This document shows positions 1 through 32,611 of a DNA stretch of 32,611 bases, piece after piece; position 1 is the first letter of the stretch; each line of letters begins with the position of its first letter. Under the pieces are notes generated by a model that ran no database searches, was not told the DNA's origin, and saw only the letters and a list, made by a program, of their open reading frames with translations. A program made the position numbers and the translations under genes. The DNA comes from Paracoccaceae bacterium (GTDB lineage: Bacteria > Pseudomonadota > Alphaproteobacteria > Rhodobacterales > Rhodobacteraceae), in NCBI GenBank assembly GCA_011523445.1, contig WTGT01000308.1, forward strand, positions 1 through 32,611, in the 5' to 3' direction.

Positions 1-837
1 GCTAAGGGGATATCTGTACCGATCATTGTTTTCCCAAAAGGGGACCGATTTGTTTGTATTGATGGGAATACACGATTAACAGTATATAATGACCTTATTG
101 ATGAAAAGGCACCAGGAGACTGGAATACGATAAACTGTCTTGTTCTTGAGAATCCTGAGCAGCGTGAAATAGAAACTATTAGAGTTACTGCCCACTTGGT
201 TGGTGCACGCGAATGGCCAGCTTACGAAAAGGCCCGTTACCTGCACCACCTTAGAAACGTTCAATTCTTAGACTATAACGAGCTTATCGCAATTTGTGGT
301 GGCAACAGGAAAATAATAGAACAGCAAATCGACGCATTTCATGATATGAACAAGTATTATAGAGATGTAAGCAGCGACGATGCCTTCCAAGTTGATAGAT
401 TTAGCGGCTTTGTTGAGTTGCAGAAAAAAAATATAAAGGATGCAATATTTAAGGCAGACCTTGATTTATACGACTTTGGAAAATGGATTCGCAATGGTCA
501 AATTTATAAACTCGCTGATGTCAGAAAATTACCTTCGGTATTGGCTGATGAAGAAGCAAAATACACATTTATAAATGGTGGTATCCGGTCAATTGAAGAT
601 GCCATCTCGATTGTTGAAGAAAATCGAAAGAAAGATACAAAGACACCAGTAGAAAAAACTACAGTAGCAAAAGCCAGTATGTCTTTATTGGCTCAAGCTT
701 TGCTTGAAAAGGTTAAGACTTTACCAAGAGAGGATTTTGTTGCATTGAGAGATAGGAATTATGAATCTGCTGAACAGGATATAGAACTGTTAAATGATTT
801 GACTGAGAACCTTCTTGATCTACTGCAGGATGTCTGA
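1..837 (+). CDS. ParB-like nuclease/ParB-Srx domain protein (5' truncated by window edge)
   Basis: Frame 1 is open from base 1 (AKGISVPIIVFPKGDRFVCIDGNTRLTVYNDL...AHLVGAREWPAYEKARYLHHL...) to TGA at 835-837. The 'DGNTRLTVY' element and following helix resemble ParB-like domains. The listed ORF start at 196 is internal. Confidence 0.75.
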   Translation, partial: AKGISVPIIVFPKGDRFVCIDGNTRLTVYNDLIDEKAPGDWNTINCLVLENPEQREIETIRVTAHLVGAREWPAYEKARYLHHLRNVQFLDYNELIAICGGNRKIIEQQIDAFHDMNKYYRDVSSDDAFQVDRFSGFVELQKKNIKDAIFKADLDLYDFGKWIRNGQIYKLADVRKLPSVLADEEAKYTFINGGIRSIEDAISIVEENRKKDTKTPVEKTTVAKASMSLLAQALLEKVKTLPREDFVALRDRNYESAEQDIELLNDLTENLLDLLQDV

Positions 838-1282
838 AAGTGCAGCCCACCGAAAATTGGTGGTTGAAACCTCGAATGCAATTAAACGTCTCTATTCGGG
901 AATACATGTTACGATAGATATTAGTGAAAAACCAGGTGATCCCGTACCCACAATAATTGGTGGCTATCGTCCAGACATAGTTGGAAGATGTACTGACCCA
1001 AGAATTCACCTCATTATTGCCGAGGCAAAGATAGGTGGTGATGTGAAACGTCATCATACTTTATGTCAGATAAATGCGTTTATAGGATATCTTGAGTCAA
1101 TGAAATCTGCTGATGGTACATTCATTTTGGCTGTTGAGGGGAATATTAGTGATTACTCAAGAACATTACTAAATCTGAATTACAGGCAAAGAGTTACGGA
1201 AAATATACATATCAAACTGTTTGATGGGCTGGACTTTTGGAGCCTAGGGTCATCTGGAGAAACAATATGGCGTTTATCCTAA
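830..1282 (+). CDS. PD-(D/E)XK superfamily nuclease-like protein
   Basis: ATG at 830 overlaps the upstream stop by 8 nt. Motif 'GYRPDIVG...HLIIAEAKIGGD...QINAFIGYLE' matches a PD-x(n)-ExK core followed by a Q-containing helix. Confidence 0.65.
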   Translation: MSESAAHRKLVVETSNAIKRLYSGIHVTIDISEKPGDPVPTIIGGYRPDIVGRCTDPRIHLIIAEAKIGGDVKRHHTLCQINAFIGYLESMKSADGTFILAVEGNISDYSRTLLNLNYRQRVTENIHIKLFDGLDFWSLGSSGETIWRLS

Positions 1283-2733
1283 GACGGCGACCTGCTCTTT
1301 CAACAAAGCATCAAGCATATGCTTATCAAGTTGATGCCATTCGGTTAGTCAAAGATCTTACCTATGCTGCAATCTTTCATGAACAAGGGCTTGGAAAAAC
1401 AAAAATTGCGATAGACCTTTCTCTATTATGGCTTGAGAATGATATCGTGGACACTGTGTTCATTGTCACAAAGAAGTCGCTAGTTGAAAATTGGAGAAAT
1501 GAAGTAAAAGGACACTCACATATTACTCCTCATATTTTATCAGGAAATAGAGCGCAAAACAGTACATCCCTGAATTCACCAGTACTTATATACATTACCA
1601 ATTATGAAACGATAGCGGCAAATGTAAAACTAATTAAATTATTTTTACAGACCTGTCGTGTTGGTTGTATTTTGGATGAAAGCCAAAAGATTAAAAATCC
1701 GGATGCTAACCTGACTAAGACATTTCACGAGATTGCATCGTTTTTCGATCGACGAATAATTATGACAGGTACCCCAGCTGCGAATCGGCCATATGATATC
1801 TGGGCCCAGATTAAGTTTCTTGATAATGGGGAATCTCTTGGGGGAAACTTTGATACGTTCAGGCAAGAAATGGATTTACCAAAAAACACTGGTAAATCAA
1901 ATGATTACATGAGACGTTTAACTACAATACACAAAAGAATTACACCGTTTACTGTTCGTGAAACCAAAGATACTGCTGGAATTCACTTACCTAATAAAAC
2001 TATTTTTAATCGCTATGTTAAGTTACCTAGTTGGCAGATGGACAGGTATGAAACATATCGGGACGAGTTAGCCTATGAATATAAAATAGAGGGTATTATC
2101 GAAACAGACAAAGTAGATAGCATTCTAAAAAGACTCTTGCGGTTGGTTCAATGTGCATCGAATCCAGGTCTCATTGACGGTAATTATTCACTTGAGCCAG
2201 CTAAATTACCAGTACTAATTGACATGTGCCGTGAGTTCACTAGTGTATCGAAAGTAATCGTTTGGACAGGATTTATAGAAAACGTTGAGTGGCTTTCCAA
2301 AAAACTAAAGGAATTCGACCCTGTGATCATTCATGGGAGCCTTCCTATGCAACATAGAAATGAGTCAGTAAGAAAGTTTATCAATGCGTCGAATCTTGTG
2401 CTTATAGCTACACCTGGTGCAGCAAAAGAGGGCCTAACACTAACAGTAGCAAATCATGCAATATTTTTTGACCGTAGCTTCAGCCTTGATGACTATCTCC
2501 AAGCTCAGGACCGTATACACCGAATATCCCAAACGAAGGATTGTTTTATACACAACTTGATTGCAAATGACACTATCGACGAGTGGGTAGATGTTTTGCT
2601 AACAGCTAAATACAGAGCAGCACAACTCGCTCAAGGGGATATTGATGCTTCAACTTTCAGGGACACCTTCCGTACAGATGTTTCTGAGGTTCTTCAAAGC
2701 GTTTTATTTCCGCAAGGGTCTAACGAACAATAA
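1267..2733 (+). CDS. SNF2-family DEAD/DEAH helicase-like ATPase
   Basis: Walker A-like 'HEQGLGKTKIAIDL', motif II 'ILDESQKIKN', motif III 'MTGTPAANRPYDIW', motif V/VI 'GAAKEGLTLTVANHAIFFDRSFSLDDYLQAQDRIHRISQTKD'. Likely start is ATG 1267, overlapping the upstream stop by 16 nt. Confidence 0.9.
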   Translation: MAFILRRRPALSTKHQAYAYQVDAIRLVKDLTYAAIFHEQGLGKTKIAIDLSLLWLENDIVDTVFIVTKKSLVENWRNEVKGHSHITPHILSGNRAQNSTSLNSPVLIYITNYETIAANVKLIKLFLQTCRVGCILDESQKIKNPDANLTKTFHEIASFFDRRIIMTGTPAANRPYDIWAQIKFLDNGESLGGNFDTFRQEMDLPKNTGKSNDYMRRLTTIHKRITPFTVRETKDTAGIHLPNKTIFNRYVKLPSWQMDRYETYRDELAYEYKIEGIIETDKVDSILKRLLRLVQCASNPGLIDGNYSLEPAKLPVLIDMCREFTSVSKVIVWTGFIENVEWLSKKLKEFDPVIIHGSLPMQHRNESVRKFINASNLVLIATPGAAKEGLTLTVANHAIFFDRSFSLDDYLQAQDRIHRISQTKDCFIHNLIANDTIDEWVDVLLTAKYRAAQLAQGDIDASTFRDTFRTDVSEVLQSVLFPQGSNEQ

Positions 2734-2761
2734 ATTTCCTGAATAACAAGGGTAAACCGAT

Positions 2762-3778
2762 ATGACCAATAATGTAAACACCATAGCTATATTGGGGGAG
2801 GATATATCCACAACTCAAGAGCAATTACCAATCGAAAAACTTAAATTTCTACCTGATAATCCGCGCGTATATGCAGTTATTCGGGAAATGGAGGATTTCG
2901 ACCAACTTACACCGGATGAGAAACAGATTCGAATTTACGATTGTCTACTCAATGAGCCAAGCGTTAAAAAACTAATACCTGAGATTAAAAGAGACCGTGG
3001 TCTACAAGAACCCATAATTGTTCGGTGGGACACTCAGGAAGTAATTGAAGGAAATTCTCGCCTAGCAGTCTATCGAAAGCTTAATTATGATGAACCTGAT
3101 AACGATGCATGGAAAGAAATTCGCTGCCAGGTCGTTACAAAACTCACCGATGATCAACAGACCCGAATTCTAGGTCAAATACATCTCCATGGTAAAACCG
3201 AATGGTCACCATACGCCAAGGCATTATATTGTTATCGTTGGGTAGTTGAGCAGGGTAAGAAGTCTGAAACTTTATCAAAGATAGCAGGTTTTTCAAAACA
3301 AGAAATAAATAAAAATGTTTCTATTATAGAACTCATGACTCAAAATAATGAATTCAATCATTCGAGATATAGTTATTACGATGTTCTGGTCCGTAATAGG
3401 ACGATATCTACTAAAATCAATGAAAATGGAGCTCTAAAAAAGGAAATTCTAACAAGGATTAAGACTGAAGAATTCACTGCTCAAGAATTACGTGATAAAT
3501 TGCCAACAATTATAAAAAAACCAAGAATTCTTAAAAAATTTCAAAATGGAGATGTCTTGTTAAATGAGGCGTTTGATCGTGCCAAGATTAGCGGAGCCGA
3601 ACGCAAACTTAAAAAAATTCGTCAAGACCTTGATGATATTGAAAAGGATGACATCATTTCACTGGAAAGGTCTGAAGCAAAAGCAATGAAATATGAAATT
3701 AGTAAAATCAGTAACAGGCTAAAAAGGGTCTCTGAAATGGTTGAAAAGTGTCTTCAAATTACTACCCCGTTTTCTTGA
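2762..3778 (+). CDS. ParB-like nuclease/ParB-Srx domain protein (second copy)
   Basis: 'GLQEPIIVRWDTQEVIEGNSRLAVYRKL' is a typical ParB-like core, followed by 'HLHGKTEWSPYAKALYCY' and an HTH-like 'LSKIAGFSKQEINKNVSII'. Confidence 0.8.
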   Translation: MTNNVNTIAILGEDISTTQEQLPIEKLKFLPDNPRVYAVIREMEDFDQLTPDEKQIRIYDCLLNEPSVKKLIPEIKRDRGLQEPIIVRWDTQEVIEGNSRLAVYRKLNYDEPDNDAWKEIRCQVVTKLTDDQQTRILGQIHLHGKTEWSPYAKALYCYRWVVEQGKKSETLSKIAGFSKQEINKNVSIIELMTQNNEFNHSRYSYYDVLVRNRTISTKINENGALKKEILTRIKTEEFTAQELRDKLPTIIKKPRILKKFQNGDVLLNEAFDRAKISGAERKLKKIRQDLDDIEKDDIISLERSEAKAMKYEISKISNRLKRVSEMVEKCLQITTPFS

Positions 3779-3793
3779 CCAATATATTTTACT

Positions 3794-5446
3794 ATGAAAA
3801 AGAAAAAAGTACTACTGATTGAACCTGGATATAGTAATAAATATCCTCCTCTGGGTCTAATGAAGCTAGCTTCATACCATAAAGCTCGTGGTGATTATGT
3901 AAAATTTTATAAAGTAGGATTCGACTGTAACATAGGAATTTCATCACTCGTCGAATCCGCATGGGACAGGGTCTATGTCACAACGCTTTTCAGTTTTGAA
4001 TGGAAGCGGACTGCAGAGGCAATAGATTTAGCAATACAGATTGCAGGGATGCAACAGGAGCGGGTTTTCGTTGGTGGAATCGCAGCTTCTCTAATGCACG
4101 ATGAGTACCAGAATGAACCTCGTTGGGCTGGAGTTCGTTTTATCAAGGGTCTCCTATTGGGTCCTCCAGCAATAGCTTTGAAACTTTCAAAAGAAGATTA
4201 CGAATTCGGATCAGATGACCTGAATGGACGTCCAATTGAAGAATGCATACCTGATTACGATATTCTATCAGACATCAATTACACTTACCCCGTACGAGAT
4301 GCTTATTTCGGATACGCATCAAGAGGGTGTGTCCGAAAATGTGCATTTTGTGGAGTTCCCAAGCTTGAAGGTCCACAGAGGGAAATGCCACCCTTGACCG
4401 ACCTCGTCAAAGGTGTTGATTCCGTGCATGGTGTCAAGAAGGACATGGTACTGATGGACAACAATATCACTGCCTCTGCCAGATACAAGGATGTAATTGC
4501 AGAACTTAGGGACTTGGGATTCGAATCAGGAGCTAAAATATCCCGTTCTAATGGTAGAAAAGAAAAAAGAAGAGTTGATTTCAACCAAGGAGTAGACGCA
4601 CGCATCCTTGCCAAATCACCAATGTATCTTAGGGAAATGTCTACAATTTGTATAAGTCCCCTGCGTATTGCATTTGATCATATAGGTGTACGGAAGGTCT
4701 ATGAAGTGGCAATCAGAATGGCAGCAGACAACGATATTACGTCATTGTCTAATTATATGCTTTACAATTTTATGGACTCCCCAAGTGACCTGTACGAACG
4801 GATGCGTCTAAATATCTCCCTTAACGAGGAATTGAGTATCAGAATCTGGTCGTTTCCGATGCGGTATCAACCTGTGACCTTGAAGGAAAGAACCCATATA
4901 GGAAAGTTCTGGAATCGCTATTATTTAAGATCGTTTCAGATCATGCTTCAGGCAACCCATGGTGTGGTAAGCGGCAACCCATCATTCTTCATGAGGGCAT
5001 ACGGGGAAAACAAATATGAATTTGAAAATCTTCTCAGCATGCCCCATGCATTTATTTTCCATCGGGACCATTACGAATTTGGGGATGGCAGACCAGTTCT
5101 AGAAGAATATTTTGAGTATCGGAATAAATTGTCTGAAAGCCAAGAAAAGGAAATGATTAGTCACTTAGCAGGGCCGGATATCGCAATTCCTAGGATTCCC
5201 AGGAACCACTTTGCAGAGTTGATAGGTGACGGAACCATAGACAAAACCATACGCAATGTCTTAAGGTTTCATACACTTGACACAAGGCATCGCTTAGATT
5301 CAAAGGAGACGAATACTCTACCTGAATTTTCGCACATTAACCCAGACATGGTAATGCCTAACGAGGATGAACATGTGGAAGATGCTGGCCTGTACGATGT
5401 TGATGCAACACAACAAGAAAAAGGTGACCAACTTGTCAGCGTTTAA
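3794..5446 (+). CDS. Radical SAM protein with B12-binding-like N-terminal domain
   Basis: CX3CX2C motif in 'YASRGCVRKCAFCGVPK'; N-terminal 'VLLIEPGYSNKYPPLGLMKLASYHKARGDYVKFY...VFVGGIAASL' Rossmann-like segment; 'VDFNQGVDARIL' typical of such enzymes. Confidence 0.88.
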   Translation: MKKKKVLLIEPGYSNKYPPLGLMKLASYHKARGDYVKFYKVGFDCNIGISSLVESAWDRVYVTTLFSFEWKRTAEAIDLAIQIAGMQQERVFVGGIAASLMHDEYQNEPRWAGVRFIKGLLLGPPAIALKLSKEDYEFGSDDLNGRPIEECIPDYDILSDINYTYPVRDAYFGYASRGCVRKCAFCGVPKLEGPQREMPPLTDLVKGVDSVHGVKKDMVLMDNNITASARYKDVIAELRDLGFESGAKISRSNGRKEKRRVDFNQGVDARILAKSPMYLREMSTICISPLRIAFDHIGVRKVYEVAIRMAADNDITSLSNYMLYNFMDSPSDLYERMRLNISLNEELSIRIWSFPMRYQPVTLKERTHIGKFWNRYYLRSFQIMLQATHGVVSGNPSFFMRAYGENKYEFENLLSMPHAFIFHRDHYEFGDGRPVLEEYFEYRNKLSESQEKEMISHLAGPDIAIPRIPRNHFAELIGDGTIDKTIRNVLRFHTLDTRHRLDSKETNTLPEFSHINPDMVMPNEDEHVEDAGLYDVDATQQEKGDQLVSV

Positions 5447-5466
5447 GACTATACCAAGGAGCTGCA

Positions 5467-6942
5467 ATGAAAAAAAAGACTGAACCAGAGTCTCTAGTGG
5501 GGGCAGATATTCTGAATCTTGTTACAACCGGTATGTATCATACTCCACTTGCAGTATATCGTGAATATATTCAGAATTCTGCAGATGCCATTGAGCGATC
5601 AAGATGGCCAGATCAAGGGAGAGTTGATATCTCAATTAGTTCAGGTAAGAGAATTGTAAAAATCAGGGACAATGGTCCTGGGCTCTCACCTTCTCTAGCA
5701 AAAAGGAATCTGATACCAATCGCAAGGAGCTCAAAAAAACAGGGGGTAGATCGTGGATTTAGAGGGATTGGACGACTTTCAGGGCTAGCTTTCGCTGACA
5801 GAATCAAATTCAGGACTAGGAGTAATAAATCACAGCCTGTAACAGAAATCTCCTGGGATGGAAAATCTCTTCGTGCCAATACAGATTCATATATGAGTCC
5901 TGAACAGATCATCAATAATTGCGTAAAGATTTCGAAAATAGAGGGTTGTGATTGGCCCGATAATTTTTTCGAAGTAATAATTGAAGATGTATCCCGATAT
6001 GCAGCTGACAAAATACTTAACCGTGAGGCGGTTCGGAGATATATCGGAGAGATTGGGCCAGTACCCATGTCAGAATCTTATCCATTTTCAAAGGAAGTAG
6101 AGGCGATTGTTTCAAACGAAAAAAAAATGCTAACACTGGAAGTGATTCTGGATGATGAAGAGCCAATCCGACGCATGCATGAATCTGAACTTATATTTTC
6201 TCAACATCGAAAGGATACATATAAGGAAATACAACAATTGAAAATTCCAGCTATCGACGGTGAAAATTACGCTGCGGTAGGATGGATCGCACATACTTCT
6301 TATCTAGGTGCTGTTCCTAAAAGTCTCGGAGTACGAGGAATCCGACTAAGATCAGGAAATATTCAAATTGGTGATGAAGATGTACTTGATCCATTTTTTA
6401 AGGAAGAGCGTTTCAACAGATGGTGCGTTGGTGAATTGCATATCATTGATGAACGAATTAATCCAAATGGCCGCAGGGATTATTTCGACCCCAGCCCACA
6501 CCTAAGACATATAGAAAATCACATCCAATCTATCATTAATGGAGTTGTGAAAAGATGTAGAACAGCTTCATCAAATCGGGTTCAGTCTAGGAAGGTAATA
6601 ACGGTATTGGAACACATGGATAGCGCATATAGTCTTGCAGGGTCAGGATATCTGAAAGCTGTAGATTCGAAAGCTCTCATAGCTGAAGCACTTCTGAGGG
6701 TTAAAGAACTTGAACACGATTTAAGCGAAGATAACCTAAATTGTCATCAAGAAAAAACTAAACTTATTGAACTTAAGAAAAAGCTGAATGGGTTCAAACC
6801 AAAAAGAGGCCGTCCCCATCTTGAAAACATAAGTAGTGGAGAAGTTGCAACTTATCAGAGAGTATTTAGAGCACTTACAGAGCTATGCAATTCACCTGCC
6901 ATGGCAAAGGAGATGATTGAGGGGGTATTAAAATCCGCATAA
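5467..6942 (+). CDS. GHKL/Bergerat-fold ATPase (Hsp90/MORC-like ATP-binding protein)
   Basis: N box 'YREYIQNSADAIE', G1 'KIRDNGPGLS', G2 'RGFRGIGRLSGLAFAD'; C-terminal coiled-coil-like segment and 'KRGRP'. Confidence 0.9.
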   Translation: MKKKTEPESLVGADILNLVTTGMYHTPLAVYREYIQNSADAIERSRWPDQGRVDISISSGKRIVKIRDNGPGLSPSLAKRNLIPIARSSKKQGVDRGFRGIGRLSGLAFADRIKFRTRSNKSQPVTEISWDGKSLRANTDSYMSPEQIINNCVKISKIEGCDWPDNFFEVIIEDVSRYAADKILNREAVRRYIGEIGPVPMSESYPFSKEVEAIVSNEKKMLTLEVILDDEEPIRRMHESELIFSQHRKDTYKEIQQLKIPAIDGENYAAVGWIAHTSYLGAVPKSLGVRGIRLRSGNIQIGDEDVLDPFFKEERFNRWCVGELHIIDERINPNGRRDYFDPSPHLRHIENHIQSIINGVVKRCRTASSNRVQSRKVITVLEHMDSAYSLAGSGYLKAVDSKALIAEALLRVKELEHDLSEDNLNCHQEKTKLIELKKKLNGFKPKRGRPHLENISSGEVATYQRVFRALTELCNSPAMAKEMIEGVLKSA

Positions 6943-7134
6943 TATAAACTGTAGCAAAATTTGGTTCTGAAGGGTTTAGGCAAAATTAATATTTAACTAC
7001 TAAACCCAGTTCGTGGTGTAAATTTAGCATCAATTTTCCGAAAACATTTTTAGTGGGGCAAAACCTATAATTGTTTCGTTTTACGGATAATTGATTCCTG
7101 GTGTTGATGGTATTTGGAGTTGATTGGAGTAATT

Positions 7135-8136
7135 ATGAATTCGAACACACAGAATCAGAAAGAAGTACAAAAAAAGTTTGTTCGGGGTTTGTACTGGGCA
7201 GGTATACCTACCCTGTTCAAATGTGATTACCAGGATACTCCTGAAAACTGTGATATAGTACTTGTTGGTATTCCACACTCGACCGGCAATGGAACAACAC
7301 TTCGGGATCAGCATATGGGACCAAGAGCAGTTAGGGATGTATCAGGCCTTGGACGCAGGGTTCATCTTGACTTTCAGCTTGATCCCTGGGAAAAATGCAG
7401 AATTGCTGATATCGGTGATGTTCCTTTGCTTGAAGGGAACAACAATGAGGCTTCAATCGACCATATAACTGAATTCTTCAGGATAGTAGACAAGGCCGGA
7501 GCCAAGCCAGTTTCCATTGGTGGAGACCACTCGATTACCGGAGGAACTGTTAGGGCCTTGGGAGGGAAGGGTTCCAATTTATCCGGTGGTGAGACTATTG
7601 CTCTGCTTCACATTGATGCCCACACCGATACGTTTCTCCATCTCGAGCATTTTCTGGGGGCCAGAAAATCCGCTGCCCATTGGGGTGCCCAACTTGTAAC
7701 GGAAGGGTATGTCGATGCCCACAGTTCAACTCAAATTGGTATAAGAGGCAATCCAAGGGCACTGGATTGGTATGAGCCAAGCCTTCAACTGGGTTATGAG
7801 TTAATCACCAAAAAGCAATATGATTTGCTAGGAGAGGACTCGGTCAACGAGATAATCAGAAAACGGATAGGTGATAAACCTGTATACATTACGTTTGATT
7901 TAGATAGCCTAGACGTATCAATCGCTCCCGGGGTCGCAAATCTGGAACCGGGAGAGCCCGGGTTCAACTTAAAACAGGCCATCGGTATCCTCAGATCAGT
8001 CCGTGGGTTGAACATAATTGGCGGAGATGTGGTCTGTCTGATGCCAACGGCGGATAATCCTAACAAAATTACCGCCATGGTGGCGACAAGTATAATGTTT
8101 GAAATAATTTCCCTTATTGCTGATTCCCATCAGTAA
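7135..8136 (+). CDS. Ureohydrolase family protein (agmatinase/guanidino-hydrolase-like)
   Basis: Metal-binding motifs 'SIGGDHS', 'LLHIDAHTDT', 'ITFDLDSLDVSIAPGV'. ATG at 7135 chosen over 7114. Substrate cannot be assigned. Confidence 0.85.
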   Translation: MNSNTQNQKEVQKKFVRGLYWAGIPTLFKCDYQDTPENCDIVLVGIPHSTGNGTTLRDQHMGPRAVRDVSGLGRRVHLDFQLDPWEKCRIADIGDVPLLEGNNNEASIDHITEFFRIVDKAGAKPVSIGGDHSITGGTVRALGGKGSNLSGGETIALLHIDAHTDTFLHLEHFLGARKSAAHWGAQLVTEGYVDAHSSTQIGIRGNPRALDWYEPSLQLGYELITKKQYDLLGEDSVNEIIRKRIGDKPVYITFDLDSLDVSIAPGVANLEPGEPGFNLKQAIGILRSVRGLNIIGGDVVCLMPTADNPNKITAMVATSIMFEIISLIADSHQ

Positions 8137-8171
8137 GGTTTCCCAAAGAAAATCTGAGTTCATGTAAAAGA

Positions 8172-10838
8172 ATGAATCAAAACAATCATAATCTTACTCC
8201 AATGATGGCTCAATACATGGAGATCAAGAGCCAACATCAGGACTCACTCCTGTTCTACCGAATGGGTGATTTCTATGAGATGTTTTTTGATGATGCGGTA
8301 GAGGCTTCCGAAGCACTGGACATTGCCCTTACAAAGAGGGGTAAGACCAACAATATGGACATACCCATGTGTGGTGTTCCAGTTCATGCTGCTGATCAAT
8401 ATCTTCAATTGTTGATTCGCAAGGGTTTCAGGGTTGCAGTTTGTGAACAAACCGAAGATCCTTCAGAAGCAAAAAAGAGAGGAAACAAGGCAATTGTTAA
8501 GAGGGAGGTCATAAGGGTCATCACGCCAGGAACCCTTACGGAAGATTCCCTTCTCACTGCCAATCAAAACAATTACATCGCTGCAATTCACCAAATTCGC
8601 AAATCCGTAGCTCTGGCTTGGGCAGATATTTCATCGGGCAGTTTTCATGTTACGAGTTTTCCGTTGGTCAATCTTGCTTCACAACTGTCCAGAATTTCCC
8701 CCAAGGAAGTGATTTATCCCGAGACTTATTCCGCACAGATATTGGGTATCGTCAGGGAAACCGCCGATTCATTGACTCCCTTGTCCGATGTCCACTTCGA
8801 TAGCAGGATGGCAAAACGAAATTTGTCAGAAATGTATGAGGTTGCAACCTTAGATTCATTTGGCCAGTTCAATAGGTCGGAACTGGCGTGTCTGGGGGCA
8901 ATTGTTGCCTATCTGGAAATTACGCAGCAAGGTAAAATTCCCAAGTTGCAATTCCCGAGTAGGGAAAAATCGGAGGATACACTTCAGATTGATGCTGCAA
9001 CCAGAAAAAACCTTGAAATCACTAGAAACCTTTCCGGAGGCAAAAACAACACATTGTTGTCGGTACTGGACAAAACAAGAACGGCAAGTGGGGCAAGAAT
9101 GCTTGAGAGATGGCTGGCAAATCCATCTACTAATATCGGTCTTATCGCCAAAAGGCAAAACGATGTTGAAACCTTTTATTCTCAATCTGATTCCCGTAGG
9201 GAAATTCGAGACAAACTAAAAATGGTTCCAGACCTCCAGCGTTCCTTGTCGAGGTTGGCATTGGAAAGGGGAGGTCCAAGAGACCTCAATGCCATCAAGA
9301 CAGGTATAAAACAGGCCTTCCTCATCAATCAGGAAGTGCGTGTAATTGACGGGGTTTCCGAGCAATTGAAAGCTTCGCTGGCGTTGCTTGCCAATCTGGA
9401 AGGGCTGGTACAGGATCTGTCACAAGCCCTGATGGCAAGTGTTCCCCTTGCCACGAGAGATGGAGATTTTATAGCCAAGGGTTTTGACGAGGAGTTGGAT
9501 GAAACCAGAAAACTTCGTGATGAAACTAGGGTTGTGATTGCCGAATTGGAAAAAAAGTATGCCCAATTGGCAGACATTCCCAGACTCAAGGTTCGTTTCA
9601 ATAAACTGCTGGGATATTATGTTGAAACTCCATCTTCATTTTATTCCAAAATGGTATCACAACCCTTGTCGGATACCTTCATTCACCGTCAATCGACTTC
9701 GACGGCCTGCCGCTTCACAAGCAAGGAGCTTTCCGACTTGGAATCACGGATTGTCAATGCCCAACAAAAAACGGTCGAGATAGAATTAAGGCTCTTTGAG
9801 CAATTTCGGGAAGCAATATTGGCCCAGGCGAATGATATTTTCTTTATTGCCCAAACCCTCTCGGAAATGGATGTCATTGCAACCCTTGCGGAAATTGCCC
9901 ATACCAATAATTGGTGCAAACCGGTTCTGGATGAAAGTTGTGACCTTGAGATCGTGGCGGGCAGGCATCCGGTTGTTGAGGAATCACTCCGCAAAAACAA
10001 CCAGACACCCTTTGTAACAAATGATTGCAATATCAGCGACGAAGGAAGAATCATATTGTTGACCGGACCGAATATGGCAGGCAAGTCTACCTTTCTTCGT
10101 CAAAATGCCTTGTTGGCCCTTTTGGCCCAAATTGGGTCATACGTACCTGCCAAGAAAGCCAGAATAGGTATAATTTCGCAACTGTTTTCCCGTGTTGGAG
10201 CTGCCGACGATCTGGCCAAGGGACGTTCAACCTTCATGGTTGAAATGGTGGAAACAGCCGCAATTTTAAATCAGGCAGACCATAGAACATTGGTAATACT
10301 GGATGAAATCGGGAGAGGTACTGCAACATTTGATGGGTTATCCATAGCTTGGGCAACCCTGGAGTACATTCATGACAAAATCAAGTGCAGAACTCTCTTT
10401 GCCACTCATTTCCATGAGTTGACCGAACTCTCGAACCGTTTGCCGAATTTGTTCAATTTAACGATCAAGGTAAAGGAATGGCAGGGGGATGTGGTTTTTC
10501 TCCACGAGGTCGTTGAAGGGTTTGCGGACCGATCATACGGTGTCCAGGTCGCCAAATTGGCCGGGTTGCCCAGGGCTGTGGTAAGACGGGCAGATGCCAT
10601 CCTGAAAAAACTGGAACAACCCCGGGGCAAGGGAAAAGACAACATTCTCTCCATGTATCAGGAACTCCCCCTTTTCGCGGCTTCCTCCATGTTTGACCAA
10701 CAATCCATTGAAGTCGAACCTTCACCAGTTGAGAAGAAAATCATGAATGTCAACCCCGATGAACTGACACCCCTTGAGGCCCTTTCCCTCCTATATGAAC
10801 TCAAGGATACACAAGTCAAATCAGAAGGTGAATTATAA
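8172..10838 (+). CDS. mutS: DNA mismatch repair protein MutS
   Basis: N-terminal 'MAQYMEIKSQHQDSLLFYRMGDFYEMFFDDA', Walker A 'LTGPNMAGKSTFLRQNAL', 'LVILDEIGRGTATFDGLSIAWA', 'LFATHFHELTEL'. Confidence 0.98.
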   Translation: MNQNNHNLTPMMAQYMEIKSQHQDSLLFYRMGDFYEMFFDDAVEASEALDIALTKRGKTNNMDIPMCGVPVHAADQYLQLLIRKGFRVAVCEQTEDPSEAKKRGNKAIVKREVIRVITPGTLTEDSLLTANQNNYIAAIHQIRKSVALAWADISSGSFHVTSFPLVNLASQLSRISPKEVIYPETYSAQILGIVRETADSLTPLSDVHFDSRMAKRNLSEMYEVATLDSFGQFNRSELACLGAIVAYLEITQQGKIPKLQFPSREKSEDTLQIDAATRKNLEITRNLSGGKNNTLLSVLDKTRTASGARMLERWLANPSTNIGLIAKRQNDVETFYSQSDSRREIRDKLKMVPDLQRSLSRLALERGGPRDLNAIKTGIKQAFLINQEVRVIDGVSEQLKASLALLANLEGLVQDLSQALMASVPLATRDGDFIAKGFDEELDETRKLRDETRVVIAELEKKYAQLADIPRLKVRFNKLLGYYVETPSSFYSKMVSQPLSDTFIHRQSTSTACRFTSKELSDLESRIVNAQQKTVEIELRLFEQFREAILAQANDIFFIAQTLSEMDVIATLAEIAHTNNWCKPVLDESCDLEIVAGRHPVVEESLRKNNQTPFVTNDCNISDEGRIILLTGPNMAGKSTFLRQNALLALLAQIGSYVPAKKARIGIISQLFSRVGAADDLAKGRSTFMVEMVETAAILNQADHRTLVILDEIGRGTATFDGLSIAWATLEYIHDKIKCRTLFATHFHELTELSNRLPNLFNLTIKVKEWQGDVVFLHEVVEGFADRSYGVQVAKLAGLPRAVVRRADAILKKLEQPRGKGKDNILSMYQELPLFAASSMFDQQSIEVEPSPVEKKIMNVNPDELTPLEALSLLYELKDTQVKSEGEL

Positions 10839-10903
10839 ATTTGAAATTTTCTCTTAGTTCCTTAATCCTTTATCCCAACTGATTGCCATTGACTGTTCGA
10901 GAC

Positions 10904-13078
10904 ATGATTACCTCTATTAAGTCCCTTTGTCAGGAGATATATATTGATGCCAGAGGCAAGAAAGCCTTACCGGCTGTTTCGAATGGTATTGTTTCGGCAA
11001 TAACCCTGATTATTGCACAAACTGCATTCGGTACACTGATTTTTTCTGGTGAGTTGGCCCAATATTCGTCTCAGGGTGTCGGGCTTATTCTGTTTGGGAA
11101 TTTTGTCGCAGTACTGTTGATGGCCTTAATCAGTGGCTTTCGCGGTGTAATTGTTGGTTTATCTCCAGTCCTGGTAATTTTCATGGTTACCATCGCCAAC
11201 TCGGTAAGCACAAGTGATGAAGCATTGTTTGTGACGGTATATGCTGTACTGGCCTTAACTGCTGTTATCATTGGTGTTTGTTGCTTGTTGATCGGGCGTT
11301 ACCGTCTGGCTGCTTATATTCGTTTTATCCCTTACCCAGTAGCTTCAGGTTTTGTATCAGGTCTTGGTGCAACGGTGTGTATAGCTGCCGTTTCCTTGAT
11401 GGGAGTGGATTTGACCAGAATTAGTGAGATTGCCCTGATGGGCACCGGGTTCTGGATATGGTTCCCGGGATTGGTGTATGGAACGGGATTATATCTTGCA
11501 ATCAGGAAATGGCGAAATCCACACATCCTGACATCAAGCGTCCTGCTACTTATTGGTGGTTACAATCTAATCCTTTATTTATTGGGTATCTCCATCGTGG
11601 AAGCGGGGGATAGCGGTTTTCTGCTAGAAAGTACGGTACAGGGTAGGTTGTGGCCACCATTTACTCCGGAGGATTTTCTCAGGATAGACTGGTCAATTAT
11701 ATTCAGCCAAATTCCCAACATTCTGACACTTATGATGATCGCCTTCATATATATAATATTGAATTTTTCGGGTCTGGAACTTGCTGTGAATCGGGAGCTG
11801 GATTGGGACAAGGAGTTCAGTGCTACCGGGATTTCCACCGTTGTTTCCGGCCTATCAGGTGGAACATGTTCAACAATATATATTCCCCCAACATTACGAA
11901 GTAAAATACTTGGTGCAACCACTCGATTGACCGGCTTAATTGCTGCAGCCGTCGTGGGAATTGCAATACTTTATGGTGGTAGCCTGTTGGCGTATTTTCC
12001 AACCGCGCTTATTGGCGGGATCCTCCTTTTTGCCGGATTGGGTCTTTTGGAGCAGGGACTTCAGGATATTCGCAAAGGATTGCCATGGTCAGAATTGGGA
12101 ATTGTCATTGGTATTGTTCTGGCAATTTTGTTTATCGGTCTTATTGAAGGCGTGATTATCGGTCTTATTGTAGCTTTTGTGTTATTCGGGATAAAGCTCA
12201 GCAGGATTAAGCTGGTTGAAAATCGATTTGACCTGCGAGATAAAAGAAGCAAAAGGTCTTATTCGATACCTGATTTGGCCATACTTCAGGAAGTTGGTGA
12301 CCGAGGAGTTGTCTATCAATTACGTGGATATATCTTTTTTGGCAGTATTACTTCCCTTATTGATCAATTGAAGGATTCCCTAGCAGGTTTACAGACACCA
12401 GACTGTCTATTGCTCGATTGCTCTGCTATCACGGGGTATGATTATTCGGCGGTTAATTCCCTATCTCTGTTTTTTCGATTGGCAAGCAGACAAGGGGTAA
12501 CCATTGTGTTAAGTGCCACTCCTGCAAGATTGAATTACAATCTAGAAAGGAATCTTACTTCCAAGGAATTTTCAAACCTGAAATTCAAGGAAAATCTGGA
12601 TCAGGCCCTCGAATACTGCGAGGATTTATTAATATCCAACTGGAAAAAGACAACCGAAGGCATACAAGGTAAAAAATCTAACTTGCTAGAAAGAGCTTCA
12701 TCCGATTTGGAAAGACATCTTGACCGACAAATTGAATTTGAACGCCTGATTGATGAATTGGAGGGATGGCTTACAGCAAGGGATTATCAGGAAGGAGAAA
12801 TAATCTCAGAAAGTTCTTCCAAGGAAGAAATAAAACTGTTATTTGCAGGAGAGGCTTCCGTTCAAGATAGGGCTAGGAAGAGGTTATCCCAGCTTGTTCC
12901 AGGTGATGTAATTACAACATTGCAGGGTTATGGTATTCCTTCTTCAAGTATTTTTGCAGACAAATCCTGCCGAGTAATGGAATTGTCCTCTTCAACCCTT
13001 GCACTTATGGAAAAACAGAAACCGGACTTGGCTCTGAAACTATACCGATACCTTACATCAAGATTCCTTAATTCATGA
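10904..13078 (+). CDS. SulP-family anion transporter with STAS and C-terminal cyclic-nucleotide-binding-like domain
   Basis: Multi-TM SulP core ('YIRFIPYPVASGFVSGLG'), STAS segment 'DCLLLDCSAITGYDYSAVNSLSLFFRLA', C-terminal 'GEIISESSSKEEIKLLFAGEASV...LVPGDVI' resembling a cNMP-binding fold. Alternative TTG start at 10883. Confidence 0.85.
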   Translation: MITSIKSLCQEIYIDARGKKALPAVSNGIVSAITLIIAQTAFGTLIFSGELAQYSSQGVGLILFGNFVAVLLMALISGFRGVIVGLSPVLVIFMVTIANSVSTSDEALFVTVYAVLALTAVIIGVCCLLIGRYRLAAYIRFIPYPVASGFVSGLGATVCIAAVSLMGVDLTRISEIALMGTGFWIWFPGLVYGTGLYLAIRKWRNPHILTSSVLLLIGGYNLILYLLGISIVEAGDSGFLLESTVQGRLWPPFTPEDFLRIDWSIIFSQIPNILTLMMIAFIYIILNFSGLELAVNRELDWDKEFSATGISTVVSGLSGGTCSTIYIPPTLRSKILGATTRLTGLIAAAVVGIAILYGGSLLAYFPTALIGGILLFAGLGLLEQGLQDIRKGLPWSELGIVIGIVLAILFIGLIEGVIIGLIVAFVLFGIKLSRIKLVENRFDLRDKRSKRSYSIPDLAILQEVGDRGVVYQLRGYIFFGSITSLIDQLKDSLAGLQTPDCLLLDCSAITGYDYSAVNSLSLFFRLASRQGVTIVLSATPARLNYNLERNLTSKEFSNLKFKENLDQALEYCEDLLISNWKKTTEGIQGKKSNLLERASSDLERHLDRQIEFERLIDELEGWLTARDYQEGEIISESSSKEEIKLLFAGEASVQDRARKRLSQLVPGDVITTLQGYGIPSSSIFADKSCRVMELSSSTLALMEKQKPDLALKLYRYLTSRFLNS

Positions 13079-13133
13079 ATGGTTCAGAAGACGATATTTG
13101 AGATTCTTACCATCTCATGTTTGAGTAGGGAAA

Positions 13134-14651
13134 TCAGTTGTTTTGAAATAGATTTCTGAATTTATCCCTCAACAGATTTTTCTGGACTTTTCCCATTGTA
13201 TTGCGGGGTAGTTCATCAACAATCAGGATTTTCTTGGGAAGTTTGTAACGAGCCAGTGAAGTTGACATAACAGAACGAATTTGATCAACGTCCGGATTGA
13301 CTTCATTGGATGGAACGATCAATCCCACTACAGCTTCACCGAAATCATCATGGGGAACTCCAATCACGGTACTTTCAAGAACACTTGGTTGGCCATCAAG
13401 CAGAAGCTCGATCTCCTTGGGGTAGATATTGAATCCACCGGAAATGATGAGATCCTTGTTACGACCTTCAATATGGATGTATCCCTGACTGTCAAACTTG
13501 CCGAGATCACCGGTGATGAAGAAACCGTCAGGACGAAACTCTGCAGTTGTTTTAGTTGGTTTTTGCCAATACCCCTTGCAAACGTTTGGGCCACGAACCT
13601 CAATCTGTCCAATCTCCCCTGCAGGGATGGGTTTACCAGATGTAGGATCGGTAATTTTAACCTCGATCCCCGGCAGAGGGAAACCAACAGTACCTGGTCG
13701 TCGTTCGCCTTCATAAGGATTCGATGTATTCATGCTGGTTTCAGTCAAGCCATACCGTTCCAGAATGCGATGTCCGGTTCGCCTCTCGAACTGGACATGT
13801 GTTTCGGCCAGCAATGGCGCACTCCCTGAAACGAACAGCCTCATTTCCTTGGTGAGGTCTCTTGTAAACCCGGGTGAATTCAATAGCCGAGTATAAAAGG
13901 TCGGGACACCCATCATAACCGTGGATTGAGGGATTAACCTGATTATTTCACTGGTATCAAACCCGGGAAGTAAGATCATTGATCCCCCCGCAAGCAGGGA
14001 TACATTGGTGGCAACGAATAAACCATGTGAATGGAAGATAGGCAAGGCATGCAGAAGCGCATCGCTGGTATCGAATTGCCATAAATCTCTGAGGACCCGT
14101 CCGTTAGATAGAAGGTTTTCTTGGGTGAGCATTGCACCTTTGGGTCGACCTGTTGTTCCTGAAGTATACAGGATTGTGGCAAGATCGTCCTTGGCACGAC
14201 TGACCGTGGGGAAGTCATGAGGCTTGTTATGTCCCTTCTCAGCAAGTGAACCCCTACCGTCCTCATTCAAGGTTTCAAGCTTGAAACCCCTTGCGACTGC
14301 AAGTGGTGATATCAAGTGTAGGTTTCTTGCATCACAAACCACCAATGAAGGTTGGCTATCCACAATGAAATAGGAGAGTTCGTCAATGGTGTATGCCGGG
14401 TTAAGGGGTACGAAAACAATTCCTGTTTGAATGCAGGCAGCATATAGTGCCAACACTTCTGGAGATTTCTCAACATGAACCAGCAGCCGATCTCCGGAAG
14501 AAACACCCAAGTCTGTCAAGGTATGAGCAAATTGGGTTCCTACTTGGAGGAATTTTTCATAGGTGATGATTGTTCCATCAGGTCGTATGAGAAAAGGTGT
14601 CTTTTTTCCCACATGAACACCGAACAGTTCATAATAGAGCGGGTTATTCAT
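13134..14651 (-). CDS. AMP-forming acyl-CoA synthetase, malonyl-CoA synthetase-like
   Basis: 'ATILYTSGTTGRPKGAMLTQENL', 'ERYGLTETSMNTSNPYEGERRPGTVGFPLPG', 'LPRNTMGKVQKNLLRD'. Overall resemblance to MatB-type enzymes. Confidence 0.85.
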   Translation of the reverse strand: MNNPLYYELFGVHVGKKTPFLIRPDGTIITYEKFLQVGTQFAHTLTDLGVSSGDRLLVHVEKSPEVLALYAACIQTGIVFVPLNPAYTIDELSYFIVDSQPSLVVCDARNLHLISPLAVARGFKLETLNEDGRGSLAEKGHNKPHDFPTVSRAKDDLATILYTSGTTGRPKGAMLTQENLLSNGRVLRDLWQFDTSDALLHALPIFHSHGLFVATNVSLLAGGSMILLPGFDTSEIIRLIPQSTVMMGVPTFYTRLLNSPGFTRDLTKEMRLFVSGSAPLLAETHVQFERRTGHRILERYGLTETSMNTSNPYEGERRPGTVGFPLPGIEVKITDPTSGKPIPAGEIGQIEVRGPNVCKGYWQKPTKTTAEFRPDGFFITGDLGKFDSQGYIHIEGRNKDLIISGGFNIYPKEIELLLDGQPSVLESTVIGVPHDDFGEAVVGLIVPSNEVNPDVDQIRSVMSTSLARYKLPKKILIVDELPRNTMGKVQKNLLRDKFRNLFQNN

Positions 14652-14765
14652 AGATGAATATCGTTATCACGACCTAACAGACAGCTGAGGCTGTATACCT
14701 GTTCTTTGCAAACCAATTGCCGAAGCCAGAAGAGAGCCTCAAAGAATCAAATACCTCTGAAAATC

Positions 14766-15479
14766 TTATTCCTGTTCCTGTTCTTCTTCCATAGGGTAGT
14801 TTTCGGCGACTCCAACCTGAGCTGGACGCAGCAGGCGATTATGGTACTTGAAACCAGTTTGCTGCACTTCAGTGATTTGTCCATCCTCAAATCCTGGTAC
14901 AGGTGCATAATAAAGTGCATTGTGACTGTTATGATCAAAAGTATCCCCGACTTCCGGGATGATCTCCTCGATATTGTTTCTGCTCAAGGAGGAATTCAAT
15001 TCCTTTTGCACAACCTTTATTCCCTCAACCCAGGCAGCAAGGTTGTCTGATTTGCTTTCCTCGCCTGCCTTGATAGCCCTCTTGAGGTTTTCGTGGGTCG
15101 ACAGAATTTCCCTAGCCAGCCTGATACCATCGAACTTTTTGGTTTCTTCAACCATTTTCTCCAGGCGTTTGAATTTATCCCGCTCATTGGCCAGATTTCG
15201 CTTCAATTGATCGTTTTCCTCTCGCAGATTTTTCTTTTCACTGGTCAGGAGATCAATCATTTTCTTGGCGCTTTCGACAAAGGAAGTCGGCTTTTCACCG
15301 TTTTCATTTTCATGATCTGGTGTTTTATCTTGAACCTCGGTATCGTGATTGCCACCGTTGAGCGTGGCATTCTCTGGTTGTGCCTGAATATCCTCTACAA
15401 CCGCATCTTCTTCCGGTTCGATGTTTTCTTCTGGATTTTTATCCTCGTCTGTCTGCATAGCTCTCAAATAATCCTTCAA
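14766..15479 (-). CDS. grpE: Co-chaperone GrpE
   Basis: 'VEGIKVVQKELNSSLSRNNIEEIIPEVGDTFDHNSHNALYYAP...VQQTGFKYHNRLLRPAQVGVA' is a typical GrpE C-terminus; acidic N-terminus; adjacent to hrcA. Confidence 0.95.
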   Translation of the reverse strand: MKDYLRAMQTDEDKNPEENIEPEEDAVVEDIQAQPENATLNGGNHDTEVQDKTPDHENENGEKPTSFVESAKKMIDLLTSEKKNLREENDQLKRNLANERDKFKRLEKMVEETKKFDGIRLAREILSTHENLKRAIKAGEESKSDNLAAWVEGIKVVQKELNSSLSRNNIEEIIPEVGDTFDHNSHNALYYAPVPGFEDGQITEVQQTGFKYHNRLLRPAQVGVAENYPMEEEQEQE

Positions 15480-15481
15480 AA

Positions 15482-16543
15482 TTATGATTTTTCGGCAATG
15501 AGTTTACCAACAAGTTGAGCTGTATAATCCACGATTGGTACGATTCTACCGTAATTCAACCGAGTAGGTCCGATTACGCCTAATGCTCCAACAATATTAC
15601 CTTCGGAATTAATATAGGGAGCGGCAACCAAAGTTGAACCTGATAGGGAAAATAGTTTGTTTTCGGATCCAATAAATATCTTGACGCCCTGCCCCTCCTC
15701 GATCAGTTCAAGTATATTGGAAATTTCCTTTTTTCTTTCCAGATCGTCAAACAAATGCCTGACCTGCTCAAAATCAACGGTTCCTTCATCATTCTCAAGC
15801 AAATTTGACCTGCCTCTCACGATCAATCGTTCCTGCTGTTCACCAGGCTTGTCCCAGAAGGCCAGCCCACGTTCAACCAATTCAGTGGTCAACTCATCCA
15901 ATTTGCTCTTTTGCTTCAGGATATCCTTGCTGATCAATCCCTTGATTTCGGTAATGCTCTTGCCATCCAATACGGAATTGACATAGTTTGCTGCTTCCGT
16001 CAGGGTTGAAGCAGTCAAACCCATCGGGGTAGAGAAGACCCGATTTTCTACCGCTCCGTCAGCCATGACCAGCACAACCAGAGCACTTTCATTTGTCAGC
16101 TTGAGAAACTGAACATGCTTGATGGTGGATTCCTTTTTCGGCATCAACACCAGACTGGCACTCTGGGTCAACCTGGACAGTAACGAACCAATTCGATCCA
16201 GGGAATTATTCAGATTTTCATCCTCTGTGGAACCAATTCTCGAAAATTGCTTTTTGTCTTCGGGTTCAATTTCGCCGATTTCCAGAAACTCATCGACAAA
16301 AAGTCGCAGACCCATGAGAGTGGGAATCCTGCCTGCTGAAATGTGAGGGCTTTCCAAAAGCCCCAACCGCTCCAGCTCCTGCATGACATTTCTGACCGTG
16401 GCAGGTGAAATCTTGGTGGATAAATTGCGGGATATTGCTCTCGATCCTACAGGGGAACCAGAGTATAAATAGGATTCTACCAACCGGGAAAAAATTTCGG
16501 TATTGCGTTGATCCAAAATTTCCAGAATCTCTTCCTTGCTCAC
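15482..16543 (-). CDS. hrcA: Heat-inducible transcription repressor HrcA
   Basis: 'YLYSGSPVGSRAISRNLSTKISPATVRNVMQELERLGLLESPHISAGRIPT' and 'GALGVIGPTRLNYGRIVPIVDYTAQLV'. Confidence 0.97.
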   Translation of the reverse strand: MSKEEILEILDQRNTEIFSRLVESYLYSGSPVGSRAISRNLSTKISPATVRNVMQELERLGLLESPHISAGRIPTLMGLRLFVDEFLEIGEIEPEDKKQFSRIGSTEDENLNNSLDRIGSLLSRLTQSASLVLMPKKESTIKHVQFLKLTNESALVVLVMADGAVENRVFSTPMGLTASTLTEAANYVNSVLDGKSITEIKGLISKDILKQKSKLDELTTELVERGLAFWDKPGEQQERLIVRGRSNLLENDEGTVDFEQVRHLFDDLERKKEISNILELIEEGQGVKIFIGSENKLFSLSGSTLVAAPYINSEGNIVGALGVIGPTRLNYGRIVPIVDYTAQLVGKLIAEKS

Positions 16544-16749
16544 TCTCCAGCCTTCTCGAATTAAATTTAAGGGAAATTCTATTTTTTACACCAGAATCAA
16601 TTTAGCAAAAAACTCAGCCAGTTTGCCAATACCAACAAGTATTCAATGATCCATGTGCTTCATAGAACGAAAACCTTGCATACTTTCCATAGTGTAAATT
16701 ACCAATTATATGGCTAATCCTGTTTACCAAAAAAATAAAGATTTGAATT

Positions 16750-17475
16750 ATGCGTTTATCAAAGAGAAAATTCGATGAGTTGCGACCGGTATCGATAGAA
16801 ATTGATGTCAACCGTTATGCCGAAGGGTCATGTCTGATTTCCTGTGGACATACCAAGGTTTTGTGTACGGCTTCGGTTGAGGAGCATGTCCCGTTTTTTC
16901 GACGAAGAACGGGTTTGGGATGGATTTCAGCCGAATATTCATTATTGCCCAGGGCTACCCATGAAAGAAACCGGCGTGACGGACGAGGTTCATCTGTTTC
17001 GGGAAGAACCCTGGAAATTCAGAGACTGATCGGAAGGTCTCTCCGTGCCGGTGTAAATTTTGCAAGTTTGGGTGAGAGACAAATCATGATCGATTGTGAT
17101 GTCCTCCAGGCTGATGGTGGGACTAGGTGTGCCTCGATTACCGGTGGTTGGGTTGCTCTTAGACTTGCAGTCAATAAACTGTTGCAAGATAGATATATTG
17201 TCAGAGATCCCCTACAGCAGCAGGTCATCGCCATTTCCTGTGGCATTCATGCGGGTTCGCATATACTGGATCTGGACTATAACGAAGATTCCAATGCTGA
17301 AGTTGACGGTAATTTTGTATTTACCTCTTCGGGAGAACTGATTGAAGTGCAATGTACAGCTGAAGACAAATCATTTCCCACGGCATCAATCTTGGAGTTT
17401 ATTGAACTATCGAGCAAGGGTGCCAGTGAACTGGTTCGAATTCAAAATGAAGCACTGGCCAAGAAAAATGCGTAA
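16750..17475 (+). CDS. rph: Ribonuclease PH
   Basis: 'VLCTASVEEHVPFFRRRTGLGWISAEYSLLPRATHERNRRD', 'GRTLEIQRLIGRSLRAGVN', 'ADGGTRCASITGGWVAL'. Confidence 0.98.
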   Translation: MRLSKRKFDELRPVSIEIDVNRYAEGSCLISCGHTKVLCTASVEEHVPFFRRRTGLGWISAEYSLLPRATHERNRRDGRGSSVSGRTLEIQRLIGRSLRAGVNFASLGERQIMIDCDVLQADGGTRCASITGGWVALRLAVNKLLQDRYIVRDPLQQQVIAISCGIHAGSHILDLDYNEDSNAEVDGNFVFTSSGELIEVQCTAEDKSFPTASILEFIELSSKGASELVRIQNEALAKKNA

Positions 17476-18079
17476 GCTAGATTCCAAAGTGTTGGTGATA
17501 GCCACGCATAACAAGGATAAACTGAGTGAATTCGAAGGGATATTACACCCACATGGGGTGAAAACAAGATTTGCCGGAGACTTCAATTTGGAATTTCCAC
17601 CCGAAACCGAAGAGACCTTTGTAGGTAATGCCAGGATCAAGGCTCATTTTGTCGCTCGAGAAACACAACTTCCTGCAATTGCAGACGATAGCGGGATAAT
17701 GGTATCAGATCTTGATAACCAACCAGGGGTTAAGACTGCCGATTGGGCTGAAACACCTGATGGAAGGGATTACAAGAAAGCCATGACCAAAGTTTGGAAA
17801 TTGCTTGAGGAAAAACAGTCTCCCCTGCCCAGAAAGGCGAAATTCTGCTCGACAATCTGTGTTGCTTGGCCCGACGGCCATGATGAAATTTTCGAAGGTT
17901 TTGTCAATGGACAAATTGTCTGGCCGATGCGAGGGGAAATCGGCTTCGGATTTGACCCCATATTCATGCCCGATGGATACAAGATTACATTTGGGGAAAT
18001 GTACAAGGCGGACAAGAACCTTATCAGTCACAGGGCATTGTCACTTAAAGCTTTTGCTGAAAACTGTCTTGATGCCTGA
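17468..18079 (+). CDS. rdgB: RdgB/HAM1 family non-canonical purine NTP pyrophosphatase
   Basis: 'VLVIATHNKDKLSEFEGIL', 'TFVGNARIKAHFVARETQLPAIADDSGI', 'GFGFDPIFMPDGYKITFGEM...KNLISHRALSLK'. ATG at 17468 overlaps the rph stop. Confidence 0.95.
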   Translation: MRKLDSKVLVIATHNKDKLSEFEGILHPHGVKTRFAGDFNLEFPPETEETFVGNARIKAHFVARETQLPAIADDSGIMVSDLDNQPGVKTADWAETPDGRDYKKAMTKVWKLLEEKQSPLPRKAKFCSTICVAWPDGHDEIFEGFVNGQIVWPMRGEIGFGFDPIFMPDGYKITFGEMYKADKNLISHRALSLKAFAENCLDA

Positions 18080-19229
18080 TCAGCAAACAATAGAACCATT
18101 CGGAATCTATATCCATTGGCCATTTTGTGAGTCCCTGTGTCCCTATTGCGATTTCAATACCTATTGCTCAAACCAGATTGATCATGAGCAATGGTGTGAA
18201 GCCTATTTACGGCAACTTGATCATTCTGCAAAAGAATTGACTGCCAGCCAATGTACATCAGTTTATTTTGGTGGAGGTACTCCCAGCCTCATGGAGTCTC
18301 GAACAGTTGGTAAAATTTTGGATAGAATCTCCCTGCATTGGGGATTTTCCGGCCAGCCGGAAATTACACTTGAGGCCAACCCCACCACTGTCGAACAAGA
18401 TAGATTCTTGTGTTTCCGGAATGAAGGAATAAACAGACTGTCGTTGGGATTGCAGGCACTCAAAGACTCGGACTTGAAAGCCCTAGGTAGGAAACATGGC
18501 GTCAAGGAAGCAATCAAGGCCTACGAAACAGCTGATCGGGTTTTTAACAACATCAGTCTTGATTTCATGTTTGGCCGGCAATTTCAATCGACAGAATCAT
18601 GGATAGGAGAACTTCAGGAAATCGTAGCGTTGAATCCAAACCACCTTTCGATTTATCAACTGACCATCGAGCCCAATACACCCTTCGGCAAAAGACATGC
18701 TGCCAACCGACTGGAAGGTATACCCGATGAAGATACCCTTGCCGATATGTATCTTGCCACAATGGAAATTTGTGAACGGTATGGGTTCAAACAATATGAA
18801 GTTTCAAATTACTCCAAACCCGGTTACAAGGGAAAACACAATCTGGTTTACTGGGAGTATCATGACTTCTTGGGCATAGGGCCAGGTGCCCATGGAAGAA
18901 TAAGTATCGACAACCAATACTTTCGAACAAATACAATCCTTAATCCAGAAAGTTGGCTTGATGGTATTTTTAAATTAGGAACAGGTGAATACCAAAGAGA
19001 ATTAATCAATCAAAAGGAAAGAGGTTCCGAGTATTTGCTTACGTCTCTCCGACTCAATGATGGTATGAATACTGCCAGGTTTGAGCGAATTTCAGGAAGC
19101 AAACTAGACAGTAATACAATAAGCGAACTTGTTCAGGACAATTTGGTCGAAATTACCGATGGGCAACTTCAAGTTACCACCAATGGAAGAATGGTCCTAA
19201 ATCAGATCATTTCCAAGTTATTATCCTGA
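18072..19229 (+). CDS. hemW: HemW-like radical SAM protein (coproporphyrinogen III oxidase-like, heme chaperone)
   Basis: 'GIYIHWPFCESLCPYCDFNTYC' and 'TSVYFGGGTPSLM'. ATG at 18072 overlaps the rdgB stop; rph-rdgB-hemW order. Confidence 0.95.
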   Translation: MPDQQTIEPFGIYIHWPFCESLCPYCDFNTYCSNQIDHEQWCEAYLRQLDHSAKELTASQCTSVYFGGGTPSLMESRTVGKILDRISLHWGFSGQPEITLEANPTTVEQDRFLCFRNEGINRLSLGLQALKDSDLKALGRKHGVKEAIKAYETADRVFNNISLDFMFGRQFQSTESWIGELQEIVALNPNHLSIYQLTIEPNTPFGKRHAANRLEGIPDEDTLADMYLATMEICERYGFKQYEVSNYSKPGYKGKHNLVYWEYHDFLGIGPGAHGRISIDNQYFRTNTILNPESWLDGIFKLGTGEYQRELINQKERGSEYLLTSLRLNDGMNTARFERISGSKLDSNTISELVQDNLVEITDGQLQVTTNGRMVLNQIISKLLS

Positions 19230-19398
19230 TAAGGAATAAATGGTAAATTTGATCAAGGACGAAGACCAAATCTTAGCTGGTATTGCAGTTGAATTGTTGC
19301 GTTACCTTTCGGATGGGTTTATTTGTAATATACAAGTCTGAATTATTCTCTTTCGCTAGTCAGAACAAAAAGCAGGAACGGCAATTCAAGGGTATCTT

Positions 19399-19974
19399 AT
19401 GAACAAAAAAGCTTCAAATGCGACAGCACTGAATCTTCCAATGGTTGATCCACTGCCGGAGGGAACACAAAAATACTTCCAGATTTGTGAGGAAAAGCTA
19501 GGCATCATCCCCAACGTACTTAAAGCCTATGCCTTTGATATCGAGAAATTAAATGCATTTACCGCCATGTACAACAATCTTATGCTGGCCCCGAGCGGAT
19601 TGTCAAAGCTGGAAAGAGAAATGATTGCAGTCGTTGTTTCTTCGATAAACCGATGCCATTATTGTATTATTGCTCATGGTGCCGCAGTTCGCAAACTGTC
19701 AAAAGACCCTGAATTCAGTGATACGCTGGCAATTAATTTCAGACACTGCAAACTGGATGAAAGACAAAGGGGAATGCTCGAATTTGCAGAAAAGGTAACA
19801 GAAAATAGTTTCAAGGTTGAGGAAAAGGATCGCGAAGGTTTGAGAAAACTGGGTTTCAATGACGCCGATATATGGGATATCAGTGCAGTGGCAGCGTTTT
19901 ACAACATGACCAACAGACTGGCTTCTGCAACAGCAATGAATCCTAACACGGAATATTATTTTTCAGACCGATGA
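19399..19974 (+). CDS. AhpD-like/carboxymuconolactone decarboxylase family peroxidase-related protein
   Basis: 'LSKLEREMIAVVVSSINRCHYCIIAHGAAVRK' CxxC-xxxH motif. Confidence 0.85.
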   Translation: MNKKASNATALNLPMVDPLPEGTQKYFQICEEKLGIIPNVLKAYAFDIEKLNAFTAMYNNLMLAPSGLSKLEREMIAVVVSSINRCHYCIIAHGAAVRKLSKDPEFSDTLAINFRHCKLDERQRGMLEFAEKVTENSFKVEEKDREGLRKLGFNDADIWDISAVAAFYNMTNRLASATAMNPNTEYYFSDR

Positions 19975-20900
19975 AGGTCAAACCGACATTAATCCTGTTG
20001 CTGTTCTGCCTTTTTCCGGTGCAGGTACTTGGCCAATCGACAATAAATACTGGCCAACTTGTATTTGACAGAAACTTTACCTTTGGCAGGTACTTGATAC
20101 CCGTTGGCCCATTCAAGGACGACATGGTTGAAATGCTGGAAACCGAAGGTTCCACAACCAAACTTGTTTATCAGATCAAGGGTGATTCATCTACCCAAAT
20201 ACTTCTTGAAAATAGCTGGGATACACTGAATGAACTTGATTTTGAAATCCTGTTCAAGTGTGAAACCTGGAACTGTGGAGGGTTTGAGTTCCGGGAAGTC
20301 ATTGATGTCGTCGAGAGCCCCCACATGTTTGTCAATCTGGGGGATTTTCAATTCGTTTCGGCATCCAAGAACAACGAGTTTGGAAAACAGTTTGTAACGG
20401 TCCTTGTCAGTAAAAGCAATAATACGGGATTTGTCCAGATTGTATTCATAAACCCTCGGGAAGAGGAAAAGGTAGAAGACATAGATTTTAATTTCACTTC
20501 CAAAGTTTTGGAAATTGAAACACAATTGGAATATGATTTTTCAACCAAGGGGTTCACCATCCTCACGGGAGTTGAATTTGATTCCGGTTCAAGCGACATC
20601 AATGAAAACAGTATCTCCCAGCTAAAGGATCTGGCTGTTTTTCTCAAGGAGAATCCAGACAAGAAAGTAATTTTGGTAGGACATACCGATTTGGAAGGAG
20701 AATTGGAAAATAACATAAACCTATCATCTGAAAGAGCACGCTCGGTTCGAAACACCCTTATCAGTGTGTATGATTCAAATCCTGATCAAATTTCGGCACA
20801 TGGTGTGGGCTTTCTTTCTCCGCATGAAACCAATCTAACGCCGGAAGGAAGAAATTCCAATCGTAGGGTCGAGGCTTTGATTTTGCAGAATTTTCAGTAG
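19971..20900 (+). CDS. OmpA-family C-terminal domain protein, exported
   Basis: Signal-peptide-like N-terminus 'MKVKPTLILLLFCLFPVQVLGQ'; OmpA-like 'GVEFDSGSSDINENSISQLKDLAVFLKENPDKKVILVGHTD...LSSERARSVRNTLI...NSNRRVEALIL'. ATGA overlap with upstream gene. Confidence 0.85.
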   Translation: MKVKPTLILLLFCLFPVQVLGQSTINTGQLVFDRNFTFGRYLIPVGPFKDDMVEMLETEGSTTKLVYQIKGDSSTQILLENSWDTLNELDFEILFKCETWNCGGFEFREVIDVVESPHMFVNLGDFQFVSASKNNEFGKQFVTVLVSKSNNTGFVQIVFINPREEEKVEDIDFNFTSKVLEIETQLEYDFSTKGFTILTGVEFDSGSSDINENSISQLKDLAVFLKENPDKKVILVGHTDLEGELENNINLSSERARSVRNTLISVYDSNPDQISAHGVGFLSPHETNLTPEGRNSNRRVEALILQNFQ

Positions 20901-20983
20901 ATTCCAACCAAATTTGTTCACAAAATTATGGTTTTACCTCAGGTTATGAATAGAACAGTTAATACTTATACAAATTAAGAATA

Positions 20984-21610
20984 ATGTTTATGGTTTGTCG
21001 AATTCCCAATATCCCCAGATTGATCAGGTTATTTGTCACCAGCCTGATGCTGTGGTCCTTAACAATTACAAGCAGTTATTCAACTACCCCAGAAAAGGCA
21101 ACCGAGGTGGTAGAAGAAGTTATTCACACTGTGAATTACATGCTTCATAACAACTTCCCGAAGGCGAAAATTTATGCTGGCATTGAAGAAATGTTCATCA
21201 ACATGGCAGACACGCAATATATTGGTCAGGTTGCCTTGGGAAGACAGTGGTTGGAAATTTCGGAACCACGAAGACATTTGTTCCTGAAAATATTCCAAAG
21301 GTATCTTGCTGAAAAATACTCAATCTATTTCCCCAGATTCATTGGTGCTGAATACGAGGTGATCAGGGCAAGGACGACAAGAAATGATCGGACCTTCGAA
21401 ATTGTTACCACAATGTATTTGCCCAATGAACCACCTTTTCCGGTATATTGGGACCTCGTGAGTCTTGATGATGAACCAAGAATAAGAAATATTACCGTTG
21501 ATGACTTAAATTTGCTGGTATTGGAAAAGAAGGTAATCGGTGCACTTCTTGAACAAAGTGGCGGCAATCTGGAAGAGTTAATGAGGAAATTGAAATACAG
21601 GTATCAATAG
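20984..21610 (+). CDS. MlaC/Ttg2D-like periplasmic phospholipid-binding protein
   Basis: 'QVALGRQWLEISEPRRHLFLKIFQRYLAEKYSIYF' and overall layout; hydrophobic N-terminal export signal. Confidence 0.7.
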   Translation: MFMVCRIPNIPRLIRLFVTSLMLWSLTITSSYSTTPEKATEVVEEVIHTVNYMLHNNFPKAKIYAGIEEMFINMADTQYIGQVALGRQWLEISEPRRHLFLKIFQRYLAEKYSIYFPRFIGAEYEVIRARTTRNDRTFEIVTTMYLPNEPPFPVYWDLVSLDDEPRIRNITVDDLNLLVLEKKVIGALLEQSGGNLEELMRKLKYRYQ

Positions 21611-21631
21611 AAAAACCAGGAAAATGTCCAA

Positions 21632-22063
21632 TCAATTTCCATAACGAGCAAGCATATCGTTAACAGACCTTTTGATAAGTTCCTCCAAAACCTTCAGATC
21701 TACATTTTCCAAGCGGGTTATATAAAGGCAGCTAACCGAATTTTTGTACTTGCCCAATTTGGCCATCAGATCGGGGTAGGCAGAAAACCCTGGCATGATA
21801 TAAATCGTGAGTGATTGCTTTCTGGGTGAGAAACCAGTCACCATCCATTGATGTTTTGATTTATCTGCGCGTTGATAGGTATATTGCCCGAAGCCCACAA
21901 TGCTTGTACCCCACATTCGTGGCTGTTCACCAGTGATTCGTTTCATCATGGCCAAAATGAACATGGCATCTTCCCTCCGTTTGGTATTTGAAACAGAGTT
22001 CAGAAACTCTTCCACATTGCCATCATTTACTACAGTTTTCATGTTACTCATCAGTTTGTCCAA
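21632..22063 (-). CDS. DUF1801 / YdhG-like small protein
   Basis: 'PRMWGTSIVGFGQYTYQRADKSKHQWMVTGFSPRKQSLTIYIMPGFSAYPDLMAKLGKYKNSVSCLYITRLENVDLKVLEELI' typical of this family. Confidence 0.8.
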   Translation of the reverse strand: MDKLMSNMKTVVNDGNVEEFLNSVSNTKRREDAMFILAMMKRITGEQPRMWGTSIVGFGQYTYQRADKSKHQWMVTGFSPRKQSLTIYIMPGFSAYPDLMAKLGKYKNSVSCLYITRLENVDLKVLEELIKRSVNDMLARYGN

Positions 22064-22239
22064 TCATAAACGAAATGGGATCAAATATTATATTTCACCT
22101 GATTTAACCCGTAAAGAGGATATCCAAACAAGAATTTACCTTGAACTGACTCTTCAGTCTTGAAAATACCCGAAAAAGTGTTAGATTTGAAATCACAGCG
22201 GTGGTTCCGAAAACTGAATCACTAATCATGACTACAAGG

Positions 22240-22262
22240 CAGGCCGCTGGCCTGTTTTTTTT
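22240..22262 (+). terminator. Rho-independent terminator / possible leader attenuator upstream of rimP
   Basis: CAGGCC-GCT-GGCCTG (22240-22254) followed directly by an 8-nt T run (22255-22262), 14 nt before the rimP ATG at 22277. Confidence 0.75.
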
Positions 22263-22276
22263 ATTTGGAAAATTTG

Positions 22277-22792
22277 ATGCAAGACCTGGTTGCTCTGACA
22301 TTCAAGGAAAAACAGCTTCAGAAATTGCTTGAACCTGAAATTTCCCTTATGGGATTCGAGTTGATCAGATTGCGCTTTAGCGGCAATGCAAAGAAAACCC
22401 TTCAAATAATGGCGGAACGTCCAGATGGGACCATGACTGTTGGAGACTGTACTGATTTATCCCATGCTTTATCCCCGCTATTGGATGTTGAGGATACCAT
22501 CAGTGAGGAATATTCGCTTGAAATATCATCACCGGGTATTGACCGACCACTCACCAAGCTGGAGCATTTTGAGCAATGGGTTGGGTACAAGGCCAAGGTA
22601 GAACTGAACCAGCCCATGGATGGACAACGGAGATTTAAGGGCATTATCCAGTCCACCAAAGGCTCAACGATCATTTTGGATATGATTTCGGAACTATTAC
22701 ACGTGCAATTTTCCCAAATTGCCAAAGCCAGCCTTGTCATGTCAGAAAAACTATTGAACCGACATCAGGAACAACGAATATTATCCGATTAG
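22277..22792 (+). CDS. rimP: Ribosome maturation factor RimP
   Basis: 'EPEISLMGFELIRLRFSG...LQIMAERPDGTMTVGDCTDLSHALSPLLDVEDTISEEYSLEISSPGIDRPL'; upstream of nusA. ATG 22277 preferred to TTG 22265. Confidence 0.95.
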   Translation: MQDLVALTFKEKQLQKLLEPEISLMGFELIRLRFSGNAKKTLQIMAERPDGTMTVGDCTDLSHALSPLLDVEDTISEEYSLEISSPGIDRPLTKLEHFEQWVGYKAKVELNQPMDGQRRFKGIIQSTKGSTIILDMISELLHVQFSQIAKASLVMSEKLLNRHQEQRILSD

Positions 22793-22840
22793 CAAACCAA
22801 ATATGAGTTAAATTATTCCGAGGGATTCTGGAGAAAACAT

Positions 22841-24472
22841 ATGAGTCTTACTAGTGCAAATAGGTTTGAATTGCTTCAAATGGCCGAGTCTGTAGCCCAG
22901 GAAAAGAATATTGATCGTGGCATCGTTCTGGAAGCCATGGAAGAGTCCATGGCCAAGGCCGCAAGGATGAGATATGGCCAGGAACTGGACATCAGGGCCA
23001 AATATAACAAGGAAACAGGTGATTTGACCATGCAAAGAGTTCGAACCGTGGTTGAAGAAGTTGAAAACCTGTCAACGGAAATGACCCTGGAGGATGCCCA
23101 AAAAATCAATCCGGAATATCAACTGGGAAGCGAGCATATCGAAGAATTGCCACCAGTTGGGGTAGATCAGTTGGATCGGATAAATATTCAAGTTGCCAAA
23201 CAGGTAATTCACCGCAAGGTTCGAGAAGCCGAAATGGAAAAGCAGTACGAGGAATTCAAGGACAAGAAAGGCCAGATTATTGTCGGGACCGTCAAAGGTG
23301 TCGAGCAGGGCAATATAATCGTTGAATTAAGCATCGGTGAGACGATGATACATCGTACCCAGAAAATCAGCCATGAAAATCCCGAGAAAGGTACTAGGAT
23401 TCGAGCTTATGTTACCGATGTTGACCAGGAATCACGTGGTCCACAGGTTAAATTGTCGAGGACGGCAAATGAATTCATGCGAGAACTCTTTCGAAGTGAG
23501 GTCCCCGAGTTTTACGATGGAACCATAGATATCAAATGCATAGCCAGGGATCCGGGTTCTCGAGCCAAAATTGCTGTTGTATCCTATGATGCCAGTATTG
23601 ATCCGGTCGGTGCCTGTGTCGGTATGAGGGGGTCAAGGGTCCAAACAGTGGTCAATGAACTGCAGGGCGAAAGGGTTGATGTCATTCCATGGACCGAAAA
23701 TGCGTTTGAGTTTGTAACCTATGCTTTGCAGCCTGCCAAGGTTTCAAAAGGGATACTTGATGAACAGGGCAATCCCACGACAATTGTTGTTCCCGATGAC
23801 CAGCTTTCACTTGCCATCGGTAGAAGGGGTCAAAATGTCCGGCTGGCAAGAAGTCTAACCGGATTGGATATAGAAATTGTAACAGAAACCTACGAGCGTG
23901 AACAAAGACAGGAAATCATGAACCAGAGACAGAAACTGTTCATGGAAGCCATTGATGTTGATGAAACCTTTGCACACCTGTTGGTAACCGAAGGGTTTGA
24001 CTCGATAGATTATCTTGCCGAATGTACCATTGATGAACTTCTTACCCTCAATGGGATTGACGAAGCCATTGCCGAAGAATTGCAGAGCAGGGCTCAAAAT
24101 TATGTTGCCAAGGAAAACGAGGAGATTCTTGCGGAAGCCAGAAGGTATGGCCTGAAGGACGACCTTGCGGAGTTTGAAGGGTTAACTCCGAAAATGTTGC
24201 TCGAACTGGTAAAGAATGAAATTACAACTCTTGAAGATTTCGCAACCCTGGCTGATTGGGAGTTGTCAGGAGGATACAATGAAATAGGCGGTAAGCAGGT
24301 ATGGGAAAAAGGCCTTTTGGAGGATTTCAATATCAATGCCGAAGATGCCTTGTACCTGATCACATCTGCCAGGGTAAGTATCGGATGGATGAAACCAGAG
24401 GATATTCAGGCCATTTACGGTGAAGAAGATACGGAGGCGGAAAGTGACCAGGGGGCAGCCGAAGAATCATGA
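22841..24472 (+). CDS. nusA: Transcription termination/antitermination factor NusA
   Basis: N-terminal NusA domain, S1/KH region 'DPVGACVGMRGSRVQTVVNELQGERVDVIPWTENAFEFVTYALQPAKV', 'DDQLSLAIGRRGQNVRLARSLTG'. Confidence 0.98.
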   Translation: MSLTSANRFELLQMAESVAQEKNIDRGIVLEAMEESMAKAARMRYGQELDIRAKYNKETGDLTMQRVRTVVEEVENLSTEMTLEDAQKINPEYQLGSEHIEELPPVGVDQLDRINIQVAKQVIHRKVREAEMEKQYEEFKDKKGQIIVGTVKGVEQGNIIVELSIGETMIHRTQKISHENPEKGTRIRAYVTDVDQESRGPQVKLSRTANEFMRELFRSEVPEFYDGTIDIKCIARDPGSRAKIAVVSYDASIDPVGACVGMRGSRVQTVVNELQGERVDVIPWTENAFEFVTYALQPAKVSKGILDEQGNPTTIVVPDDQLSLAIGRRGQNVRLARSLTGLDIEIVTETYEREQRQEIMNQRQKLFMEAIDVDETFAHLLVTEGFDSIDYLAECTIDELLTLNGIDEAIAEELQSRAQNYVAKENEEILAEARRYGLKDDLAEFEGLTPKMLLELVKNEITTLEDFATLADWELSGGYNEIGGKQVWEKGLLEDFNINAEDALYLITSARVSIGWMKPEDIQAIYGEEDTEAESDQGAAEES

Positions 24473-25070
24473 CCTTCGTATCAGAAGGTGCGTGATTACC
24501 GGGAAAAAGTATGATCAGGATGAGTTATTGAAATTCACTTTGAATCCGAAGGGGGTTGCCGTTCTGGACATTAATCGAAAACTTCCAGGTCGTGGTATGT
24601 GGGTATTTCCGGACCGGGATACGCTTGAAAAAGCCGCCAATGGCAATCACTTTTCACGAGTTGCCCGAAGAAATGTTGAAATTCCAACAGATTTTTTATA
24701 TACGATAGATAGGAAATTAGTTGATTATCTAACCGGAATACTTTCTTTGGGTCGCAAATCTGGTGTTGTTGTAGCTGGGTTTGAAAAGGTTCGACTGGGG
24801 ATTAGTGAAAATATAATAACGGTTTTGGTTCAGGCCTCTGACGGTTCGGATCGGCAGGGCCGGAAGTTGATTCCAAGGGGTGTTTCATGTAAACGCTACC
24901 GATGTTTGTCTTCAACAGAACTCGGTGAAGCTTTCGGAAGAGAATCAGTTATTTATGTGGGAGTGAAAGATGGGCCCATGGCCCATAGAATTGCAATTAC
25001 CGCGCAAAAACTTGAACGTATCCGTAGGATGGAAGGATTTCAAACGACTTTGCCAGATTTGGCATCATAA
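24420..25070 (+). CDS. YlxR (DUF448) domain protein with L7Ae-like C-terminal region
   Basis: 'RRCVITGKKYDQDELLKFTLNPKGVAVLDINRKLPGRGMWVFPD'; located between nusA and infB, overlapping the nusA 3' end. Exact GTG start uncertain (24420 or 24444). Confidence 0.88.
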   Translation: MKKIRRRKVTRGQPKNHDLRIRRCVITGKKYDQDELLKFTLNPKGVAVLDINRKLPGRGMWVFPDRDTLEKAANGNHFSRVARRNVEIPTDFLYTIDRKLVDYLTGILSLGRKSGVVVAGFEKVRLGISENIITVLVQASDGSDRQGRKLIPRGVSCKRYRCLSSTELGEAFGRESVIYVGVKDGPMAHRIAITAQKLERIRRMEGFQTTLPDLAS

Positions 25071-25091
25071 TTTTGAAAGTACAGGGAATTA

Positions 25092-27557
25092 ATGGGCACT
25101 AATACTCTTTCGTTAAAATCCACCCCCCGACCAGGGGCCTCCACCAGAACGACAAACAAGGATATTGTATTTACCCGTGGTGGTAAAAAACAACAGGAAG
25201 TCGTGGTTGTACCCTCGCAAGGTGTTATAGCAAGAAAACCCACAGCCGTACAGCCACCTCCCCAGCGTAGGGGGCCTACCCAAGCAAAAGAGACCAAATC
25301 ACCCTCTGTTTCGAAAGTGATTCCGGATCAAGAGGATCTGAAACGTCGTGCCGAAGCTATCCAAAAGGCACGGGTTAAAGATGAAGCTGAACGTGAATCC
25401 AAGGCCGAACGGCAAAAGCAGCTTGACGAGGAGAGAGAAAGAAAGGCACAGGCTCTTCTTGAACATCGGCAAAGGGAAAAGGAACGCCAGGAAGAATTAG
25501 AGGAGCAGCGCAAACTCGAAGAGCACAGGTTATTGGAAGAAAAGAAAAAGGCCCAACAGGCAAAAACGATTGATGAAGAACCAAAGCAGGTTCCGGAAGC
25601 ACGAAAGAAACGAAAGGTCAAGGAGAAAAGCCCCGAGGAAGAAAGGGGCCGAAGTTCTGAAAAAAGACGAGCGACCAAGGTAACTGTTAAAACTGCTCTT
25701 GATATTGAGGAAGATCAACTACGTTCCGAAGCACAGTTCAGGCGCAGGGAGGAAAGAAGGAAACGCAAGGCCCAACCCGTTGAAATTGTCCGGGAGAAAA
25801 TAGTCAGGGAGGTTCAACTACCTGAAAACATAATGGTTCAGGAACTTGCCAACCGAATGACACAAAGGGTTTCGGATGTCATCAAGGCGCTTATGAAATT
25901 AGGTGTGATGGCAACTCAAAACCAGACCATTGATGCCGACACTGCCGAGTTGATTATTGAGGAATTTGGACACAAGGTGGTTCGGGTCTCCGATGCTGAT
26001 GTTGAGGATGTAATTGATGCTATCGAGGACGATCCCAAGGATCTTCAATCAAGAAACCCTGTGATTACGGTTATGGGACATGTTGACCATGGCAAGACCA
26101 CACTTCTGGATACCATTAGAAAGGCTAGTGTGGCTTCGGGAGAGGATGGAGGCATTACCCAGCATATTGGGGCCTATCAGGTCAAAACCGATGATGGTGA
26201 AACACTTACCTTTCTAGATACACCAGGTCATGCTGCCTTCACCTCCATGCGTGAAAGGGGAGCAAATGTAACTGATATCGTGGTTCTGGTTGTGGCTGCC
26301 GATGATTCAGTCATGCCGCAAACAATTGAAGCAATCAATCACGCCAAGGCAGCTGACGCACCTTTGATTGTAGCAATTAACAAGTGTGATCTGCCCAATG
26401 CCAATCCTGATAATGTTCGGAACGAGCTCCTGCAACATGGGGTAGTGGTCGAAAGCCATTCGGGGGAAGTTTTGGATGTAAAGATTTCAGCCACCAAAGG
26501 TGATGGTATCAATGATCTTCTCAAGGCGATTTCTCTTCAGGCCGAGCTCATGGAATTACAGGCCAATCCCAATCGACCAGCTTCAGGTACGGTAATTGAA
26601 GCCAAACTTGATGTAGGAAGAGGGCCGGTTGCCACGGTACTGATTCAAAAGGGAACTCTGAAAAGGGGCGATATTTTTGTCGTTGGTGAACAATGGGGTA
26701 AAGTCAGGGCCCTGATAAGCGACCAGGACAAAAGGATCAATTCGGCAGGTCCATCCGTACCTGTGGAAGTGTTGGGTCTGAATGGAACTCCGCAAGCCGG
26801 GGATACACTCAATGTTGTTGAAAACGAGTCGCAAGCAAGAGAAATTTCTGAATACAGAAGAAGTACGAACCGCAACATTATTTCCTCAGCAGGTGCAGTG
26901 CTTAGTCTGGAAAGCCTGATGAATCTGGGTGAAAACAAATCCACAAAGGATTTGCAACTTGTTGTGAAAGCTGATGTACAAGGTTCAGCCGAGGCAATAA
27001 ACCAGGCGGTCACCAAGATCGGAAACGAAGAGGTTCAGATCAGGGTTCTGCACTTCGGGGTTGGGGCGATAACGGAAACGGATGTGTCCTTGGCCAGTTC
27101 TTCAGGTGCCCACATTATAGGATTTAATGTCCGAGCCACGCCTTCGGCACGCAGCATGGCTGCCCAGAAGGGCATTGAGTTGCGGTACTATTCGATAATT
27201 TATCGTCTGGTTGATGATGTCAAGGCTCTGGCTTCTGGTCTGCTTGATGTACATATCAAGGAGAACTTCCTTGGCAACGCGGAAATTCTTGAGACATTCA
27301 AGATTACCGGAGTTGGCATGGTTGCAGGATGCAAGGTAACGGAGGGTATTGTCAGAAGGTCTTCCGGGGTTCGTTTACTCAGGGATAATGTGGTTATCCA
27401 TGAAGGTAAGCTCAAAACCCTCAAACGCTTCCAGAACGAGGTTGACGAGGTTCAAACCGGCCTGGAATGTGGTATGGCATTCGAGAATTATTCCAACCTC
27501 AAACAGGGCGATTACATAGAAGTTTTTGAGCAGGAAGAAATCCAGCAAACGCTCTGA
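25092..27557 (+). CDS. infB: Translation initiation factor IF-2
   Basis: '[24 protein letters not shown]', '[18 protein letters not shown]', 'VAINKCDLP'; highly charged N-terminal extension. Confidence 0.99.
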
Positions 27558-27627
27558 CAAAGCAGCTTCCATTTGCCGTGTACCCTCGGGTACCAATTCA
27601 TTCACACTTACTACAAGGTATGGCTTG

Positions 27628-28482
27628 ATGCCAGTGTTACATTTTACATCAGAGTGGTTTCCCTTGCCGACAGGCCTTGAGGATGGAGTGGAAATCTTTG
27701 CCGTCGGCGATGTACACGGTTATTGCTCTCATCTGCAAACGATGCTTGAGGTGTTTTCCGAAGCAAGGGATTCACAAAAGCAATCAATACTGGTTTCACT
27801 TGGTGATTTGATTGATCGAGGGCCGGAATCCATTAAGGCCTTGGACCTCATGCGAAAATCCAAGGATTTTGGATTCACGGAAACACATACACTGATGGGG
27901 AATCATGAACAATTGATGAGACTTTCCCTCACGGGCAAGAAAATGACCGAGTTCACAAAGTATATACCTGCCAACGCCCATACGCCAGCTCATGAAATCT
28001 GGTCATGGAACGGAGCTGGAAAAACGCTTCGGGAATTGGGTCTGAACCCTGAAGACATGTTTTATGGGAGTATCAAGGATTTTGCCCATACCTTAAATGA
28101 AGGGCTAGGGCCTGAAAGAGTTGCGTTCCTGGAATCATTATTGAGTCATAAGCGGATAGGTTCCCTCCTGTTTGTACATGCCGGCATTGATCCCAACCGT
28201 AGTATTGAGGAGGCTTTGGCAGAGCCCTGGGACTGTTTGTATGACAATCACTGGTCCTGGATCAGGGGTGAGTTCCTTTTTTCTCCGTTTAAACGTTCTG
28301 ACCTGATAGCCGTACATGGACATACCTATCCAGGCAGGTACAATCCAACCGGATTTGAACCATCACTGTTCAATTTTCATGAGGGTAAAATAAATCTGGA
28401 TGGTGGCAGTTACAATACTAGTAAAATTGCCGGTGCCCAATTTGCCAAGGAAAAATACAGGATATTTATCGTTTCTGAGTAA
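27628..28482 (+). CDS. Metallophosphatase, serine/threonine protein phosphatase / ApaH-like
   Basis: 'VEIFAVGDVHGYCSHLQTML', 'VSLGDLIDRGPESIKAL', 'LMGNHEQLM', 'LLFVHAGIDPNRSIEEA'. ATG 27628 is the first position consistent with the domain start. Confidence 0.88.
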   Translation: MPVLHFTSEWFPLPTGLEDGVEIFAVGDVHGYCSHLQTMLEVFSEARDSQKQSILVSLGDLIDRGPESIKALDLMRKSKDFGFTETHTLMGNHEQLMRLSLTGKKMTEFTKYIPANAHTPAHEIWSWNGAGKTLRELGLNPEDMFYGSIKDFAHTLNEGLGPERVAFLESLLSHKRIGSLLFVHAGIDPNRSIEEALAEPWDCLYDNHWSWIRGEFLFSPFKRSDLIAVHGHTYPGRYNPTGFEPSLFNFHEGKINLDGGSYNTSKIAGAQFAKEKYRIFIVSE

Positions 28483-28519
28483 CCAAGGAATCAGTGGTTA
28501 CACTGAAATTGAAGGCAAG

Positions 28520-29209
28520 TTACCTGCGCGATTTGTTTCTTTTCAGGTAAATGTAGTATGCACCACTACCTCCATGACATCTGTGGGCTTCCTGAAAATG
28601 AAGAATATATTCGGAAGTGGGTGGTTTGGATAACAGGTGCCTGATCAATTGATTGAGGGGGCCGAAACCTCGGCGACCATCCGTATCCATTCCCTTTCCG
28701 GGAATAACCAAAATCAACCGCTTGCCGGAATTAAAGGCTCCGGATATAAATCGTTTAACCTCCCGAGAAGCCTCTTCCTTCAGCATGCCATGAAGGTCCA
28801 GCTTTAGTTCGGGATTTATATGTCCCGAATTCAACTTCTTCAGTATTTTCTTGTCAATATTATTTGGACCAGGAGCATTACTTTTCGGCTCTGTATGTCT
28901 CGGTTCTACCAGAATCCTTTTCTGAACAGGCTTGGCGAGTGCCATTTCCTCTTCCTGCAGTTCCGTGTTTGCCTTGATGGAACTTGAAGGCAAGTCATTT
29001 TCTTTACAGAATTGATTCCAATCGCTAAAATCACGATTGCTGAGATCTTCCACAGGGGCTTCTTTCCTGAGGTTTTTTCTTTTGACCTTACGAGAACCCT
29101 GACTTGCCTGTTGATTATCCTTACTGGAAAATTCGTTTGTTTGACAATACTCTTCCCAAAGTGCCAAGTCCTGATCTGTAAGACCCATGGTGTTGATTTT
29201 GTTGGGCAT
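28520..29209 (-). CDS. Smr domain protein
   Basis: 'LKLDLHGMLKEEASREVKRFISGAFNSGKRLILVIPGKGMDTDGRRGFGPLNQLIRHLL...AHRCHGGSGAYYIYLKR'. Confidence 0.92.
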   Translation of the reverse strand: MPNKINTMGLTDQDLALWEEYCQTNEFSSKDNQQASQGSRKVKRKNLRKEAPVEDLSNRDFSDWNQFCKENDLPSSSIKANTELQEEEMALAKPVQKRILVEPRHTEPKSNAPGPNNIDKKILKKLNSGHINPELKLDLHGMLKEEASREVKRFISGAFNSGKRLILVIPGKGMDTDGRRGFGPLNQLIRHLLSKPPTSEYILHFQEAHRCHGGSGAYYIYLKRNKSRR

Positions 29210-29245
29210 TTTTGGACATCACAAGGGTATTGTTAAGGCTAAAAC

Positions 29246-29899
29246 CTAACCGGTTGCAACAAGTATCCAGTTCGGGTCATTCTTGCCCATGATTCTTGAA
29301 AAGGTCCACTCATCGTTTTGGTGAACAGGATTTGACTTGTCACCTTCTACTACATTGCCTTTGGGATCCTCGACATAGGATATGAGTTCACTGGAAAATT
29401 CTACGGTGATTTCACCACGCCCGGACGACTGTTCGAACTTGGCATCACTGATGTGTTTTCCACTGGTTCTTACGAATTGTACCTTGACCAGATTGTCTGG
29501 ATCTCTTTGATCAACACCTTCCTTGAAGGAATTGAACACCTCAGGGGACAGAAATGGTTTCAAATCATCTATCTTACCTTCACCGAATGAGGTCAGGATC
29601 CATTCATAGGCCTTCCCTGCTCCTTCAACGAATTCCTGTACACTAAAGCTCCGTTCATAGGCTTTCATGTCACCCAATGTTTTTGCACATTCCGTATTTG
29701 AACCGACAAGCTTGGCAATTTCCTCATCTATCTCTTGCTCATCATCAGGAACCACCTTGGAGGATTGGTCAATGGTGACGGATGGATGGACCGGAGGTCT
29801 TTGTTCGAACCCTGTTCTGGTACCAAGTATTCCACGTAACTTGAAAATTAAAAACAGTGCAATTCCCGCGAGAATTAGAAGCTGCAACATTGGTGACAT
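29246..29899 (-). CDS. Tim44-like domain protein, membrane-anchored
   Basis: N-terminal TM 'MLQLLILAGIALFLIFKLRGILGTRTGFEQRPP', then 'GAGKAYEWILTSFGEGKIDDLKPFLSPEVFNSFKEGVDQR'. Next to fxsA. Confidence 0.88.
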   Translation of the reverse strand: MSPMLQLLILAGIALFLIFKLRGILGTRTGFEQRPPVHPSVTIDQSSKVVPDDEQEIDEEIAKLVGSNTECAKTLGDMKAYERSFSVQEFVEGAGKAYEWILTSFGEGKIDDLKPFLSPEVFNSFKEGVDQRDPDNLVKVQFVRTSGKHISDAKFEQSSGRGEITVEFSSELISYVEDPKGNVVEGDKSNPVHQNDEWTFSRIMGKNDPNWILVATG

Positions 29900-30017
29900 T
29901 TTGATAACGACCTTTAATTTTGTTTCGGACAATACATTTGTTGTCTATAGGTATTTAGGTTGAAGCAAGTCTTATGTCCATATTATACAGGCTTTTCAAT
30001 ATGATTGGGTATATTCC

Positions 30018-30461
30018 ATGAAATTATTTTTGCTGTTTTTATTGGTTCCCTTGATTGAAATAGCATTGTTCATTCAAGTTGGCGGTTTGATCGGCCTGTT
30101 TCCCACCTTGGCCATAATCATCATTACTGCATTGCTTGGTGCCGGTTTGGCTCGAACCCAGTTTCCCCTGGTCATTGACAAGATTAGGGATACAGTAAGT
30201 CACATCAAGGATCCAATGAGTCCCATATTACAGGCGATTGCCATATTTGCAGGTGGATTGTTGCTCCTGACACCCGGCTTTTTTACCGATACAATAGGGT
30301 TTCTACTCCTTATACCTCAAACTCGGGAGTTTCTTGTCAGTTTCTTCATAACCAACTTTGCCAGTAACTTTTCATCTCGTGCAGAATACTCGTTCAAGGC
30401 AAATTTGGATGAGGATATCATTGAGGGAAATTCAACCGAGGTTGAATCCGAAAAAAACTGA
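30018..30461 (+). CDS. fxsA: FxsA family membrane protein
   Basis: 'LFLLFLLVPLIEIALFIQVGGLIGLFPTLAIIIITALLGAGLARTQ...GGLLLLTPGFFTDTIGFLLLIPQTR'. Confidence 0.93.
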   Translation: MKLFLLFLLVPLIEIALFIQVGGLIGLFPTLAIIIITALLGAGLARTQFPLVIDKIRDTVSHIKDPMSPILQAIAIFAGGLLLLTPGFFTDTIGFLLLIPQTREFLVSFFITNFASNFSSRAEYSFKANLDEDIIEGNSTEVESEKN

Positions 30462-30514
30462 AACTAGCTGCAGGTTCAATTATTTTTGAAAGGCAAAGGA
30501 AGTATTTGTCTGTA

Positions 30515-31519
30515 TCAGGATGCCTGAAGCCCTGTAATGGCGATTAGTGATAGGATATCCTTGATCTTGCTCCCTCGTGATAGATCATTGGCAGGCTTGG
30601 CCAAACCTTGAAGCACCGGACCAACCGCCTTCATTCCACCAATCCTTTCGGCAATTTTATAACCTATGTTTCCTGCTTCCAGATTGGGAAATACAAACAC
30701 GTTGGGAGATACATCCAGGTTAAGACCGGGTGCTTTTCTTTCTCTTAGCGTTGGGTCCAGTGCAGCATCAAACTGAAGTTCTTCCTCGATTATCCAATCT
30801 GGATAGTTGGCTTTGGCAATCTTGATGGCTTCACGTATTCTTTGAACCCTTTCGTGGGATCCACTTCCTGCAGTTGAGAATGTTAGAAAGGCAACCTTTG
30901 GTTTAATCCCCAGGATTGTTGAGGCAGAAAGGGCAGCATTTTCTCCAATTTGTGCCAATTGCAATGCTGTCGGATCAATTACCATTGCACAATCAGCAAA
31001 AATCACCGGGCCTTGGAAAGGGTGGTGGGGTTTATCGGCAATCATGATGAAAAAGGAAGAAACGGTATCTACATTTGGCGACCTACCAATGATCTGAAGA
31101 GCTGCACGAAGTGTGTCAGCCGTGGTATTGACGGCTCCACCGATCGTCCCATCAGCATGATTCTGCTTAACCATCATGGCAGCAAATCCGAGTGGTTGAA
31201 GGATGGTGTTTCTTGCTTCTTCCTCGGTTATCCCCTTATGAGAACGGATTCTGATCAACTCGTCAATGTATCCCCCGACCAGTGGAGATGATGCCGGATC
31301 AACAATCAAAATATTCGAGAGAGAAGGTTTTGAATCTGCCATTTTGGAATGAATCCGTTTGGTTGACCCAAGAAGCGTGATATCGGCAATACCCTGTTCT
31401 GCTGCGAGTATTGCCGCCTGAATTATACGCTGATCTTCCCCTTCAGAGAGTACGATATGGCATCGTTTGGCCCTTGCCTTGGCAAAAACCTCTTCCAGAA
31501 AAGGAGAATCGACAACCAC
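30515..31519 (-). CDS. pta: Phosphate acetyltransferase
   Basis: 'IVLSEGEDQRIIQAAILAAEQGIADITLLGS', 'GTIGGAVNTTADTLRAALQIIG', 'SSFFIMIADKP', 'KVAFLTFSTAGSGSHERVQRIREA', 'NVFVFPNLEAGNIGYKIAERIGG'. Confidence 0.96.
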   Translation of the reverse strand: MVVDSPFLEEVFAKARAKRCHIVLSEGEDQRIIQAAILAAEQGIADITLLGSTKRIHSKMADSKPSLSNILIVDPASSPLVGGYIDELIRIRSHKGITEEEARNTILQPLGFAAMMVKQNHADGTIGGAVNTTADTLRAALQIIGRSPNVDTVSSFFIMIADKPHHPFQGPVIFADCAMVIDPTALQLAQIGENAALSASTILGIKPKVAFLTFSTAGSGSHERVQRIREAIKIAKANYPDWIIEEELQFDAALDPTLRERKAPGLNLDVSPNVFVFPNLEAGNIGYKIAERIGGMKAVGPVLQGLAKPANDLSRGSKIKDILSLIAITGLQAS

Positions 31520-31545
31520 GGGTTGTCACCATTCCCTACTGAAGA

Positions 31546-32611
31546 TTATGCAGATACCTGCGAACGCATATCATCAATCGATATACCGGCAACCTTGGTT
31601 GGTTTCTTCATGGCATCCCGTCTGAATGGTTCCCCCAATTCCTGATTTAGGATTACCTCGATAAAGGTTGTTTCCTTATCTTCCAATTGTACCTTGATTG
31701 CTTGATCCAATGCTTGTGAAAGATCCTCCATGGTTTTCACCTGAACCCCTCTCAAACCACAACCTTCGGCAATTTTGGCATAACTGACCCTGAGATCCAA
31801 TTCTGTACCGACAAAATTGTCATCAAACCACAAGGTTGTATTCCGCTTTTCAGCACCCCACTGGTAGTTCCTGAAAATTACCATGGTAATTGGCGGCCAA
31901 TCGCCACGTCCGCAGGATGTCATTTCATTCATGGAAATTCCGAAGGCTCCATCACCGGCAAATCCAACCACTGGAGTATCTGGACATCCGATCTTGGCAC
32001 CAATAATTGCCGGAAAACCGTATCCACAAGGGCCGAACAACCCTGGTGCAAGATATTTCCTTCCCGTTTCAAAAGTTGGGTAAGCATTACCAATCGCACA
32101 ATTATTTCCAATATCGGAGGATATAATTGCTTCGGTCGGTAGCACCTTCTGAATGGCCCGCCAAGCCATCCGCGGACTCATCAATTTGGGATCCTTGTTC
32201 CTAGCTCTCTCGTTCCAGGTTGTTCCCTCATCATCATCTTCATGATCCATTGAGGTAAGTTCCTGAAGCCACCGAGACTTGGTTTGGGAAATCCTTTGCC
32301 TTCGCTCTTCCCGGTTCTCCTGGCCGGCAAAATCGGACAAGTTGTCCAACAGTTGTTCTGCCACCTGTTTGGCATCTCCCTGAATACCTACCGTTACCTT
32401 TTTGGTCAGTCCGATGCGGTCAGAATTGATGTCAACCTGTATGATCTTAGCCTTTTCCGGCCAGTAATTCAATCCATAACCCGGAAGGGTTGAAAAGGGA
32501 TTCAACCTTGTTCCGAGGGCCAAAACCACGTCTGCATTGGAGATGAGTTCCATGGCAGCCTTGGAACCGTTATAACCCAATGGACCTACGGAAAGGGGAT
32601 GATCCCCAGGG
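31546..32611 (-). CDS. xsc: Sulfoacetaldehyde acetyltransferase (ThDP-dependent), 5' truncated by window edge
   Basis: Open to the edge (PGDHPLSVGPLGYNGSKAAMELIS...). ThDP motif 'VGFAGDGAFGISMNEMTSCGRGDWPPITMVIFRNYQWGAEKRNTTLWFDDNFVGTEL' and C-terminal 'VILNQELGEPFRRDAMKKP' characteristic of Xsc; adjacent to pta. Confidence 0.92.
   Translation of the reverse strand, partial: PGDHPLSVGPLGYNGSKAAMELISNADVVLALGTRLNPFSTLPGYGLNYWPEKAKIIQVDINSDRIGLTKKVTVGIQGDAKQVAEQLLDNLSDFAGQENREERRQRISQTKSRWLQELTSMDHEDDDEGTTWNERARNKDPKLMSPRMAWRAIQKVLPTEAIISSDIGNNCAIGNAYPTFETGRKYLAPGLFGPCGYGFPAIIGAKIGCPDTPVVGFAGDGAFGISMNEMTSCGRGDWPPITMVIFRNYQWGAEKRNTTLWFDDNFVGTELDLRVSYAKIAEGCGLRGVQVKTMEDLSQALDQAIKVQLEDKETTFIEVILNQELGEPFRRDAMKKPTKVAGISIDDMRSQVSA

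What the first reader, a model, noticed from the sequence alone, without database searches (positions are those of the whole stretch)
1..6942. Candidate undescribed multi-gene conflict/DNA-modification system: ParB - PD-(D/E)XK - SNF2 - ParB - radical SAM - GHKL ATPase
Seen: six co-directional ORFs with overlaps of 8 and 16 nt or gaps of 15-28 nt, consistent with one translationally coupled operon. Its domains are DNA-engaging or catalytic: two ParB-like proteins, a small nuclease, a SNF2 motor, a radical SAM enzyme and a Bergerat-fold ATPase. Known: SNF2 ATPases, PD-(D/E)XK nucleases and MORC/Hsp90-like GHKL ATPases recur in restriction-like and phage-defence systems; radical SAM enzymes and ParB/Srx-fold proteins also occur in DNA base-modification and nucleotide-analogue pathways. 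Inference: the GHKL and SNF2 ATPases could form a sensing/remodelling module, the nuclease an effector, and radical SAM plus ParB proteins a modification or nucleotide-chemistry arm. I do not recognise this six-part set as a named system. The left edge truncates the operon, so genes may be missing.
Basis: partly seen in the sequence, partly recalled or inferred. Interest (0 to 1): 0.88.

Follow-up and report, generated by a model that had tools for sequence, protein, structure and literature searches.

The report
Modular radical-SAM/Hsp90-like-ATPase nuclease operon
A bacterial operon pairs a radical-chemistry enzyme and an Hsp90-like ATPase with a swappable set of DNA-cutting proteins; the same kit recurs on plasmids and chromosomes of about ten phyla, has no name that we could find, and looks like a mobile system that marks or senses DNA and destroys foreign DNA, although its function has not been tested.

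Summary
The six ORFs, their order and spacing are confirmed. The window's left edge is a contig end and removes only about 64 codons of the first gene; in the nearest relative the operon starts with that gene. All six genes are intact and under purifying selection, and in three congeners the site is empty. The set is a real recurrent system. A scan of 85,462 species genomes gave 465 relatives of the radical SAM (rSAM) protein. In 83 non-redundant loci examined, rSAM and the Hsp90-like GHKL ATPase are same-strand neighbours in 81. This core combines with interchangeable cassettes: ParB1–PD-(D/E)XK–SNF2–ParB2 (43 loci), NurA–HerA–GHKL (8), PIN–GHKL (16), a DpdB/DndB-like protein (29), a DndB–HEPN fusion (16). 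Distance correlations split the window operon into rSAM+GHKL (r 0.92) and SNF2+ParB1+ParB2 (0.84–0.92), with 0.36–0.60 between them. On plasmids the ParB cassette occurs only with the core. I found no PADLOC system or paper describing it. Best reading: a restriction–modification-like conflict system whose rSAM–GHKL core supplies a mark or licence and whose nuclease cassettes attack unmarked DNA. The system's existence is well supported; chemistry, substrate and anti-phage role are inferred.

The parts
1..837 (+). ParB1: ParB/Srx-fold protein with DGNTR motif; N-terminal ~64 codons lost at the contig end
   Evidence: ORF; full 342-aa orthologue L014:7551-8579, 88% identical; invariant GNTR in family
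830..1282 (+). Small PD-(D/E)XK nuclease (PD...EAK), ATG at 830
   Evidence: motif in 37 of 38 family members
1267..2733 (+). SNF2-type helicase/translocase, ATG at 1267
   Evidence: Pfam SNF2 2.9e-30 and Helicase_C 1.4e-15; helicase part like ZorD and DpdE
2762..3778 (+). ParB2: second ParB/Srx-fold protein with EGNSR motif
   Evidence: PHROG ParB 1.2e-6; invariant E-G-N-x-R
3794..5446 (+). Radical SAM enzyme with N-terminal cobalamin-binding-like domain; CxxxCxFC and DFNQGxDxR motifs
   Evidence: PHROG 2.9e-38; AF2 pLDDT 87; PDB matches MgmA, TsrM, MiaB; motifs 83/83
5467..6942 (+). Hsp90-like GHKL ATPase (N-box REYxQNxxD, G2 GFRGIGRL)
   Evidence: adjacent to rSAM in 81/83 loci

Best explanation
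The operon is a horizontally spread, modular anti-invader system with restriction-modification logic. Shown: a core (rSAM + Hsp90-like GHKL ATPase) is inherited as a unit and is joined to exchangeable nucleic-acid-engaging cassettes, here ParB1-PD-(D/E)XK-SNF2-ParB2; elsewhere NurA-HerA-GHKL, PIN-GHKL, a DpdB-like ParB-fold protein, or DndB-HEPN. Inferred: the rSAM enzyme, related in fold to cobalamin-domain methylases and MiaB-type nucleic-acid modifiers, installs a small carbon- or sulphur-containing group on DNA (most likely) with ATP-driven help from the GHKL clamp, so labelling self. The ParB-fold subunits bind DNA or nucleotides, the SNF2 motor tracks along DNA, and the PD-(D/E)XK subunit cuts DNA that lacks the label. 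The mark, the substrate and the trigger have not been shown.
For: Recurrence: 465 relatives in a scan of 85,462 species genomes, in Rhodobacteraceae, Nitrospirales, Latescibacterota, Binatota, Dehalococcoidia, Gemmatimonadota, Acidobacteria, Dadabacteria and others. rSAM-GHKL same-strand neighbours in 81/83, median overlap 4 nt. 75/83 carry at least one cassette. Cassette structure: rSAM-GHKL r 0.92; SNF2-ParB1 0.92; SNF2-ParB2 0.84; between cassettes 0.36-0.60. Among 72,556 plasmids, full-length rSAM and full-length GHKL1 lie on the same 12 records, and all 7 records with ParB1/ParB2 are among these. In IMG/VR 7/7 ParB1 loci have an rSAM of the wider family in the locus, one of them (L209) a divergent compact phage-type rSAM directly upstream. 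Modification link: in 27 of 29 loci with the DGQHR-annotated protein its gene ends within 150 nt of the rSAM gene, median overlap 8 nt; the one tested matches DpdB at 8e-19. DpdB is the ParB-like ATPase that works with DpdA in putting dPreQ0 into DNA (PMC12839542); the SNF2 protein matches DpdE (1e-35). rSAM fold: MgmA 3e-11, TsrM, MiaB bound to RNA. Mobility: conjugative plasmids, empty site in three congeners. Constraint: dN/dS 0.06-0.27.
Against: No experiment links it to phage or plasmid defence. The substrate of the rSAM enzyme is unknown: its best fold matches act on protein, RNA and small molecules alike. The window's own version and the related sponge-associated loci lack the DpdB-like subunit, and the host genome has no PF14072 protein. 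The cobalamin motif DxHxxG is absent (1/83) and only the three radical-SAM cysteines are invariant, so it is neither a classical B12 enzyme nor a classical methylthiotransferase. Some cassettes (PIN, HEPN) suggest RNA cleavage. Only the best 80 of 465 genome hits were inspected, and those loci were chosen through rSAM.
Confidence: 0.45

Rival explanations
1. Same defence system, but the rSAM enzyme modifies a protein partner (GHKL, ParB or nuclease) or makes a small signalling or chain-terminating molecule; the core is a sensor or activator, not a DNA-marking arm.
For: Best PDB match MgmA methylates a protein glutamine and others act on small molecules. The core is constant while effectors vary, as for a sensor. 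Hsp90-like GHKL could be a switch.
Against: Close coupling of the rSAM gene with DpdB-like proteins of DNA-modification systems in 27 loci. Viperin-type radical SAM models did not match.
Confidence: 0.25
2. A maintenance, transfer or repair device of plasmids and integrative elements (ParB, SNF2, HerA-NurA), not an immune system.
For: Found on conjugative plasmids and on contigs classed as viral; ParB and HerA/NurA families are used in segregation and end resection.
Against: No ParA within the operon; also chromosomal between opuAC-like and arginase-like genes without other element genes; interchange of PIN, HEPN, NurA and PD-(D/E)XK nucleases fits effectors better.
Confidence: 0.15
3. An RNA-directed system: the rSAM enzyme modifies tRNA or rRNA and PIN/HEPN partners cut unmodified RNA.
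For: MiaB-RNA complexes are among the top fold matches; PIN and HEPN partners occur.
Against: The window operon has PD-(D/E)XK, SNF2 and ParB parts, all DNA-type; PIN/HEPN cassettes were not seen in 57 of the 83 loci.
Confidence: 0.1
4. Chance neighbourhood or decayed metabolic/phage fragment.
For: None beyond the contig-edge truncation.
Against: Recurrence across phyla, intact ORFs, purifying selection.
Confidence: 0.01

Closest known systems
Dpd (7-deazaguanine DNA modification-restriction) systems
   Same: DpdB-like ParB-fold protein next to the modifying-enzyme candidate in 29 of 83 loci; SNF2 protein related to DpdE
   Different: No DpdA (TGT) or DpdC in the operon; a radical SAM enzyme and GHKL ATPase instead; no DpdB in the window version
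Dnd/Ssp phosphorothioate systems
   Same: DndB-type ParB-fold accessory (PF14072) in many loci; exchangeable nuclease modules around a core, as argued for Dnd in PMC10853773
   Different: No DndC/D/E or SspB/C/D
MORC/paraMORC GHKL restriction operons (PMC2292703)
   Same: GHKL ATPase with SF2/SNF2 helicase and restriction-fold nuclease
   Different: GHKL is Hsp90-like and tied to a radical SAM enzyme; no DNA methylase; a ParB pair. That paper does not use the term radical SAM (0 hits)
Zorya (ZorD)
   Same: SNF2 helicase domain closest to ZorD in PADLOC (4e-44)
   Different: No ZorA/ZorB; the helicase is a separate protein of about 488 aa without the nuclease fusion
Cobalamin-domain radical SAM enzymes and MiaB/RimO
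   Same: Same two-domain architecture
   Different: About 14% identity; no DxHxxG, only three invariant cysteines

Membership tests
Dpd system | DpdA (TGT-like) base-exchange enzyme | tested here: not met
   No TGT family on any of the six proteins
Dpd system | DpdB partner ATPase | tested here: not met
   Absent from the window operon and no PF14072 in its genome; present in 29/83 relatives
Dnd system | DndC, DndD, DndE core | tested here: not met
   No such families on the six proteins
Zorya | ZorA/ZorB motor plus ZorD with Mrr-like nuclease | tested here: not met
   Only the helicase region of ZorD models matches
MORC/paraMORC restriction systems | GHKL+S5 ATPase beside SF2 helicase and nuclease | tested here: inconclusive
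   GHKL, SNF2 and nuclease present; the family-specific S5 motif was not tested; closest PDB is HtpG/Hsp90
Radical SAM superfamily | CxxxCxxC cluster motif in a radical SAM fold | tested here: met
   83/83; fold matches
Cobalamin-dependent radical SAM methylases | Cobalamin-binding Rossmann domain (DxHxxG when His-on) | tested here: inconclusive
   Domain fold matches; DxHxxG absent in 82/83, as in some members such as TsrM (own knowledge)
Viperin-type antiviral radical SAM | Viperin family match | tested here: not met
   No hit in PADLOC or NCBIfam
ParABS partition | ParA ATPase in the operon | tested here: not met
   No ParA among the six
Anti-phage defence system | Demonstrated protection | not testable with these tools
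   Needs plaque and transformation assays

The most novel reading that the evidence does not exclude
A radical SAM enzyme, aided by an Hsp90-like ATPase, installs a previously unknown DNA modification that serves as the self-mark of a widespread restriction-like immune system with interchangeable nuclease cassettes.
Probability: 0.35. Interest if true: 0.92.

Novelty: new variant of a known kind. Interest (0 to 1): 0.76.

Why it matters
No PADLOC model or searched paper joins a radical SAM enzyme with a GHKL ATPase and these nuclease cassettes. If the rSAM enzyme marks DNA, it would be a new self-mark chemistry in bacterial immunity, parallel to Dpd and Dnd. The system also occurs on plasmids of culturable Rhizobium and Novosphingobium, so it can be tested directly. 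It gives a function to test for several 'radical SAM', 'DGQHR domain' and 'ATP-binding' proteins now left without one.

Tried and rejected
A single-sequence rSAM scan of viral contigs found nothing; the alignment scan did. DGQHR plus radical SAM gave only one unrelated paper. The idea that whole genes are missing upstream was rejected with the congener locus and the end of contig C41. A class-wide search of 387 genomes found no further full-length copy, so the system is sparse outside the genus. Phage neighbours of distant compact rSAMs were scanned for hints of the substrate: PAPS-reductase-like, DNA methylase and HNH families appear, but not strongly enough to fix a chemistry. An unrelated SNF2 hit at L043 and a weak one at L070 were dropped and the correlations recomputed. 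The 10-kb insert of G003 at the same site is, by reading of its ORFs, an ordinary sugar-transport cluster.

Full report
Observation. One search lists the six ORFs at the stated places. With the ATG starts at 830 and 1267 the overlaps are 8 and 16 nt and the gaps 28, 15 and 20 nt, exactly as reported. The window is the whole of contig C144 of a draft genome of 2.44 Mb in 345 contigs, so base 1 is a contig end. In the closest relative (G001; the same contig in the named collection is a Rhodobacteraceae MAG) the same six genes lie in the same order. The first gene there is 342 aa and sits behind a divergent OpuAC-like transporter gene. The window therefore lacks about 64 codons of ParB1 and, judged from this relative, no whole gene. 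The own genome's OpuAC-like gene lies at the end of contig C41, with about 53 bases at the contig tip that do not match the empty-site relative.

Integrity. Between the window and G001 all six genes are open and dN/dS is 0.06-0.27. dS of the operon (0.63-1.06) exceeds that of the two flanking genes (0.22-0.44), which suggests that the operon and its flanks have had different histories, for example replacement by recombination. In G005, G006 and G008 the two flanking genes are separated by only about 167-193 bp, i.e. an empty site.

Recurrence. An alignment scan of one genome per species found 465 relatives of the rSAM protein, of which the best 80 were read. A plasmid search found 12 full-length records and the viral collection 80 loci, most of them distant. 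In 83 non-redundant loci with a full-scoring rSAM, GHKL1 is adjacent on the same strand in 81; the two without it end inside or just after rSAM (L065, L053). Cassette counts were S (ParB1-PD-(D/E)XK-SNF2-ParB2) 43, N (NurA-HerA-GHKL) 8, P (PIN_8-GHKL) 16, D (DGQHR-annotated, DndB/DpdB-like) 29, H (DndB-HEPN fusion) 16. Eight loci had none, most of them cut by a contig end. On the rSAM tree the S label changes 21 times, and distances agree within but not between cassettes: rSAM-GHKL1 0.92, SNF2-ParB1 0.92, SNF2-ParB2 0.84, ParB1-ParB2 0.87, against 0.36-0.60 across. The phylum labels need 18 changes for 12 groups. Several carriers are long contigs or whole chromosomes, so binning error cannot explain all of the spread, though it may explain short ones such as the Poribacteria contig L020.

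Dependence. On plasmids the 12 records with full-length rSAM and the 12 with full-length GHKL1 are the same records, and all 7 with ParB1/ParB2 are among them. Among 7 IMG/VR loci found through ParB1 alone, all have an rSAM of the wider family. In L209 it is a divergent compact phage-type enzyme with CxxxCxxC, directly upstream of ParB1 and without GHKL. These tests were not selected through rSAM.

Enzymes. Motifs: radical-SAM cysteines and DFNQGxDxR 83/83; GHKL N-box 78/80; SNF2 Walker A 44/45; PD...E-K 37/38; ParB1 GNTR 38/39. The rSAM model (pLDDT 87) matches MgmA (3e-11), TsrM, MiaB, OxsB, TokK and CysS. By sequence the closest solved relatives are RimO/MiaB, only weakly. The GHKL protein is nearest to HtpG/Hsp90. 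The small protein's model is a restriction-like fold with weak matches, so its nuclease assignment rests mainly on the invariant H, PD, EAK, D, Q pattern.

Mechanism. The DGQHR-annotated protein overlaps the rSAM gene (27 of 29 within 150 nt, median overlap 8 nt) and, for the one tested, is closest to DpdB (8e-19). DpdB is described as the ParB-like ATPase that drives insertion of dPreQ0 into DNA (PMC12839542), and dpd islands have separate synthesis and restriction operons (PMC11888242). By analogy the rSAM-GHKL core is proposed as the modification arm and the nuclease cassettes as restriction arms. This is inference. A protein or small-molecule substrate is not excluded.

Known systems. PADLOC gives no system-level match. 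Full-text searches found no paper with the combination. The only earlier notice met was the ParB-HEPN fusion Saro_3948 in the HEPN survey (PMC3710099), which I take to be of the same type as the H cassette; its identity with the pNL1 gene was not verified. Subscription papers and preprints outside the library could not be searched.

Verdict. The finding is a real, widespread, modular and apparently unnamed system. Its function is plausible but untested.

Noticed in passing
L209:7616-12871: ParB1-PD-(D/E)XK-SNF2-ParB2 cassette next to a divergent compact phage-type rSAM and without GHKL: possible independent pairing of the cassette with another rSAM branch.
   Followed up: partly
L118:9145-9945 and similar loci: Compact phage rSAMs (about 300 aa) have a PAPS-reductase-like gene within three genes in 10 of 69 viral loci; DNA methylases occur nearby too.
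   Followed up: partly
L028:17253-20141: An unassigned 332-aa protein beside a further GHKL ATPase; the 332-aa family recurs in L076, L083, L086 and L095: likely another cassette.
   Followed up: no
L054:3220-4851: Family of about 543 aa without Pfam match near the core in six loci.
   Followed up: no
L015:8982-10658: HerA-like protein with a variant P-loop (GxSGxATKTS) but a conserved DELNKFAP motif.
   Followed up: partly
L063, L071; L016, L018: One Azospirillum genome and G003 each carry two copies of the core with different cassettes.
   Followed up: no
L200:1072-11346: G003 has a different insert of about 10 kb (sugar ABC transporter genes and others) between the same flanking genes: the site may be a hotspot.
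   Followed up: partly
window:7114-28482: Rest of the window is housekeeping: arginase-like, MutS, sulfate permease, AMP-binding enzyme, GrpE, HrcA, HemN-like radical SAM, OmpA, NusA, IF-2.
   Followed up: yes
window:1-6942 versus 7114-10838: Operon dS against G001 is about 2-4 times that of the flanking genes.
   Followed up: partly

Follow-up and report, generated by a model that had tools for sequence, protein, structure and literature searches.

The window, that is, the whole analysed stretch of 32,611 nucleotides from a Paracoccaceae bacterium (contig WTGT01000308.1), begins with an operon of six genes. They encode, in order, a ParB-like protein whose gene is cut (ParB1), a 150-aa protein, an SNF2 helicase, a second ParB-like protein (ParB2), a radical SAM protein (rSAM) and a GHKL ATPase (Table 1). 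The initial annotation had placed the radical SAM gene inside a nuclease/helicase operon with no methyltransferase visible. Both points were borne out: the gene shares the operon with an SNF2 helicase, a PD-(D/E)xK protein, two ParB-like proteins and the ATPase, and no methyltransferase was found in the operon with Pfam and NCBIfam profiles.

Table 1. Features of the operon and its insertion in the window
Feature	Position	Strand	Remarks
Inserted island	1..7107		Conserved chromosome resumes near 7107
ParB1, ParB/Srx-like, DGNTR motif	1..837	+	278 of about 342 residues, 5' end cut by contig edge
Small PD-(D/E)xK nuclease-like protein, 150 aa	830..1282	+	Overlaps ParB1 stop
SNF2-family helicase/translocase	1267..2733	+	ATG at 1267; ORF opens at TTG 1237
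ParB2, second ParB-like protein, EGNSR motif	2762..3778	+	TIGR00180 weak
Radical SAM protein (rSAM)	3794..5446	+	550 aa, ATG at 3794; B12-binding-like N-terminus, CX3CX2C
HSP90/TRAP1-like GHKL ATPase, 491 aa	5467..6942	+	N and middle domains and own helical C-terminus

ParB1 is 35-37% identical to the product of the first gene in plasmid cassettes, and a complete copy of it is present in a genome of the same genus (L015:6013-7038; L015 is contig C8 of genome G001). ParB2 shows 29-32% identity to the ParB proteins of the cassettes. In an alignment of 34 sequences of the 150-aa protein, the residues P49 D50 ... E66 A67 K68 ... D72 ... Q81 are invariant. As the pattern PD ... EAK ... D ... Q is the signature of PD-(D/E)xK nucleases, the protein was called nuclease-like; sequence search gave no credible relative of solved structure. 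The helicase was recognised by Pfam (PF00176, 2.9e-30; PF00271, 1.4e-15), matched the helicase region of ZorD and DpdE in PADLOC and is 37-52% identical to the plasmid copies. The helicase gene of the closest relative (L108, G001:C8 99017-100471) is read through one TAA stop, and the C-terminus of its product may be truncated.

In L015 the complete operon is situated between a betaine ABC-transporter gene and an arginase gene. The same two genes are adjacent, with no operon between them, in three further genomes of the genus (G005, G006 and G008), and in G008 about 80 bp separate the matched flanks. The operon has therefore been inserted, as a segment of roughly 7 kb in the window and about 7.4 kb in L015. 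Its G+C content is 39.4%, whereas the remainder of the window has 44.4%; the chromosomal neighbours there are ordinary housekeeping genes. A second radical SAM gene, of the ordinary HemN/HemW type, is located at 17805-19229 and adjoins genes for RNase PH and a Ham1-type pyrophosphatase.

The radical SAM protein and its HSP90-like partner

The product of the radical SAM gene is a member of the radical SAM superfamily. Its cluster motif, C179-x3-C183-x2-C186, lies in 'RGCVRKCAFCGVPK'. Residue conservation analysis across 71 aligned homologues confirmed the CX3CX2C motif that had been read from the sequence: its three cysteines are invariant and every other cysteine is variable. The N-terminal segment EPGYxNKYPPLGLMK ... 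FVGGIAAS is almost invariant in the same alignment, and the whole active-site region is strongly conserved. The match to PF04055 (Radical_SAM) stayed below the cut-off (E=0.0019) and that to PF02310 (B12-binding) was weak (E=0.036, 14.4 bits, cut-off 32.1). In NCBIfam, the models of RimO, the 'ladder' B12-rSAM and PhpK gave no more than 15-19 bits, RimO reaching 19 bits where its cut-off is 357. Thus no curated cut-off was reached in Pfam or NCBIfam and no named family could be assigned. The uncharacterised phage radical SAM family phrog_9298 matches residues 5-377 with E=2.9e-38. Its members, of about 300 aa and found in phages and plasmids, are distant homologues, but they are shorter and lack the C-terminal extension, which in rSAM is helical and about 170 aa long; the annotated phage records that were viewed name no GHKL partner.

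The AlphaFold2 model of rSAM (pLDDT 87.7, pTM 0.87) found its best solved-structure matches in MiaB, TsrM, OxsB, CysS and RimO at 11-15% identity, with E-values to radical SAM structures down to 1e-10, and also matched a corrinoid-binding protein weakly. The structural comparison with B12-radical SAM families proposed in the initial annotation was thereby run, and TsrM, OxsB and CysS were among the nearest folds. The description 'radical SAM with a B12-binding-like N-terminus' is right as a statement of fold, the predicted fold being nearest to MiaB, TsrM and OxsB, and cobalamin may be bound. The DxHxxG motif, already noted as absent from the window protein, occurs in none of the 71 homologues. 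To our knowledge TsrM and OxsB are likewise not DxHxxG proteins, so its absence alone does not exclude cobalamin.

All five of these enzymes share with rSAM a Rossmann-like N-domain and a radical SAM core; rSAM differs from them in its low identity, in its place in an operon of DNA enzymes and in lacking the cysteines for a second cluster. A methylthiotransferase of the MiaB/RimO type was ruled out, as no N-terminal cysteine for a second 4Fe-4S cluster is conserved. A closely homologous tRNA-modifying or cofactor enzyme with a non-defence context was also sought, and none was found. A housekeeping role of this kind was rejected, since no curated model scored close to its cut-off and the gene lies in a mobile nuclease operon.

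The ATPase is related to HSP90 (PF13589, 4.9e-07 in Pfam; HtpG, 5e-13 in a profile search), and its AlphaFold2 model (pLDDT 88.8) matched TRAP1 in Foldseek with 1e-16. Its gene lies directly downstream of the rSAM gene on the same strand in 89 of 91 loci, and the other two loci stop at a contig edge. The two genes usually overlap (median distance -4 bp), and their distance matrices are strongly correlated (Mantel r=0.91), compared with 0.21-0.65 between rSAM and the other parts. Comparison of the loci shows rSAM and the HSP90-like ATPase as an obligate, co-evolving pair. No S-, deazaguanine- or methyl-donor partner was found conserved with this core.

Distribution and exchangeable modules

Relatives of rSAM were found at 150 or more genome loci in one scan, the best 80 showing 52-86% identity. 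They belong to Pseudomonadota, Acidobacteriota, Chloroflexota, Nitrospirota, Gemmatimonadota, Verrucomicrobiota, Actinomycetota and candidate phyla, although many loci come from MAGs and single taxon labels may be wrong. Since full-length relatives at this identity span many phyla, the reading frame is not a chance one. The gene is rare: in a sample of 399 genomes from across the phylum, 3 contained it, its own genome counted. Twelve of 72,556 plasmids carry a full-length rSAM at about 54% identity. Several of these are conjugative plasmids of Rhizobiales and sphingomonads, and some copies lie close to replication or integrase genes. Cultured carriers are represented by plasmid pNL1 of Novosphingobium aromaticivorans (DSM 12444) and by plasmids of Rhizobium and Mesorhizobium; carriers include Mesorhizobium sp. 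NZP2077 and Rhizobium sophoriradicis CC511.

Eight IMG/VR contigs hold close relatives of rSAM when queried with the alignment; scanning of viral contigs with single-sequence queries gave no match. Marinitoga camini virus 1, a phage of a deep-sea thermophile, possesses a 360-aa radical SAM gene beside HerA and NurA relatives (L006, 11998-15824), the same trio as in module V of the bacterial system described below. A gut sequence deposited as a bacteriophage, MT836743.1 (L005, 454-6727), shows NurA, HerA, GHKL and rSAM genes in a row followed by an AlbA/HTH-like gene; this DNA is possibly bacterial or of a mobile element rather than phage. The association of rSAM with HerA and NurA recurs at 28-42% identity, far beyond the main family. 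Among phages and plasmids, small radical SAM proteins of the same superfamily (L124, L125, L011 and L012) are encoded in several records near DNA methylases and PAPS-reductase-like genes, neighbours that give only a hint.

Around the rSAM-ATPase core, six modules were distinguished. Module I, the version of the window, comprises ParB1, the PD-(D/E)xK protein, the SNF2 helicase and ParB2. Module II is a short, DpdB-like DGQHR protein (TIGR03187, 2e-41) and module III a long DGQHR protein whose N-terminal segment is REase-like, with D...EC rather than a full PD-(D/E)xK motif conserved there. Module IV combines PIN_8 with a second GHKL protein, and module V a NurA-like and a HerA-like protein with a second GHKL. 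The name NurA-like was given from a weak Pfam match (E=0.038), the conserved pairing with the HerA-like ATPase and the annotation of the pair in Marinitoga camini virus 1. In module VI, a variant, the HerA-like ATPase is most similar to DndH. In its two loci (L080, 4307-8234; L087, 13174-17172), this ATPase, a GHKL and a 281-aa protein are encoded on the opposite strand adjoining the core.

On a quick rSAM tree of 92 rows, in which some module absences are contig edges, module changes number at least 26 for the helicase, 13 each for the long DGQHR and the PIN modules and 5 for HerA-NurA. Pairs of rSAM with 87-90% identity carry different modules (L051/L048, L069/L070 and L096/L066). With a mean identity of 62%, rSAM is the slowest-evolving part, against 30-56% for the others (GHKL 38%, helicase 50%, nuclease 30%). 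The comparison shows that the nuclease and motor modules around the core are interchangeable.

The modules were also looked for away from the core. When five plasmid parts were searched separately (helicase, 7; GHKL, 12; DGQHR, 12; ParB1, 6; second GHKL, 12), none of them was found among the 72,556 plasmids outside the 12 rSAM-bearing records. The helicase was never found without rSAM in genomes either, where the matches were few, so that the plasmids provide the better test. In these searches, the nearest relatives of the modules were not found without the core. Seven cores have no recognised module: four are cut by contig edges (L016, L041, L061 and L102), two have other GHKL genes alongside (L032 and L093) and L095 alone looks bare. 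On the Roseomonas mucosa plasmid p2-AD3 (L004), the second GHKL is located about 90 kb from the core, and modules may act from such a distance. The operon is a real and apparently undescribed multi-gene system; no description of a system centred on such an rSAM was found in the literature searched, which consisted mostly of open-access papers outside bioRxiv.

Comparison with known defence systems

The flanking genes of the loci were compared with PADLOC models. Roughly a dozen of 86 flanking genes matched, a raw count given without a background rate, and the matches include Lamassu LmuB, PD-T7-1, PD-T7-5, DRT, Dsr1 and candidate PDC families. In the Mesorhizobium copy, CBASS-like genes are found nearby. 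Large GHKL proteins matching Tiamat (TmtA) are encoded directly after the core operon in two loci (L016, 4185-7583; L025, 13456-16869).

The system resembles Dpd, in which the DGQHR protein DpdB and the SNF2 helicase DpdE occur on genomic islands together with nucleases and a modifying enzyme. However, the window operon has neither DpdA/TGT nor the PLD nuclease, and the rSAM-HSP90 pair would fill the modifying slot. A DGQHR gene, present in many relatives, is also missing from the window version and from the complete version in L015. Dpd was ruled out, as no TGT domain was predicted among the window genes and no DpdB-type protein in the operon. Similarity to Dnd/Ssp is seen in the DGQHR/DndB-family proteins of many relatives, in the DndH-like HerA ATPase of the module VI loci and in the presumed uncoupling of modification from several restriction modules. 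Here, in contrast, DndA, DndC, DndD and DndE are missing and the core is a true radical SAM protein; phosphorothioation was ruled out because DndC, DndD and DndE are unmatched in the operon in Pfam, PADLOC and NCBIfam.

Zorya and DISARM share a related SNF2 helicase region (ZorD, DrmD), but their other defining genes are missing and the window helicase lacks long extra domains. Zorya was ruled out by a partial match to the ZorD helicase domain of 82.6 bits against an equivalog cut-off of 1500 and by the lack of any ZorA or ZorB match. DISARM (DrmA, DrmB, DrmC and a methylase) was ruled out since its match is confined to part of the DrmD helicase. Prokaryotic viperins also combine a radical SAM enzyme with a defence-type setting, but rSAM differs in its B12-binding-like N-terminus and in its obligate pairing with an HSP90-like ATPase. 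The early impression that the protein is not viperin-like held, and viperin identity was ruled out, as no PADLOC family matched rSAM. Because the defining parts of each known system were looked for and found absent, the system was filed under none of them.

Possible mechanisms and their meaning

We infer both that the system serves defence, from its neighbours, its mobility and its presence or absence between genomes, and how it works. A constant enzyme with swapped nuclease partners suggests a target common to all the partners. Since DNA motors and nucleases are common to the modules, DNA would be the most economical choice. It is also favoured because the DGQHR/DndB proteins and SNF2 helicases otherwise belong to the DNA-modifying Dnd and Dpd systems (PMC11888242; PMC10853773). 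With DNA as this substrate, the favoured model is a mobile and modular defence of the modification-restriction type, in which the rSAM-ATPase pair would make a mark and the exchangeable modules would police it. We hold this model tentatively, at somewhat under an even chance. That the mark is a new epigenetic one on host DNA, formed by B12-type radical SAM chemistry with the obligate HSP90-like ATPase and read by unrelated plug-in nuclease modules (SNF2/PD-(D/E)xK, DGQHR, PIN/GHKL and HerA-NurA), is doubtful.

According to the favoured model, rSAM, with the ATPase as clamp or chaperone, would perform SAM radical chemistry, possibly with cobalamin, on cellular DNA and leave one invariant chemical mark. 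ParB- or DGQHR-type NTPases would read the state of the DNA, SNF2 or HerA motors would travel along it, and PD-(D/E)xK, NurA, PIN or REase-DGQHR nucleases would cut DNA which is unmarked or wrongly marked. In the window, ParB1, the PD-(D/E)xK protein, the SNF2 helicase and ParB2 would form the reader and cutter. High conservation of rSAM would be expected if the enzyme had a single unvarying substrate while its readers diversify. The self-mark proposed in the initial annotation stands as the best single explanation, and its substrate, 'a DNA base or nucleotide', is what we continue to infer. Much of the comparative evidence would agree as well with a signal arming the nucleases or with a modified protein or RNA.

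DNA-modification genes are often found alone, and effector-free cores of this system are nearly absent; the core may therefore instead be an activator. In such a case, infection would lead rSAM and the ATPase to produce a small molecule or modify a protein which switches on the nuclease module present, so that DNA would be destroyed abortively or in a targeted way, with no standing mark on it. HSP90-like ATPases usually act on protein clients, and this habit, together with the absence of a conserved S-, deazaguanine- or methyl-donor partner, counts against a DNA mark. The core and effectors also seem to require each other: orphan cores are very rare, and among the plasmids no effector was found orphaned. 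Swappable effectors resemble signal-driven systems such as CBASS. However, the effectors here have no obvious common ligand-binding domain, most are DNA enzymes, and DGQHR proteins, typical of DNA-modification systems, are repeatedly found among the partners. We consider the sensor or activator role unlikely, though it deserves attention.

Modification of RNA or protein (tRNA, the ribosome or a component such as the HSP90-like partner), by which the host would be protected from the nucleases of the system or the nucleases matured, is improbable. The nearest folds include MiaB and RimO, which modify RNA and ribosomal protein, and PIN domains are often RNases, but rSAM lacks the N-terminal cysteines that hold the second cluster in methylthiotransferases, and most modules are DNA motors or nucleases (SNF2, HerA, NurA, PD-(D/E)xK). 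Viperin, a radical SAM defence enzyme acting on CTP, offers a precedent for direct attack on the DNA or nucleotides of the invader with the nucleases cleaning up, and strong conservation across the rSAM active-site region would suit such chemistry. This is quite improbable, as rSAM has no PADLOC viperin match, its domain make-up differs and the obligate nuclease modules are left unexplained. A non-defence function in mobile elements using radical SAM, such as plasmid maintenance, DNA repair or transfer, is suggested by the conjugative plasmids, the occasional nearness of replication or integrase genes and the ParB-like parts, but is very improbable given the chromosomal copies in many phyla, the window insertion without replication genes and the known defence genes among the neighbours.

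We know of no restriction-type defence system with a radical SAM enzyme as its conserved core, and none was found in the literature. Should the core prove to mark DNA, radical SAM chemistry would take its place beside methylation, phosphorothioation and deazaguanine insertion among the ways of self-marking. As several carriers are cultured, this chemistry is open to testing at once. If the mark is true, the swapping of whole nuclease modules around a constant pair would offer a natural experiment in the recognition of a shared mark by restriction modules.
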